Origin: Burkholderia sp. Bp8992
GTDB taxonomy: Bacteria > Pseudomonadota > Gammaproteobacteria > Burkholderiales > Burkholderiaceae
Assembly: GCF_003853705.1 (NCBI RefSeq)
Contig: NZ_QTQI01000004.1
Coordinates: 363,323-427,322, forward strand
Direction: 5' to 3'
Length of the DNA: 64,000 bases
Position numbers and translations under genes: made by a program. The number at the start of each line of letters is the position of its first letter. The stretch's first letter is position 1. The notes beneath the pieces are model-generated. The model ran no database searches, had not been told where the DNA came from, and saw nothing but the letters and a program-made list of their open reading frames with translations. Positions 1 to 64,000 of the stretch are shown here, piece by piece.

Positions 1-1
1 C

Positions 2-859
2 GCCGAGTGCGGCCAGATGCTGCCGTTCGAGCCGCCGCACTTCGGCCGCGCGGCCACCGTCGGCGGCTGCATCGCGGCCGGCCTCGCGGGCCCGCGCCGC
101 GCCGCCTGCGGCGCCCCGCGCGATTTCGTGCTCGGCGTGACGCTGATGAACGGCCGCGGCGACATGCTGCGCTTCGGCGGGCAGGTCGTGAAGAACGTCG
201 CCGGTTACGACGTATCGCGGCTGATGGCCGGCGCGCTCGGCACGCTCGGGCTGATGCTCGACCTGTCGATCAAGGTGCTGCCCATGCCCGTCGCCGAGGT
301 CACGCTGAAGTTCGAGATGACCGCGACCGACGCGGTGCGCAAGCTTAACGAATGGGGCGGCCATCCGCTGCCCGTCAGCGCAAGCGCCTGGCGCAACGGC
401 ACGCTCGTGCTGCGCCTGTCGGGCGCCGAAGCGGCCGTGAAATCCGCGAAGACGCTGCTCGGCGGCGAAGTCGTCGATGCGGTCGAAGCCGAGCGCTTCT
501 GGGCCGGCCTGCGCGAGCATACCGACCCGTTCTTCAACGGCATCCCGCCCGGCTATGCGCTGTGGCGCCTGTCGCTGCCGTCGATCACCGAACCGATGCA
601 CCTGCCCGGCACCCAGCTGATGGAATGGGGCGGCGCGCAGCGCTGGTGGATCACCGATGCCGACGCGCAGACCGTGCGCATGAGCGCGAAGCAGGCCGGC
701 GGCCACGCGACGCTGTTCCGCGCAGGTGACGCGTACGACCGCAGCGCGGGCGTGTTCACGCCGCTTCCCGCCCCGATGATGAAAATCCACCGCGGACTGA
801 AGAGCGCGTTCGATCCCGCGCGCATCTTCAACCGCGGCCGGCTCTACCCCGATCTCTGA
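2..859 (+). CDS. glcE: Glycolate oxidase, FAD-binding subunit GlcE (5' truncated by window)
   Basis: This is the C-terminal part (about 285 codons) of the second flavoprotein subunit of glycolate oxidase, which oxidises glycolate to glyoxylate at the membrane together with GlcD and GlcF. The reading frame is open from the first base, so the start lies outside the window. The FAD-binding segment is recognisable from PHFGRAATVGG and KNVAGYDVSRLMAG. The C-terminus ends in the typical FDPARIFNRGRLY stretch of the GlcD/GlcE/lactate dehydrogenase family. The iron-sulfur subunit glcF begins 7 bases after the stop, so the two are co-transcribed. The family assignment is firm; the missing glcD is presumably just upstream. 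Confidence 0.93.
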   Translation, partial: AECGQMLPFEPPHFGRAATVGGCIAAGLAGPRRAACGAPRDFVLGVTLMNGRGDMLRFGGQVVKNVAGYDVSRLMAGALGTLGLMLDLSIKVLPMPVAEVTLKFEMTATDAVRKLNEWGGHPLPVSASAWRNGTLVLRLSGAEAAVKSAKTLLGGEVVDAVEAERFWAGLREHTDPFFNGIPPGYALWRLSLPSITEPMHLPGTQLMEWGGAQRWWITDADAQTVRMSAKQAGGHATLFRAGDAYDRSAGVFTPLPAPMMKIHRGLKSAFDPARIFNRGRLYPDL

Positions 860-866
860 GGGATCG

Positions 867-2093
867 ATGCAAACGAATCTCGCCGATTTCATCCGCAACA
901 CGCCAGACGGCGACGAGGCCGACGCGATCCTGCGCAAGTGCGTGCACTGCGGGTTCTGTACCGCGACCTGCCCGACCTACCAGCTCCTCGGCGACGAACT
1001 CGACGGCCCGCGCGGCCGCATCTACCTGATCAAGCAGATGGTCGAAGGCGCGCCCGTCACGCGCAGCACGCAGCAGCACCTCGACCGCTGCCTCACGTGC
1101 CGCAGCTGCGAGACGACCTGCCCGTCCGGCGTCCAGTACGGCCGGCTCGTCGAGATCGGCCGCAAGCACGTCGAAGCACAGGTGCAGCGCCCCGTGCAGC
1201 AACGCCTCGTGCGCCGCCTGCTCGCGAGCCTCGTGCCGAATGCGGCGCTGTTCTCGCCCGTGATGCGGCTCGGCCAGCACGTGCGGCCGCTGCTGCCGAA
1301 GCGGCTGCGCGACAAGGTGCCGCCGCGCACGCGGCTGCTCGAATGGCCGCACCGCACCCACACACGCAAGATGCTGATGCTGGGCGGCTGCGTGCAGCCG
1401 TCGATGCTGCCCAACATCAACATCGCGACCGCACGCGTGCTCGACGCGCTCGGCATCGAGACGGTCGTCGCGCCCGACGCCGGCTGTTGCGGCGCGATCC
1501 GCCTGCACCTGAACTATCACGACGAAGCGCTCGACGACGCGCGCCGCAACATCGACGCGTGGTGGCCGCACGTCGAACAGGGTGCCGAGGCGATCGTGAT
1601 GAATGCGTCGGGCTGCGGCGCGACGGTGCTCGAATATGCGCACCTGTTGCGCGACGATCCGGCTTACGCGGAGAAGGCGCAGCGCATCGTGTCGCTGACG
1701 CGCGACATCTCCGACGTGCTGCTCGCGTTCGAGGCCGAACTCGCGACGCTCGCGCGGCGCCGCGCGATCCATACGGTCGCGTACCACCCGCCGTGCACGC
1801 TGCAGCACGGCCAGCAGTCGCGCGGCAAGGTCGAACGGCTGCTCGAGACGCTCGGCATCGACGTGCGGCTGCCGGCCGACAGCCATCTGTGCTGCGGCTC
1901 GGCCGGCACCTATTCGCTGACGCAGCCGTCGCTGTCGTACCGGTTGCGCAAGCAGAAGCTGCTGAAGCTGCAGGCGCTCGAGCCGCAGATGATCGTGTCC
2001 GGCAACATCGGCTGCATCGCCCACCTGCAGAGCGGCACGCAGATTCCGGTCGCCCACTGGGTCCAGCTCGTCGAGCATCTGCTGTACGGCTGA
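867..2093 (+). CDS. glcF: Glycolate oxidase iron-sulfur subunit GlcF
   Basis: A 408-residue electron-transfer subunit of glycolate oxidase. Two [4Fe-4S] ferredoxin motifs are visible near the N-terminus: CVHCGFCTATCP (Cys 25, 28, 31, 35) and CLTCRSCETTCP (Cys 75, 78, 81, 85). The C-terminal half carries the two CCG motifs (AGCCGAI and LCCGSAGTY) of the heterodisulfide reductase-like cysteine-rich domain. Length matches the family (about 405-410). It follows glcE by 7 bases, so it lies in the same operon and passes electrons from the flavin subunits towards the quinone pool. Confidence 0.95.
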   Translation: MQTNLADFIRNTPDGDEADAILRKCVHCGFCTATCPTYQLLGDELDGPRGRIYLIKQMVEGAPVTRSTQQHLDRCLTCRSCETTCPSGVQYGRLVEIGRKHVEAQVQRPVQQRLVRRLLASLVPNAALFSPVMRLGQHVRPLLPKRLRDKVPPRTRLLEWPHRTHTRKMLMLGGCVQPSMLPNINIATARVLDALGIETVVAPDAGCCGAIRLHLNYHDEALDDARRNIDAWWPHVEQGAEAIVMNASGCGATVLEYAHLLRDDPAYAEKAQRIVSLTRDISDVLLAFEAELATLARRRAIHTVAYHPPCTLQHGQQSRGKVERLLETLGIDVRLPADSHLCCGSAGTYSLTQPSLSYRLRKQKLLKLQALEPQMIVSGNIGCIAHLQSGTQIPVAHWVQLVEHLLYG

Positions 2094-2132
2094 GCGCTGC
2101 TCCCCCAATGACGGGCTGGCGCGCAGCGTCCG

Positions 2133-2138
2133 TATAAT
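2133..2138 (+). promoter_or_regulatory. Candidate -10 box (TATAAT) for yggS-proC
   Basis: A perfect TATAAT lies in the gap after glcF. A transcript from it would begin near 2145. That is downstream of the first in-frame ATG at 2137, so the yggS start must be the later ATG at 2224. No good -35 box is seen at 17 bases (the nearest, ATGACG, is 19 bases away), so an activator or an extended spacing may be involved. Confidence 0.5.
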
Positions 2139-2223
2139 GAGCGGATCGATGCGGCGCGTGTCGCGGCGCATCGGCTTCATGCCCGCTTCCGTGGCTGCTT
2201 CCGTGCCTGCTTTCGTGCCCGTC

Positions 2224-2922
2224 ATGTCCGATCTTGCCGCCCGTCTCGCATCCGTTCATCGCCGCATTGCCGACGCCGCCCGCGCGGCCGGCCGCGATCC
2301 CGCCGCCATTGCGCTGCTCGCCGTGTCGAAGACGTTTCCCGCCGACGACGTGCGCGCCGCACATGCGGCCGGGCAACGCGCATTCGGCGAAAACTACGTG
2401 CAGGAATCGATCGACAAGATCGACGCGCTCGCCGACCTGCGCTCGAGCCTCGAATGGCATTTCATCGGGCCGTTGCAATCGAACAAGACGCGCCCTGTCG
2501 CCGAGCGTTTCGACTGGGTCCATTCGGTCGACCGGCTGAAGATCGCGCAGCGCCTGTCGGAACAGCGCCCCGCGCACCTGCCGCCGCTCAATGTGTGCGT
2601 ACAGGTGAACATCAGCGGCGAGGCGTCGAAGAGCGGCGTCGCGCCGGCCGACGTCGCCGAGGTCGCACGCGCGGTCGCCGCGCTGCCGTCGCTGCGGCTG
2701 CGCGGCCTGATGGCGATTCCCGAACCGGCCGGCGACACCGATGCGCAACGCGTGCCGCATCGCGCGCTGCGCGCGCTGTTCGACACGTTGCGCGCCGACG
2801 GCCTGCCGCTCGACACGCTGTCGATGGGCATGTCCGCCGATCTCGACGCGGCCGTGCTCGAAGGTGCGACGATCGTGCGCGTCGGCACCGCGATCTTCGG
2901 CGCGCGCGATTACTCGCACTGA
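2224..2922 (+). CDS. yggS: YggS/PLPBP family pyridoxal-phosphate homeostasis protein
   Basis: A 232-residue non-catalytic PLP-binding protein of the YggS/PROSC family, which holds pyridoxal 5'-phosphate and keeps cellular vitamin B6 and amino-acid pools in balance. Family signatures: AVSKTFPADDV, carrying the PLP-binding lysine, FGENYVQES, WHFIGPLQSNK and the C-terminal LSMGMSADLDAA. The start at 2224 (MSDLAARLASV) gives the usual family length. An in-frame ATG at 2137 would add 29 residues but overlaps the TATAAT box, so it was rejected. proC follows after 52 bases; yggS-proC linkage is common in proteobacteria. Confidence 0.93.
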   Translation: MSDLAARLASVHRRIADAARAAGRDPAAIALLAVSKTFPADDVRAAHAAGQRAFGENYVQESIDKIDALADLRSSLEWHFIGPLQSNKTRPVAERFDWVHSVDRLKIAQRLSEQRPAHLPPLNVCVQVNISGEASKSGVAPADVAEVARAVAALPSLRLRGLMAIPEPAGDTDAQRVPHRALRALFDTLRADGLPLDTLSMGMSADLDAAVLEGATIVRVGTAIFGARDYSH

Positions 2923-2974
2923 GCGCCGCGCCCGCTTCCGCCTTTCCGTTCACTCACTTGCTCATTCGGACATC

Positions 2975-3787
2975 ATGAAAATCGCATTCATCGGCGGCGG
3001 CAACATGGCCGCGGCCCTGATCGGCGGCCTGATCAAGCGCGGCGTCGCCGCCGACGGCCTGTATGCCATCGACGTCAACGAAGACGTTCGCGCGCGCGCC
3101 GCGCAGCAATTCGGCGTGCGCACCGGCGCGGCCATCGACGCGACGCTCGCCGGTTACGACGCGATCGTGCTCGCGGTGAAGCCGCAGGTGCTGAAGGACG
3201 TCGCGCAGGCGCTCGCGCCGCACCTGACGTCGCAGCTCGTGATCAGCATCGCGGCCGGCATCCGCGGCACGGATATCGCGCGCTGGCTCGGCGACTACGT
3301 GCGCGTCGTGCGCACGATGCCGAACACGCCCGCGCTGGTCGGCATGGGCGTGACGGGCCTCGCCGCACTGCCGGGCGTCGATGCGGCGGGCCGCGAACTC
3401 GCGTCGAACGTGCTCGGCGCGGTCGGCGAGATCGTGTGGTTCGACGACGAATCGCAGCTCGACGCCGTCACGGCCATTTCGGGCAGCGGCCCCGCGTACG
3501 TCTTCTATTTCATCGAGGCGCTGCAGGAAGCCGCGCGCCGCCTTGGCATGAACGACGAACAGGGCCGCGCGCTCGCGGTCGCGACGTTCACGGGCGCCGC
3601 GCAACTGGCCGCGCAATCGGGCGAGCCGGCGAGCGTGCTGCGCGAACGCGTGACGTCGAAGGGCGGCACGACGGCCGCCGCGCTCGCGGCATTCGATGCG
3701 CAGGGCGTGAAGGAAGCGATCGTGCGCGGCGCGCTCGCGGCCGAAGCGCGCGCGAAGGAAATGGGCGACGAGCTCGGCCGCGCGTAA
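2975..3787 (+). CDS. proC: Pyrroline-5-carboxylate reductase ProC
   Basis: A 270-residue NAD(P)H-dependent enzyme that reduces 1-pyrroline-5-carboxylate to L-proline, the last step of proline synthesis. The Rossmann motif IGGGNMAAALIGG sits at residues 5-17. Other family marks are AVKPQVL, the MPNTPALVG loop and the C-terminal ISGSGPAYVF and RVTSKGGTTAAAL blocks. Length matches E. coli ProC (269). The chosen ATG starts exactly at the beginning of family homology. It is the second gene of the yggS-proC pair and ends at a shared terminator facing ubiA. Confidence 0.96.
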   Translation: MKIAFIGGGNMAAALIGGLIKRGVAADGLYAIDVNEDVRARAAQQFGVRTGAAIDATLAGYDAIVLAVKPQVLKDVAQALAPHLTSQLVISIAAGIRGTDIARWLGDYVRVVRTMPNTPALVGMGVTGLAALPGVDAAGRELASNVLGAVGEIVWFDDESQLDAVTAISGSGPAYVFYFIEALQEAARRLGMNDEQGRALAVATFTGAAQLAAQSGEPASVLRERVTSKGGTTAAALAAFDAQGVKEAIVRGALAAEARAKEMGDELGRA

Positions 3788-3824
3788 GCGCGACCGCGGC
3801 GCCGGTTTTGCCGGCGCCGGACGT

Positions 3825-3852
3825 AAAAAAGCGACCGGCAGGTCGCTTTTTC
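3825..3852. terminator. Bidirectional intrinsic terminator between proC and ubiA
   Basis: A 12-bp stem AAAAAAGCGACC / GGTCGCTTTTTC with a GGCA loop lies between the convergent stops of proC and ubiA. The A-run on one side and the T-run on the other let it end transcription in both directions. Confidence 0.85.
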
Positions 3853-3887
3853 GTTGGCGCCGCGCACAAGGACGCGCGGTGTGTCGT

Positions 3888-4751
3888 TCAGTTGCCGGCC
3901 AGCAGGTAATGCGCGGCGATCCCCGCGAACAGCACGCCGCCGAGCCAGTTGTTGTGCCGGAATGCCGCGAAGCACGGCATCCGTTCGCGATCCTTGATCA
4001 GCGTGTAGTGATACAGCGCGCAGCCGGCCGCGGCGGCCCAGCCGGCCCAGTACACGAGACCGAAGCCGAGCGTCGCGCCGATCCACACGTAGATACCGAG
4101 CGTCACCGCGTAGCACGCCATCACGGCCGCGACGTCGAAGCGGCCGAACGTCAGCGCGGACGTGCGGATGCCGATCTTGATGTCGTCGTCGCGATCGACC
4201 ATCGCATATTCGGTGTCGTACGCGACCGACCAGAAGATGTTCGCGACCAGCATCACCCACGCGATCGTCGGCACCGTGTCCTGCACGGCCGCGAACGCCA
4301 TCGGGATGCCGAAGCCGAACGCGATGCCGAGATAGGCCTGCGGAATCGCGAAGAAGCGCTTCATGAACGGATACGAGCCCGCGACGAACAGCGCGACGAC
4401 GGACAGCTCCTTCGTCAGCGCGTTCAGCGGCAGGATCAGCAGGAACGCGATGAACGACAGCCCGACCGCGATCGCGACGGCCTCCCATGCGTGGATCTTG
4501 CCCGACGTCAGCGGCCGGTCGGCCGTGCGCTTCACGTGACGGTCGAAATCTCGGTCGGCGTAGTCGTTCATCGCGCAGCCGGCCGAACGCATCAGCAGCG
4601 TGCCGAGCGTGAAGATTACGAGCAGCGGCCAGCGCGGATGGCCGTCCGACGCGATCCACAGCGCGTTGAGCGTCGGCCACAGCAGCAGCAGGCTGCCGAT
4701 CGGCTTGTCCATCCGGACGAGCCGCAGATACAGGGGAAAGCGGGCAAGCAT
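3888..4751 (-). CDS. ubiA: 4-hydroxybenzoate octaprenyltransferase UbiA
   Basis: A 287-residue integral membrane prenyltransferase that attaches the polyprenyl tail to 4-hydroxybenzoate, the first membrane step of ubiquinone synthesis. Both aspartate-rich, Mg-diphosphate-binding motifs are present: [12 protein letters not shown] and [14 protein letters not shown]. About eight hydrophobic segments are visible. The start at 4751 ([19 protein letters not shown]) matches the usual family start; an in-frame ATG at 4781 would add ten residues. Neither has an obvious ribosome-binding site, so the start is uncertain. The region just upstream holds the dps remnant. Confidence 0.93.
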
Positions 4752-4968
4752 GGCGAAGCACCGGGAAGATAACCCCGGCATTTTAGAGCCGAGCGGCGCT
4801 TCGCGTCATGTCGGAACGACCCGCAGCCGGCTGCCGACGGGTGCGCATACGCGGCCTGGGCCCGCCATACGCGGCTGTGCCGCAACGCGCATCAATCAAG
4901 GGACAGATTCGCCACGTCGGCGGATTGGGCCGACGGGCACCCTGCCCCGGCCGTGCCGCGCTTGGCGC

Positions 4969-5134
4969 GAGTAGCGACCGTAGCATCCAGGCGGTCTTTT
5001 CATGCGCCTGCAGCGCGCTGCGTCAGCAGGTCGGCGGTCGGTTCGTCGCTCGCCGCAGGCCTTCCGCGATCGTCTTGCAGTGCGTGTCGCTGATGCCGAC
5101 GTCGATCGGCGCGGGACGAATCTTTCCGGCCATG
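4969..5134 (-). pseudogene. dps: dps remnant: start and end of a Dps ferritin with the middle deleted
   Basis: On the minus strand, a perfect start context (AAGGAGT, then ATG at 5134) begins MAGKIRPAPIDVGISD and continues KTIAEGLRR, which resembles the N-terminus of Dps (DNA-binding protein from starved cells). The frame then jumps. In the next frame the sequence reads DEPTADLLTQR, and after a second one-base shift HEKTAWMLRSLLA, which resembles the Dps C-terminus. Roughly 115-120 central codons, including the ferroxidase site, are absent. In B. pseudomallei an intact dpsA follows katG and is co-transcribed with it, so position and strand fit. The call rests on remembered family sequences, not on an alignment. 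Confidence 0.75.
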
Positions 5135-5209
5135 GTACGGACTCCTTATTCAATGAACCAAGGCCATGAAAACGAATCCGACTACCTGGCTGTCGATCGC
5201 GCGCCGCGT

Positions 5210-5365
5210 TCAGGCGGCCGCGATCGCGCGCAGCGCTTGCGACACCAGTTCGGCCACACCGCCGATGACGATCGCGAATCCGACTACGTACCGCGCGATC
5301 TCGGCCGGCGCCCGCACCTTCGGCGCCGCCAATGCGGCGCGCATGTTCAATATCATTTGCGTCAT
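5210..5365 (-). CDS. Small predicted membrane protein, 51 aa, function unknown
   Basis: A 51-codon ORF preceded by a strong ribosome-binding site (GAAGGAGTGACGATC then ATG). It reads MTQMILNMRAALAAPK, followed by a basic/polar stretch and one hydrophobic segment (YVVGFAIVIGGVAELV, about residues 26-41), so a single-pass membrane protein is likely. It lies between katG and the dps remnant on the same strand, but behind a hairpin terminator, so its transcription may be independent of katG. I do not recognise the family. The strong Shine-Dalgarno and the membrane-like composition are the only support that it is real. Confidence 0.5.
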   Translation of the reverse strand: MTQMILNMRAALAAPKVRAPAEIARYVVGFAIVIGGVAELVSQALRAIAAA

Positions 5366-5402
5366 GATCGTCACTCCTTCAACGAAACCCGTGGTCCAGT
5401 AG

Positions 5403-5430
5403 AAACGGCCGGTCGGACGACCGGCCGTTT
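5403..5430 (-). terminator. Intrinsic terminator or attenuating hairpin after katG
   Basis: A perfect 12-bp inverted repeat AAACGGCCGGTC / GACCGGCCGTTT with a 4-base loop, 38 bases after the katG stop. The T-tract is short (TTT), so it may only partly stop transcription into the 51-aa ORF and the dps remnant. Confidence 0.65.
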
Positions 5431-5467
5431 CCCGTTACTGCCTCGCCGCGCTACCGCACGGCGACGT

Positions 5468-7666
<2,199 letters not shown>

Positions 7667-7755
7667 TTACTTGCTCGTAGGCCCCCACGTGCCGGGCGCG
7701 GTTCGTGGAGCATTGCGGGGGATAAGAAACTGAACAGGCAGGTCCTCCTGTCGTA

Positions 7756-7884
7756 CTACGGGATGTCGTGCGCGGCATTCGGCACGCGTTCCCGCCGCGA
7801 CGCGCCGCAGGCGAGGCGCCCGGGGAAGCGGCTGCCGGCAGTCGTCGTGCCGGCGATGCGCGTGGTGTTCCAGCTTTCGGGCAT
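7756..7884 (-). CDS. Small ORF upstream of katG, 42 aa, function unknown
   Basis: A 42-codon ORF beginning MPESWNTTRIAGTTTAG, with a GAGGGAG ribosome-binding site 6-7 bases before the ATG. It is polar and arginine-rich, with one cysteine and no membrane segment. It lies between a 45-aa ORF and katG on the same strand and would be translated from the katG transcript if that transcript starts near 8150. I do not recognise it. It could be a leader peptide or a chance ORF. Confidence 0.35.
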   Translation of the reverse strand: MPESWNTTRIAGTTTAGSRFPGRLACGASRRERVPNAAHDIP

Positions 7885-7950
7885 GCAATGCTCCCTCATG
7901 ACTCGACGGCGGGTAAATCGGGGGAACACAGGACCGGCGTGCGGCGGCAC

Positions 7951-8088
7951 TCATCCGCCATACACACGGTCCGCCAGGTACGCGAACGCAATCGGACGCA
8001 GGCTGCGGACCGCCGCCCTGGCGCGATATACGACCGCGTCGCGCGACGGCATGTTCCGCTGCGCGTGCTGCAATACCGACCGCATCAT
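7951..8088 (-). CDS. Small basic ORF at the head of the katG transcript, 45 aa
   Basis: A 45-codon ORF (MMRSVLQHAQRNMPSRDAVV at its start, AFAYLADRVYGG at its end) with a near-perfect ribosome-binding site AAAGGAGGAT 4-5 bases before tandem ATGs. It is rich in arginine and alanine. It is the first ORF after the AT-rich control region downstream of oxyR. No family was recognised. The strong Shine-Dalgarno is unusual for a spurious ORF, which is why it is listed. Confidence 0.45.
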   Translation of the reverse strand: MMRSVLQHAQRNMPSRDAVVYRARAAVRSLRPIAFAYLADRVYGG

Positions 8089-8099
8089 GACATCCTCCT

Positions 8100-8213
8100 T
8101 TGACGCTTGCATCGAGCGTGCGGACCGTACGCCGGCATGACGCCGATCCATGTAGAAGATTCTATCTACATCTATCGATTAATTGAATTTAATAAATTTC
8201 ATCTATGCGATAG
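8100..8213 (-). promoter_or_regulatory. AT-rich control region of the katG transcript, candidate OxyR sites
   Basis: In a genome of about 67% GC, 8150-8215 is strikingly AT-rich. Read on the minus strand, TAGAAT (8164-8159) is a good -10 box with a poor -35 about 17-18 bases upstream, as expected of an activated promoter. A palindrome TAGAA-GA-TTCTA covers 8153-8164. On the plus strand, TCTATC occurs at 8161-8166 and 8171-8176, one helical turn apart, and CTATGCGATAG lies at 8203-8213. These CTAT/ATAG elements resemble OxyR half-sites (ATAG and CTAT blocks). Binding itself is inferred. Confidence 0.5.
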
Positions 8214-8244
8214 GGAAAAATAAACGGGGTCGCAAGACCCCGTT
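8214..8244 (-). terminator. Intrinsic terminator of oxyR
   Basis: Minus-strand stem AACGGGGTC / GACCCCGTT (8244-8236 and 8231-8223) with a TTGC loop, followed by TATTTTT. It lies 36 bases past the oxyR stop and separates oxyR from the katG transcript. Confidence 0.85.
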
Positions 8245-8279
8245 CATCATGCCGCCACAGGTATGTGCGCGATGCGCGC

Positions 8280-9239
8280 TCAGTTCATCGTGGCCGGCAT
8301 GTCGAGCTTCGCCACGCCCGGCAGCTCGCATGCGGCAATCGCGTCGCTGATCGCGTCGATCGCCGGCATCCGCGTGAAGCTCTTGCGCCACACGAGCACC
8401 ACGCGGCGGTCGGGCACCGGTTCGTTGAACGGCACGTACGACAGCAGCTCGGCGTCGGGGCCGTTCGCGCGCGGGCCGACCTCGGCCACCGACATCCGCG
8501 GCAGCACGGTGATGCCGACGCCGCTCGCGACCATGTGGCGAATGGTCTCGAGCGACGAGCCCTCGAAGGTCTTCTGGATGCCGTCGGCCGTTTGCGAGAA
8601 GCGCATCAGCTCCGGGCACACGCCGAGCACGTGATCGCGGAAGCAATGGCCGTTGCCGAGCAGCAGCATGGTTTCCTGCTTCAGGTCCTCGGCGTCGATT
8701 TCCTCGCGTTTCTCCCACGGATGGCCGGCCGGCAATGCGACGACGAACGGCTCGTCGTACAGCGGGCGCACCATCAGGCCGGTTTCCGGGAACGGAAGCG
8801 CCATGATCGCGGCGTCGATCTCGCCCTGCTTCAGCAGTTCGAGCAGCTTCAGCGTGTAGTTCTCCTGCAGCATCAGCGGCATCTGCGGAACACGCTGGAT
8901 CATTTGCTTGACGAGCGTCGGCAGCAGGTACGGCCCGATCGTGTAGATCACGCCGAGACGGAACGGACCGACCAGCGGGTCCTTGCCCTGCTTCGCGATC
9001 TCCTTGATCGCGAAGGTCTGCTCGAGCACGCGCTGCGCCTGCGTGACGATCTGGTCACCGATCGGCGTCACGCTCACTTCACTCGCGCCGCGCTCGAAAA
9101 TCTGCACGTTGAGCTCGTCTTCAAGCTTCTTGATCGCCACCGACAGCGTCGGCTGGCTCACGAAGCAGGCTTCGGCCGCGCGGCCGAAATGCCGTTCGCG
9201 CGCGACCGCGACGATGTATTTCAATTCAGTCAGCGTCAT
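8280..9239 (-). CDS. oxyR: LysR-family hydrogen peroxide sensor OxyR
   Basis: A 319-residue LysR-type regulator. The N-terminal winged helix-turn-helix (about residues 1-60) includes HFGRAAEACFVSQPTLS. The redox switch is intact: Cys199 and Cys208 in NGHCFRDHVLGVCPE fall exactly at E. coli OxyR numbering. Oxidation by peroxide forms a disulfide and switches on katG, ahp and dps-type genes. It sits between recG and katG on the same strand, an arrangement known in betaproteobacteria. Its own TATAAA-like -10 lies around 9277-9282, near a GATAGG element that could serve autoregulation. Confidence 0.95.
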   Translation of the reverse strand: MTLTELKYIVAVARERHFGRAAEACFVSQPTLSVAIKKLEDELNVQIFERGASEVSVTPIGDQIVTQAQRVLEQTFAIKEIAKQGKDPLVGPFRLGVIYTIGPYLLPTLVKQMIQRVPQMPLMLQENYTLKLLELLKQGEIDAAIMALPFPETGLMVRPLYDEPFVVALPAGHPWEKREEIDAEDLKQETMLLLGNGHCFRDHVLGVCPELMRFSQTADGIQKTFEGSSLETIRHMVASGVGITVLPRMSVAEVGPRANGPDAELLSYVPFNEPVPDRRVVLVWRKSFTRMPAIDAISDAIAACELPGVAKLDMPATMN

Positions 9240-9366
9240 TGTGGGTCAATCAGAGATATACAGGCGATAGGTTTAATTTATACACCCTCTGGCACCGGTT
9301 CGCCAAGTTTCTCGGCATCGCGATGCATCGATCGACGTTCTTTCGATCCGGCCCCGGGCCGGCAAA

Positions 9367-11676
9367 TCAGGCTTTCAGGTACTGCTCCCGCGCGCCGAGC
9401 CAGCGTGCGAGATGCTGCGTGACGACCTCGGGATACGCGGCAATCAGCCGCGTCGCGGCTTCGCGGGCCGGGTCGATCAGCCAGCCATCGGTCTCGAGGT
9501 TCGCGAAACGCAGCATCGCCGCGCCCGACTGGCGCGCGCCGAGGAATTCGCCGGGGCCGCGGATTTCGAGGTCGCGCCGCGCGATCTCGAAGCCGTCGGT
9601 CGTCTCGCGCATCGTCTTCAGCCGCTCGCGGCCCGTCAGCGACAGCGGCCCCGTGTACAGCAGCACGCACACCGACGCCGCGGTGCCGCGCCCGACGCGG
9701 CCGCGCAGCTGGTGCAGTTGCGCGAGGCCGAAACGCTCCGCGTGCTCGATCACCATCAGCGACGCGTTCGGCACGTCGACGCCGACCTCGATCACGGTCG
9801 TCGCGACGAGCAGCTGGACTTCGTTGCGCGTGAACGCTTCCATCACGGCGGCCTTGTCGGCCGGCGACAACCGGCCGTGCACGAGCCCGACCTTCAGCTC
9901 GGGCAGCGCCGCCGCCAGCGTCTCGTAGGTCTCGACGGCCGTCTGCAGCTGCAGCGTCTCGCTTTCCTCGATCAGCGGGCACACCCAGTACACCTGCCGC
10001 CCGGTCAACGCGGCCTCGCGCACGCGGGCGATCACCTCCTCGCGCCGCGCGTCGCCGACGAGGCGCGTCAGCACGGGCGTGCGGCCCGGCGGCAACTCGT
10101 CGATCGTCGAGACCTCGAGATCCGCGTAGTACGTCATCGCGAGCGTGCGCGGGATCGGCGTGGCCGACATCATTAGCTGGTGCGGCTGGAAGTCGCGCGC
10201 GCCGTTGGCCGCGTTCGCGGCCTTCGCGCGCAGCGCGAGGCGCTGCTCGACGCCGAAACGGTGCTGTTCGTCGACGATCACCAGGCCGAGCCGCGCGAAT
10301 TCGACCGTGTCCTGGATGATCGCGTGCGTGCCGATCACGAGCTGCGCGGTGCCGAGCGCGGCCGCCTCGATCGCCGCACGCTTCTCCTTCGCCTTCAGGC
10401 TGCCCGCGAGCCAAGCGACCGTGACGCCGAGCGGCTCGAGCCACGCGCGCAGCTTGCGCGCGTGCTGCTCCGCGAGAATTTCGGTCGGCGCCATCAGCGC
10501 GGCCTGGTAGCCTGCGTCGATCGCCTGCGTGGCGGCCAGCGCCGCGACGACCGTCTTGCCGCTGCCGACGTCGCCCTGCAGCAGGCGCTGCATCGGGTGC
10601 GCGAGCGTGAGGTCGTGCGCGATCTCGTCGACGACGCGCGCCTGCGCGCCCGTCAGCGTGAACGGCAGCGCCGCGTAGAGCCGCGTCGTCAGCGCATCGG
10701 CATCGGTCGCGGTGCGGCGCGGCATCGCGGGCGCCGCGCGCGTGCGGCGCTCCTCGTGCGCACGCTTGAGCGACAGCTGCTGCGCGAGCAGCTCCTCGAA
10801 CTTGATGCGCGTCCACGCCGGATGCGAGCCGTCCATCAGCGCGGCTTCGTCGGAGTCGACACGCGGGTGGTGCAGGATGCGCACGGCCTGCTCGAGCGTC
10901 GGCACGTCGAGCGGCTTCAGGTAGTCGCGCTGGATCTCGGGCGGCAGCAGCTCCGGCAGCGGCGTGCGCTCGACCGCATTCTCGATCGCCTTGCGCAGGT
11001 AGGCCTGCGACACGCCGGCCGTGCTCGGGTAGACGGGCGTGAGCACCTGCGGCAGCGGCGCATCGGCTTCGACGACGCGCACGGCCGGGTGCACCATCTC
11101 CATCCCGAAGAAGCCGCCGCGCACGTCGCCGCGCACGCGCAGCCGCTGGCCGACGGCCATCTGCTTCACCTGCGACCCGTAGAAATTCAGGAAGCGCAGC
11201 ACCAGGTGCTCGCCGTCGTCGTCCTGGATCTTCACGACGAGCTGGCGGCGCGGACGGAATGTGACCTCGTTGTCGAACACGACGCCTTCGGTCTGCGCGA
11301 TGCCGCCCGGCAGCAGCTCGCCGATCGGCGTGAGCGTGGTTTCGTCCTCGTAGCGCATCGGCAGGTGCAGCACGAGATCGATCGAGCGCGTGAGGCCGAG
11401 CTTCGCGAGCTTGTCGACGGTCTTCACCGGTTTGTCGGCCGCCTTCTTCTTGCGCTTCGCGCCGGCCGCGCCCGCTTCGTCGCTGGCGGCGCCTTCGGCA
11501 TCGGGCGCGGCGGCGGCCGGCTGCGCGAGCCGCCCGTCGGCGCCGCGCTTCGGGCCGGCGCGGCGCGGCGCCGCACGCTCTCCCGCACTTTGGGCGGGCG
11601 GCGCGACGTCCTCCGCGTCGAACGGATCGGCGGAATCGGCAACGGCAGCGGAGGAACGGCGTGGTGACACAGGCAT
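9367..11676 (-). CDS. recG: ATP-dependent DNA helicase RecG
   Basis: A 769-residue superfamily 2 helicase that regresses stalled replication forks and acts on branched recombination intermediates. The Walker A motif [11 protein letters not shown] lies around residue 367 and the DEQH box (VDEQHRFG) around residue 470. The MSATPIPRT and LRGRVGRG motifs are also present. The wedge/OB domain precedes the helicase core. The protein is about 75 residues longer than E. coli RecG (693) because of an Ala/Pro/Lys-rich N-terminal extension; no internal start with a clear ribosome-binding site was identified. It is divergent from queA and is followed by oxyR. Confidence 0.96.
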
Positions 11677-11843
11677 CGGATCGTCTGGGTGCTTCGCAAG
11701 GCAAGTACAATAGCGGCTTTCACGTCGTCCGAACGAACGACGCCGGCCAGGCCGCGCATCCCGTCATCATAGCGGCTCGCGCGCCCCAATTACGCGTTTC
11801 CGCCCTGCCGGCGACGCCCGCCGGCCGCTTCGAACCAGCCCGC

Positions 11844-12911
11844 ATGTTCACGCTTTCCGATTTCGATTTCAATCTGCCGCCCGAGCTGATCGCACAAACC
11901 GCGCTGCCCGATCGCACCGCGAGCCGCCTGCTCGAGGTCGACCGCAGCGTCGAGCCCGCACGCTTCGTCGACCGCCATTTCGCCGAGCTGCCGTCGTGCA
12001 TCGCGCCCGGCGACCTGCTCGTCTTCAACGATACCAAGGTGCTGAAGGCGCGGTTCTTCGGCCAGAAGGCCAGCGGCGGCAAGATCGAGGTGCTGATCGA
12101 GCGCGTGACGGGCACGCACACGGCGCTCGCGCAGATCCGCGCGAGCAAGTCGCCGGGCGCCGGCACGACGCTGCGTCTCGCCGACGCCTTCGACGTGACG
12201 GTCGGCGAGCGCGTCGAGCCGTTCTTCACGCTGCACTTCCCCGCGCCGTGCCTCGACCTGATCGAGCAGTTCGGCCGCCTGCCGCTGCCGCCGTATATCG
12301 AGCACGATCCCGACGCGACCGACGAGACGCGCTACCAGACCGTCTACGCGAGCAATCCGGGCGCGGTCGCAGCTCCTACGGCCGGCCTGCACTTCGACCA
12401 GCCGCTGCTCGACAAGCTGGACGCGATGGGCGTCGAGCGCGCGACGCTGACGCTGCACGTCGGCGCCGGCACGTTCCAGCCGGTGCGCGTCGACAACATC
12501 GCCGAGCACAAGATGCACAGCGAGTGGTACGACCTGCCGCAGTCGCTGGTCGACCGGATCGCCGCGACCCGCGCCCGCGGCGGCAACGTGATCGCGGTCG
12601 GCACGACGTCGATGCGCGCGCTCGAAGCCGCCGCGCGCTCGGCCGACGAAGCGGGCCGCCCGCTCGCGGCGACGCAGGCCGAGACCGACATCTTCATTAC
12701 GCCCGGCTACCGGTTCCGCGTGGTCGACCGGCTCGTCACGAACTTCCACCTGCCGAAGTCGACGCTGCTGATGCTGGTGTCCGCGTTCGCGGGCGTCGAG
12801 ACGATTCGTGCCGCGTACCGCCACGCGATCACCGAACGCTACCGCTTCTTCAGCTACGGCGACGCGATGCTGCTCACGCGGCGCGACACGCCGGAGGCGC
12901 CGCGCGCGTAA
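11844..12911 (+). CDS. queA: S-adenosylmethionine:tRNA ribosyltransferase-isomerase QueA
   Basis: A 355-residue enzyme that transfers the ribosyl part of SAM to preQ1 in tRNA and forms epoxyqueuosine, the penultimate step of queuosine synthesis. The start [18 protein letters not shown] is the canonical family N-terminus. Other marks are [30 protein letters not shown] and [17 protein letters not shown]. An upstream in-frame ATG at 11661 was rejected because family homology starts at 11844. A TACAAT -10 candidate lies at 11706-11711 in the gap to recG. tgt, the preceding enzyme of the pathway, is the next gene. Confidence 0.96.
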
Positions 12912-13016
12912 ATGCGGCAGGCGCCACTGGCGCGACACGGACGACGGCTACCGTACCGAACGGCCAGGTTCCGCTTTCACGTTGTGCGTGCGATGCTCGC
13001 CCGCACCCGCTTTCCC

Positions 13017-13038
13017 CGCCGCCGGATTCCCGGCGGCG
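13017..13038 (+). terminator. Weak intrinsic terminator after queA
   Basis: A 9-bp GC stem CGCCGCCGG / CCGGCGGCG with an ATTC loop, followed only by TTTCC, so termination is probably incomplete. The surrounding 222-bp gap between queA and tgt has no ORF that looks real. Confidence 0.45.
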
Positions 13039-13064
13039 TTTCCAACATGCGCCGGACTTGCGAT

Positions 13065-14321
<1,257 letters not shown>

Positions 14322-14562
14322 CCGGCCGGCCGCGCGATGGCTTGCGCGGCGGTTCGTCGCATAAGACGAGTACTAAATGACACGCCCCGACGACCCGACA
14401 CGACCGCCAAATATTACAATTGCCTTTCCATATAAGCCGTAACGGTGTCGGTTCGCGCTTTAACAGCTTGATCCGAAAGCGCATTTGCCGATCCGTTTGC
14501 GGATGGGGCCGGTGGTAGAATAACCGGCTTATTTTTCGATCTTCCCCTACGGAGAGACCAAC

Positions 14563-14886
14563 GTGCCGTTCATTTCCAATGCCTTCGCGCAAGGTGCCGG
14601 TGGCGCCGAATCGAGCCTGATGAGCTTCCTGCCGCTCATCCTGATGTTCGCGGTGCTCTACTTCATCATGATCCGTCCGCAGATGAAGCGCCAGAAGGAA
14701 CACCGCAACATGCTCGCGGCCATGGCCAAGGGCGACGAAGTCGTCACGAGCGGTGGCCTCGTCGGCAAGGTGACGAAGGTCACCGAAGGCTACATCGGCG
14801 TCGAAATCGCCGAAGGCACCGAAATCACCGTGCAGAAGGCTGCCGTCACGACCATTCTGCCGAAGGGCACGATCAAGTCGCTGTAA
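14563..14886 (+). CDS. yajC: Preprotein translocase accessory subunit YajC
   Basis: A 107-residue single-pass inner-membrane protein of the SecDF-YajC complex. One hydrophobic helix lies at about residues 19-37 (MSFLPLILMFAVLYFIMI) and is followed by RPQMKRQKEH. The cytoplasmic domain includes GDEVVTSGGLVGKV. The start codon is GTG at 14563, preceded by GGAGAG; no in-frame ATG gives the right length. It heads the yajC-secD-secF operon. A TAGAAT candidate -10 lies about 45 bases upstream. Confidence 0.95.
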   Translation: MPFISNAFAQGAGGAESSLMSFLPLILMFAVLYFIMIRPQMKRQKEHRNMLAAMAKGDEVVTSGGLVGKVTKVTEGYIGVEIAEGTEITVQKAAVTTILPKGTIKSL

Positions 14887-14898
14887 GCCCTTCACCGA

Positions 14899-14957
14899 GC
14901 GTCCGGCTCCCCGCGCCGTGCCCGCCTGAGAGAGCGGGCCGCCGCGGCGCCGGACGC
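14899..14957 (+). promoter_or_regulatory. Long stem-loop in the yajC-secD gap
   Basis: The 106-bp gap between yajC and secD contains nested inverted repeats: outer arms GCGTCCGGC (14899-14907) and GCCGGACGC (14949-14957), inner arms GCCCGC (14920-14925) and GCGGGC (14934-14939). No T-run follows, so it is not a classical terminator. It may tune secD translation or mRNA stability. Confidence 0.5.
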
Positions 14958-14992
14958 GACGCTGTCACGCCAACCACCCGTTCGGCCCCCTC

Positions 14993-17014
14993 ATGAATCG
15001 TTATCCACTCTGGAAATATGTCGTGATGGTCGTGGCGCTCGCCATCGGCCTTCTGTACACATTGCCCAACTTCTTCGGCGAAGCGCCGGCGGTGCAAGTG
15101 TCGAGCGGCAAGGCCACGGTCAAGCTCGACTCGACCACGCTGACCCAGGTCGAATCGGCGCTCGCGTCCGCGCAGATCACGCCGGACGACGTCACCTTCG
15201 AGAACACGGCGACCAACGCGAACATCCGCGTGCGCCTGAAGGACACCGATACGCAGCTGCGCGTCAAGGACCTGCTGCAGAAGTCGCTGAACGCCGACCC
15301 GAACGATCCGCAGTACGTCGTCGCGCTGAACCTGCAGAGCGCGTCGCCGCGCTGGCTGACGGCCCTGCACGCGCTGCCGATGTATCTCGGCCTCGACCTG
15401 CGCGGCGGTGTGCACTTCCTGCTCCAGGTCGACATGACGGGCGCGCTCACGAAGAAGCTCGACTCCGACGCATCCGACGCACGCTCGCTGCTGCGCGACA
15501 AGAACATCCGCGACGGCGGCGTGAGCCGCGTCGACCAGTCCGTGGTCGTCAACTTCAGCGATGCGCAGACGGCGGACGACGCCCGCAAGGTGCTCGCCGC
15601 TTCGATCACCGAACTGCAATGGGCGACGCAGCCCGGCGGCGGCGGCACGCAAGTCGTCGGCACGTTCACGCCGGCCGTGCAGAAGTCCGTCGAGGACGCC
15701 GCGCTCAAGCAGAACCTGACGACGCTCCACAACCGCGTGAACGAGCTCGGCGTGTCCGAGCCGATCCTGCAGCAGCAAGGCAGCGACCGCATCGTCGTCG
15801 AACTGCCGGGCGTGCAGGACACCGCGAAGGCGAAGGACATCATCGGCCGCACCGCGACGCTCGAGGCGCGCCTTGCCGACCCGATCAACACGCACCCGAA
15901 CCCGAACGACCCCGTGCCGCCGGGCGAAGAGCTGTTCACGCAGGGCAACCAGGCGCCCGTGCTGCTGAAGAAGGACGTGATCTTCACCGGCGACCGCATC
16001 ATCGATGCGTCGGCCGGCTTCGACGAGCACCAGCGTCCGTCGGTCAACATCCGCCTCGATTCGGCCGGCGGCCGCTCGGTGCGCGCGGTGTCGCGCGAGA
16101 ACATCGGCAAGCCGATGGCGATGGTGCTGTTCGAGAAGGGCAAGGGCGAAGTGCTGACGGTCGCGACGATCCAGTCCGAACTCGGCGACCGCTTCCAGAT
16201 CACGGGCCAGCCGACGCCGCAGGCTGCGGCCGACCTCGCGCTGCTGCTGCGCGCCGGTTCGCTCGCCGCTCCCATGGACATCATCGAGGAACGCACGATC
16301 GGCCCGAGCCTCGGCGCCGACAACATCAAGATGGGCGTCCACTCGGTGATCTGGGGCTTCTGCGCGATCGCCGTGTTCATGATCGCGTACTACATGCTGT
16401 TCGGCGTGGTGTCGGTGATCGGCCTGTCGGTGAACCTGCTGCTGCTCGTCGCCGTGCTGTCGCTGATGCAGGCGACGCTGACGCTGCCCGGTATCGCCGC
16501 AATCGCGCTCGCGCTCGGCATGGCGATCGACTCGAACGTGCTGATCAACGAGCGCGTGCGTGAAGAACTGCGCGCCGGCCAGCCGCCGCAGCTCGCGATC
16601 CAGGCCGGCTACGCGCATGCGTGGGCGACGATTCTCGACTCGAACGTCACGACGCTGATCGCCGGCCTCGCGCTGCTCGCGTTCGGCTCGGGCCCGGTCC
16701 GCGCGTTCGCGATCGTGCACTGCCTCGGTATCCTGACGTCGATGTTCTCCGCGGTGTTCTTCTCCCGCGGGATCGTCAACCTCTGGTACGGCGGCCGCAA
16801 GAAGCTGAAGTCGCTCGCGATCGGCCAGGTGTGGAAGCCGGAAGGCGCCGCAGCCGCCGCGTCGTTCACCGACGTGGACGAATCGACCGACACCGCGCGC
16901 GCCGCGAAGCTCGCCGCCCCGGCGCAGGGCAACGCGCCGCGCACCGGCAAGCCGCAGCTGCGCAACCGCGCGCAGCAACGCGTATCGCCGAAGAAACCGG
17001 GCTCGACCCAATAA
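14993..17014 (+). CDS. secD: Protein translocase subunit SecD
   Basis: A 673-residue RND-type membrane protein that uses the proton-motive force to pull exported proteins through SecYEG. TM1 spans about residues 8-27 of MNRYPLWKYVVMVVALAIGL. It is followed by a large periplasmic region with LGLDLRGGVHFLLQVD and the TIGPSLG segment before a C-terminal bundle of five helices with GMAIDSNVLINERVREEL. It is longer than E. coli SecD (615), mostly because of a charged, Ala/Pro-rich cytoplasmic tail of about 60 residues after the last helix. secF follows after 18 bases. Confidence 0.96.
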   Translation: MNRYPLWKYVVMVVALAIGLLYTLPNFFGEAPAVQVSSGKATVKLDSTTLTQVESALASAQITPDDVTFENTATNANIRVRLKDTDTQLRVKDLLQKSLNADPNDPQYVVALNLQSASPRWLTALHALPMYLGLDLRGGVHFLLQVDMTGALTKKLDSDASDARSLLRDKNIRDGGVSRVDQSVVVNFSDAQTADDARKVLAASITELQWATQPGGGGTQVVGTFTPAVQKSVEDAALKQNLTTLHNRVNELGVSEPILQQQGSDRIVVELPGVQDTAKAKDIIGRTATLEARLADPINTHPNPNDPVPPGEELFTQGNQAPVLLKKDVIFTGDRIIDASAGFDEHQRPSVNIRLDSAGGRSVRAVSRENIGKPMAMVLFEKGKGEVLTVATIQSELGDRFQITGQPTPQAAADLALLLRAGSLAAPMDIIEERTIGPSLGADNIKMGVHSVIWGFCAIAVFMIAYYMLFGVVSVIGLSVNLLLLVAVLSLMQATLTLPGIAAIALALGMAIDSNVLINERVREELRAGQPPQLAIQAGYAHAWATILDSNVTTLIAGLALLAFGSGPVRAFAIVHCLGILTSMFSAVFFSRGIVNLWYGGRKKLKSLAIGQVWKPEGAAAAASFTDVDESTDTARAAKLAAPAQGNAPRTGKPQLRNRAQQRVSPKKPGSTQ

Positions 17015-17032
17015 GGCCCCGGAGACGAGACC

Positions 17033-17983
17033 ATGGAATTTTTCCGCATCCGTAAAGACATTCCGTTCATGCGGCACGCGCTGGTGTTCAACGTGATCTC
17101 GCTGGTCACGTTCCTCGCCGCCGTGTTCTTCCTGTTCCACCGCGGGTTGCACCTGTCCGTCGAATTCACCGGCGGTACGGTGATCGAGGTGCAGTACCAG
17201 CAGGCCGCGGAGCTCGAACCCGTGCGGGCAACGCTCGGCAAGCTCGGCTATGCCGACGCGCAGGTGCAGAATTTCGGCACGTCGCGCAACGTGCTGATCC
17301 GCCTGCAGCTGAAGGAAGGCCTCACGTCCGCGCAGCAGAGCGACCAGGTGATGGGCGCGCTGAAGGCGCAGAGCCCGGACGTCACGCTGCAGCGCGTCGA
17401 GTTCGTCGGCCCGCAGGTGGGCCGGGAGCTCGCGACCGATGGCCTGCTCGCACTCGCGTGCGTCGTGATCGGCATCGTGATCTACCTGTCGTTCCGCTTC
17501 GAGTGGAAGTACGCGGTGGCCGGCATCATCGCCAACCTGCACGACGTCGTGATCATTCTCGGCTTCTTCGCGTTCTTCCAGTGGGAGTTCTCGCTGGCGG
17601 TGCTCGCGGCCATCCTCGCGGTGCTCGGCTACTCGGTCAACGAGTCGGTCGTCATCTTCGACCGGATCCGCGAGACGTTCCGCCGCGAACGCAAGATGAG
17701 CGTGCAGGAAGTGATCAACCACGCGATCACGACCACGATGTCGCGGACGATCATCACGCACACGTCGACGGAAATGATGGTGCTGTCGATGTTCTTCTTC
17801 GGCGGCCCGACGCTGCACTACTTCGCGCTCGCGCTGACGGTCGGCATCATGTTCGGCATCTACTCGTCGGTGTTCGTCGCGGGCTCGCTCGCGATGTGGC
17901 TCGGCATCAAGCGCGAAGACCTGATCAAGGACAAGAAGGCCGCGCACGACCCGGACGATCCGAACGCAGGCGCGCAGGTTTAA
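17033..17983 (+). CDS. secF: Protein translocase subunit SecF
   Basis: A 316-residue partner of SecD with six membrane segments and one periplasmic loop. Family marks are LSVEFTGGTVIEV after TM1, the TIGPQ-like FVGPQVGREL motif, and GYSVNESVVIFDRIRE and TMSRTIITHTST in the C-terminal bundle. Length fits the family (E. coli 323). It is the last gene of yajC-secD-secF and is followed by a strong terminator at 18013-18039. Confidence 0.96.
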   Translation: MEFFRIRKDIPFMRHALVFNVISLVTFLAAVFFLFHRGLHLSVEFTGGTVIEVQYQQAAELEPVRATLGKLGYADAQVQNFGTSRNVLIRLQLKEGLTSAQQSDQVMGALKAQSPDVTLQRVEFVGPQVGRELATDGLLALACVVIGIVIYLSFRFEWKYAVAGIIANLHDVVIILGFFAFFQWEFSLAVLAAILAVLGYSVNESVVIFDRIRETFRRERKMSVQEVINHAITTTMSRTIITHTSTEMMVLSMFFFGGPTLHYFALALTVGIMFGIYSSVFVAGSLAMWLGIKREDLIKDKKAAHDPDDPNAGAQV

Positions 17984-18012
17984 GCGCCCCGCTGCTTCGG
18001 CATCAAAGCAAG

Positions 18013-18039
18013 GCCGGCCCGTTTGGGCCGGCTTTTTTT
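18013..18039 (+). terminator. Intrinsic terminator of the yajC-secDF operon
   Basis: Stem GCCGGCCC / GGGCCGGC with a GTTT loop and seven Ts, 30 bases after the secF stop. Confidence 0.9.
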
Positions 18040-18189
18040 GTGCGCGCGTCGCCGCGATGCGGCCCGCGGCCGGCCCGACCTGCACCGTCGCGGGTGTCGG
18101 CTACAATCGTCACCGCCCTGCCCCGCTCCATGCCGGCCGCGCGCCGGCCGGGCAGGCACCGTCGCCACCCGTCCGAACGTGCAGTCCCG

Positions 18190-19746
18190 ATGATGCCTCC
18201 CATGCATGTCGTTCGTCGCCTTGCCGTCTGCGCAGCCGCCGCGGCCGCGTTCCCGTATGCGCCGCTCGCCGGTGCGCAACCGGCGTCTGCACCAGCCGCC
18301 GCCTCGCTGCCCGTCACTTCGCCATCCGCCGCTTCGGTACCCGCCGCCCAACCGCCCTCGCTCTGCCCGCCCGACTGGGAACCGCAGCTCTGTGAACTGA
18401 AGGCGGCCGTCGAAGTACTGAAGAAACAGCACCTGACCGACGTCGACATCGGCGCGCTGCTCGACGCCGCGACCCACGACGGCATCAAGACGTTGCCGTA
18501 CGCGCGTTTCTTCAACGCGAAGGAGGAGCAGGAACGGCGCGACGACGAGCGGCGGGCGCGCGACGGCACGCCGGGCATCGGGATCGTGTTCGAGACGCGG
18601 CCCGACGGATTGCACATCATCGACGTGATTCCCGACGCACCGGCCGAGAAGGCCGGCGTGCGGCCGGACGATCTCGTCGTCGCGATGAACGACAGGAGCG
18701 TCGTCGGCATCGACAGCGGCGAACTCCTGAAACTGGCAAAGGGTGACGCGGGCGTGCCGCTGAAGCTCACGGTGCAGCGCGGCGCGAAGCACGAAGTGCT
18801 GACCTTCGCGCCGGTGCGCGCGATCGTCAAGCCGCATCCGGCGATCGCGAAGCGGCTCGACGGCGACCTCCTGTACACGCGGCTGTCGAGCTTTCCGGAA
18901 CCGGCGGTCGGCGACTATGTCGACGCCGTGCAGGCCGCGCGCCGCGCGGGCCCGCCGGTGAAAGGGCTGATCCTCGACCTGCGCATCAACGGCGGCGGCG
19001 CGCTCAATGCGGCGATCGGCATCACCGCGCTGTTCGCGGGACGCGACCGCACCGCGATGGTGACGGTCGAGCGCGGCGACGCGCACCGCCGCCGCTACAC
19101 GACCAACTGGCCCGACTACGAACTGCCCGTCATGCACGGGCAGGATCCGCTCGCGCCGCTGCAGGCCGACGACTGGTGGCGCACCGTGCCGCTCGTCGTG
19201 CTCGTCGACGGACAGAGCGCGTCGGCCGCCGAGGCGACCGCGGCCGCGCTGAAGGATCTCGGCCGCGCGAAACTGCTCGGCATGCCGACCTACGGGAAGG
19301 GGCTCGCACAGACGGGCGTCGACCTGATCGACGGCACGCGCCTGAACTTCACGTACGCGCGCAACCTGCGGCCGAACGGCTGCCCGATGGACGGCTACGG
19401 TGTCGTGCCGGACTGGCTCGTGCCGCCGCGCCGCGACTCGGACGTCGACGGCGTGCTGCTGTGGTACCGCGAAGTCGATCTCGCGCGGGCGCCGTATGCG
19501 GACCGGCTGGCGCCCGACCCGTTCGCGCAGGTGCGCAAGGCGCGGCAGAAGCTGCGCGACGCGCGCGTGCGCGCGAAGGTCGATACGGCGAGGAGCACGG
19601 CACTGCCGCAGCGCGCGTTCGGCACCGCCGCCGACTGGCAGCTTCAGCAGGCGCTCGCCGCACTCGCGGGGCGCCCGGTGCGGACCATCGACGCGCCGGC
19701 GCAACTGATGCCGGCGCAGCCGGTATGCGAGCGCGCCGACCGCTGA
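18190..19746 (+). CDS. Exported S41-family (C-terminal processing) serine peptidase
   Basis: A 518-residue predicted periplasmic protease of the CtpA/Tsp type. An N-terminal signal peptide (MHVVRRLAVCAAAAAAF, Ala cleavage site near residue 29) precedes an Ala/Pro-rich linker. A PDZ domain follows at about residues 128-205 (GIGIVF, APAEKAGVRPDDLVVAMN), then the S41 fold. The catalytic dyad is Ser343 (VDGQSASAAE) and Lys370 (PTYGKGLAQTG), with ILDLRINGGGALN upstream. Two starts are possible, 18190 or 18202; neither has a clear ribosome-binding site. It stands alone between the secF terminator and a convergent MFS gene, and its substrate is unknown. Confidence 0.88.
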   Translation: MMPPMHVVRRLAVCAAAAAAFPYAPLAGAQPASAPAAASLPVTSPSAASVPAAQPPSLCPPDWEPQLCELKAAVEVLKKQHLTDVDIGALLDAATHDGIKTLPYARFFNAKEEQERRDDERRARDGTPGIGIVFETRPDGLHIIDVIPDAPAEKAGVRPDDLVVAMNDRSVVGIDSGELLKLAKGDAGVPLKLTVQRGAKHEVLTFAPVRAIVKPHPAIAKRLDGDLLYTRLSSFPEPAVGDYVDAVQAARRAGPPVKGLILDLRINGGGALNAAIGITALFAGRDRTAMVTVERGDAHRRRYTTNWPDYELPVMHGQDPLAPLQADDWWRTVPLVVLVDGQSASAAEATAAALKDLGRAKLLGMPTYGKGLAQTGVDLIDGTRLNFTYARNLRPNGCPMDGYGVVPDWLVPPRRDSDVDGVLLWYREVDLARAPYADRLAPDPFAQVRKARQKLRDARVRAKVDTARSTALPQRAFGTAADWQLQQALAALAGRPVRTIDAPAQLMPAQPVCERADR

Positions 19747-19758
19747 CGCGCCGCCTGT

Positions 19759-21036
19759 CTATCGAAAACCGAATCGCTTGCGCAGCACGACCAGCGCCGC
19801 GAGGCTCAGCACGGCCGCGAACATCAGGTAGAAGCTCGGCGCGGTCTTCATCCCGGTCGCGCGGATCAGCCACGCGATGATGAACGGCCCGAAGCCGCCG
19901 AAGATCGTCACCGCGACGTTATACGCGAGCGACATCCCGGTCGTGCGCGTCTGCACCGGGAACACCTCCGACAACAGGCCCGGCAGCGCCGCGAAGTAAC
20001 CGGTCATCAGGAAGGCGAGCAGCACCTGCAGCGCGATCAGCGCGCCGAAGCCCGGATGCGCGACGAGGTACGCGAACGCCGGGTAGATCAGCACGAGGAT
20101 GCCGATGGCCGGCGCGATCATCACGCGCACGCGGCCGTATTGATCCGACCAGTGGCCGACGAGCGGCGCGAACGCCATCTGGATCACGCCGACGACGAGG
20201 ATCGCCGCGAACGCGGCCGACGGCGCGAGGCCGAGCTGCTTCACGCCGTAGGTCGGCATGAACAGCACGAGATAGGTGGCGACGGTGCCGAGCACGACCA
20301 CGCCCATCGCGGCAACCAGGCGCGCCTTGTGCGACGCGAACGTGTCGCGCAGCGGGTTCGCGGTGCCTTCGGACGCGAGGAATTCGGGCGTCTCGTCGAC
20401 CTTCGTGCGGATGTAATAGGCGACGGGCCCGAGCAGCAGCCCGAAGAAGAACGGCACGCGCCAGCCCCACGATGCCATCTGCGCGGCCGAGAGCTGCGCG
20501 TTCAGCACGGTGCCGAAGCCGGCGGCGAGCAGCGTCGTGAGCCCCTGGCTCGCGACCTGCCAGCTCGCGAAGAAGCCGCGCCGGCCCGGCACGTGTTCGG
20601 CGAGGAACGCGGTCGCGCTGCCGAACTCGCCGCCGGCCGAGAAGCCCTGCATCAGCCGCGCGGCGACGAGGATCACCGGCGCGGCGACACCGATCGTCTC
20701 GTAGGTCGGCAGCACCGCGATGATCAGCGTGCCAGCCATCATCAGCAGGATCGACAGCGTGAGCGCGGCCTTGCGGCCCGCGCGGTCGGCATACGCGCCG
20801 AGCACGATCGCGCCGAGCGGCCGCATGAAGAACGACACGCCGAACGTGCCGAGCGTGAGCAGCAGCGACACGGTGTCGTTGCCGGCCGGGAAGAACAGCT
20901 TCGCGATCGTGACCGCGAAGAAGCCGTAGACGACGAGATCGAACCACTCGAGCGCATTGCCGATCGACGCGGCGACCACCGCGCGCCAGACGCGCGGCGA
21001 CGAGGCAATGGAACGGGACTGCGTGGCGGCATGCAT
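19759..21036 (-). CDS. MFS transporter, metabolite:proton symporter (MHS) type
   Basis: A 425-residue, 12-helix major facilitator. The N-terminus (ASIGNALEWFDLVVYGFFAV), ADRAGRKAAL after TM2 and GWRVPFFFGLLLGP with a following YYIRTKVDETPEF are typical of the MHS subfamily, which contains ProP, KgtP and citrate/shikimate carriers. The substrate cannot be told from sequence; an organic acid is likely. The start at 21036 has a good AAGGAGA ribosome-binding site; an in-frame ATG far upstream at 21354 was rejected. It converges with the S41 peptidase, leaving a 12-base gap. Confidence 0.87.
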   Translation of the reverse strand: MHAATQSRSIASSPRVWRAVVAASIGNALEWFDLVVYGFFAVTIAKLFFPAGNDTVSLLLTLGTFGVSFFMRPLGAIVLGAYADRAGRKAALTLSILLMMAGTLIIAVLPTYETIGVAAPVILVAARLMQGFSAGGEFGSATAFLAEHVPGRRGFFASWQVASQGLTTLLAAGFGTVLNAQLSAAQMASWGWRVPFFFGLLLGPVAYYIRTKVDETPEFLASEGTANPLRDTFASHKARLVAAMGVVVLGTVATYLVLFMPTYGVKQLGLAPSAAFAAILVVGVIQMAFAPLVGHWSDQYGRVRVMIAPAIGILVLIYPAFAYLVAHPGFGALIALQVLLAFLMTGYFAALPGLLSEVFPVQTRTTGMSLAYNVAVTIFGGFGPFIIAWLIRATGMKTAPSFYLMFAAVLSLAALVVLRKRFGFR

Positions 21037-21144
21037 CGGCGATCTCCTTGTCGTTGTACGTTCTGTTCGAGGCGGCCGTGCTCGCGCCGTCGGCCTGCCC
21101 GGCGCCGCATGGCCGCATGCTGCGCTCGGGCGATTATAGGCGCG

Positions 21145-21187
21145 CAAAAAAAACCGCCGCGCCCCCCGGTAACGGGAGCGCGGCGGT
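21145..21187 (-). terminator. Intrinsic terminator after the b561/YceI operon
   Basis: Minus-strand stem ACCGCCGCGC / GCGCGGCGGT around a 15-base loop, followed by TTTTTTTT. It lies 44 bases past the last YceI stop and insulates the MFS gene. Confidence 0.85.
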
Positions 21188-21230
21188 GTGTCCGCGCGGC
21201 CGGCACGATGGCCGGCCGCGTCGGGGAGCC

Positions 21231-21812
21231 TTACTGCTGCTTGACCGCTTCGGCCGTGATCAGCAGCTTCGTCTTCATCTTGAAGCCGTACTGCTTGCCG
21301 TAGTCGAGACCGAAGTCGTCGCGGCTGAATTCGCCGACTGCGTCGACGCCGCACACTTCACGCTTGAGCATCGGGTGCGGCATGCACTTGAACGAATCGA
21401 TCTTCAGCGTGAGCGGCTTCGTGACGCCGTGCAGCGTCAGGTTGCCGACCACCGACACCGGCTTGTCGCCGTCGAACTTGATCGTGCCCTTGTAGTTCGC
21501 CTGCGGGAACTTCGCCGCATCGAAGAACTCGGCCGTCTGCAGGTGCTCGTCGAGCTTCGCGCTGCCCGTGTGGATCGACGCGATGTCGGTCGTCACGTCG
21601 ACCGTGCCGGTCTTCGCCGCGCGGTCGAGCGTCACGGTGCCGCTCGACTTGTCGAACTTGCCGCGCCAGACCGACAGGCCGCCGAAATGGTCGGCCTCGA
21701 AGCTCGGGTACGTGTGGCTCGGGTCGAACTGGTAGGTCGCGCTTTCGGCGAAGGCCGAGAACGACAGCGAAGCGGCCAGCGCGCCGGCGGCGATGATCAG
21801 ATGCTTTTTCAA
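21231..21812 (-). CDS. YceI family exported protein (second copy)
   Basis: A 193-residue periplasmic lipocalin-like protein. YceI proteins bind isoprenoids such as ubiquinone in a beta-barrel. The signal peptide is [20 protein letters not shown] with cleavage after AFA. The mature part starts [19 protein letters not shown] and contains [12 protein letters not shown] and [10 protein letters not shown]. The start is TTG at 21812, chosen because AGGAG lies 8 bases upstream and the signal peptide begins there; no ATG fits. Two cysteines ([14 protein letters not shown]) are absent from the first copy. It is third in the b561-YceI-YceI operon. Confidence 0.9.
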
Positions 21813-21883
21813 ACTTTTTCTCCTGGGAACGGCGCCGCGCCCTCGCGCGGCATTCAGTTGAAGTTCAGGCGGCAACCCGCCGC

Positions 21884-22444
21884 TTACTTCGTGGCAACGA
21901 GATGGAACTTGATCTGCACTTCGTCGGCGACGATCGACGTGTCCTTCCATTCGCCGGTGCCGACGTTGAAGGCCGAACGCTTGATCGGCAGCACGCCGTC
22001 GAACGTCTGCGTCGCGCCGCTTTGCGCGACCGTGACGGGCACCGTGACGGTCTCGGACTTGCCCTTGATCGTCAGCTTGCCGGTCACGTTGTACTTGTTG
22101 CCGCCGGCCGGCGCGATCGCCGACGACACGAACGTCGCCTGCGGATACGCCTTGGCGTCGAACCAGTCCTTGCCGGCGACCTGGTCGTTGTACATCTTGT
22201 CGCCGAGGTCGAAGCTCGCGACGTCGATCGTCATTTGCGCGCTGCCCTGCGCGGCCTTCGCCGGGTCGAACTTCACCTGCGCGGAAAACTTCTTGAACGC
22301 GCCTTCGGTCGGCACGTTCATCTGCTTCGACACGGCAGACACCTTGCTCTTCGCGAGATCGACATCGGCGTGCGCCGCGCCCGACGCGACAAGTGCCGCC
22401 GCGGCGAACGCGGTCAGCATGGAGCGGGAGAAAGACACTTTCAT
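21884..22444 (-). CDS. YceI family exported protein (first copy)
   Basis: A 186-residue protein with a signal peptide ([20 protein letters not shown], cleavage after AHA) and a YceI barrel: [56 protein letters not shown]. The ATG at 22444 has AAGGAT just upstream. An alternative ATG at 22456 overlaps the cytochrome b561 stop as AATGA and would add four residues. In E. coli the equivalent pair yceJ-yceI couples a cytochrome b561 with a YceI protein. Confidence 0.9.
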
Positions 22445-22452
22445 GGGATCCT

Positions 22453-23013
22453 TCATTTGGCAGAGGGAAGCATCCGCGACAGCAGGCCGTCGCGGTCCAA
22501 CAACTGGTGCTTGAGCGCCGCGAGCACGTGCATCGCGACGAGTGCAAGCAGAATGTAATTCAAGGACACGTGGAGCGTCTTGAAGGTTTCCTTGAGCGCC
22601 GGATCGGGGTCGATCAGCCGCGGCAGCGGCACGATGCCCAGGTAGACGACCGGGATGTTCGACGCTGAGCTGTACAGGTAGCCCGTCACGGGGATCGCGA
22701 TCATCAGCACGTACAGCAGCATGTGCACGCCGTGCGATACCGCGCGCTGCCAGGCCGGCGTATCGGCCGGCAGCGGCGGCGGCACGTGCGTCGCGCGCCA
22801 CAGCACACGGACGACGGCCAGCGCGAACACCGTCACGCCGATCCACTTGTGCCACGAGAAGTACTTCAGCTTCGTCGGCGTGAAGCCGGGGATGTCGGTC
22901 ATCACCCAGCCGAGCGCGAAGCCGCAGATGATCAGCAGCGCGATCAGCCAGTGCAGCGCGATCGCGGTATGCGCGTAGCGTGCCGGCGCGGCCGGCGGCG
23001 ATTTCGATGCCAT
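22453..23013 (-). CDS. Cytochrome b561 family membrane protein
   Basis: A 186-residue four-helix diheme cytochrome of the prokaryotic b561 (CybB/YceJ) family. Candidate heme-ligand histidines lie in each helix: [35 protein letters not shown] and [21 protein letters not shown]. It probably moves electrons between quinol and a periplasmic partner. It heads the operon with two YceI genes, overlapping the start region of the first. It is divergent from the pqi operon. Confidence 0.92.
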
Positions 23014-23155
23014 CTTGGATTCCTCAGTTCAGCGAACAGCTGCGCCGGGCATTCGTCCGACGCTTGTCAAGGGCGCCATGCTACCGCAACCTTTTGACGC
23101 GCGCGGACTCCGAGAACAGGCGCGTCAGCGGGCTGACGGCTTCCCGTCATGTTAC

Positions 23156-23212
23156 TGACCGGTCACAAATCTCACGATCCTTGACGCACCGAAAAAGGCC
23201 TTTTGGTAAGAT
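23156..23212 (+). promoter_or_regulatory. pqi operon promoter with two palindromes
   Basis: An extended -10 TGGTAAGAT (TAAGAT at 23207-23212) lies about 60 bases before the first pqiA ATG. A TTGACG at 23181-23186 is at 20-base spacing, so it is only a poor -35 partner. Two perfect palindromes stand out: TGACCGGTCA at 23156-23165 and AAAAGGCCTTTT at 23193-23204, the latter between the promoter elements. Both are candidate operators serving the divergent pqi and cytochrome b561 genes. Confidence 0.55.
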
Positions 23213-23271
23213 TGGCGCGGGTTCCGGCCCCGTCGACGCGTTCCCCCGGCCGTCGCACAACCGCCTTTTCC

Positions 23272-23937
23272 ATGCAACGAAACGACCTGATTGCCTGTCA
23301 CGAGTGCGACGCACTGTTGCACAAACCGCGCCTCAGCGGCCGCGAAATCGCGCGCTGTCCGCGCTGCGACGCGCTGCTGTATCGCAACAGCGCTGCTCAG
23401 ATCGAGCGGATCTGCGCGCTCGCGCTCGCCGCGCTGATCACGTTTTCGATCGCGCAGGCGTTTCCGATCCTCGAAATGGACTTGAACGGCAACCGCGTGC
23501 AGACGACGCTGATCGGCGCGATCGACGCGCTGTGGCGCCAGGACATGGCCGTCGTCGGCGTGATGGTGTTCTGCTCGACCGTGCTGTTTCCGCTCGTCGA
23601 GATGGCCGCGCTGCTGTACCTGCTGCTGCCGATGCGGCGCGGCGTCGTGCCGCCCGGGTTCAACCTCGTGCTGCGCGCGATCGAGCTCGCGCGGCCGTGG
23701 AGCATGATCGAGGTGTTCATGCTCGGGATCGTCGTCACGATCGTGAAGATGGTGAGTCTCGCAAGGGTCGTTCCCGACGCTGCGCTGTTCGCGTTCGGCG
23801 CGCTCACGTTGATGATCGCCGTCGTGCTGATGTTCGATCCCCGTACGCTGTGGGACCTCGCCGACGACCTGCGCGCCGGGCGCTCGCCCGGGCAGCCCGA
23901 CCCGGCCGCGCCGCTGCCGGAAGCCCCCCGCCGATGA
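23272..23937 (+). CDS. pqiA: Paraquat-inducible protein A, N-terminal-type half
   Basis: A 221-residue inner-membrane protein equal to one PqiA domain. A zinc-ribbon (CHECDALL and CPRCDALL, Cys 9/12 and 28/31) precedes four hydrophobic segments. E. coli PqiA is about 417 residues with two such domains in one chain; here they are two separate genes overlapping by ATGA. PqiA is the membrane partner of the MCE protein PqiB, which bridges the envelope for lipid transport. The start gives MQRNDLIACHECD. Confidence 0.88.
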   Translation: MQRNDLIACHECDALLHKPRLSGREIARCPRCDALLYRNSAAQIERICALALAALITFSIAQAFPILEMDLNGNRVQTTLIGAIDALWRQDMAVVGVMVFCSTVLFPLVEMAALLYLLLPMRRGVVPPGFNLVLRAIELARPWSMIEVFMLGIVVTIVKMVSLARVVPDAALFAFGALTLMIAVVLMFDPRTLWDLADDLRAGRSPGQPDPAAPLPEAPRR

Positions 23938-24563
23938 CGATCCCGACCGCCGCCCGCGAGGGCTATGTCAGCTGCCACACGTGCGGGCTCGTGCAGACGC
24001 TCGACCACCCGCACGCGCACTGCGCACGTTGCGGCGCCGCACTCCATGTCAGGACGCCGAACAGCCTGATGCGCACGTGGGCGCTGCTGCTCGCGGCCGC
24101 GATCCTGTACATTCCCGCGAACCTGCTGCCGATCATGCGCACGGCGTCGATCGTCGGCGCGCAGGAAGACACGATCATGAGCGGCGTCATCTATTTCTGG
24201 ATCTCCGGCGACTGGCCGCTCGCCGTCGTCGTGTTCGTCGCGAGCATCCTCGTGCCGATGCTCAAGCTCGGCGTGCTGCTGATCCTCGTGATCAGCGCGC
24301 AGCGCCGCGCCACATGGCGGCCGCTGCAGCGCACGCGCCTGTTCCGGATCGTCGAACGCATCGGCCGCTGGTCGATGCTCGACATCTTCGTCGTGACGCT
24401 GACCGTCGCGCTCGTCCATTTCCGTTCGCTCGCCGTCATCACGGCCGGCCCCGGCGCACTCGCGTTCGGTTCGGTCGTGATCCTGACGATGCTCGCGTCG
24501 ATGCAGTTCGATCCCCGCCTGATCTGGGATCCAGTCGAAACCTCAGGGAATCACCATGAATAG
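23934..24563 (+). CDS. pqiA: Paraquat-inducible protein A, C-terminal-type half
   Basis: A 209-residue second PqiA-domain protein. It again begins with a zinc-ribbon (CHTCGLVQ and CARCGAAL), then four membrane segments including IPANLLPIMRT, a PqiA signature, and RWSMLDIFVVTL. Its ATG overlaps the stop of the preceding pqiA half (ATGA), and its own end overlaps pqiB by 8 bases, so the three are translated together. Two half-size proteins presumably assemble to the same unit as the fused PqiA. Confidence 0.88.
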   Translation: MTIPTAAREGYVSCHTCGLVQTLDHPHAHCARCGAALHVRTPNSLMRTWALLLAAAILYIPANLLPIMRTASIVGAQEDTIMSGVIYFWISGDWPLAVVVFVASILVPMLKLGVLLILVISAQRRATWRPLQRTRLFRIVERIGRWSMLDIFVVTLTVALVHFRSLAVITAGPGALAFGSVVILTMLASMQFDPRLIWDPVETSGNHHE

Positions 24564-26175
24564 TCCACAAGGCCCGCAGCAAGACGCGCCCCGACCGCCC
24601 GATCCGGCGATCTCGACGAAAAGCGGCTGGCTGCCGTCGCTCGTCTGGCTCGTGCCGCTGATTGCCGCGCTGATCGGCATCGGCCTCGTGATCAAGTCCG
24701 TGCGCGAGCGCGGCCCGGAAATCACGATCAGCTTCCACAGCGCCGAAGGGCTCGAGCCCGGCAAGACCCAGGTCAAGTACAAGGACGTCGAGATCGGCAC
24801 GGTCAAGACGATCAAGCTGTCGAAAGACCTGTCGCGCGTGCTCGTCCAGGTGCAGTTGAAGAAGGAAGCCGAGGATTTCGCGGTCAAGGGCTCGCGCTTC
24901 TGGATCGTGCGGCCGCGCATCGGCGCGACCGGCGTGTCGGGGCTCGGCACGCTGCTGTCGGGCGCGTACATCGGCGTCGACGCCGGCCACGGTCAGGACT
25001 CGCTGACCGACTTCACGGGCCTCGAGACGCCGCCGGCCGTCACGGGCGACCAGAAAGGCACGCAGTACGTGCTGCGCGGCGATTCGCTCGGCTCGGTCGA
25101 CATCGGCTCGCCGGTCTACTACCGCCGCGTCCAGGTCGGCCAGGTGGTCGGCTTCTCGCTCGACAAGGACGGCACGGGCGTCACGTTCAACGTGTTCGTC
25201 AATGCGCCGTACGACCAGTACGTCGGCATGAACACGCGCTGGTGGCAGGCGAGCGGCGTCGACCTGCGGCTCGATTCGAGCGGCCTGAAGCTGAACACGC
25301 AGTCGCTCGCGACGGTGATCCTCGGCGGCATCGCGTTCCAGACGCCGCCGAACCAGGGCAGCGGCACGACCGCGCCGAACAACACGACGTTCCGCCTCGG
25401 CTCCGACGAGGGCGACGCGATGCGCGACCCGGACGGCCAGCCGCTGCAGGTCGTGATGAACTTCAACCAGTCGCTGCGCGGGCTCGCCGTCGGCGCGCCG
25501 GTCGACTTCCGCGGCATCGTGCTCGGCGAAGTGACGAACATCGGCATCGACTTCGATCCGAAGACGAAGAACTTCCTGATGCCGGTGACGATGAACGTAT
25601 ATCCGGAACGCCTCGGCCGCCGCTTCCGCGAGACGATCGAAAGCAAGGGCGAACCGGCGCGCCGCGAGATCGTCGAGCGGCTCGTCCAGCACGGGCTGCG
25701 CGGCCAGCTGCGCACCGGCAACCTGCTGACGAGCCAGCTGTACGTCGCGCTCGACTTCTTCCCGAAGGCGCCGCCCGTGAAGATCGACACCGCCCACCTG
25801 CCGTTCGAGCTGCCGACCGTGCCGAACACGCTCGACGAGTTGCAGCTGCAGGTCGCCGACATCGCGAAGAAGCTCGACAAGGTGCCGTTCGACCAGATCG
25901 GCGCGAACCTGAACAGCGCGCTGTCGAACGCCGACAAGCTGTTCAAGCAGCTCGACACGCAGGTCGCGCCGGAAGCGCGCGACACGCTGTCGGCCGCGAA
26001 GCAGACCTTCTCGACCGCCGAGGCGACGCTGCAGCAGGATTCGCCGTTGCAGTCCGACGTGCGCGGCGCGCTGAAGGAGCTCACGCGCACGCTGCAGTCG
26101 CTGAACGCGCTCGCCGACTATCTGGAGCGCCACCCCGAATCGCTGCTCAAGGGCAAGCCAGGAGATAAACAATGA
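24556..26175 (+). CDS. pqiB: MCE-domain intermembrane transport protein PqiB
   Basis: A 539-residue inner-membrane-anchored periplasmic protein. One TM helix at about residues 29-46 (LVWLVPLIAALIGIGLVI) is followed by three MCE domains: the first from ITISFHSAEGLEPGKTQVKY, the second near VLRGDSLGSVDIGSPVYY, the third near VVMNFNQSLRGLAVGAPVDF. A long C-terminal coiled-coil (about residues 430-530) fits the needle-like hexamer that forms a lipid tunnel to the outer membrane. It overlaps pqiA by 8 bases and pqiC by 4. Confidence 0.93.
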   Translation: MNSPQGPQQDAPRPPDPAISTKSGWLPSLVWLVPLIAALIGIGLVIKSVRERGPEITISFHSAEGLEPGKTQVKYKDVEIGTVKTIKLSKDLSRVLVQVQLKKEAEDFAVKGSRFWIVRPRIGATGVSGLGTLLSGAYIGVDAGHGQDSLTDFTGLETPPAVTGDQKGTQYVLRGDSLGSVDIGSPVYYRRVQVGQVVGFSLDKDGTGVTFNVFVNAPYDQYVGMNTRWWQASGVDLRLDSSGLKLNTQSLATVILGGIAFQTPPNQGSGTTAPNNTTFRLGSDEGDAMRDPDGQPLQVVMNFNQSLRGLAVGAPVDFRGIVLGEVTNIGIDFDPKTKNFLMPVTMNVYPERLGRRFRETIESKGEPARREIVERLVQHGLRGQLRTGNLLTSQLYVALDFFPKAPPVKIDTAHLPFELPTVPNTLDELQLQVADIAKKLDKVPFDQIGANLNSALSNADKLFKQLDTQVAPEARDTLSAAKQTFSTAEATLQQDSPLQSDVRGALKELTRTLQSLNALADYLERHPESLLKGKPGDKQ

Positions 26176-26897
26176 CGACACGCGTGAACGGTTTCGCGAG
26201 CGGCGCGGCGGCGGCCTTCGCCGCACTCGCGCTCGCCGCGTGCAGCTCGCCGCCCGCGCGGTTCTACACGCTCAGCCCGGCCGACGCCGCGGCGCCCGTG
26301 CGCACCGCGCCGGCCAACCCGGCGTTCCTGATCGAGGTGCCGCCGGTCGGCGTACCCGAGCAGGTCGCGAAGAACCAGCTGGTCGTGCAGAAAAACGCCG
26401 CGCAGGTCGACGTGCTCGAGCAGGAACGCTGGGCGGCACCGCCCGCCGACGAGATCCGCCGCGCGCTGTCGGACGATCTCGCCGCGCAGCTCGGCACGAT
26501 CGACGTCGCGAATTCCGCATACCCGCCCGGCGTGCCGGTGTATCGGATCAGCGTGAACGTGCAGCGCTTCGAATCGTGGCCCGGCAAGCGCGCGGCGGTC
26601 GATGCCGTGTGGAGCGTGCGCTCGCTCGCCACGCAGGCCGTGATGACCTGCCGCACGAGCGTCGCGGAACCGGTCGCCGACGGCTACGACGCGCTCGTCG
26701 CCGGCCACCGGCACGCGCTCGACGTGATCGCGACGCAGGCCGCGGCCGGCGTGCGCGCGATGGCGGCGCGCCGTGGCGCGGCAGCCGCGACGACGCCCGC
26801 ATCCGGCAGCAAGGCGGCCGCTGCGCCGGTCGTGCCGTGCCCGGCCAACCCGACGTCGGGCGGCGACGCCGGCGCGACGGGCAAGTCCGGCGCGTAA
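26172..26897 (+). CDS. pqiC: Outer-membrane lipoprotein PqiC (ABC_trans_aux family)
   Basis: A 241-residue lipoprotein with a signal peptide ending in the lipobox LAAC (Cys24). It is followed by SSPPARFYTLSPAD, the usual start of PqiC/YmbA proteins, and FLIEVPPVGVPEQVAKNQLV. It sits under the outer membrane and caps the PqiB tunnel. The last ~45 residues are low-complexity Ala/Gly/Ser. The ATG overlaps the pqiB stop (ATGA), and it is the last gene of the pqi operon. Confidence 0.9.
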   Translation: MTTRVNGFASGAAAAFAALALAACSSPPARFYTLSPADAAAPVRTAPANPAFLIEVPPVGVPEQVAKNQLVVQKNAAQVDVLEQERWAAPPADEIRRALSDDLAAQLGTIDVANSAYPPGVPVYRISVNVQRFESWPGKRAAVDAVWSVRSLATQAVMTCRTSVAEPVADGYDALVAGHRHALDVIATQAAAGVRAMAARRGAAAATTPASGSKAAAAPVVPCPANPTSGGDAGATGKSGA

Positions 26898-27365
26898 GCG
26901 GGCAGCAGGCAGCGCGCAGGCGAGCGTTCGAAGCAGCGCGCTCCTGCGTGGCGCATCCGGTCGCGATCGCCGGCCGTTACCGGCGGCATCGCGCCGCCGC
27001 GACCGGCCCCGTGCATCGCCGTCATCGGCCGAACGGCGAGTTTGCATTGTTTGTCAAAGTCGACCGGAACCGGCGCCAATCGACGCGGTCGGCTTGCGTT
27101 TTCCGGCCCGATTGACGATCCTACGCACTTTCCGGCCCGCGCCGTTCGTCATGCGCGCAGCCAGCGGCGCCGGGCCGCGTTCGGCCCGACCGCCGTGCCT
27201 CCCGGCGCCCGCACGCGATCGGCGTGCAGCGCAGCGGGCAGCCGCATCGCGGGTCGCCGCGTATCGTCCGGCTACCGGCCCCGTCTCACCCGTTCTCCCG
27301 GCGCCGTGCCGCTTCCCCGGCCGGCATCCCGAACCCGCCCGCCCAGGGCTTTCGCTATTCCGTTT
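26898..27365 (+). other. 468-bp gap without a recognisable gene
   Basis: Between pqiC and the next gene. Reading frames here have no family resemblance and poor start contexts. No terminator with a T-run and no convincing promoter was found. A small less GC-rich patch (TTTGCATTGTTTGTCAAA, near 27040-27057) is the only notable feature. Confidence 0.5.
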
Positions 27366-29489
27366 ATGTTTCGTTCCCTGACGACCCTGATCAAGAAGTG
27401 GCGCGCGTCGCGCAATGCCGGTCACCAGCTCGATGCGCTGCTCGCGCACGCCGACGCCGACGCGTCGTACGCCGAGCGCAGCGAATGGCTGATCGAGCTC
27501 GCGCACTGGCTGCGCCGCAACGGCACGATGCAGGCCGCGCAGGACACCCCGGCCGAGCGCGACGCCGACACGCGCGCGTATCCGGCCCATGCGCGGCTGC
27601 GTTACCTGTTCCACGTGCTCGACCGCAACCCCGCCTGGAAAGCGCACGCCGCGCGCATCCTGCGCGGCATCCTGCGCGAGTGCGACGGCATCTCGCTGCT
27701 GTGCGACGCCGGCATGCCCGTGCACTCGGGCTTCTTCGGCGCGCTGTTCGAGCGGATCGATTCGTCGCTGATCCCGCCCGCGCCGAACCGCCGCGAGCTG
27801 TCGGCGCTGTTCACGCTGATGTTCCCGACGCCGGAAGACGCGAAGTGGATCGACGCGCTGCCCGACGACCTGCTCGCACGCCTCGCCGAACTGATCTCGT
27901 TCGACGTCACCGAGGAAGAGCGTCACGAGCCCGGCTCGTTCTCGCGCGACCTGCTGGCCGCACTGCACAACCTGACCTGCCAGGTCAGCTCGACCGGCCT
28001 GTCGCAGACGGTGCGCAGCCGGCTGTCCGACGACGACGCGCGCAAGCCGCTCGAATCGCAGCCGTTCTACCGCCTCACGCGCGCGATGCTCGCGGTCGAG
28101 ACCGCGCACGCGGCCGTCGAGGACGGCGGCGACCCGAGCAAGCTGCTGCACGAGGTGAACTACCTGCGCGTGCTGCTCGACGAATGCCGGATCGCCGTCG
28201 ACGACGTGTTCTCGCACCTGTACCGCAACGGCGTGTCGGTCGACATCGTGTTCCAGGTCGAGCGGATGCGCATGCGCATCCTGCGTGCGGAAACGCTGCT
28301 GAACGCGTGGATGGCGCGCGACGACCTGCGCGGGATGGCACACCTGACGGCCGAGCTCGTCGATGCGAACCAGAACAGCCAGAGCGTCACGCACCTCGTG
28401 CGCAGCAACTTTTCGCTGTTCGCGCGCAAGCTCGTCGAGACCAATGCGGACACCGGCGAGCACTACATCTCGCGCGGCCGCGCCGAGTACCTGAAGATGC
28501 TGCGGATGGCCGCGGGCGGCGGCCTCGTCACCGTCGTGACCGTCTGCGTGAAGTTCGCGATCACGGGCGCGCACCTGCAATCGATGCTCGAAGGGCTGCT
28601 CGCAGGCGTCAACTACGCGGCCAGCTTCATGCTGATGCACTTCCTGCACTTCACGCTCGCGACCAAGCAGCCCGCGATGACCGCGCCGACGCTCGCGCGC
28701 GAACTCGACGACACCGGCCACGACGAAGGCGTGAAGGCGTTCGTGTCGTCGGTGATCGCGCTGATCCGTACGCAGGCGGCCGCGATTTCCGGCAACGTGC
28801 TCGTCGTGCTGCCCGTGTGCCTGCTCGTGCAACTGTTCGCGGGCAACGTGCTGCACGCGAACCTGATCTCGCCCGAGAAGGCGCATGCGACGCTGCACTC
28901 GTTCTCGCTGCTCGGCCCGACGCCGTTCTACGCGGCGCTGACGGGCGTGCTGCTGTGGGCGTCGAGCCTGCTCGCGGGCTGGGCCGACAACTGGTTCGTG
29001 CTGCACCGCGTGGGCGACGCGCTCACGTACAACCGCCGCCTGCGCATCACGCTCGGCGCGGCCGGCGCCGCGAAGCTCGCGCACTTCTGCCGGTCGAACG
29101 TCGCCGGCGTGGTCGCGAACGTCGGCCTCGGCCTGATGCTCGGCCTGATCCCCGCGATCGTCAGCGTGTTCATGTTCCCGTTCGAGGTGCGTCACGTGAC
29201 GCTGTCGGCCGGCTCGATCGGGGTCGCGCTCGGCGTGCTCGGCAAGGGGGCGCTGAGTACGCCCGAACTGTGGTGGGCCGCCGCCGGCGTGCTCAGCATG
29301 GCGATCCTCAACGTGCTCGTGAGCTTCGCGCTCGCCTTCACGATGGCCGTGCGCTCGCGCAGCCTGCGCCCGACCAAGGTGCGCGCGCTCGTCGCCGCGA
29401 TCGTCCGCACGGTGCTGTCGAACCCGCTCGCGCTGTTCTGGCCGGCCGGCGGCCAGCCCGCGCGCGCCGGCCAGTCCGGCTCGCACTGA
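27366..29489 (+). CDS. Large membrane protein of the 'site-specific recombinase' (SpecificRecomb/Gcr) family
   Basis: A 707-residue protein. The N-terminal ~370 residues are soluble and alpha-helical. From about residue 375 on there are many hydrophobic segments, including VTVVTVCVKFAITGA, ISGNVLVVLPVCLLVQLFAG, VANVGLGLMLGLIPAIVSVF and a C-terminal helix LVSFALAFTMAV. Betaproteobacterial proteins of this kind are called site-specific recombinases after a Neisseria report, but no serine or tyrosine recombinase motif is visible, and the architecture is that of an inner-membrane protein. The true function is unknown. It stands alone; the THUMP methyltransferase follows 154 bases later. Confidence 0.8.
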   Translation: MFRSLTTLIKKWRASRNAGHQLDALLAHADADASYAERSEWLIELAHWLRRNGTMQAAQDTPAERDADTRAYPAHARLRYLFHVLDRNPAWKAHAARILRGILRECDGISLLCDAGMPVHSGFFGALFERIDSSLIPPAPNRRELSALFTLMFPTPEDAKWIDALPDDLLARLAELISFDVTEEERHEPGSFSRDLLAALHNLTCQVSSTGLSQTVRSRLSDDDARKPLESQPFYRLTRAMLAVETAHAAVEDGGDPSKLLHEVNYLRVLLDECRIAVDDVFSHLYRNGVSVDIVFQVERMRMRILRAETLLNAWMARDDLRGMAHLTAELVDANQNSQSVTHLVRSNFSLFARKLVETNADTGEHYISRGRAEYLKMLRMAAGGGLVTVVTVCVKFAITGAHLQSMLEGLLAGVNYAASFMLMHFLHFTLATKQPAMTAPTLARELDDTGHDEGVKAFVSSVIALIRTQAAAISGNVLVVLPVCLLVQLFAGNVLHANLISPEKAHATLHSFSLLGPTPFYAALTGVLLWASSLLAGWADNWFVLHRVGDALTYNRRLRITLGAAGAAKLAHFCRSNVAGVVANVGLGLMLGLIPAIVSVFMFPFEVRHVTLSAGSIGVALGVLGKGALSTPELWWAAAGVLSMAILNVLVSFALAFTMAVRSRSLRPTKVRALVAAIVRTVLSNPLALFWPAGGQPARAGQSGSH

Positions 29490-29643
29490 GCCCGCGGCGG
29501 CGCGGCGGTGCTTGGCCGGACGCCGCCGCATCGTCGCCCGGCGCGCGAAATCGGCCGCGGCGCCGGCGTCGCTGCGCCGAAACGCCGGCCCCGGCCGCCC
29601 GCGCCGCGTACAATAGTGGACTTTTGCACGTCCTCACCGCCTT

Positions 29644-30945
29644 ATGTCCTCGCCCACCCTGTTCGAATTCTTCGCCCCCTGCCCGCGCGGCCTCGAAGCG
29701 GCGCTTGCCGCCGAGCTGGCCGAAATCGCCGGCCGCCACCTGAACGGCGCGCCGTTCACCGCGGGCGCGCAGGTGCCGGGCGGCGTCCATTTCAGCGGCG
29801 GCTGGGCCGCCGGCATGGCCGCGAACCTCCATTCGCGGATCGCGAGCCGGATCCTGCTCAAGATCGCGCACGGCGCGTACCGCAACGAACAGGACGTCTA
29901 CGCGCTCGCGCTCGAGCAGCCGTGGGAACGCTGGTTCGCGTCGACGCAGACGCTGCGCATCGACATCACCGCGATCAAGTCGCCGCTGAAAAGCCTGGAA
30001 TTCACGACGCTGCGCGTGAAAGATGCGATCTGCGACCGGATGCGCGAGAAAACCGGCTCGCGCCCGAGCATCGACACCGGTGCGCCGGACGTGCGCGTTT
30101 TTGCGTTCCTGACCGTCAACGAGTGCACGCTGTACCTCGATACGTCGGGCGAGCCGCTGTTCAAGCGCGGCTGGCGCCTCGACAAGGGTGCGGCACCGCT
30201 GCGCGAGAACCTCGCGGCCGGCATCCTGCGCCTGACCGGCTGGACGCCCGGCACCGCGCTGTACGACCCGATGTGCGGCAGCGGCACGTTCCTCGCGGAA
30301 GCCGCGCAAATCGCGCTCGGCGTGGCGCCCGGCGTCGAACGCCGGTTCGGCTTCGAGAAGCTCAAGCAGTACGACATCACCGCGTGGCAGGGCCTGAAGG
30401 TTCCGGCACTGGACGCGAAGCGCGCGGCGCGCGGCAAGCGCAACGACGCGCTCGGCGTGTACGGCAGCGACATCTCCGGCGACATGCTCGAGAAGGCGCG
30501 CGCGAACCTCGAGCGCGCGGGCGTGCCGTCGGTATGGCTCAAGCAGGTCGACGCGCGCGGGATGACGCCGCCGTGCGACACGCCAGGCATCATCCTCGCG
30601 AACCCGCCGTACGGCGAGCGGATCGAAGTCCGCGGCCGCAGCGCACGCGGCGAGGTGCGCGAAACCGGCCGCAACCGCGGCAACGACGACGCGTTCCGCC
30701 GCACGCACACCGACGCGCCGGACAGCGAGTTCTTCAACGTGCTCGGCGATGCGCTGAAGCAGCGCTTCACGGGTTGGCAGGCGTTCCTGCTGACGTCCGA
30801 CCGTTCGCTGCCGGGCCAGCTGCGGCTGCGCGAATCGGCGAAGACGCCGCTGTTCAACGGTGCGCTCGAATGCCGGCTGTTCCGCTTCGACCTGATCGCC
30901 GGCAGCGTGAAGGCGCGCCCGGCCGCGCCGGAAGGGGACGCGTAA
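29644..30945 (+). CDS. THUMP-domain class I RNA methyltransferase (RlmL N-terminal-like)
   Basis: A 433-residue SAM-dependent N2-guanine methyltransferase of the UPF0020 family. Residues ~1-165 hold the ferredoxin-like and THUMP domains (LFEFFAPCPRGLEAALAAEL). The methyltransferase core has LYDPMCGSGTFLAEA (SAM motif I) and the catalytic NPPY in IILANPPYGERIE. It corresponds to the N-terminal RlmL part of the E. coli RlmKL fusion, which modifies G2445 of 23S rRNA; the RlmK part is absent. A ~20-residue insertion rich in Arg follows NPPYGERIE. Confidence 0.9.
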   Translation: MSSPTLFEFFAPCPRGLEAALAAELAEIAGRHLNGAPFTAGAQVPGGVHFSGGWAAGMAANLHSRIASRILLKIAHGAYRNEQDVYALALEQPWERWFASTQTLRIDITAIKSPLKSLEFTTLRVKDAICDRMREKTGSRPSIDTGAPDVRVFAFLTVNECTLYLDTSGEPLFKRGWRLDKGAAPLRENLAAGILRLTGWTPGTALYDPMCGSGTFLAEAAQIALGVAPGVERRFGFEKLKQYDITAWQGLKVPALDAKRAARGKRNDALGVYGSDISGDMLEKARANLERAGVPSVWLKQVDARGMTPPCDTPGIILANPPYGERIEVRGRSARGEVRETGRNRGNDDAFRRTHTDAPDSEFFNVLGDALKQRFTGWQAFLLTSDRSLPGQLRLRESAKTPLFNGALECRLFRFDLIAGSVKARPAAPEGDA

Positions 30946-30980
30946 GCCGTCCGCACGCGTCCACACGCCACGACGTCCCG

Positions 30981-31010
30981 GGGGCCGCTATTGCGGCCCC
31001 TGTGCTTTTG
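30981..31010 (+). terminator. Intrinsic terminator after the RNA methyltransferase
   Basis: Stem GGGGCCGC / GCGGCCCC with a TATT loop, followed by TGTGCTTTTG. Placed 36 bases past the stop. Confidence 0.6.
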
Positions 31011-31018
31011 CGCAGCCG

Positions 31019-31165
31019 TCAGTGCTTCAAGCCGTCCCGGCGCCCCATCGTGAACCGCAGCGCGTGCCCCGTCTCGAACAGCGGCTTCAGGCTCGGCAGC
31101 ACGACCGGCCAGCCGCCGCGAATCCCGCGATCCATCTCCGAACCGGGCAGGTCGGCTTCACGATG
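31019..31165 (-). pseudogene. C-terminal remnant of an SRPBCC/AHSA1-type protein
   Basis: On the minus strand, an open stretch reads DLPGSEMDRGIRGGWPVVL, then SLKPLFETGHALRF and stops at 31019. This resembles the C-terminus of AHSA1-like SRPBCC proteins (Gly-Trp-...-Leu-x-x-Leu-x-x-x-Leu-Glu-Thr-Gly). Upstream of this the similarity is lost, and no start or N-terminal domain is found before the divergent VOC gene. Such proteins often neighbour VOC-type and small regulator genes in this genus. It is a judgement from a short match, not an alignment. Confidence 0.45.
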
Positions 31166-31201
31166 CCCTCGTGCGGCTCGTCCGGATTGATGACAACTCT
31201 A

Positions 31202-31219
31202 CTGACAATACGGTGTCAG
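31202..31219 (+). promoter_or_regulatory. Palindromic operator candidate upstream of the VOC gene
   Basis: CTGACA-ATACGG-TGTCAG is a perfect inverted repeat about 85 bases before the VOC ATG, with another TGACAA element 12-13 bases to its left (near 31190). It is a plausible site for the WYL/YafY-type regulator encoded just downstream. Confidence 0.5.
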
Positions 31220-31304
31220 CAGCCGGCGCTCACACTGCAATCCCGGCGCAATGCAGGCTGGTTTCCAAACCGACCCCGTATAACAACGCAACAAGGAGCT
31301 CGTC

Positions 31305-31709
31305 ATGACGTCCGCAACGGCCACCGCTACCCTCGAACGCGCGATCGCGTGGTTCGACATCCCGTCCCTCGATTTCGAACGCGCGATCCGCTTCTACGAA
31401 ACCGTGCTGCAAACCACGTTGCAGCGCGAAATCATCGGCGGCGTGCCGATGGCGATATTCGATCGCGATGCGTCGAGCACCGGCGGCAGCATCGTGTTCG
31501 ATCCGCAGCAGATCAAGCCGAGCGCGAACGGCGTGCTCGTCTACCTGAACGCCGGCGAATCGGTCGTCGCGGCGCTCGAACGCGTGAAGCGCGCGGGCGG
31601 CGTCGTGCAGGGCTCGGTCGTCGAGCTACCGAACAACTACGGCTACGTCGGCTACCTGATCGACACCGAAGGCAACCGCGTCGGCCTGCACGCGCCGAAA
31701 TGCCACTGA
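31305..31709 (+). CDS. VOC (glyoxalase/dioxygenase fold) family protein
   Basis: A 134-residue single vicinal-oxygen-chelate domain. Typical blocks are AIAWFDIPSLDFERAIRFYE at the N-terminus and GYVGYLIDTEGNRVGLHAPK at the C-terminus, with a PNNYGYVG loop. An AAGGAG ribosome-binding site precedes the ATG. The substrate is unknown; proteins of this subfamily are often called glyoxalase/bleomycin-resistance-like. It precedes a WYL-domain regulator by 73 bases, and the two probably form a regulator-target pair. Confidence 0.85.
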   Translation: MTSATATATLERAIAWFDIPSLDFERAIRFYETVLQTTLQREIIGGVPMAIFDRDASSTGGSIVFDPQQIKPSANGVLVYLNAGESVVAALERVKRAGGVVQGSVVELPNNYGYVGYLIDTEGNRVGLHAPKCH

Positions 31710-31782
31710 GCGCACCGGTCAGCGGGCCGGCGCGGCGCTATCATCGCGAAGTCCCCGTCGCCAGAGGAATCGAGGTGCTGTC

Positions 31783-32469
31783 ATGACCCGTCGTGCCGAC
31801 CGCCTGTTCCAGATCGCCGAGCTGCTGCGCGGGCGTCGTCTCACGACCGCGCAACAGCTGGCCGACTGGCTGTCGGTGTCGCCGCGCACGGTCTATCGCG
31901 ACGTGCGCGACCTGCAACTGTCAGGGGTGCCGATCGAAGGCGAAGCCGGCATCGGCTACCGGCTGAACCGCAACGCGAGCCTGCCGCCGCTCACGTTCAC
32001 GGCCGAGGAGCTTGCGGCGCTCGCCACCGGCGCACGGATGCTCGAGACCTGGGGCGGTGCGCGCTTCGCGAGCGGCGCGCGCTCGGCGCTCGCGAAGATC
32101 GCGTCGGCGATGCCGGCCGACAAGCGCACGGCGCTCGACCGCCTGCCCGTGTTCGCGCCGTCGTTTCACATCGACGAGACGTTCTGCGCGAAGGTCGACG
32201 CGATCCACCAGGCCATCGACACGCGCCACATCGTCAGCTTCGGCTATCGCGACCGGCTCGGCGCGCATTCGCAACGGCGCGTATGGCCGCTCGGGCTCGT
32301 CTACTGGGGCGGGCGCTGGACGATCGGCGCGTGGTGCGAGCTGCGCGACGATTTCCGCACCTTCGACATCGCGCGGATGGGCGACATCACCGTTCACGAG
32401 CAGTTTCCGGACATGGAAGGACGGCGGATCGCCGACTACATGCGGATCGCGGAAGCGCCGATGCGCTGA
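31783..32469 (+). CDS. YafY-type transcriptional regulator (HTH plus WYL domain)
   Basis: A 228-residue regulator. A DeoR-like winged helix lies at about residues 1-60 (LTTAQQLADWLSVSPRTVYRD). The WYL effector domain (about 135-215) contains SFGYRDRLGAHSQRRVWP and WGGRWTIGAWCELRDDFRTF. Such proteins sense small ligands or nucleic acids and usually control an adjacent gene, here probably the VOC gene through the CTGACA/TGTCAG repeat. The ligand is unknown. Confidence 0.9.
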   Translation: MTRRADRLFQIAELLRGRRLTTAQQLADWLSVSPRTVYRDVRDLQLSGVPIEGEAGIGYRLNRNASLPPLTFTAEELAALATGARMLETWGGARFASGARSALAKIASAMPADKRTALDRLPVFAPSFHIDETFCAKVDAIHQAIDTRHIVSFGYRDRLGAHSQRRVWPLGLVYWGGRWTIGAWCELRDDFRTFDIARMGDITVHEQFPDMEGRRIADYMRIAEAPMR

Positions 32470-32551
32470 CGCGGTACGGCGGCCGGCGCGAGGTTGCGCG
32501 CCGCCGCCGTTCGTCCGACGGTGCCGCCGTGCGGCGCCCGCCCTTCCTGCA

Positions 32552-33475
32552 TTACCCGCCGAACACCACCGGCCGCTTCGGCCGCTCGTCGACGTGCAGC
32601 GAAAACACGTCGGCCCGCGCGTAGTGGCCGACGACGTCGAAGTCGTAGCGCGCCCGCACCAGTTCGTCGGTATCGATGCGCGCGGTCACGAGCCCGGCCT
32701 CGCCGACCAGCGGCTCGGTCAGCAGGTCGCCGAGCGGCCCGACGATCACGCTGCCGCCGCGGATCAGCGGCCGCTCGGGGTCCCAGCCCGGCACGTCGAT
32801 GCCGAGCGCACGCGGCGACGGCTGCACCTGGCACGCGCTCACGACGAAACAACGCCCTTCATGCGCGATGTGCCGCATCGAGCTCTGCCACAGGTCGCGC
32901 TCGTCGACGGTCGGCGCGCACCAGATCTGCACGCCTTTCGCGTACATCGCGCAGCGCAGCAGCGGCATGTGGTTCTCCCAGCAGATCGCGGCACCCGCGC
33001 GGCCGGCGGCCGTTTCGACGACGGGGAGCGTCGAGCCGTCGCCCTGCCCCCAGATCAGCCGCTCGGTGCCGGTCGGCATCAGCTTGCGGTGCTTCGCGAC
33101 GAGCCCGTCGCGCGGATCGAAGAACAGCGCCGTGCAGTACAGCGTGCTGCCGCCGCGCTCGATCACGCCGACCACGAGGCTCGCGCCCGTGCGCTGCGAC
33201 AGCGCGGCCAGCTCGTCGGTCTCGGGCCCCGGCACGTCGATGGCCTGCGCGGCGTAGCGCGCATACGCGTCGCGGCCTTCGGGCAGCCGGTAGCCGAGCC
33301 GCGTGCCGAAGATCTCGCCTTTCGGATAGCCGCCGAGCACGGCCTCGGGCAGCACGACGAGCGACGCGCCGCTGTCGCGGATCGCGGTTTCGTAGCCGAG
33401 GATCGTGTCGAGCGTGGCCCGCGTGCCGGCGGGCGATGCACCGATCTGCAATGCGGCAATGACTGACGTGGACAT
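32552..33475 (-). CDS. Nitrilase/cyanide hydratase family carbon-nitrogen hydrolase
   Basis: A 307-residue nitrilase-superfamily enzyme. The catalytic triad is complete: Glu44 ([12 protein letters not shown]), Lys131 ([12 protein letters not shown]) and Cys165 ([11 protein letters not shown]). The PTGTER and CWENHMPL signatures are those of true nitrilases (branch 1), which convert nitriles to carboxylic acids and ammonia. Substrate preference cannot be read from sequence. It is divergent from a LysR regulator across an 80-bp gap that contains ATCGAT repeats, so that regulator probably controls it. Confidence 0.9.
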
Positions 33476-33510
33476 GGTGGCAACTCCGGTGAATGGGATG
33501 CCGCCATCTT

Positions 33511-33541
33511 TATCGATAAGATGTCATCGATCAAATCGATA
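33511..33541. promoter_or_regulatory. LysR-type operator candidate (three ATCGAT repeats)
   Basis: The nitrilase-LysR gap contains ATCGAT at 33512-33517, 33526-33531 and 33535-33540. TATCGAT (33511) and ATCGATA (ending 33541) form an inverted repeat. Position between divergent genes and the dyad symmetry fit LysR-type recognition and activation sites. Confidence 0.55.
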
Positions 33542-33555
33542 GAAAGATATGTGTC

Positions 33556-34476
33556 ATGAATACGGATGATATCGCTGGTCTCGACCTGAACCTGCTGAAG
33601 GTGTTCGAGGCGCTGTACGAGGAAGGCGGCGCGAGCCGCGCGGCGCTGCGCCTCGACCTCACGCAGTCGGCCGTCAGCGCGGCGCTCGGGCGGCTGCGCG
33701 TGATCTACGCCGATCCGCTGTTCGTGCGCACCGGCCGCGGGCTCGCGCCGACGCCGCGCGCGGACGAGCTGAAGCCGATCCTGTCCGACGCGCTCGACCG
33801 CTGCCGCGAAAGCCTCGCGATCGCGGCCGATAGCGGCGACCGCGTCGGCCGCACGATCTCGGTCGGGCTGTCGGACGACTTCGAGATCGCGCTCGGCCGC
33901 GCGCTGATCGATGCGGTCGCGCGGGAAGCCGCGGGCATCCGGCTGATCTTCCGGCAGACCCACAGCGGCATCGCCGGCGACGCACTGTTGCGGCACGGCG
34001 TCGATCTCGCGATCGCGTCGGGCGGGTTCTCGGCGAGCGGGTTGAGCCGGCGCGCGGTCGCGACGGGCGGCTACGCCTGCCTGATCGATCCGGCCGCCCG
34101 CAAGCGGCCGCCGCACACGCTGACGCTCGCCGATTTCCTGCGGCGCGACCACCTGCTCGTGTCGTCGGGCGGCGTGATCGGGATCGTCGACGAGGCGCTG
34201 GCCGCGCTCGGCCACAAGCGGCGCGTCGCGGCGTCGACCACGCATTTCGCCGCGCTGCCGTACCTGCTCGCGGGCTCCGACGCGATCGCGACGATTCCCG
34301 CGCATGCAGCGCACGCGATCGCCCGATCGACGCCGCTGCGCGCGCTCGCTTGCCCGGTCGACCTGCCGCGCTACCCGGTGGAAATCGGCTGGCGCACGAG
34401 CACGCAGCGCGACCCGGCGATCGTGCGCGTCCGCGACACGATCGCCGCCTGCGTCGCGCGCCTCGTCGAGCCATGA
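33556..34476 (+). CDS. LysR-family regulator divergent from nitrilase
   Basis: A 306-residue LysR-type regulator. The N-terminal HTH is seen in [20 protein letters not shown] and [14 protein letters not shown]. The opening and the [15 protein letters not shown] block place it near the NahR/NodD/LeuO-like branch. The C-terminal effector domain shows no special residues; the ligand is unknown, possibly a nitrile or its acid product. ATCGAT repeats lie just upstream. Confidence 0.9.
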
Positions 34477-34728
34477 ACGGAGGCACGGCGGCGTTGCCGG
34501 CTACGCCGTCGGCGCGTGCCGTGCGGTGTACGCACAACCCCGCGTTGGCGCCGTCTTTCACCCGAGGCGACGGCTGCGGCGCCCCGCTCCGCGCGATCGA
34601 TCGTGCGCGGATGCCGCACCGGCCCAGCCTGCGTCGCAGCGCGCCGGCGAGACGCAACGCTTACGGGGTCGGATACGTCCAGCGTGACGGCCGGCAGCGT
34701 TCAGGCGCAACCGGTAAAATGCCGAACC

Positions 34729-35238
34729 ATGAAACCCGAAATCTGGACCCCGCATGTCACGGTTGCCGCGCTCGTCGAGCACGCCGGCCGCTTTCTCGTG
34801 ATCGAGGAAGAAACCTCGACGGGCCTGCGCATCAACCAGCCGGCCGGCCATCTCGAGGCCGGCGAAACGCTGGCCGACGCCGTGATCCGCGAAACGCTCG
34901 AGGAAACCGCGCACCCGTTCACGCCCGACGCACTCGTCGGCGTCTACCTGGCGCATTACGACCGCCCCGGCACCGCCGGCGCGACCTACCTGCGCTTCAC
35001 GTTCTGCGGCAAGGCCGGCGAACCGGTCGCGGGCCACGTGCTCGACGAAGGCATCGTCCGCACGCTGTGGATGACGGCCGACGAACTGCGCGCGTGCAGC
35101 GAGCGGCATCGCTCGCCCGCGGTGATGCGCTGCGTCGACGACTATCTCGCCGGGCGGCGCATTCCGCTCGATTTCGTGCATACGCATTCGGTCGCGCCGC
35201 GCACCGAAGCATTCGAACGTCAGGCGGTCAACAAATGA
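34729..35238 (+). CDS. nudJ: Nudix hydrolase NudJ-like
   Basis: A 169-residue Nudix protein. The Nudix box reads [20 protein letters not shown], though the usual final glycine is replaced (ETAH). The start [17 protein letters not shown] matches NudJ proteins (phosphatase of thiamine-precursor pyrophosphates and nucleotides). A TAAAAT box at 34714-34719 lies so close to the ATG that the transcript may be nearly leaderless. Its stop overlaps the mnmA start (ATGA); in E. coli nudJ is also adjacent to mnmA. The 252-bp gap upstream has no evident gene. Confidence 0.87.
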
Positions 35239-36410
35239 GCAAGCGCCGTGTGGTAGTGGGCATGTCGGGCGGCGTCGATTCGTCGGTGACCGCGTGGTTG
35301 TTGAAGGAACAGGGCTACGACGTGGTCGGCCTGTTCATGAAGAACTGGGAAGACGACGACGACGGCGAATACTGCTCGACGCGCCAGGACTGGATCGACG
35401 TCGTGTCGGTGGCCGACCTGATCGGCATCGACGTGGAAGCCGTGAACTTCGCCGCCGAATACAAGGACCGCGTGTTCGCCGAGTTCCTGCGCGAATACTC
35501 GGCCGGCCGCACGCCGAACCCGGACGTGCTGTGCAACGCCGAGATCAAGTTCAAGGCGTTCCTCGACCACGCGATGTCGCTCGACGCGGAAATGATCGCG
35601 ACCGGCCACTATGCGCGCGTGCGCGAGCGCGACGGACGCTTCGAACTGCTGAAGGCCTTCGATCATACGAAAGACCAGTCGTACTTCCTGCACCGGCTGA
35701 ACCAGGCGCAATTGTCGAAGACGATGTTCCCGCTCGGCGAGATCCCGAAGACGAAGGTGCGCGAGATCGCCGCGCAGATCGGGCTGCCGAACGCGAAGAA
35801 GAAGGATTCGACCGGCATCTGCTTCATCGGCGAACGGCCGTTCCGCGACTTCCTGAACCGCTACCTGCCGACGAAGCCCGGCCCGATGAAGACGCCAGAC
35901 GGCAAGGTGGTCGGCGAGCACATCGGCCTCGCGTTCTACACGTTCGGCCAGCGCAAGGGCATCGGCCTCGGCGGCAGCAAGAGCGGCAGCGGCGAACCGT
36001 GGTTCGTCGCCGCGAAGGACATCGCGTCGAACACGCTGTACGTCGTGCAGGGCCACGATCATCCGTGGCTGCTGTCGCGCGAGCTCGTCGCCGGCAACGT
36101 GAGCTGGGTCGCCGGCGAGCCGCCGGCCGACGGTTTCGCGTGCGGCGCGAAGACGCGCTACCGGCAGGCCGATGCGGCATGCGCATTCGGCCGGGCCGCG
36201 ATCGGCACCGCGGCACCGGGCGCGGCAGGCGAAGCGCGCTTCTCGCTCGCATTCGACGACGCGCAGTGGGCCGTCACGCCCGGCCAGTCGGCCGTGCTGT
36301 ACGACGGCGAGATCTGTCTCGGCGGCGGCATCATCGAATCCGCAGCCACCGGCCAGCCCGGTCGGGCCGCGGCGGCCGGCCACGCGCCGGCTCTCGCCGA
36401 CGCACGCTGA
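35235..36410 (+). CDS. mnmA: tRNA-specific 2-thiouridylase MnmA
   Basis: A 391-residue enzyme that thiolates uridine-34 of Lys, Glu and Gln tRNAs. The PP-loop is [12 protein letters not shown]. The catalytic pair Cys100 ([12 protein letters not shown]) and Cys196 ([10 protein letters not shown]) matches E. coli Cys102/Cys199. The C-terminal barrel ends in an Ala/Gly-rich tail of about 25 residues not typical of the family. It is translationally coupled to nudJ. Confidence 0.96.
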
Positions 36411-36528
36411 CACATATTCGGTTTAGACTTGCGGCACGCTGCGCCCGGCGGAACATGATTCCGCTGCGGCCGGCGCGCCGCCGCGCAGCGTACGCATGGC
36501 GGCATTTCAAGATTCTTACGGAGTCCCC

Positions 36529-38148
36529 ATGCTTTCAAGACGCTACCTCGCGATGTGGTGCGCTGTCCTGCTGCTCGTCGCTGCGGCCGCGCTCGCGTCG
36601 GCCCACGTCCTTTCCTGGCTGTGGATCCTCATCCCCGTCGCCCTCGTCGCGCTCGGCGTGTACGACCTGAACCAGGACCGTCACGCGATCCTGCGCAATT
36701 ACCCGCTCTGGGGCCACTTCCGCTTCCTGTTCGAATTCATCCGACCTGAAATCCGCCAGTATTTCGTCGAGGACGACACCGACGAGAAGCCGTTCTCGCG
36801 TGCGCAGCGCAGCCTCGTGTACCAGCGCGCGAAGAACGTCGCCGACAACCGGCCGTACGGCACCGAGCTGAACGTGAAGGCCGTCGCGCACGAATGGATC
36901 AGCCACTCGCTTGCGCCGACGAAGCTGCCGAACCACGATTTCCGTATCCGCGTCGGCGCGAATCGCGCGCAACCGTACGACATCTCGATCTTCAACATCT
37001 CGGCGATGAGCTTCGGCTCGCTGTCCGCGAACGCGATCCGCTCGCTGAACCTCGGTGCGAAGAAAGGCGGGTTCGCACACGACACCGGCGAAGGCTCGCT
37101 GTCGAAGTACCACCGCGAGAACGGCGGCGACATCATCTGGGAAATCGCGTCCGGCTACTTCGGCTGTCGCAACGACGACGGCACCTTCAACCCCGACAAG
37201 TTCGCGAAGCAGGCCGCCGATCCGCAGGTCAAGATGATCGAGGTGAAGCTGTCGCAGGGCGCGAAGCCCGGCCACGGCGGCGTGCTGCCGGCCGCGAAGA
37301 TCACGCCGGAAATCGCCGAGACGCGCGGCGTGCCGATGGGCAAGGACTGCATCTCGCCCGCGACGCATTCGGAGTTCTCGACGCCGCGCGGGCTGCTCGA
37401 ATTCGTCGACCGGCTGCGCACGCTGTCGGGCGGCAAGCCGACCGGCTTCAAGCTGTGCATCGGCCATCCGTGGGAATTCTTCGGCATTGCGAAGGCGATG
37501 ATCGAGACCGGCATCGTGCCCGACTTCATCGTCGTCGACGGCGCGGAAGGCGGCACCGGCGCGGCGCCGCTCGAATTCACCGACCACGTCGGCGTGCCGC
37601 TGCAGGAAGGGCTGCTGCTCGTGCACAACACGCTCGTCGGGATCGGCGTGCGCGACCGCGTGAAGATCGGTGCGAGCGGCAAGATCATCACGGCGTTCGA
37701 CATCGCCCGCACGCTCGCGATCGGCGCGGACTGGGTGAACTCGGCGCGCGGCTTCATGTTCGCGGTCGGCTGCATCCAGGCGCAGCATTGCCACACCGAC
37801 CGCTGCCCGACCGGCGTCGCGACGCAGGACCCGGTGCGCCAGCGCGCGCTCGTCGTGCCCGACAAGGCCGAGCGCGTGTACAACTTCCACCGCAATACGC
37901 TGCATGCGCTGCAGGAACTCGTGCAGGCAGCCGGCCTCGGGCATCCGTCCGAGCTGCGCGCGCATCACATCGTGCAGCGGGTTGCACCGCACGAGGTGCG
38001 GCTGATGTCGCAGCTGCTGAAGTACCTGAAGCCCGGCGCGCTGCTCGACGGCCGGACGTGCGGCTTCTCGCTGTACGACAAGTGGTGGCCCATCGCGCGC
38101 AGCGATTCGTTCACGCTCGGCGAAGCCGTGTACGCTTCGATCGAGTGA
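36529..38148 (+). CDS. FMN-binding glutamate synthase family membrane protein
   Basis: A 539-residue protein related to the FMN/3Fe-4S domain of the glutamate synthase large subunit (GltB central region). Two N-terminal hydrophobic segments (about residues 6-45) suggest membrane attachment. The synthase domain includes NISAMSFGSLS, GEGSLSKYH, VKLSQGAKPGHGG, VVDGAEGGTGAAP and QAQHCHTDRCPTGVATQD, where cysteines of the 3Fe-4S site lie. There is no glutamine amidotransferase domain, so it cannot be a complete GltB. The start at 36529 has a GGAG ribosome-binding site. Electron donor and reaction are unknown. Confidence 0.85.
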   Translation: MLSRRYLAMWCAVLLLVAAAALASAHVLSWLWILIPVALVALGVYDLNQDRHAILRNYPLWGHFRFLFEFIRPEIRQYFVEDDTDEKPFSRAQRSLVYQRAKNVADNRPYGTELNVKAVAHEWISHSLAPTKLPNHDFRIRVGANRAQPYDISIFNISAMSFGSLSANAIRSLNLGAKKGGFAHDTGEGSLSKYHRENGGDIIWEIASGYFGCRNDDGTFNPDKFAKQAADPQVKMIEVKLSQGAKPGHGGVLPAAKITPEIAETRGVPMGKDCISPATHSEFSTPRGLLEFVDRLRTLSGGKPTGFKLCIGHPWEFFGIAKAMIETGIVPDFIVVDGAEGGTGAAPLEFTDHVGVPLQEGLLLVHNTLVGIGVRDRVKIGASGKIITAFDIARTLAIGADWVNSARGFMFAVGCIQAQHCHTDRCPTGVATQDPVRQRALVVPDKAERVYNFHRNTLHALQELVQAAGLGHPSELRAHHIVQRVAPHEVRLMSQLLKYLKPGALLDGRTCGFSLYDKWWPIARSDSFTLGEAVYASIE

Positions 38149-38186
38149 CGCGCGGCCGCCCCGCTCCGGCGGCGGCCTGTTCGGCA

Positions 38187-38220
38187 AAAAGAAAAGCGCC
38201 CTGCGGGGCGCTTTTCTTTT
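38187..38220. terminator. Bidirectional intrinsic terminator (15-bp stem)
   Basis: AAAAGAAAAGCGCCC / GGGCGCTTTTCTTTT with a TGCG loop, between the convergent glutamate-synthase-like gene and the GST gene. Confidence 0.92.
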
Positions 38221-38253
38221 GTCTGCCGAATGCGTGAATTCGAACGCCGCGGC

Positions 38254-38865
38254 TCAGGTCTGCGGCAGCGTATCGGCGAACGATTGCCGCTGCTGCAGCT
38301 TCACGAAATGCTTGTCGAGGTTCGGGTGGCGATCGCGCCAGTTGAGCTCGGGCATCCGGAAATCGAGATAGCCGAGCGCGCAGCCGAGTGCGATGTCGGC
38401 GAGCGTGTAATGATTACCGACGCACCACGTCTTGCCGCCAAGGCCCTGCGACATCGCGACGAGCGCGTCGTCGATCTTGCGCTGCTGGCGCGCGATCCAG
38501 CTCGCGCTGCGCTGCGCTTCTTCCCGCAGCGTGTGTTCGAGACGGATCGCGACGGCTGCGTCGAGGACGCCGTCGCCCAGCGCTTCCCAGCAACGGACCT
38601 CGACGCGCTCGCGGCCCGATGGCGGAATCAGTTTGCCGACCGGCGACAGCGTATCGACGTATTCGCAGATCACGCGGGAATCGAACACCGCGGCACCATC
38701 CTCCATCACGAGGCACGGGACCTTGCCGAGCGGATTCGAAGCATGAATATCCGTCTCCGGCGCCCACACGTCCTCGAGCTCCAGCTTGTAGTCGATCTTC
38801 TTTTCAGCAAGCACGATCCGCGCCTTGCGGACGTACGGGCTGCCGAGCGAACCGATTAATTTCAT
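38254..38865 (-). CDS. Glutathione S-transferase family protein
   Basis: A 203-residue GST. The thioredoxin-like N-terminal domain reads MKLIGSLGSPYVRKARIVLA, with the glutathione-binding NPLGKVPCLVMEDG and FDSRVICEYVD. The C-terminal helical domain contains YTLADIALGCALGYLDFR, the N-capping region of the fold. An ATG one codon earlier (38868) is equally possible; AAGG lies just upstream. It is divergent from pepP. Substrate unknown; closest in pattern to E. coli YibF-type enzymes. Confidence 0.9.
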   Translation of the reverse strand: MKLIGSLGSPYVRKARIVLAEKKIDYKLELEDVWAPETDIHASNPLGKVPCLVMEDGAAVFDSRVICEYVDTLSPVGKLIPPSGRERVEVRCWEALGDGVLDAAVAIRLEHTLREEAQRSASWIARQQRKIDDALVAMSQGLGGKTWCVGNHYTLADIALGCALGYLDFRMPELNWRDRHPNLDKHFVKLQQRQSFADTLPQT

Positions 38866-39050
38866 CATCTGCCTTTTTTGGGGAACCGCCGAGAGTATAC
38901 GTTGTCGCCGATCATAACCGGCCAGCATCGCGTGACAGAAAATCGCCCGTCCGGCCTGTGGATGGATTGCAACAACCGCCGCGCGGGCCTTCCGGCGCGG
39001 CTTGCCGCCCCTCTTTCACGCACGGCGTCGCGCGGCGCTACAATCGCACG

Positions 39051-40436
39051 ATGAATGCGCCCATCGATACCGCCATCGCCGTCGACGTCTACCGCCAGCG
39101 CCGTGAACGCGTGCTTGCCGCACTGCGTGCCGCGGGCGGCGGCGTCGCCATCGTTCCCACCGCGCCGGAACTGCTGCGCAACCGCGATACGGCCTACCCG
39201 TACCGGTTCGACAGCTACTTCCACTACCTGACGGGCTTCACCGAGCCGGACGCCGTGCTCGTGCTGAACGCGGCCGCGCCGCACGGCGCGCCGGAGTCGA
39301 TCCTGTTCTGCCGCGGCAAGAATGTCGATCGCGAGATCTGGGAGGGCTTTCACTACGGACCCGACGCCGCGCGCGACGCGTTCGGTTTCGACGCGGCATT
39401 CGCAGTCGACGTGATCGACACCGAGATGCCGCGCCTGCTCGCCGACGCGGGCACCGTGCACTACCGGTTCGGTGCATCGGCCGATTTCGACCGCCAGCTC
39501 GCGGGCTGGATCGACGCGGTGCGCGCGCTGGCACGCACGGGCGTCGCCGCGCCGGACGCACTGCTCGACCTCACGCCGCTGCTCGACGACATGCGGCTCG
39601 TGAAGGACGAACACGAACTCGCGATCATGATGCGCGCCGCGCACATCTCCGCGCTCGCGCATCGCCGCGCGATGCAGGTGTGCCGCCCCGGCATCCGCGA
39701 ATACGAACTCGAGGCCGAGCTGCTGTACCTGTTCCGCAAGCACGGTGCGCAGTCGCCGGCGTACGGCTCGATCGTCGCGGCCGGCGCGAATGCGTGCGTG
39801 CTGCACTACCCGGCCGGCAACGCGGCCGCGCGGGACGGCGACCTGATCCTGATCGACGCCGCGTGCGAACTCGACGGCTATGCGTCGGACATCACGCGCA
39901 CGTTCCCGGCCAACGGGCGCTTCTCGCCCGCGCAGCGCACGCTGTACGACATCGTGCTCGCCGCGCAGCAGGCGGCGATCGATGCGACGCGCGCGGGCGT
40001 GCCGTTCGAGGCGCCGCACGATGCGGCCGTGCGCGTGCTCGCGCAGGGGCTGCTCGACACCGGCATCATCCCGAAGGCGCGCTTCTCGTCGGTCGACGAC
40101 GTGATCGCCGAGCGCGCGTACACGCGCTTCTACATGCACCGCACGGGCCACTGGCTCGGGATGGACGTGCACGACTGCGGCGACTACCGCGAGCGGCTCG
40201 CCGAACGCGACGGCAACGGCGCGCTGCCATGGCGCACGCTGAAGCCCGGCATGACGCTCACGGTCGAGCCCGGCCTGTACGTGCGTGCGGCCGACGACGT
40301 GCCGCCCGAGTACTGGAACATCGGCATCCGCATCGAGGACGACGCGATCGTGCGCGAGCACGGCTGCGAACTGATCACGCGCGGCGTGCCGGTCGACGCC
40401 GACGAGATCGAAGCGCTGATGCGCGCGGGCGCATGA
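39051..40436 (+). CDS. pepP: Xaa-Pro aminopeptidase (M24B family)
   Basis: A 461-residue metallopeptidase that removes N-terminal residues preceding proline. The N-terminal aminopeptidase-P domain (SYFHYLTGFTEPDAVLVL) is followed by the pita-bread fold. Metal ligands are visible in LIDAACELDGYASDITRTF (two Asp), GHWLGMDVHD (His), LTVEPGLYV (Glu) and GIRIEDD (Glu). The start MNAPIDTAIAVDVYRQRRER matches the family; the frame is open far upstream, but that part overlaps the GST gene. ubiH follows 37 bases later, as in E. coli pepP-ubiH. Confidence 0.94.
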   Translation: MNAPIDTAIAVDVYRQRRERVLAALRAAGGGVAIVPTAPELLRNRDTAYPYRFDSYFHYLTGFTEPDAVLVLNAAAPHGAPESILFCRGKNVDREIWEGFHYGPDAARDAFGFDAAFAVDVIDTEMPRLLADAGTVHYRFGASADFDRQLAGWIDAVRALARTGVAAPDALLDLTPLLDDMRLVKDEHELAIMMRAAHISALAHRRAMQVCRPGIREYELEAELLYLFRKHGAQSPAYGSIVAAGANACVLHYPAGNAAARDGDLILIDAACELDGYASDITRTFPANGRFSPAQRTLYDIVLAAQQAAIDATRAGVPFEAPHDAAVRVLAQGLLDTGIIPKARFSSVDDVIAERAYTRFYMHRTGHWLGMDVHDCGDYRERLAERDGNGALPWRTLKPGMTLTVEPGLYVRAADDVPPEYWNIGIRIEDDAIVREHGCELITRGVPVDADEIEALMRAGA

Positions 40437-40473
40437 CCGGCCGCCGACCGTTACCACCGTTTCACGAATCAAG

Positions 40474-41661
40474 ATGACGACCGCTTCCTCCCCGGCCACG
40501 CCGGACTACGACCTCGCCATCGTCGGCGCGGGCCCCGTCGGGCTCGCACTCGCCGGCTGGCTCGCACGCCGCAGCGCGACGCAGCACGCATCGATCGCGC
40601 TGATCGATGCGCGCGAACCGGCCGCGAGCGCGAACGACCCGCGCGCGATCGCGGTGTCGCACGGCAGCCGCGTGCTGCTCGACACGCTCGCGTGGCCCGC
40701 CGACGCGACACCGATCGAACATATCCATGTATCGCAGCGCGGCCATTTCGGCCGCACGCTGATCGACCGCGACGAACACGACCTCGCCGCGCTCGGCTAT
40801 GTCGTGCGCTACGGCTCGATCGTGCAGGCGCTCGCGGGCGCCGTGCGGAACACGCGCGTCGACTGGCTCACGTCGACCACCGCGCGCGCGCCGCAGCAGG
40901 ACACGGACGGCGTCACGCTGACGCTCGACGGCCAGCAGGGCGAACGCACGCTGCGCGCGCGGATCGTCATCAATGCCGAAGGCGGGTTGTTCCACGAACA
41001 GCAGGCCGATACGACCAAGCATCGTCGCGACTACGGGCAGACCGCGCTCGTCGGCACGGTCACGGTATCGGCGCCGCGCCCGAACGTCGCGTGGGAACGC
41101 TTCACGCATGAAGGCCCGCTCGCGCTGCTGCCGCTCGGCGGTCCGCGCCAGGCCGACTACTCGCTCGTCTGGTGCTGCACGCCCGACGAAGCGGCACGGC
41201 GTGCCGCGCTGCCCGACGACGCGTTCCTGCGCGAGCTCGGCAGCGCGTTCGGCGCACGCATGGGCGACTTCGTCGCCATTGCCGGCCGCGCGTCTTTCCC
41301 GCTCGGCCTGAATGCCGCGCAAACCCTGGTCAACGGCCGCGTCGCGATCGTCGGCAATGCCGCGCAAACCCTGCACCCCGTCGCGGGCCAGGGGCTCAAC
41401 CTCGGGCTGCGCGATGCGCATACGCTCGTCGACACGCTGTCCGCGCAAGGCTTCGAAGCGACCGCGCTCGCTACCTTCAACGCGCGCCGCGCGCTCGACC
41501 GGCGCTTCACGATCGGTGCAACCGACACGCTGGCGCGGCTGTTTACGATCGATTCGGGCCCGCTTCCGCTGCTGCGCGGCGCGGCGCTCACCGCGCTCGA
41601 ATTCGTGCCGCCACTCAAGAAGGCAATCGCGCGCCAGATGATGTTCGGCCAGCGCAACTGA
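40474..41661 (+). CDS. ubiH: UbiH/VisC-family FAD-dependent monooxygenase
   Basis: A 395-residue flavoprotein hydroxylase of ubiquinone synthesis. The FAD dinucleotide-binding motif is GAGPVGLALAGWL (about residues 18-30). The second FAD motif and ubiH signature are GNAAQTLHPVAGQGLNLGLRD. DPRAIAVSHGSR is the conserved segment after the first strand. UbiH acts at C4 of the ring, but UbiI/UbiF paralogues look alike, so the exact ring position is inferred from the pepP neighbour. Confidence 0.88.
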   Translation: MTTASSPATPDYDLAIVGAGPVGLALAGWLARRSATQHASIALIDAREPAASANDPRAIAVSHGSRVLLDTLAWPADATPIEHIHVSQRGHFGRTLIDRDEHDLAALGYVVRYGSIVQALAGAVRNTRVDWLTSTTARAPQQDTDGVTLTLDGQQGERTLRARIVINAEGGLFHEQQADTTKHRRDYGQTALVGTVTVSAPRPNVAWERFTHEGPLALLPLGGPRQADYSLVWCCTPDEAARRAALPDDAFLRELGSAFGARMGDFVAIAGRASFPLGLNAAQTLVNGRVAIVGNAAQTLHPVAGQGLNLGLRDAHTLVDTLSAQGFEATALATFNARRALDRRFTIGATDTLARLFTIDSGPLPLLRGAALTALEFVPPLKKAIARQMMFGQRN

Positions 41662-41798
41662 CGCGCGGGCGCGCCGCGTGATGCGCGCGCGCAGGCCAGG
41701 CAAACCGGGTCAAATCGGCGGGGCATGGGAATACGGTAAAATGCGCGTTTCCGTCTTCCCTTCCCCTGCCCGCGCCGGTCGCGGGCGGCGCCATTGCG

Positions 41799-42866
41799 AT
41801 GCCCGTTATCGGCCCTCACGTATTGCGTAACAACCTGTTCGTCGCCCCGATGGCCGGCGTGACGGATCGTCCGTTCCGCCAGCTCTGCAAGCGGCTGGGC
41901 GCCGGTTACGCCGTGTCCGAGATGGTCGCGTCCAACGCGCAGCTGTGGAAAAGCGCGAAGACGATGCGGCGCGCGAACCACGAAGGCGAAGTCGAGCCGA
42001 TCGCGGTGCAGATCGCCGGCGCCGATCCGGCGATGATGGCCGAAGCGGCCCGCTACAACGTCGACAACGGCGCGCAGATCATCGACATCAACATGGGCTG
42101 CCCGGCGAAAAAGGTCTGCAACGTCGCGGCCGGCTCCGCGCTGCTGCAGAACGAGCCGCTCGTGCAGCGGATCGTCGAGGCCGTCGTCGCGGCAGTCGGC
42201 ACGGGGCCCGATGCGGTGCCCGTCACGCTGAAGATCCGCACCGGCTGGGACCGCGAACACAAGAACGCGATCACGGTCGCGCGCCTGGCCGAAGCCGCCG
42301 GCATCTCGATGCTCACCGTGCACGGCCGCACGCGCGCCGACCTGTACCGCGGCGATGCCGAGTACGACACCATCGCGGCCGTGAAGGCGGCCGTACGGAT
42401 TCCGGTCGTTGCGAACGGCGACATCACGTCGCCCGCGAAAGCGAAGGCCGTGCTCGATGCAACCGGTGCCGACGCGCTGATGATCGGTCGTGCCGCGCAA
42501 GGCCGGCCGTGGCTGTTCCGCGAAATCGATCATTTCCTGCAAACCGGCGAGCTGCTGCCCCCGCCGCTGATCGACGAGATCCAGCACGTGATGAACGAAC
42601 ACCTGGAAGACCACTACGCTTTCTATGGTGAATTCACGGGTGTCCGTACTGCGCGCAAGCACATCGGCTGGTACACTCGCGGCCTTTCCGGTGCCAACGG
42701 GTTCCGGCACAGGATGAACACGCTCGATTCCTCCCGCGAGCAGCTCGCCGCCGTCAATGCCTTCTTCGAGGCGCAAAAGGCGGTGTCGGACCACCTCGTC
42801 TACGTCGATGACGAAGAGGGAAACGGCCAGCGCGAGTCGGACGACCATAACCAGTTAGCAGCATGA
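41799..42866 (+). CDS. dusB: tRNA-dihydrouridine synthase DusB
   Basis: A 355-residue flavoenzyme that reduces uridine to dihydrouridine in tRNA. FMN barrel signatures are FVAPMAGVTDRPFR, INMGCPAKKVCN (with the catalytic Cys), VTLKIRTGWD, TVHGRTRADLY and VVANGDITSP. The fis gene overlaps its end by 4 bases (ATGA), the classic dusB-fis operon. A TAAAAT candidate -10 lies about 65 bases upstream in the gap to ubiH. Confidence 0.95.
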   Translation: MPVIGPHVLRNNLFVAPMAGVTDRPFRQLCKRLGAGYAVSEMVASNAQLWKSAKTMRRANHEGEVEPIAVQIAGADPAMMAEAARYNVDNGAQIIDINMGCPAKKVCNVAAGSALLQNEPLVQRIVEAVVAAVGTGPDAVPVTLKIRTGWDREHKNAITVARLAEAAGISMLTVHGRTRADLYRGDAEYDTIAAVKAAVRIPVVANGDITSPAKAKAVLDATGADALMIGRAAQGRPWLFREIDHFLQTGELLPPPLIDEIQHVMNEHLEDHYAFYGEFTGVRTARKHIGWYTRGLSGANGFRHRMNTLDSSREQLAAVNAFFEAQKAVSDHLVYVDDEEGNGQRESDDHNQLAA

Positions 42867-43096
42867 GCAAGCACAACATCGAACAATGTGTCCGCGAGAG
42901 CCTGGACGTGTATTTCCGGGATCTAGACGGCTCCAATCCGCACGACGTCTATGAAATGGTGATGTCCTGCGTCGAAAAGCCGATGCTCGAGGTCGTGCTC
43001 GTACAGGCAGGCGGCAACCAGTCGCTCGCCGCGGAGTACCTCGGCATCAATCGCAATACGCTGCGCAAGAAGCTGCAGCAGCACGGCCTGCTGTAG
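42863..43096 (+). CDS. fis: Nucleoid-associated regulator Fis
   Basis: A 77-residue Fis-family protein. The C-terminal helix-turn-helix reads [20 protein letters not shown], ending LQQHGLL. It is shorter than E. coli Fis (98) because the N-terminal beta-hairpin arm that contacts recombinases is reduced, which is usual in betaproteobacteria. It is translationally coupled to dusB, and purH follows after 44 bases. Confidence 0.95.
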
Positions 43097-43140
43097 GCAG
43101 CCGTCCCGTCCCCGTTTCCCTGGCTATTGGTGGTTCCATC

Positions 43141-44706
43141 ATGATCAAGCAAGCGCTCATTTCCGTTTCCGACAAGACCGGCATCGTCGACTTCGCGAAG
43201 TCGCTGTCCGACCTCGGCGTCAAGCTGCTGTCGACGGGCGGCACCGCGAAACTCCTCGCCGACGCCGGCCTGCCCGTTACCGAAGTGGCCGATTACACGG
43301 GCTTTCCGGAAATGCTCGATGGGCGCGTGAAGACGCTCCACCCGAAGGTGCACGGCGGCATCCTCGCCCGCCGCGACCTGCCCGAGCACATGCAGGCGCT
43401 GGAGCAGCACGGCATCCCGACGATCGATCTGCTCGTCGTGAACCTGTACCCGTTCGTCGCGACGATCGCGAAGGACGACTGCACGCTCGCCGACGCGATC
43501 GAGAACATCGACATCGGCGGCCCGACGATGCTGCGCTCGGCCGCGAAGAACCACCGCGACGTGACGGTCGTCGTCGATCCGGCCGACTACGCGGTCGTGC
43601 TCGATGAAATGAAGGCGAACGGCAATACGGTCGGCTATCCGACCAACTTCCGCCTCGCGACGAAGGTGTTCGCGCACACCGCGCAATACGACGGCGCGAT
43701 CACGAACTACCTGACGAGCCTGACCGACGAGCTGAAGCACGCGTCGCGCAGCGCGTACCCGGCCACGCTGAACCTGGCGTTCGACAAGGTGCAGGACCTG
43801 CGCTACGGCGAGAACCCGCACCAGAGCGCCGCGTTCTACCGCGACCTCGCGACGCCGGCCGGCGCACTGGCGAACTACCGCCAGCTGCAGGGCAAGGAAC
43901 TGTCGTACAACAACATCGCGGATTCGGACGCGGCGTGGGAATGCGTGAAGACGTTCGACGCGCCGGCCTGCGTGATCATCAAGCACGCGAACCCGTGCGG
44001 CGTCGCGGTCGGCAACGACTCGGCCGACGCGTACGCGAAGGCGTTCCAGACGGATCCGACTTCCGCCTTCGGCGGCATCATCGCGTTCAACCGCGAAGTC
44101 GACGAAGCGGCCGCGCAGGCTGTCGCGAAGCAGTTCGTCGAAGTGCTGATCGCCCCGTCGTTCTCCGACGCCGCGAAGCAGGTGTTCGCCGCGAAGCAGA
44201 ACGTGCGCCTGCTCGAAATCGCGCTGGGCGACGGCCATAACGCATTCGACCTGAAGCGCGTGGGCGGCGGCCTGCTCGTGCAGTCGCTCGACTCGCGCAA
44301 CGTGCAGCCGAGCGAACTGCGCGTCGTCACGAAGCGCCAGCCGACCGCGAAGGAAATGGACGACCTGCTGTTCGCATGGCGCGTCGCGAAGTACGTGAAG
44401 TCGAACGCGATCGTGTTCTGCGGCAACGGCATGACGCTCGGCGTCGGCGCCGGCCAGATGAGCCGCGTCGATTCCGCGCGCATCGCCAGCATCAAGGCGC
44501 AGAACGCGGGCCTCACGCTGGCCGGTTCGGCGGTCGCGTCGGATGCGTTCTTCCCGTTCCGCGACGGCCTCGACGTCGTCGTGGCGGCCGGCGCGACCTG
44601 CGTGATCCAGCCGGGCGGCTCGATGCGCGACGACGAAGTGATCGCGGCAGCCGACGAGCACGGCATCGCGATGGTCCTGACGGGCGTGCGCCACTTCCGT
44701 CACTGA
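43141..44706 (+). CDS. purH: Bifunctional AICAR transformylase / IMP cyclohydrolase PurH
   Basis: A 521-residue enzyme catalysing the last two steps of IMP synthesis. The N-terminal cyclohydrolase domain (about 1-195) shows [34 protein letters not shown] and [17 protein letters not shown]. The C-terminal transformylase has [25 protein letters not shown] and the catalytic region [11 protein letters not shown]. Length is normal. A clear terminator follows at 44740-44777. Confidence 0.97.
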
Positions 44707-44739
44707 TCGGATGCAGCCCGCGCGGCTGCAGCATGAAAG

Positions 44740-44777
44740 CCCGGCGACGGTGCACGAGCTGCACCCGCCGGGTTTTT
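44740..44777 (+). terminator. Intrinsic terminator after purH
   Basis: Stem CCCGGCG / CGCCGGG with an inner GGTGC / GCACC helix, then TTTTT. It separates the dusB-fis-purH genes from ruvC. Confidence 0.88.
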
Positions 44778-44866
44778 CATTGCGCGGCGCCTTTGCACGC
44801 AACCGTGCGGCCGGCGCGTCGCGCCAATCGTTGTAGTATCGCTGCATCAGGCAATTCTCCTCACTC

Positions 44867-45409
44867 ATGCGAATTCTCGGCATCGACCCCGGCCTGCGCG
44901 TCACCGGCTTCGGCGTCATCGACGTCAGCGGCCACCGGCTCGCCTATGTCACGAGCGGCGTGATCCGCACACCGACGGCCGACCTGGCCACCCGGCTCGG
45001 CACGATCTTCCAGGGCGTCTCGACGATCGTGCGCGAACATGCGCCCGACCAGGCCGCGATCGAACAGGTGTTCGTCAACGTGAACCCGCAGTCGACGCTG
45101 CTGCTCGGCCAGGCGCGCGGCGCCGCGATTTGCGGCCTCGTCGCGGGCGGCCTGCCGGTTGCCGAATACACGGCGCTGCAACTGAAGCAGGCGGTGGTCG
45201 GCTACGGCCGCGCGACCAAGACGCAGATGCAGGAAATGGTCACGCGCCTGCTCAGCCTTTCCGGCCAGCCGGGCTCGGACGCGGCCGACGCGCTCGGGAT
45301 GGCGATCTGCCATGCACACAGCGGCAATACGCTCGGCACGATCAGCGGCCTCGCGCCGGCGCTCGCGAAGAAAGGGCTGCGCGTGCGGCGCGGGCGGCTC
45401 GTCGGCTGA
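44867..45409 (+). CDS. ruvC: Holliday junction endonuclease RuvC
   Basis: A 180-residue resolvase of Holliday junctions. Catalytic acidic residues are visible: Asp7 ([12 protein letters not shown]), Glu in AAIEQVFVN, and the Asp pair in [28 protein letters not shown] is another family block. The ATG follows CATCAGGCAATTCTCCTCAC with no strong Shine-Dalgarno. ruvA and ruvB follow in order. Confidence 0.96.
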
Positions 45410-45522
45410 CGCCCGCGTGCGCGGCGCAACCTCGGGCATCGCTTCGGCCTGACGGCCAGGCCCATCGGCATTGCGCCGCGCGTGCGCTACACTCGCGCTT
45501 TATTCCTCTCGCCTCGCCTTCC

Positions 45523-46104
45523 ATGATCGGTCGCATCGCCGGCATCCTGCTCGAAAAGAATCCGCCTCATCTGCTCGTCGACTGCAACGGCGTCGGCTAC
45601 GAAATCGACGTGCCGATGAGCACCTTCTACAACCTGCCGCAGACGGGCGAGCGCATCGTGCTGCTCACGCAGCAGATCGTCCGCGAGGACGCGCACCTGC
45701 TGTACGGCTTCCTGACGCCGCAGGAACGCACGACCTTCCGCGAGCTGCTGAAGATCACCGGCATCGGCGCGCGCATGGCGCTCGCCGTGCTGTCCGGCAT
45801 GAGCGTGCAGGAGCTCGCGCAGGCCGTGACGATGCAGGACGCCGCACGCCTCACGCGCCTGCCCGGCATCGGCAAGAAGACGGCCGAGCGCCTGCTGCTC
45901 GAGCTGAAGGGCAAGCTCGGCGCCGACCTCGGTGCGCTCGCCGGCGCCGCGTCGCCGTCCGACCACGCGACCGACATCCTCAACGCGCTGCTCGCGCTCG
46001 GCTACTCCGAGAAGGAAGGCCTCGCCGCGATCAAGAACGTGCCGGCCGGCACCGGCGTGTCCGAAGGCATCAAGCTCGCGCTGAAGGCGCTGTCGAAGGC
46101 GTAA
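45523..46104 (+). CDS. ruvA: Holliday junction branch-migration subunit RuvA
   Basis: A 193-residue DNA-binding subunit that clamps four-way junctions. The OB-fold N-terminus is [20 protein letters not shown]. Two helix-hairpin-helix motifs are present ([18 protein letters not shown] and [19 protein letters not shown]). The C-terminal domain that contacts RuvB includes [14 protein letters not shown]. The gap to ruvC is 113 bp. Confidence 0.97.
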
Positions 46105-46212
46105 CGCGCGGCTCGCCCGGCCGTCGAAGCCAGTGTCGCGCGGCGCCGCACCGCCCGCCAGTCGGCCGTTCGGCCAGGTTGGCCGGAACGCGTCGCGCGG
46201 TACAATGGCCGC

Positions 46213-47283
46213 ATGATTGAAACCGACAAACTCGCCACCGAGCAGCGGATCATCGCCGCCACGCCCGCCTCGTCGCACGAGGAGGTGTTCGAACGTGCGC
46301 TGCGGCCGCGCCAGCTCGACGACTACGTCGGCCAGGAAAAGGTGCGCGGCCAGCTCGAGATCTTCATCGAAGCCGCGAAGCGCCGCTCCGAGCCGCTCGA
46401 CCACGTGCTGCTGTTCGGGCCGCCGGGTCTCGGCAAGACGACGCTCGCGCACATCATCGCGCGCGAAATGGGCGTGAACCTGCGCCAGACGTCGGGCCCC
46501 GTGCTCGAACGCGCGGGCGATCTCGCCGCGCTGCTGACGAACCTCGAAGCCAACGACGTATTGTTCATCGACGAGATCCACCGGCTGTCGCCGGTCGTCG
46601 AGGAAATCCTGTATCCGGCACTCGAGGATTACCAGATCGACATCATGATCGGCGAAGGTCCGGCCGCGCGCAGCGTGAAGCTCGACCTGCAGCCGTTCAC
46701 GCTGGTCGGCGCAACCACCCGCGCGGGGATGCTCACCAACCCGCTGCGCGACCGTTTCGGGATCGTCGCGCGGCTCGAGTTCTACGATGCCGATCAACTG
46801 TCGCGCATCGTGCGGCGCTCGGCTTCGCTGCTGAATGCGCAGATCGATCCGAACGGCGCGCTGGAAATCGCGAAGCGCTCGCGCGGCACGCCGCGGATCG
46901 CGAACCGGCTGCTGCGCCGCGTGCGCGATTTCGCGGAAGTGAAGGCCGACGGCCAGATCACGGCAGCCGTGGCCGACGCCGCGCTCGCGATGCTCGACGT
47001 CGATCCGGTCGGCTTCGACCTGATGGACCGCAAGCTGCTCGAAGCGATCCTCTACAAGTTCGACGGCGGCCCGGTCGGCATCGACAACCTTGCGGCCGCG
47101 ATCGGCGAGGAGCGCGACACGATCGAGGACGTGCTCGAACCGTACCTGATCCAGCAGGGCTTCCTGCAGCGCACGCCACGCGGGCGCGTCGCGACGCTGC
47201 TCACGTATCGCCACTTCGGGCTGTCGGTGCCCGACGCCCGTCGCACCGAACGCGACGAATGGGACACGCCCGACGGGAAATAG
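46213..47283 (+). CDS. ruvB: Holliday junction branch-migration ATPase RuvB
   Basis: A 356-residue AAA+ hexameric motor. Walker A is [13 protein letters not shown], Walker [12 protein letters not shown], and the sensor block [18 protein letters not shown]. The C-terminal winged helix contains the RTPRGRVAT block. A TACAAT candidate -10 lies about 15-20 bases before the ATG, so ruvB may have its own promoter as well as reading from ruvCA. Confidence 0.97.
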
Positions 47284-47308
47284 CCCCGTCGCCCGAGCCG
47301 CCCCCGCC

Positions 47309-48262
47309 ATGACTACGCCGCCCAGCCGCCACCCCGCCGCGCCCGCACCGGGCCCGCGCTGGGCCGAGCCGATCCGCAAGCGGCTCGTGGCCGGCATCAC
47401 GCACCTCACGGCGGGCGGCGGCGGCCCGTCGCTCGATCTCTCTTCACCGCCTGGCGACCCGGGGTTGTTCGGCCCCGATGCCATCTGCTGGCGCGTGCAT
47501 GCCGACTTCACGTCGATGATGACGGGCGGCATCGCCGCGCTGCTGCTGCAGGCGCTGCATCCGCTCGCGCTCGCGGGTGTCTGGGATCACTCGTCGTTTC
47601 GCACCGACATCCTCGGTCGCCTGCGGCGCACCGCCACGTTCATCACGGGTACGACGTTCGGCAGCCGCGCGGACGCCCTCGCGCTGATCGAGCGCGTGAA
47701 ATCGATCCATGCGCGCATCTCGGGCACCGCGCCCGACGGCCGGCCGTACCGCGCCGACGATCCGGCGTTGCTGACCTGGGTACATGTCGCGGAAGTGTCG
47801 AGCTTCCTCGCCGCGCATCTGCGCTACGTGAATCCGTCGTTGCCGGGCGAGCTGCAGGACCGCTACTACGCCGAAACGGCCTTGATCGCCGAGCTTCTCG
47901 GCGCGCAAGGGGTGCCGCGTTCGCGCGCCGAGGTCGCCGCCTATCTCGCGCGCATGCAGCCGGAACTCGAGGCCGGGCCACACACCTTCGACGTGATGGA
48001 CATCCTGCTGAATGCGCCGGTCGCCACGCCCGTGCTGCGGCCGGCCGCGTCGCTGATGATGCATGCGGGCATCGACCTGCTGCCGCCCTGGGCGCAGCGC
48101 CTGCTCGGCGTGTCGACGTTCGCGCCGCTGCGACGCGCGGTGGTCCGGCCCGGCGTGCGGGCCGTCGCCCCCGTGCTGCGCTGGGCGCTCGTCAACGGCG
48201 CGTCGAAACGCGCCCGCCGTCGCGCGACCGCGCCGCCGCCCGACGGCACCTCGTCCGCCTGA
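47309..48262 (+). CDS. DUF2236 / MpaB-like oxygenase family protein
   Basis: A 317-residue protein of the oxygenase-MpaB / latex-clearing-protein catalytic-domain family (DUF2236), a heme-associated alpha-helical fold. Family marks are the early block FGPDAICWRVHADFTSMMTG, LLQALHPLALAGVWDHSSF, and VHVAEVSSFLAAHLRY, where conserved histidines lie. Members include rubber oxygenase and fungal MpaB, but most bacterial ones have no known substrate. It starts 25 bases after ruvB, so it may be read as a fourth gene of that operon. Confidence 0.8.
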   Translation: MTTPPSRHPAAPAPGPRWAEPIRKRLVAGITHLTAGGGGPSLDLSSPPGDPGLFGPDAICWRVHADFTSMMTGGIAALLLQALHPLALAGVWDHSSFRTDILGRLRRTATFITGTTFGSRADALALIERVKSIHARISGTAPDGRPYRADDPALLTWVHVAEVSSFLAAHLRYVNPSLPGELQDRYYAETALIAELLGAQGVPRSRAEVAAYLARMQPELEAGPHTFDVMDILLNAPVATPVLRPAASLMMHAGIDLLPPWAQRLLGVSTFAPLRRAVVRPGVRAVAPVLRWALVNGASKRARRRATAPPPDGTSSA

Positions 48263-48309
48263 CGATCCGGCTTCTTCCGATCATTTCAATTTGCTGTCAC
48301 GTCGACGCG

Positions 48310-48503
48310 GATGGTCGCGGCAACGGACCCGGTGATCGACGGCAAGACGGGCGCCGACCTCGGGCGCGCCGATGCGATCAACGGCGGGAAGAAATACAGC
48401 AAGGGGGGAATTCGACAAGCTGCGCCAGCCGGTCACGGCCGACAAACCGGGCAAGATCGCGTATGCGCTCGACTACAAGACCCGCCACGGGTTGCCGCAG
48501 TAA
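48310..48503 (+). pseudogene. Decayed gene end with a frameshift at a G-run, family not recognised
   Basis: Two reading frames with normal local codon use abut here. The first reads ATDPVIDGKTGADLGRADAI and continues NGGKKYSKG. At a run of six Gs (48403-48408) it shifts frame, and the second reads EFDKLRQPVTADKPGKIAYA, then LDYKTRHGLPQ, then TAA at 48503. Read together they look like the last ~60 residues of one protein whose N-terminus is missing. I could not name the family. A sequencing error in the G-run would mimic the frameshift, but not the missing front. Confidence 0.45.
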
Positions 48504-48559
48504 GCGGCACGCGGCGACAGACGCCCCGACCGGCGATGTGCCGTGCGGGGCCCGCAGAC

Positions 48560-49222
48560 TCAGAGCACCTTGCGGTACCCGTCGTCGTCGCTCGCCGCTT
48601 CCAGATGCGACACGTCGGCCCACTGCACGACCTGCGCGCGGCCATCCACGTAATCGACGACGTTGATGCTCGTGTTGAGCAGCGGGTAAGTGCGCGGCGC
48701 CGACAGCTCGATTCCGTTCGCAAAACGGTACACGCAGTCGAGCACGCCGCCGTGCGCGACGCACGCGATGCGGCCGCCCGGATGCGCGGCGACGATCGGT
48801 TCGAGCGCGTGCAGCACACGATGATAGAGCTCGCGCTGCGACTCGCCGCCTTCCGGCGCGAAACCGGGGTCGCGCGTCTGCCAGGCCGCGTACGCGTCCG
48901 GGAACAGCGTCTCGATCTCGGTGCTGTCGTGCCCCTGGAACGCGCCGTACGAGCGTTCGCGCAACCCTTCGCGCAACTGCAGCGGCAGGCCGAGCGCATC
49001 GGCAAAGGGCCGGGCGGTCTGTTGCGCACGCATCAGGTCGCTCGAATACACGGCATCGATCCGCGCGCCGTCGCGCGCCTCCCGTTCGAGCCGGGCCGCC
49101 AGCCGCTGCGCCTGCGCGAGCCCCGTATCGGCCAGCGGGATGTCGATATGACCCTGGATGCGCTTGATGCGGTTCCAGGCCGTCTCGCCATGGCGGATGA
49201 AAAGAATCTGCGTGGTGGCCAT
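48560..49222 (-). CDS. Histidine phosphatase superfamily protein (phosphoglycerate mutase-like)
   Basis: A 220-residue phosphatase. The catalytic phospho-histidine motif is FIRHGETAWN near residue 10. The second histidine is in CVAHGGVLD, and a supporting Glu is in GLRERSYGAFQGHD. Similar proteins are annotated GpmB or CobC, but the substrate (a phosphoglycerate, a cobalamin intermediate or another phosphoester) is not decidable. It lies 23 bases downstream of dtd on the same strand, so it is probably the third gene of a tyrS-dtd-phosphatase operon. Confidence 0.9.
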   Translation of the reverse strand: MATTQILFIRHGETAWNRIKRIQGHIDIPLADTGLAQAQRLAARLEREARDGARIDAVYSSDLMRAQQTARPFADALGLPLQLREGLRERSYGAFQGHDSTEIETLFPDAYAAWQTRDPGFAPEGGESQRELYHRVLHALEPIVAAHPGGRIACVAHGGVLDCVYRFANGIELSAPRTYPLLNTSINVVDYVDGRAQVVQWADVSHLEAASDDDGYRKVL

Positions 49223-49245
49223 CGCGGCGCGTCTCCGGGAAAGAA

Positions 49246-49704
49246 TCAGGGCCGCACTTGCAGCCAGAACGTCACGGGGCCGTCGTTGACGAGCGACACC
49301 TGCATGTCGGCGCCGAACTCGCCCGTCTCGACCACCGGATGGCGCGCCCGCGCAGCTGCGACGAAATAGTCGAACAGCCGCGCGCCTTCGTCGGGCGGCG
49401 CGGCCGGCGTGAAGCTCGGACGCAGCCCGCTGTTGGTATCGGCCGCCAGCGTGAACTGCGACACGAGCAGCAGGCCGCCGGCGCGGCCCTCGCCGTCGAT
49501 GTTCGACACCGGCAGGTTCATCTTGCCGGCTGCGTCGCTGAACACGCGGTAGCCGAGCAGCTTCGCGAGCAGCTTGTCGGCGGCAGCCTCGGTATCGCCG
49601 CGTTCCGCGCAGACCAGCGCGAGCAGGCCCGCGCCGATCTCGCCGGTCGTGCGCTCGCCGACGCGCACGTCGGCGCGCTTCACGCGCTGGATCAGCGCGA
49701 TCAT
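49246..49704 (-). CDS. dtd: D-aminoacyl-tRNA deacylase Dtd
   Basis: A 152-residue enzyme that hydrolyses D-aminoacyl (and Gly-Ala mischarged) tRNA. The N-terminus [16 protein letters not shown], the SQFTLAADT motif and the cross-subunit Gly-cisPro motif NDGPVTFWL are all present. Its start overlaps the tyrS stop (ATGA). The pairing is functionally apt, because D-tyrosyl-tRNA is a classical Dtd substrate and tyrS makes it. Confidence 0.96.
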
Positions 49705-50942
49705 GCGGTCAGCGTGACGCGCGCGAAGCGGCGCTTGCCGACCTGGACGACGAACTCGCCGGCCTCGACCTTCAGGCCCTTGTCCGAGACCGTCGCACCG
49801 TCGATCTTCACGCCGCCCTGCTCGATGTTGCGCAGCGCTTCGCTCGTCGACGGCACGAGGCCGGCCTGCTTCAGCAACTGGCCGATCGCCAGCGGCGCAC
49901 CGGCGAGCGTGACCGACGGAATGTCGTCCGGCACGCCGCCCTTCGCGCGGTGGTTGAAGTCCTCCAGCGCACGTTCGGCGTCGGGCTGCGAGTGGAACCG
50001 CGCGACGATTTCCTGCGCGAGCAGCACCTTGAAGTCGCGCGGGTTGCGGCCGCCTTCGGCCTCGCGCTTGAAGCCGGCGATCTCGTCGAGGCTGCGGAAC
50101 GACAGCAGCTCGAAGTAACGCCACATCAGCGTGTCCGAGATGCTCATCAGCTTGCCGAACATGTCGGTCGGTTTCTCGCTGATGCCGACGTAGTTGCCCT
50201 TCGACTTCGACATCTTCTCGACGCCGTCGAGGCCTTCGAGCAGCGGCATCGTCAGGATGCACTGCTGTTCCTGGCCGTACTGCTTCTGCAGTTCGCGGCC
50301 GACCAGCAGGTTGAACTTCTGGTCGGTGCCGCCGAGCTCGAGGTCGGCGTTCAGCGCGACCGAGTCGTAGCCCTGCATCAGCGGGTACAGGAATTCGTGG
50401 ATCGAGATCGGCACGCCGCCCTGGAAGCGCTTCGTGAAGTCCTCGCGCTCGAGGATCCGCGCGACGGTATAGCGCGACGCCAGCTTGATCATCCCGTCCG
50501 CGCCGAGCGGCATCGACCATTCGCTGTTGTAGCGGATCTCGGTCTTGTCGCGATCGAGCACGAGTGCGGCCTGCTCGAAGTAGGTCTTCGCGTTCGATTC
50601 GATCTGCTCGCGCGTGAGCGGCGGGCGCGTCGCATTGCGGCCCGACGGATCGCCGATCAGCGACGTGAAATCGCCGATCAGGAAGATCACCGTGTGGCCG
50701 AGGTCCTGCAGCTGACGCATCTTGTTCAGCACGACCGTGTGGCCGATGTGGATGTCGGGCGCGGTCGGGTCGAGGCCGAGCTTGATGCGAAGCGGCGTGT
50801 TCGTGGCCGCGCTGCGCGCGAGCTTCTGCGCGAACTCTTCCTCGATCAGCAGCTCGTCGACGCCGCGCTTCGTGACGGCGAGCGCATGCCGGACTTCGTC
50901 GGTGATCGGGAAAACAGGCTTGGAACTGGGTTCGGTGCTCAT
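49701..50942 (-). CDS. tyrS: Tyrosyl-tRNA synthetase TyrS
   Basis: A 413-residue class I synthetase of the TyrZ-like bacterial type. The HIGH motif is HIGHTVVL (preceded by [11 protein letters not shown]), and the KMSKS motif is [15 protein letters not shown]-terminal S4 RNA-binding domain begins near [20 protein letters not shown]. The start at 50942 ([16 protein letters not shown]) was chosen; the frame is open upstream but has no family match there. It is divergent from anmK. Confidence 0.96.
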
Positions 50943-51084
50943 CGGTGCCAGGAAGAATGTCGCAAAAACAGGGATTTTCCCATAACTTGCGCGCGCATCG
51001 CTTAACGGCGCGTCAGGTTGCGCGGATAATCGGGCGCAAGGCGCGCGGCACCGGCCCGCGCCGCACGATCCAGGAGAACCCAAC

Positions 51085-52233
51085 GTGCCGCAACGACAGC
51101 CGCAAAACGCCCATCCGGCCGACGGCATCTACTTCGGGCTGATGTCGGGAACCAGCATGGACGGCGTCGACGGCGTCGCCGTGCGTTTCGAGACCGGCCG
51201 TGCACCGGTCGTGCTCGCGGAAGCGTTCGTCGGCTTCGCGCAATCGCTGCGCGACGCGCTGTTCGCGCTGCAGCAGCCCGGCGACGACGAGATCGACCGC
51301 GAATCGCTCGCGGCGAACGCGCTCGTCACGCGCTATGCGGTGTGCTGCCACGAATTGCAGCGTACGGCCGGGTTGTCGCGCGACGAGATCCGCGCGATCG
51401 GCGTGCACGGCCAGACGGTGCGTCATCGTCCCGAACGCGGCTATACGCGGCAGCTCAACAACCCGGCGCTGCTCGCCGAACTGACCCAGGTCGACGTCAT
51501 TGCCGATTTCCGCAGCCGCGACGTCGCCGCGGGCGGCCACGGCGCGCCGCTCGCGCCGGCGTTCCATGCGACGGTGTTCGGCGCGCCGGGCGAAACGCGC
51601 GTCGTCTGCAATCTCGGCGGAATCAGCAACATCACGATCCTGCCCGGCGAAGGCGGCGACGTGCGCGGCTTCGACTGCGGCCCCGCGAACGCGCTGCTCG
51701 ACGAATGGGCGACCCGCCATCTGGGCAAGCCGTACGACGACGGCGGCAAGTTCGCCGCGCGCGGCACCGTGCACGCGCCGCTGCTCGACGCGCTGCTCGA
51801 CGAACCGTATTTCGCCGCACCGCCGCCGAAAAGCACCGGACGCGACCTGTTCAACCCCGCCTGGCTCGACGCGAAGCTCGCCGCATTCGCACAGGTCGTG
51901 CCAGAGGACGTACAGGCGACGCTCACCGCACTGACCGCCGTGTCGATCGCACGCGAGATCGCGAGGCACGCCTCGGGCTGCAAGGCTGTCTTCGTATGCG
52001 GCGGCGGTGCACGCAATCCGGTGCTGCTCGACGCGCTCCGGCACGCGCTGCACGAGGCCGGCGTGCCGGCGACCGTCGATACGACGGCCGCGCTCGGCGT
52101 GCCGCCGCAGCAGGTCGAGGCGCTTGCGTTCGCATGGCTCGCTTACCGTTTCACCGCGCGCCAGCCCGGCAATCTCGCGACGGTGACCGGCGCGGCCGGC
52201 AACCGCGTGCTCGGCGCGCTCTATCCGCGCTGA
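51085..52233 (+). CDS. anmK: Anhydro-N-acetylmuramic acid kinase AnmK
   Basis: A 382-residue sugar kinase that recycles murein by converting anhydroMurNAc to MurNAc-6-phosphate. The signature [20 protein letters not shown] opens the protein. Further blocks are [44 protein letters not shown] and [15 protein letters not shown] 17-residue polar N-terminal stretch precedes the domain. The GGAG in CAGGAGAACCCAACG precedes the GTG at 51085. It ends at a shared terminator facing erpA. Confidence 0.94.
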
Positions 52234-52280
52234 CGCGATACGTGCCGCGCGGCAGGTGCCACCTGGCACGTGCGCATAAA

Positions 52281-52307
52281 AAAAACGGGGCATGAAGCCC
52301 CGTTTTT
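52281..52307. terminator. Bidirectional intrinsic terminator between anmK and erpA
   Basis: AAAAACGGGGC / GCCCCGTTTTT with an ATGAA loop between the convergent genes. Confidence 0.92.
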
Positions 52308-52341
52308 CATTCCGGCGAACCGGCGCGGATCTGGCGTGCGC

Positions 52342-52716
52342 TCAGACCGAGAACGACGAACCGCACCCGCAGGTGGTGGTCGCGTTCGGGTTCTTGATCA
52401 CGAACTGGGCGCCGTTGAGGTCGTCCTTGTAGTCGATCTCGGCGCCGACCAGGTACTGGTAGCTCATCGAGTCGATCAGGAGCTGGACGCCGTTCTTGTT
52501 CATCACGGTGTCGTCCTCGTTGACTTCCTCGTCGAACGTGAAGCCATACTGGAAGCCGGAGCAGCCGCCACCCTGCACGAACACGCGCAGCTTCAGGTCG
52601 GGGTTGCCCTCTTCGTCGATCAGTTGCTTGACCTTGTCGGCCGCGGCGTCGGTGAAGACGAACGGCAGCGGCATATCGGTGGTCGTCGTTGCTGCGGATT
52701 CGGTAACAGCGTTCAT
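52342..52716 (-). CDS. erpA: Iron-sulfur cluster insertion protein ErpA
   Basis: A 124-residue A-type iron-sulfur carrier. The three ligand cysteines are present: Cys52 ([11 protein letters not shown]) and Cys116/Cys118 ([10 protein letters not shown]). It delivers clusters to apoproteins such as isoprenoid-synthesis enzymes. The N-terminal ~15 residues are polar and variable. It stands as a single gene between two terminators, downstream of the ribosomal protein genes. Confidence 0.95.
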
Positions 52717-52870
52717 TCGAACTCTCCAAAAAGCTTTAGCCGCTATTGTAGGGCCGATCAGAAGATCGTGCTGAAGTCCATGAAATCAATAGGTTCTTGT
52801 CGATTTCATCAAACCTGCCCGCGCGGGCTGCCGCGGCAGCGGCCTGGGCGCGGGCAAACAGGCAGGCATA

Positions 52871-52904
52871 AAAAAACCGCCAGCGTGAAAGCTGGCGGTT
52901 TTTT
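52871..52904 (-). terminator. Intrinsic terminator of the rplM-rpsI operon
   Basis: Stem AAAAAACCGCCAGC / GCTGGCGGTTTTTT with a 6-base loop, 42 bases past the rpsI stop on the minus strand. Confidence 0.92.
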
Positions 52905-52945
52905 CGGCGGACGCCACCCGAAGGCGGCGCGGCCATGAAGCGGAA

Positions 52946-53338
52946 TTAACGCTTCGAGAACTGCTTCGCGCGGCGTGCCTTGCGCAGACCGACCTTCTTA
53001 CGCTCGACTTCACGCGCATCGCGCGTGACGAAGCCTGCGCTCGACAGCGACGGCTTCAGCGTCGCATCGTAGTCGATCAGTGCACGGGTGATGCCGTGAC
53101 GCACTGCGCCTGCCTGACCCGTTTCGCCGCCGCCGTTGACGTTGACCTTGATGTCGAACGTCTGGCCGTGGTTCGTGAGTTCCAGCGGTTGACGCACGAT
53201 CATCAGCGACGTTTCACGCGAGAAGTAGTCAGCGATGGGCTTGCCGTTGACGATGATGTCGCCCTTGCCAGCCTTGATGAAGACACGTGCGACTGCGCTC
53301 TTGCGGCGGCCCGTACCGTAGTTCCAGTTACCGATCAT
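52946..53338 (-). CDS. rpsI: 30S ribosomal protein S9
   Basis: A 130-residue S9 protein. It starts [20 protein letters not shown] and ends in the C-terminal tail AKQFSKR that reaches the P-site tRNA. The conserved [17 protein letters not shown] block is present. It lies 10 bases after rplM. Confidence 0.98.
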
Positions 53339-53348
53339 GTGGGTCCCC

Positions 53349-53777
53349 TTAGATCTCGAGCGCCTTCGGCTGTTGAGCCGAGTGCGGATGCGTCGCTTCT
53401 GCGTAGACCTTCAGCTTCTTGATCATCGCGTAGCCGAGCGGGCCCTTCGGCAGCATGCCCTTGACCGCCTTCTCGAGCGCGCGGCCCGGGAAGCGTTCTT
53501 GCATCTTGCCGAACGTCGTTTCATAGATACCGCCCGGGTAGCCCGAGTGACGGTAGTACTTCTTGTCCAGCGTCTTGTTGCCCGTGACCTTCAACTTGCT
53601 CGCGTTGACGATGATGATGAAATCACCGGTGTCGACGTGCGGGGTGAACTCAGGCTTGTGCTTGCCGCGCAGACGGCGTGCCACTTCGCTGGCAACACGG
53701 CCGAGAACCTTATCCGTCGCGTCAATCACGTACCATTCGCGCGTCACCTCATGGGCTTTTGCGGAAAACGTCTTCAT
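53349..53777 (-). CDS. rplM: 50S ribosomal protein L13
   Basis: A 142-residue L13 protein with the canonical start [20 protein letters not shown] and the [19 protein letters not shown] and [18 protein letters not shown] blocks. An in-frame ATG at 53879 would add 34 residues, but the family start is 53777. That upstream ATG falls about 13 bases after the predicted transcription start. The gene leads the rplM-rpsI operon. Confidence 0.98.
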
Positions 53778-53898
53778 GATCGATCCAAAAAAAATGCTTT
53801 GCCCGATGTGTTCGTCCTGCTTGTCTGTGTGCGCTTCAAGGCGCGGTGCAGGCTCTCCCTGTTCTTTTTCCGTGGGCATGAATGCGGAAAAGCCCTGA

Positions 53899-53928
53899 AT
53901 TATAAAGGAAATACGGCGACGCGGTCAA
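53899..53928 (-). promoter_or_regulatory. Strong sigma-70 promoter of rplM-rpsI
   Basis: Minus strand: TTGACC (53928-53923), an 18-base spacer, and a perfect TATAAT (53904-53899). The predicted transcript starts near 53892, giving a leader of about 115 bases before rplM. The remainder of this 311-bp gap, up to the DUF1090 gene, shows no other clear feature. Confidence 0.8.
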
Positions 53929-54088
53929 AGGGAATCCACGTCCCGTGTCCGCGGCGGCCGAAATGGGCCAAAATCCGGTCGTGCCCCAACTTGCCAGGCG
54001 ATCCGAGCGCCCGGGGCGGCACCCATCGACGCGCGGCACCCGACCTTGCCGCGCCAGACCGGCCGAACACGGAAAACAACAAACAAGC

Positions 54089-54394
54089 ATGATGAAACAA
54101 CGACTTACGCCCTTCTTCGCGGCCACACTGCTGGCCGCCGCGGCGCCCGCCGTCGCCGCCCACGCCAGCTGCGAAGCCAAGCTCGACGCACTCGACGCGC
54201 GCATCGCCGAAGCCCGGAGTACCCATACCGAGGATCGCGTCGCCCGCCTGCGCGCGGTGCGCGAACGCGTCCGCCACTTCTGCGCGCGCGGTCACGGCCA
54301 TGCATCGGCCGCCCAAGCGCCGGCGCCTGACGCACGCTTGCGCGGCACGGCGCCCGACGCGACATCGCAGCCCGTCGCGCGGCAGCCCGCGTGA
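54089..54394 (+). CDS. Small exported protein, DUF1090-like
   Basis: A 101-residue protein with a signal peptide (about 26 residues, cleaved after AHA). The mature part is CEAKLDALDARIAEARS to VRERVRHFC, a helical Cys...Cys segment like DUF1090 (E. coli YqjC). A Pro/Ala-rich tail of about 35 residues follows the second cysteine. No strong ribosome-binding site precedes the tandem ATGs. Function of the family is unknown. It is divergent from rplM and convergent with the predicted sRNA. Confidence 0.7.
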   Translation: MMKQRLTPFFAATLLAAAAPAVAAHASCEAKLDALDARIAEARSTHTEDRVARLRAVRERVRHFCARGHGHASAAQAPAPDARLRGTAPDATSQPVARQPA

Positions 54395-54438
54395 CGCTGC
54401 CGGCGCGTGCAAATCGCGCGCCGATGTTTGCACGGAAC

Positions 54439-54531
54439 GAAAAAAAGCCCGAACGGCTGGTTCGGGCTTAATCCACCTCTAGGAGGAGGGTGGAGGAGAC
54501 ATTCGGAGGTTGCCGCAGCGCGACAACCAAT
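54439..54531 (-). ncRNA. Predicted ~93-nt small RNA with two anti-Shine-Dalgarno loops
   Basis: Read on the minus strand, a complete transcription unit without a protein is visible. The promoter has TATAAT at 54544-54539, a 17-base spacer and TTGTGC at 54567-54562. The predicted RNA starts near 54531. Hairpin 1 is GGTTGTCGC / GCGGCAACC (54528-54508, one G-U pair). A single-stranded stretch follows, then hairpin 2 with CCACC / GGTGG (54493-54473). CTCCTCC occurs at 54498-54492, in the linker and edge of stem 2, and again at 54488-54482 in its loop. A strong terminator ends it: AAGCCCGAAC / GTTCGGGCTT plus seven Ts. Such C/U-rich motifs can pair with ribosome-binding sites, as in the cuckoo/CcsR-type RNAs; B. 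cenocepacia NcS27 is a possible relative, but identity is not tested. Confidence 0.75.
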
Positions 54532-54561
54532 GAGGCTCATTATACGAATGCGTCGCCCGCC

Positions 54562-54700
54562 GCACAAGAAAATTTGCATTACGAAATTCACCACCATGAT
54601 GTGAAATTTCATGGCAACGCGATCGAAAATAGAATTTCCCTTTTAAAATCAATCATCTGGTCCTGGCAGGTACGCGCAGGAATCGCCCTCGCCTAGAGCA
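54562..54700. promoter_or_regulatory. AT-rich region between sRNA and OsmC gene
   Basis: Unusually AT-rich for this genome. It contains GAAATTCAC (54583-54591) and GTGAAATTTC (54601-54610), an almost perfect inverted repeat, and the palindrome TGAAATTTCA (54602-54611). TTTTAAAAT near 54641-54649 could serve as an OsmC promoter element. It may hold binding sites for a regulator of both divergent units. Confidence 0.4.
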
Positions 54701-54848
54701 AAACCCCTAAAAGAAGCACGGAAATTGCCGCCGGACACCCTGCCCGCACGGCGCCGGCGTTGCACGTCGTGCAGCGCATCAGCCGACCGTTGCACGGCGG
54801 GCTACAATGCCGGATCGAATCCGAATCAGGCAACGCTGGAGTGCAAGC

Positions 54849-55271
54849 ATGGAATGCAAAGTAAGCTGGATGGGCCAGGACGGCATGGCGTTTTCCGCCG
54901 AGACCGGCAGCGGGCATCTCGTCGCGATGGACGGCGCGCCCGAGGGCGGCGGCCACAACCTCGCGCCGCGTCCGATGGAAATGGTGCTGCTCGGCACCGG
55001 TGGCTGCACGGCCTATGACGTGGTGCTGATCCTGAAGAAGAGCCGCCAGGAAGTCACCGGCTGCTCGGTCACGCTGAAGGCCGAGCGCGCGAGCGAAGAT
55101 CCGAAGGTGTTCACGAAGGTGCATTTCCACTTCACCGTCACGGGCCGCAACCTGAACCCCGGCACGGTCGAGCGCGCGATCAACCTGTCGCACGACAAGT
55201 ATTGCTCCGCGTCGATCATGATCGCGAAGACGGCCGAACTCACGCATTCGTTCGACATCGTCGCCGCCTGA
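54849..55271 (+). CDS. OsmC family peroxiredoxin-like protein
   Basis: A 140-residue OsmC/Ohr-fold protein. The two redox cysteines are present: Cys53 (GTGGCTAYDV) and Cys119 (HDKYCSASIM). PRPMEMVLLGTGGC is the usual helix start. OsmC proteins reduce organic peroxides with two cysteines. It lies in the YhfA-like subgroup by pattern (MECKVSWMGQDGMAF). The ATG at 54849 matches family starts. It converges with rnpB across a shared terminator. Confidence 0.9.
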   Translation: MECKVSWMGQDGMAFSAETGSGHLVAMDGAPEGGGHNLAPRPMEMVLLGTGGCTAYDVVLILKKSRQEVTGCSVTLKAERASEDPKVFTKVHFHFTVTGRNLNPGTVERAINLSHDKYCSASIMIAKTAELTHSFDIVAA

Positions 55272-55295
55272 ACGCACGGCACGCGCGCATGAAAA

Positions 55296-55330
55296 AAGGG
55301 CCGGCGCTCCGCAAAGAGACGCCGGCCCTT
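55296..55330. terminator. Bidirectional terminator between the OsmC gene and rnpB
   Basis: AAGGGCCGGCG / CGCCGGCCCTT around a 13-base loop. The A-run at 55292-55297 gives a T-run on the minus strand, so it ends rnpB best. Confidence 0.85.
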
Positions 55331-55340
55331 TCGCATTCGA

Positions 55341-55755
<415 letters not shown>

Positions 55756-55813
55756 GACGCGCATTCTAGCACTGCGCGCCGCCGTCGGCAGCATGCGCGC
55801 GGCGGCGCATCGG

Positions 55814-56878
55814 TCACGCCAGTTTCCAGCCGATCGTCTCGCCGCCGCGCAGCGGCACGACCGGCGTGTCGCCCGCGAAGATCTCGCGCGGCAGCTCCCA
55901 CGCCTCGCGGCGCAGCGTGACCGTCTCGGCGCTGCGCGGCAGCCCGTAGAAATCGGCGCCGAAGAAGCTCGCGAACCCTTCCAGCTTGTCGAGCGCGCCG
56001 GCCGTGTCGAACGCTTCCGCGTACAGTTCGAGCGCGTGCAGTGCCGTGTAGCAGCCGGCGCAGCCGCACGCCGTTTCCTTCGCGTCGCGCGCATGCGGCG
56101 CGCTGTCGGTGCCGAGGAAGAAGCGCGGGTTGCCGGACGTCGCGGCCTCGACCAGCGCCACGCGATGCGTCTCGCGCTTCAGCACGGGCAGGCAGTAGTA
56201 ATGCGGGCGAATCCCGCCGACGAACAGCGCGTTGCGGTTGTACAGCAGGTGGTGCGCGGTGATCGTCGCGCCGAGCAGGCCGGGCGCCGCGTCGGCGTCG
56301 CGCACGTAGTCGGCCGCGTCCTTCGTCGTGATGTGCTCGAACACGACCTTCAGGCCCGGGAAATCGCGGCGCAGCGGCGTCATCACGCGGTCGATGAACA
56401 CCTTCTCGCGGTCGAACAGGTCGATCGACGCATCGGTCACCTCGCCGTGCACGAGCAGCGGCATGCCGGTTTCCTGCATCGCCTCGAGGGTCTTCGCGCA
56501 TTTCGCGAGATCGGTGACGCCGTGGTCGGAATTCGTCGTCGCGCCGGCCGGATACAGCTTCACGCCGTGCACGAAGCCGCTTTCGCGCGCGCGGCGGATC
56601 TCGTCGGGCGGCGTGTTGTCGGTCAGGTACAGCGTCATCAGCGGTTCGAACGTCATCCCCGCCGGCAATGCGGCGAGGATGCGCTCGCGATAGGCCTGCG
56701 CCTGCGCGGTGGTCGTCACCGGCGGCTTCAGGTTCGGCATGACGATCGCGCGGCCGAACTGGCGCGCGGTGTGCGGCAGCACGGCGGCCAGCATGTCGCC
56801 GTCTCGCAGGTGCAGGTGCCAGTCGTCGGGACGGGCGAGCGAGAGCGTCGCCGGGGAGGAAGCGTTCGAGGCAGTCAT
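55814..56878 (-). CDS. pyrC: Dihydroorotase PyrC (class II)
   Basis: A 354-residue zinc enzyme closing the dihydroorotate ring in pyrimidine synthesis. Metal ligands are HLHLRDGDM near residue 18, the carboxylated lysine in [27 protein letters not shown] and [19 protein letters not shown] gives the catalytic Asp. The start at 56878 ([14 protein letters not shown]) fits the family; an in-frame ATG at 56950 would add 24 residues with no homology. rnpB lies 58 bases beyond its stop, on the same strand. Confidence 0.95.
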
Positions 56879-57083
56879 AGGAGGCGTCGTGAGGAACGGG
56901 CTTGCTGTCGGCGGGGCCGGAACGCGCGTGCGCGGGCCGACTGACGGCAAACCGCAACACGGGACCTTTGGCCAGCGGAATCCGCTTTTTACCGCTCAGG
57001 GCTCGGTGATATGCTAGAAGCCGCATTGTACCGGGGTTCGCCCGGTTCGTTACCCCCCGCTTCAGCCTGCCGCCCCAAGTAAA

Positions 57084-57995
57084 ATGTGCCAACTCTTAGG
57101 AATGAACTGCGCCGCGCCGACGGACGTCACATTCTCCTTCACCGGTTTCGCGGCCCGGGGCGGGCTGACCGATCACCATGCCGACGGCTGGGGCATCGCG
57201 TTCTTCGAAGATAAAGCCTGCCGCCTGTTCATCGATCACCAGGCATCGGCCACCTCGCCGATCGCCGAAATGGTCAAGCGCTACCCGATCAAGTCCAAGA
57301 ACACGATCGCGCACATCCGCAAGGCGACGCAAGGGCACATCCTGCTCGAGAACAGCCATCCGTTCATGCGCGAGCTGTGGGGCCGGCACTGGATCTTCGC
57401 GCATAACGGCGACCTGCAGGACTACGCGCCGGACATGGACGGCAGCGTCTACCACCCGGTCGGCACGACCGACAGCGAACAGGCTTTCTGCGTGCTGATG
57501 CAGGGGCTGCGCGAGGCCTTTCCCGGTGCGCAGCCGCCGCTGCCGGAGCTGTTCGAGCGGGTTGGCGAGCTCACGCGCGGGATCACCGATCACGGCGTGT
57601 TCAACTTCCTGATGTCGAACGGCCAGGCGCTCTTCGCGCATTGCTCGACACGGCTGCACTATCTCGTGCGGCGCTGGCCGTTCTCGACCGCGCATCTCGT
57701 CGACGAAGACCTGTCGATCGACTTCGCGAAATACACGACGCCGGAAGATCGCGTCGCGGTGATCGCGACGCAGCCGCTCACCGACAACGAAGTCTGGACC
57801 GCGTTCGAGCCGGGCGAGCTGATCATGTTCCAGTGCGGCGACGTCGCCGCACGGATGCAGATCCCGGTGCCCGAACGCGTGCTCGAGAAGCTGCGCAATC
57901 CGGCGCTCGACGCATCGGCGTCCGCACCGCGCGACGCCCGCGTGGCACTCGCCACCGCCGCCGACGGCGACGCCGACGACGCGATCGACTTCTGA
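57084..57995 (+). CDS. Class II glutamine amidotransferase (YafJ-like)
   Basis: A 303-residue Ntn-hydrolase of the YafJ type. The catalytic cysteine is Cys2 (MCQLLGMNCAAP), exposed after Met removal. Other marks are DHHADGWGIAFFED, IAHIRKATQG and IFAHNGDLQDY, which bind glutamine. There is no synthetase domain, so the acceptor of the ammonia is unknown. The last ~30 residues are low-complexity Ala/Asp. It is divergent from pyrC. Confidence 0.9.
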   Translation: MCQLLGMNCAAPTDVTFSFTGFAARGGLTDHHADGWGIAFFEDKACRLFIDHQASATSPIAEMVKRYPIKSKNTIAHIRKATQGHILLENSHPFMRELWGRHWIFAHNGDLQDYAPDMDGSVYHPVGTTDSEQAFCVLMQGLREAFPGAQPPLPELFERVGELTRGITDHGVFNFLMSNGQALFAHCSTRLHYLVRRWPFSTAHLVDEDLSIDFAKYTTPEDRVAVIATQPLTDNEVWTAFEPGELIMFQCGDVAARMQIPVPERVLEKLRNPALDASASAPRDARVALATAADGDADDAIDF

Positions 57996-58606
57996 ACGCG
58001 GTGCGGCACGTGCCGCGCCCGCCTCCTGCCTGTTTCCACCCGCTCGCGCAGACCTCGCACCAGAGGCGACAACGACCTTCGCCGGTGAAAATCACCGCGC
58101 CCCACCAGGGACGATGCATTAAGAACGCCATCCGTCACAACGAATCGACGCCATCAGAAATTCGCCTGATTTTATTAATTTACGAGCGAAAATAAAAATA
58201 AAATAAATCAAAAATCAATAACATCCGCCCAATAAATAAATTCGCGAGCGCGCGTTTTAGCGCATCCGCTTCTATCAAACCGTACGCTATCCCACCTACC
58301 TCGCCAGCCTTCCCGGATTTTCATCAGATCCTGCCGAACCATTGCCGACAAGGCCTTCGGTTCGATTAACCACACAAATCAAAAATACGACCTATTACGG
58401 TTGGCATCCTTACATTTCCCGATTTCTCGATCATCGCCTGCAGCCCGAATCAGTAGACTCCGCCCATCCCCGGTGTAACGAAACACGATTGGCGCGACAC
58501 GCAGCCATAGTCGCCGCACGCCCCTTCGAATTATTTCTCCACCGCGGAATGCGAATTCGCCGAGCTGCGGCGAATGCCATTTCAAAACAAGAAAGAGAGG
58601 CTCGTC
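57996..58606 (+). other. 611-bp gap with an AT-rich core before the autotransporter
   Basis: No gene was recognised. 58150-58250 is strongly AT-rich, with several A/T tracts (for example AAAATAAAAATAAAATAAAT), the most AT-rich stretch of the window apart from the katG control region. It probably contains the autotransporter promoter and could bind H-NS-like proteins. The remaining part before the GTG start is a possible long 5' leader. Confidence 0.45.
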
Positions 58607-61600
58607 GTGAATCACTCATTTCGATCGATATGGAGCGAAGCCGCCGGCTGCTGGATCGCAGTGGCGGAAACGGCACGGGCGCGCGGCAAGCGCTCGGGCG
58701 GCGAATCGGGTGCCGGCCGTCGCGCCGCGGTGCTCGGCGCGTTGCTGGCCGTCCTGTCGGCCGGTTCCGCACACGCATCGACGTGCGGCAGCGGCGCGGC
58801 CGTCGCGAGCGGCGGCACCTGCACGACCGGCAATTTCAGCCCGACCGTCAACGACAACCTGGCCGGCGCCGCCACCGTGTCGGGCGGCGACACCGTCGGC
58901 GTATCGGGCGCATGGACCGGCGCCGGCGGCGACCCGGGCTACACGCTCGCGCCGATCGGCAGCACGACCATCGTGTCGGGCAACCCGAACCAGCCGCTGC
59001 TGTCGCTCGGCGGCAAGACCCACAGCGTCAGCACGCCCGACTCGATCACCGGCACCCGCACGTCGGTCGCGACCTACGACTCGTCCGCGTTCACCGCGTC
59101 GACGGCCGACGCGACCCAGGTGCCCGTCTACCACGACGTGAACGGCGATCAGTACGTGAACACGCGCATCGGCACCGTCGCCGCGACCGGCGGCACGCTC
59201 AACGTGTCGATCGGTAATGCGGCGAACGCGCCCGATGCGGCCGGCAACGCGATCGAAATGGCCGCGAAGCAGACCGACCTGACCTTCGCGGACGGCACGG
59301 GCGCCGCGAAAAGCACCGTCACCTGGAACTCGCGCAACCAGATCCGGTTCACCACCGGCGACTATCTTGCGGACGGTGGCGCCGTCGGCAACCGCCAGCT
59401 CGACGTGCCGGCCTACGCGGGCACCTTCACCGCGTTCGACGGCAGCACGTGGAAGGTCACCGACGCCGCATCGCTCGCCGCGTACAACGACTTTCTCGTG
59501 CGCTCGGTGCAAAGCGGCGCGCTCGGCTCGCAGGCCGCCTACGACAGCGCATTCAGCCAGGCCGTCACGTTCTCGCAGGAAAGCTTCCAGTATCGGAACA
59601 CCGTGTCCGCGGGCGACAAGAACACGCTGCCGATCGATCACCTGTCGGCGCTGCACGGCACGGGCGCGAACGCGACGCTGCAGATCGGCAAGGACGGCCA
59701 GATCGACTTCCGCGGCGTCAACACGATCGACTCGAGCTCGGCCGTCCTCGCGGAAAACGGCGCGCACTTCATCAACGACGGGCGCCTGTCCGGCGACTTC
59801 ACGCTGGTACGCCTGCTGAGCGGCGCAAGCGGCGTCAACAACGGCACGATCTCGTCCGGGTATGCGTCCGGAGACGGTTTCGACACCGGCGGCAGCGCGC
59901 CGCCGAACAACTTCGACTACCACGCGTACACCGAAGGCAACGGCGTATTTGCGAACGGCGCGGGCACCGCGTTCGTCAACAACGGCGTGATGAACGTCGC
60001 CGCATGGACGCTCGACGGCAACCAGCCGGCCCTGCAGAACTACGCGGTCGCCGTGACGGGCGGCGCGACGGCGTCGAACGCCGGCACGGTCAACGTCGGC
60101 GTCAACGCGACGACGCTCGACAGCCAGGTGATCGGCGGCCTCGTCGCCAGCGGCAGCTTCACGAACGAAGCCGGCGGCACGATCTACCTCGGCCGCTCGG
60201 CGCAGTACGCACCCGGCGCAACGACGAACGACGTCGCGCTCGCCGCGCACGCGTACGGCATCCTGCTCGGCGCATCGGGTACCGCGAGCAACCTCGGCAC
60301 GATCGTGATCGGCTCGCAGACGCAGAACGGCGCCGCGCTGGCGAGCCTCGGCTCGACGTCCGGCACGCTGACCAATGCGGGCTCGATCGTCGTCAACGGC
60401 GCCGCGCCCGGCACGCCGCTCGCCAACGTCGGCATGCTCGCGGCCGATACGGCCGCGACCGTGACCAACACCGGCACCATCACGCTGAATGGCGTGAACG
60501 GCATCGGCATCATGGTCGTCGGGACCGGCACGCAAGGGACGACCGCGACGTCGACCGGCACGATCAACGTGGCCGGCGGCCTCGACCCGGCCTCGGGCAC
60601 GCGCAACTACGGCGTGTGGGCCGAAGGACCGCGCGCCGCGGCCACGCTCGACGGTGCGCTCAAGCTGACGGGCACCGGCGCGATCGGCGTGCACGCGCGC
60701 TCGGGCGCGACGATCAACGTCGGCGCGAACGCGGTGCCGGCCTTCATGTCGGGCACGAACCAGATCGGCTTCTACGCGTACGGCGCAGGCTCGAAGATCA
60801 ACGTCGCCGCGCAGCACCTCAGCGTCGACACCGACGATTCGACGCTGTTCCGCGTCGCGGGCGGTGCGGCCTACACGGGCACGTCGGCAGCCGGTACGCT
60901 GACGACCGACGTCAACGGCCAGCATGCGCATGGCGTGCTCGCGACCGACGCCGGCACGACGCTGTCGACCGGCAACGCGACCTACAACGTCAACGGCGCG
61001 AACGGCATCGCGATCGCGGTCGAGGGCGGCGCGAACGGCACGATCGACGCGGGTGCGACGATCAACCTGAACGCGGCCGGCGCGATCGCGGGCGTCGTCG
61101 ACGGGCAGGCGCACGATCTCGCCGGCGCGAACGCCGGCGCGCCGGTCGCGACGTCGCTGACCAACCATGCCGCCGTGACGTCGTCGACCGCCGGCGTGAC
61201 GGGCTTCGTCGCGCAGAACCTCGGCACGCTCGAGAACCGCAACACGGTGCTGCTGACCGGCGCCGGCTCGACGGGCGTCGTCGTCGGCACGCAAGGCACG
61301 GTGAACAACGCATCGACGATCCGCGTGTCCGACGGCACGGGCGCGCTCGTGCAGGGTGCATCGGCGACGCTCGCCAATGCGGGCACGGTCGAAGCCGACG
61401 ACGGTATCGCGGGCGTGCGCCTGACGGGCGCAGGCGCATCGGTCGCGCTGTCGGGCGCCGGCACCGTGATCGCGAACGGCAGCGCCGACGGCGTGCTGAT
61501 CGACTCGACCGTCACGGGCGGCGGCCTCGCGGCCGGCGCGACGTCGATCGCAGCCGGCGGAACGGGCAGCGGGATCCGCAACCTCGGCACGAACGCGACC

Positions 61601-63829
61601 ATCGCGCTGGCCGGCACGCAGATCGCCACGACCGGCACCGGCACCGGCGCCGACGGCGTCACGTCGACCGGTGCCGGCGCGCACATCGCGGCCGATGCGG
61701 CAACGGTCGTCCGCACCGCCGGCGCCAACGCGCGCGGCCTGTATGTGTCAGGCGCCGACTCGACGCTCGCGGCCAACGGCACGACGGTCGCGACGACCGG
61801 TGCCGGTGCCCATGCGGTCGTCATCGACAGCGGTGCGACGGCGCTGATGTCCGGCACGACAGTCACCGCGTCGGGCAGCGCAGCCGACGGCATCGTCGCG
61901 CAGAACGGCGGGCGCATCGCCGATACGGGTTCGTCGATCGGCAGCGCGGCCGGCAACGGCGCCACCGCGAACAGCGGCGGCTTGCTCGCGTTGACCGGCA
62001 CGGCACTCAAGGGCGCGACGGCCGGCGTGCTGACGTCGGACACGCTCGCGAACGGCGCGACGAATTCGGTCCTGGTCGACGGCGGCAGCGTGACGTCCGT
62101 CGCCGGGCCGGCCTTCGCCGCGCGCGGCGGCACGGCCGACATCGCGGTGCGCAACGGCACGGTCGTGACGGCCGGCAACGGCACGCTGCTGAACCTCGCG
62201 AACGGCAGCACCATGACGTTCAACGCATCGGCCGTGAACCTCGCGGGCGACATCGTTTCCGACGCATCGAGCACCGGCAACGTGTTCCTCGCGAACGGCA
62301 CGACGCTGACCGGCAAGATCGATCCGGTCGCGCTGACGGTCGACGGCTCGAGCACGTGGCGCATGACGGGCAGCTCGGTCCTGAGCAGCCTGAACAACGC
62401 GGGCCTCGTCGCGTTCGCCGCACCGGTCGGTTCGCCGACGCTCACCGGCAGCTACAAGACGCTGACGACCGGCAGCTACGTCGGCAACGGCGGCACGATC
62501 GCGCTCAACACGTATCTCGGCGCCGATGCGTCGCCGACCGACCGGCTGATCGTGAACGGCGGCGCCGCGAGCGGCACGACCGGCCTGAAGATCGCGAACA
62601 CGGCCGGCGCCGGCGCGCAGACGACCGGCGACGGGATTCCGGTGATCGTCACGGCCAACGGCGGCACGACCACCGCGTCGGCCTTCCATCTCGCCGGGCC
62701 CGTGCAGGCCGGCGCGTACGAATACCGGCTCTATCGCGGCGGTCAAAGCGACGCGAACGGCTGGTACCTGCGCTCGCAGCTCGACCAGACCGACCCCGGC
62801 GATCCGATCCACCCGTCCGGCGGCGGCAACAACGGGAACGGCAACGGCGGCACGCTCGCGTATCGCCCGGGTGTCGCCGGCTACGCGCTCACGCCGCTCC
62901 TGAACGCCGACTACGGCTTCTCGACGCTCGGCAAGCTGCACGAGCGCGTCGGCGACATCTACAACGTCGAGAAGCAGCAGCCCGGCAACCGCGACGGCGT
63001 ATGGGGGCGCATCGGCGGCCAGAGCCTCGACGCGAACGCGGGCCGCTTCGCGGCCGACGAGCGCACGTTCTTCGCGCAATTCGGCAAGGACTGGACGCTC
63101 GACCAGGCGCCGAACGGCGCGGGCAGCACGCATGCGGGCGTGACGGCCAGCATCGGCGTGTCGAACGCGAGCTTCAGCGACATGGCGCGCGCCGACACGC
63201 AGAACCTGTCGACGTCGACCGGCTCGGTCGAGATGCACGCGCAGAGCGTCGGCGGCTACTGGACACGCTACCTGCCGGACGGCACCTACTTCGACAGCGT
63301 CGGGCAGGTCACGCACTACGGCAACCGCTATCGCGACAGCTACGGCAACGAGGCGTCGCAGAACGGCTTCGGCATCGCGCTGTCGCAGGAAGTCGGCAAG
63401 CCGTTCGCGATCGGCAGCACGCCGATCGCAATCGAGCCGCAAGCGCAGCTGATGTATCAGTACCTGAAGCTGAACGGGTTCGACGACAACGTGTCGGCCG
63501 TCTCGGGCACGACGACGAACGCGCTGCGCGGCCGCGTCGGCGTGCGCATCTTCCGGCCGAACCTCCAGTCGGATGCGGGCGGCGGCGCCGCGACGCCGTA
63601 CTTCACCGCCGACGTGCTGCACGACTTCCTGTCGCCGGGCCAGACCGTCGTCGGCGGCACGCCGTTCGCGACGCATCTCGGCCGCACCTGGTACGAACTC
63701 GGTGTCGGCGTGACCGCGGGCTTCGGCAAGTCGGGCGAGCTGTACGCGAACGCGAAGATCGCGCGCAACATCGGCGGCGACTACCGGCGCGGGATCGTCG
63801 GGCAAGTGGGCTACCGGTACAGCTGGTAA
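58607..63829 (+). CDS. Type Va autotransporter adhesin-like protein with extended signal peptide
   Basis: A 1740-residue autotransporter. It starts at a GTG (58607) with GAGAGG upstream. The N-terminus VNHSFRSIWSEAAGCWIAVA matches the ESPR (extended signal peptide region), followed by a hydrophobic core and cleavage after SAHA (~residue 57). The passenger (about 60-1400) is Gly/Ala/Thr/Asn-rich with repeats such as NAGTV, TNTGTITLNG and NGAxGI, typical of a beta-helix. A pertactin-like autochaperone region (TVDGSSTWRMTG to TDRLIVNGG, about 1245-1325) and a Gly/Asn linker precede the C-terminal beta-barrel (about 1460-1740), which ends in YRYSW. Host-surface adhesion or autoaggregation is inferred. 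There is no visible protease or SGNH catalytic motif. Confidence 0.92.
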   Translation: MNHSFRSIWSEAAGCWIAVAETARARGKRSGGESGAGRRAAVLGALLAVLSAGSAHASTCGSGAAVASGGTCTTGNFSPTVNDNLAGAATVSGGDTVGVSGAWTGAGGDPGYTLAPIGSTTIVSGNPNQPLLSLGGKTHSVSTPDSITGTRTSVATYDSSAFTASTADATQVPVYHDVNGDQYVNTRIGTVAATGGTLNVSIGNAANAPDAAGNAIEMAAKQTDLTFADGTGAAKSTVTWNSRNQIRFTTGDYLADGGAVGNRQLDVPAYAGTFTAFDGSTWKVTDAASLAAYNDFLVRSVQSGALGSQAAYDSAFSQAVTFSQESFQYRNTVSAGDKNTLPIDHLSALHGTGANATLQIGKDGQIDFRGVNTIDSSSAVLAENGAHFINDGRLSGDFTLVRLLSGASGVNNGTISSGYASGDGFDTGGSAPPNNFDYHAYTEGNGVFANGAGTAFVNNGVMNVAAWTLDGNQPALQNYAVAVTGGATASNAGTVNVGVNATTLDSQVIGGLVASGSFTNEAGGTIYLGRSAQYAPGATTNDVALAAHAYGILLGASGTASNLGTIVIGSQTQNGAALASLGSTSGTLTNAGSIVVNGAAPGTPLANVGMLAADTAATVTNTGTITLNGVNGIGIMVVGTGTQGTTATSTGTINVAGGLDPASGTRNYGVWAEGPRAAATLDGALKLTGTGAIGVHARSGATINVGANAVPAFMSGTNQIGFYAYGAGSKINVAAQHLSVDTDDSTLFRVAGGAAYTGTSAAGTLTTDVNGQHAHGVLATDAGTTLSTGNATYNVNGANGIAIAVEGGANGTIDAGATINLNAAGAIAGVVDGQAHDLAGANAGAPVATSLTNHAAVTSSTAGVTGFVAQNLGTLENRNTVLLTGAGSTGVVVGTQGTVNNASTIRVSDGTGALVQGASATLANAGTVEADDGIAGVRLTGAGASVALSGAGTVIANGSADGVLIDSTVTGGGLAAGATSIAAGGTGSGIRNLGTNATIALAGTQIATTGTGTGADGVTSTGAGAHIAADAATVVRTAGANARGLYVSGADSTLAANGTTVATTGAGAHAVVIDSGATALMSGTTVTASGSAADGIVAQNGGRIADTGSSIGSAAGNGATANSGGLLALTGTALKGATAGVLTSDTLANGATNSVLVDGGSVTSVAGPAFAARGGTADIAVRNGTVVTAGNGTLLNLANGSTMTFNASAVNLAGDIVSDASSTGNVFLANGTTLTGKIDPVALTVDGSSTWRMTGSSVLSSLNNAGLVAFAAPVGSPTLTGSYKTLTTGSYVGNGGTIALNTYLGADASPTDRLIVNGGAASGTTGLKIANTAGAGAQTTGDGIPVIVTANGGTTTASAFHLAGPVQAGAYEYRLYRGGQSDANGWYLRSQLDQTDPGDPIHPSGGGNNGNGNGGTLAYRPGVAGYALTPLLNADYGFSTLGKLHERVGDIYNVEKQQPGNRDGVWGRIGGQSLDANAGRFAADERTFFAQFGKDWTLDQAPNGAGSTHAGVTASIGVSNASFSDMARADTQNLSTSTGSVEMHAQSVGGYWTRYLPDGTYFDSVGQVTHYGNRYRDSYGNEASQNGFGIALSQEVGKPFAIGSTPIAIEPQAQLMYQYLKLNGFDDNVSAVSGTTTNALRGRVGVRIFRPNLQSDAGGGAATPYFTADVLHDFLSPGQTVVGGTPFATHLGRTWYELGVGVTAGFGKSGELYANAKIARNIGGDYRRGIVGQVGYRYSW

Positions 63830-63863
63830 CGAGCGGGGGCACGCACGCCACCCGCGAGCGAAA

Positions 63864-63896
63864 AAAAACCGCCCGGCTGCATGCCGGGCGGTTTTT
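63864..63896. terminator. Bidirectional intrinsic terminator after the autotransporter
   Basis: AAAAACCGCCCGGC / GCCGGGCGGTTTTT with a TGCAT loop, between the autotransporter and the convergent ABC transporter gene. Confidence 0.92.
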
Positions 63897-63925
63897 GCAT
63901 GGACGCGCGCAACACGCGCGAACGC

Positions 63926-64000
63926 TCAGTGCAGGATCTTCGCGAGGAAGTCCTTCGCGCGTTCCGATTTCGGATTCGAGAAGAAATCGTCCTTGCGGTC
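63926..64000 (-). CDS. Amino-acid ABC transporter ATP-binding protein, C-terminal end (cut by window)
   Basis: Only the last 24 codons are inside the window. They read DDFFSNPKSERAKDFLAKIL followed by H and stop. This is the usual C-terminus of polar amino-acid ABC ATPases (GltL/GlnQ/HisP type: FFxNPxSERAxxFLxxIL). The rest of the gene lies to the right. The substrate (glutamate/aspartate versus glutamine) cannot be judged from this piece. Confidence 0.75.
   Translation of the reverse strand, partial: DRKDDFFSNPKSERAKDFLAKILH

Follow-up and report, generated by a model that had tools for sequence, protein, structure and literature searches.

The closest described relative of the RNA presented here is ncS27 of Burkholderia cenocepacia J2315, a 92-nt member of Rfam family RF02278 that is encoded on the complement strand between BCAL3348a and BCAL3349, in the order -> <- -> (PMC4603805). 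The family is described as having been named for growth inhibition in E. coli (PMC5688073). According to previous studies, the J2315 transcript can be processed to a short form (PMC5688073), with the cut site given as CGA/AUG (PMC7377471). Overexpression of ncS27 was reported to slow growth of J2315, while silencing it with the reverse complement of its CU-rich part speeds growth (PMC5688073). Its level was reported to rise 9.7-fold in biofilm, 2.4-fold in stationary phase, 3.9-fold under starvation and 4.3-fold in glucose medium (Table 2 of PMC5688073), and the cause of sRNA accumulation was called unknown in that 2017 paper. A review counts phenylalanine and tyrosine catabolism among the functions affected by NcS27 (PMC10987360), and both ncS27 and ncS03 are on the list of loci with fitness effects in host models that a transposon screen of B. 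cenocepacia H111 gave in 2025 (PMC12013268). As well, cleavage of S17, the homologue in Bordetella pertussis, fits RNase E and yields S17S, a stable form of 67 nt, which was shown to repress BP2158 directly via Site 1, the repression being restored by compensatory mutations (PMC11722255).

Identity, anatomy and conservation of the sRNA gene

The window, that is, the whole 64-kb stretch of DNA analysed here, carries a real sRNA gene on its minus strand at 54567-54440 (Table 1). The RNA matches RF02278 (Betaproteobacteria toxic sRNA) at 54501-54439 with 70.9 bits against a gathering cut-off of 50 (E 2.7e-12), over the full model (1-64). The order -> <- -> is found here as well, with a weak DUF1090 match, the sRNA and an OsmC gene as its members, and we take BCAL3349, from its position, to be OsmC. 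Since length, gene order, relative orientation and cut site all agree with J2315, the locus is assigned to ncS27. Thus, with a probability of roughly 0.93, the gene encodes the ncS27 orthologue, a double-hairpin RF02278 sRNA that most likely acts in trans as a repressor of many mRNAs through their ribosome-binding sites. The initial annotation had raised a relation to NcS27 as a possibility, to be followed up in Rfam and published sRNA lists; the family match, synteny, length and cut site turn this into orthology at the same locus. The RNA is already known in Burkholderia, and the system described here more fully is of the same kind; from raw sequence alone, the analysis confirms a regulator of carbon and amino-acid use that is conserved in Burkholderiales, and fixes its boundaries in this genome.

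Table 1. Features of the ncS27 locus and its neighbours in the window
Feature	Positions	Strand	Basis
ncS27 primary transcript, 92 nt	54440..54531	(-)	5' end (about 54531) deduced from the -10 box and the published 92-nt length; 3' end is the last T
5' leader hairpin, 9 bp, presumably removed on processing	54508..54528	(-)	folding; covariation
Processed short form (predicted)	54440..54502	(-)	CGA/AUG cut between 54503 and 54502; RF02278 match
First CTCCTCC, largely unpaired, seed	54492..54498	(-)	intact in 58/58 copies
Second CTCCTCC, inside hairpin loop	54482..54488	(-)	kept in 54/58 copies
Rho-independent terminator, 10-bp stem and T run	54440..54469	(-)	sequence, folding; at least six T in 58/58 copies
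-35 box TTGTGC	54562..54567	(-)	sequence; 3/6 to consensus
-10 box TATAAT	54539..54544	(-)	sequence; 17-nt spacer from -35; 4 to 6 of 6 to consensus in 58 copies
Upstream element, two TTTCR-type half-sites 20 bp apart, joins -35 box	54562..54606	(-)	conservation profile
Convergent neighbour, weak DUF1090 match, BCAL3348a counterpart by position	54092..54391	(+)	Pfam PF06476, 21.9 bits, under cut-off 24.4
Divergent neighbour, OsmC-family protein, BCAL3349 counterpart by position	54849..55268	(+)	Pfam PF02566, 62.9 bits

The features that the initial annotation had read from the letters were recovered: the TTGTGC-N17-TATAAT promoter on the minus strand by reading, and the two hairpins, the two CTCCTCC motifs and the 10-bp terminator with its seven Ts by sequence and folding. 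Its protein-free stretch of about 93 nt came out as 92 nt, and no frame is kept among the copies; indels in leader and loop break the reading frame, so a protein is unlikely. The 92 nt fold at -40.3 kcal/mol (z -5.46), an energy that none of 200 shuffles reached. The predicted fold consists of the 9-bp 5' hairpin, the 10-bp terminator stem and, between them, a 6-bp (+2) hairpin whose loop holds the downstream CTCCTCC; the first CTCCTCC overlaps the 5' arm of the middle hairpin by 3 nt, and two of the seven Ts (54446-54440) are paired. The short form would have the architecture of RF02278, i.e., two hairpins, the second being the terminator, and a CU-rich 5' end with 7 nt unpaired. Single CTCCTCC words are not enriched in the 64-kb window (3 found, 5.8 expected), and a pair of them within 20 nt on the same strand occurs there once; such a pair arose in 2 of 300 first-order Markov simulations.

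Relatives were collected by one protein search with the neighbouring OsmC, and the best 80 of at least 580 were used. A model, R1, was built from an alignment, A1, of the window and 31 of the OsmC loci; these are 32 of the 58 copies, and A1 omits Cupriavidus, the leaderless copies, L051, L059 and further near copies. R1 found the sRNA upstream of OsmC in 57 of the best 80 of at least 580 loci; 32 of the 58 R1 matches are its own training rows and match by construction. The sRNA is absent from the other 23 of these 80 loci, where Rfam at its own cut-off also finds none; they belong to Massilia, Janthinobacterium, Duganella, Pseudoduganella, Rugamonas, Oxalicibacterium, one Protistobacter and one unclassified MAG. 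Three R1 matches directly after rpsI (23.6-35.5 bits) are, by eye, rpsI terminators and were left uncounted as false positives. In the window and the 57 loci from the best 80, GTCTCCTCCA and the T run are kept in all 58 copies and the second CTCCTCC in 54. Of the motifs whose loss in relatives had been named at the outset as an argument against the gene, the -10 box keeps 4-6 of its six letters in the 58 copies and the first CTCCTCC is present in all of them.

Compensatory changes had also been proposed as a subject for a model search, and among the 32 aligned copies both sides changed in 5 of 9 leader-hairpin pairs and in 2 of 10 terminator pairs, while 5 of 6 pairs of the middle hairpin are invariant. 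The covariation score of these copies is 0.170 against 0.109 when shuffled, with none of 500 shuffles as high; the pair-type count, one of five covariation measures, does not exceed the shuffles (288/500). The RF02278 family itself was matched at E 0.001 in 35 of 41 genomes searched, in 31 of them above the cut-off, with 4-7 matches in each of 25 same-genus genomes.

OsmC diverges from the sRNA at about 350 nt from the seed. A link to stress, which the initial annotation had suggested from this neighbour, is not supported: in Table 2 of PMC5688073, J2315 ncS27 did not change significantly in osmotic stress, low pH or low iron, while it rose in the four conditions given above. Just past OsmC, an RNase P RNA gene was identified (window 55342-55753, minus strand; RF00010, 293.9 bits). 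Six of the sRNA-bearing OsmC loci were scanned over their full length (L051, L057, L059, L062, L077 and L080), and all six contain this gene too, as does L091, a locus without the sRNA.

A conserved upstream element and an exchangeable leader

The putative promoter was not listed by a simple promoter scan, because the scan asks for 4 of 6 letters per box and the -35 box has 3; the support for it comes from conservation, and the -35 box is weak. Upstream, the half-sites of the conserved element begin with TTTC at 54606 and TTTC at 54586. The profile of this region (50 of 56 copies anchored) reads TTTCRCATTRTG, followed at a distance of 20 bp by ATTTCGCAATGCAAATNTTCTTG, which leads into the -35 box. 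The second half-site and the -35 box precede the sRNA in all 58 copies with 15-24 of 25 letters (a count made without a shuffled control), and they are weakest in L051, L077 and L081. The 22-bp core of the element has one exact match in the 64-kb window and none in 100 shuffles. With up to 3 mismatches, it is present in 11 of 12 genomes searched, always 85 nt before the RF02278 match of the ncS27 copy, and the twelfth genome has a degenerate core at its sRNA. Altogether 11 of 13 core matches lie at the sRNA; the two elsewhere have 3 mismatches each, and the backwards control gave 0. As a strict palindrome, the first half-site was found in 1 of 12 genomes, away from the sRNA.

Neither the profile nor the core search revealed this element at the paralogue loci (L001-L025 and L140). 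A wider regulon was considered and set aside, since in 12 genomes the core hardly occurs away from this gene, and the search named no regulator. PhaR recognizes the motif TGC-N3-GCA, and control of the family by PhaR through such a motif at the -35 box was dropped as unsupported after a weak test: TTGC-N3-GCA occurs in some of 25 phasin loci, of which one strand was read, and its place is inconstant. In J2315, a common upstream motif was described for three of four homologues (PMC5688073), which may or may not be the element found here.

The cut site CGA/AUG is present in CCGAATGTC (54506-54498), and the short form would therefore start at 54502. The spacing between -10 box and seed falls into three groups: 34-47 nt in 46 loci and the window, 6 nt in five loci (four Caballeronia and Candidatus Paraburkholderia calva) and 103-125 nt in six Cupriavidus loci. 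Caballeronia L055 and L059 keep the short leader, so the split follows lineage and not strictly genus. In the 6-nt group, as judged from the letters, transcription would start at the seed itself, and the long Cupriavidus leader is presumably also cleaved. Since the three groups share the same mature end, this end is the fixed point and the leader is replaceable. The long Cupriavidus leader (L080-L083, L109 and L110) has its own conserved, possibly functional stretch of about the form ATTGAACGACGGC...GCCAGAGTGCGAAA, some 100 nt ahead of the seed.

It was speculated that the two-site element, private to one sRNA copy and kept from Burkholderia to Cupriavidus, serves a dedicated regulator, and that the same seed end (UGUCUCCUCCA) is reached by different routes in different lineages, whether by transcription starting at the seed, by cleavage of a hairpin leader of ~30 nt or through a ~100-nt leader that is presumably cleaved as well; we give this proposal even odds. 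If true, evolution has preserved the processed RNA end and the control site, and has replaced the leader between them. The element allows others to ask what switches ncS27 on, and the variation of the leader raises the question of whether its removal is part of control or an evolutionary leftover. Of all that is described here, these two points, the element and the exchangeable leader, deserve to be kept; they may already stand in the 2019 paper by Sass, which is reportedly devoted to NcS27, or in figures or supplements of other papers.

Predicted mode of action and rival explanations

The mode of action proposed here draws on the anatomy, conservation, covariation, synteny and complementary sites at relatives' gene starts observed in this analysis, as well as on the transcript, processing, growth effect and direct repression that others have demonstrated in homologues. 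A sigma-70-type promoter behind the conserved two-site element would produce the 92-nt RNA, and cleavage at CGA/AUG, with RNase E as the most likely enzyme, would remove its 5' hairpin leader. The stable product, seen in homologues and expected here, would be about 63 nt long and start with (A)UGUCUCCUCCA. Its largely single-stranded CU-rich 5' end, aided by the copy in the loop, is predicted to pair with the purine-rich ribosome-binding sites (..UGGAGGAGACA..) of numerous transporter and catabolic-enzyme mRNAs, blocking their translation, probably with Hfq. The outcome would be less uptake and use of amino acids, aromatics and carbohydrates as growth slows. A trans-acting translational repressor, as the initial annotation had it, is thus the most likely reading, since the published homologues repress by pairing with ribosome-binding sites.

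By analogy with these homologues, expression and targets are probable for this species too, and candidate sites were sought in its relatives. The pattern TGGAGGAGAC-N2-9-ATG occurs in 12 of 12 same-genus genomes and never backwards, with 1-11 rows per genome that include nested duplicates and a few antisense sRNA copies; the rows G012:C3, G018:C2 and G017:C3 are antisense to sRNA copies and were excluded as targets. Predicted sites lie before the start of an indolepyruvate ferredoxin oxidoreductase in 9 of 12 genomes, and in 2 further ones judging by an identical matched string; before an LctP-type permease in 4 loci, a CaiB-type CoA-transferase in 3 and an aldehyde dehydrogenase in 2; and before two aromatic-acid transporters in 1 locus each. 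These names are best NCBIfam matches, of which LctP alone passed its curated cut-off; the oxidoreductase was named from residues 1-501, and for the remaining three names the best match fell short of its cut-off. Complementarity at the oxidoreductase start spans 13-14 nt of UGUCUCCUCCACCC, a sequence of the ncS27 copy and not of the paralogues, with a duplex energy of -35.3 kcal/mol versus -26.8 with a paralogue. Among ten target regions folded against the seed, four favour the ncS27 copy and six a paralogue, and five lie only 1.0-1.7 s.d. from shuffled targets. Because each of the 25 same-genus genomes holds 4-7 family matches, targets are not assignable to the ncS27 copy alone.

Deep co-evolution of the oxidoreductase site was considered and rejected. 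The match is 14 nt long in 3 of 4 same-genus loci and 10 nt in the fourth, and the longest match in 26 other-genus loci is 0-10 nt; the site is confined to the genus, though the sRNA family is kept in 25 of those 26 genomes. As to targets inside the window, GGAGGAG occurs there just once more (18522), and no start codon follows it closely. In one relative's genome, the pattern GGAGGAG-N4-11-ATG gave 72 rows versus 22 for the backwards control. Two of the 72 rows, a nested duplicate and an antisense to another sRNA copy, were dropped, and 16 of the remaining 70 sites continue with AC (Fisher p 5e-4), extending the complementarity to GUCUCCUCC, although this AC could partly reflect spacer composition.

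The last result bears on a different account of the RNA, according to which it mainly titrates 30S subunits or a CU-rich-RNA-binding protein and does not address particular mRNAs. Such titration would explain the toxicity in E. coli after which the family was named (Kimelman 2012 is reportedly the toxicity paper), and it fits a seed that is a generic anti-Shine-Dalgarno as well as a very divergent relative below the cut-off, L133, which carries CACCUCCUU, like the 16S rRNA tail. However, the gene-start sites in that one genome reach past the Shine-Dalgarno into AC(A), a reach that points to particular mRNAs. S17S was described as repressing BP2158 by specific pairing, lost and restored with matched mutations, and as leaving exponential growth of E. 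coli unimpaired (PMC11722255). We therefore consider titration as the main function improbable.

The adjacency to OsmC in 57 of the best 80 loci might also suggest that the stretch only supplies the terminator and leader of some other transcript, divergent or antisense, or that it regulates OsmC in cis, and in either case has no function in trans. This is very hard to reconcile with a gene that is transcribed away from OsmC from its own promoter to its own terminator and that has paralogues with the same seed elsewhere in the genomes; moreover, the start of J2315 ncS27 was mapped and its 3' end confirmed by RACE, and silencing and overexpression had opposite effects on growth (PMC5688073). That the motifs came together by chance, with no gene at all, would agree with the promoter missed by the scan and the lack of enrichment of single CTCCTCC words, yet the Rfam E-value, the fold z-score, the conservation in 58 copies and the covariation, together with the published transcript of the orthologue, reduce its probability to practically nil. 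The trans-acting ncS27 orthologue is thus retained as the preferred reading.

Related RNAs and comparison with known systems

Several RNAs related to RF02278 lie at other loci. A double-hairpin relative, CGTCTCCTCCATGATGTCTC..., occurs in eight loci (L125-L132, e.g., L125:952-1020 on the plus strand) at 37-44 bits under the RF02278 cut-off of 50, and is preceded by a conserved region that differs from the one before ncS27. Each of 25 same-genus genomes has a match of about 36-45 bits, hidden by the Rfam threshold. The very divergent relative (L133-L135, three loci, e.g., L133:1013-1065 on the plus strand) reaches 32 bits with a fold z of -3.99; in L133 it lies downstream of a gene that by eye resembles an MFS transporter, and it carries TGACACCTCCTTGAC, i.e., CACCUCCUU. 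Genome G032, from another family of the order, has nine RF02278 matches, including a local cluster of three copies, one of them below the cut-off, within about 4 kb (C1, near 1.642-1.647 Mb).

Membership in other RNA families was not supported, including the two (cuckoo/CcsR and Rsa) whose C/U-rich loops the initial annotation had cited. Cuckoo/CcsR RNAs bear the loop motif CCUCCUCCC, which is absent from the 92 nt, where CCCUCCUCCU is found instead. The models for suhB/mmgR (RF00519) and anti-hemB (RF02837) gave 16.4 bits (cut-off 41) and 26.5 bits (cut-off 49.5), respectively, and there was no Rsa family of Staphylococcus among the 8 Rfam matches up to E 1. The likeness to anti-hemB and suhB/mmgR is that of small terminator-ended RNAs, anti-hemB also having a CU-rich first hairpin.

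The paralogues ncS03, ncS05 and ncS62 (loci L001-L025, L137, L138 and L140, matched to these published names by form and not by accession) share the start TGTCTCCTCCA and the two-hairpin form with ncS27. At L001-L025 and L140, a -10-like box stands directly before UGUCUCC, so these copies have no leader hairpin. By their description, the sibling NmsRs of N. meningitidis resemble ncS27 in down-regulating metabolism via an anti-Shine-Dalgarno, but they are tandem and aimed at the TCA cycle, whereas the Burkholderia copies are dispersed. S17/S17S is like ncS27 in its homologous CU-rich 5' end, which is cut from a longer form and binds ribosome-binding sites; as reported, it differs in a leader of about 120 nt against about 30 and in its much higher level in Bvg+ mode. 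Finally, as far as its published description goes, ncS27 of J2315 agrees with the window copy in gene order, relative orientation, the length of 92 nt, CGA/AUG, the CU-rich stretches and the terminator; the loop of the window copy is slightly longer (TAGA) than in its nearest relatives, and no functional difference from the J2315 RNA was seen.
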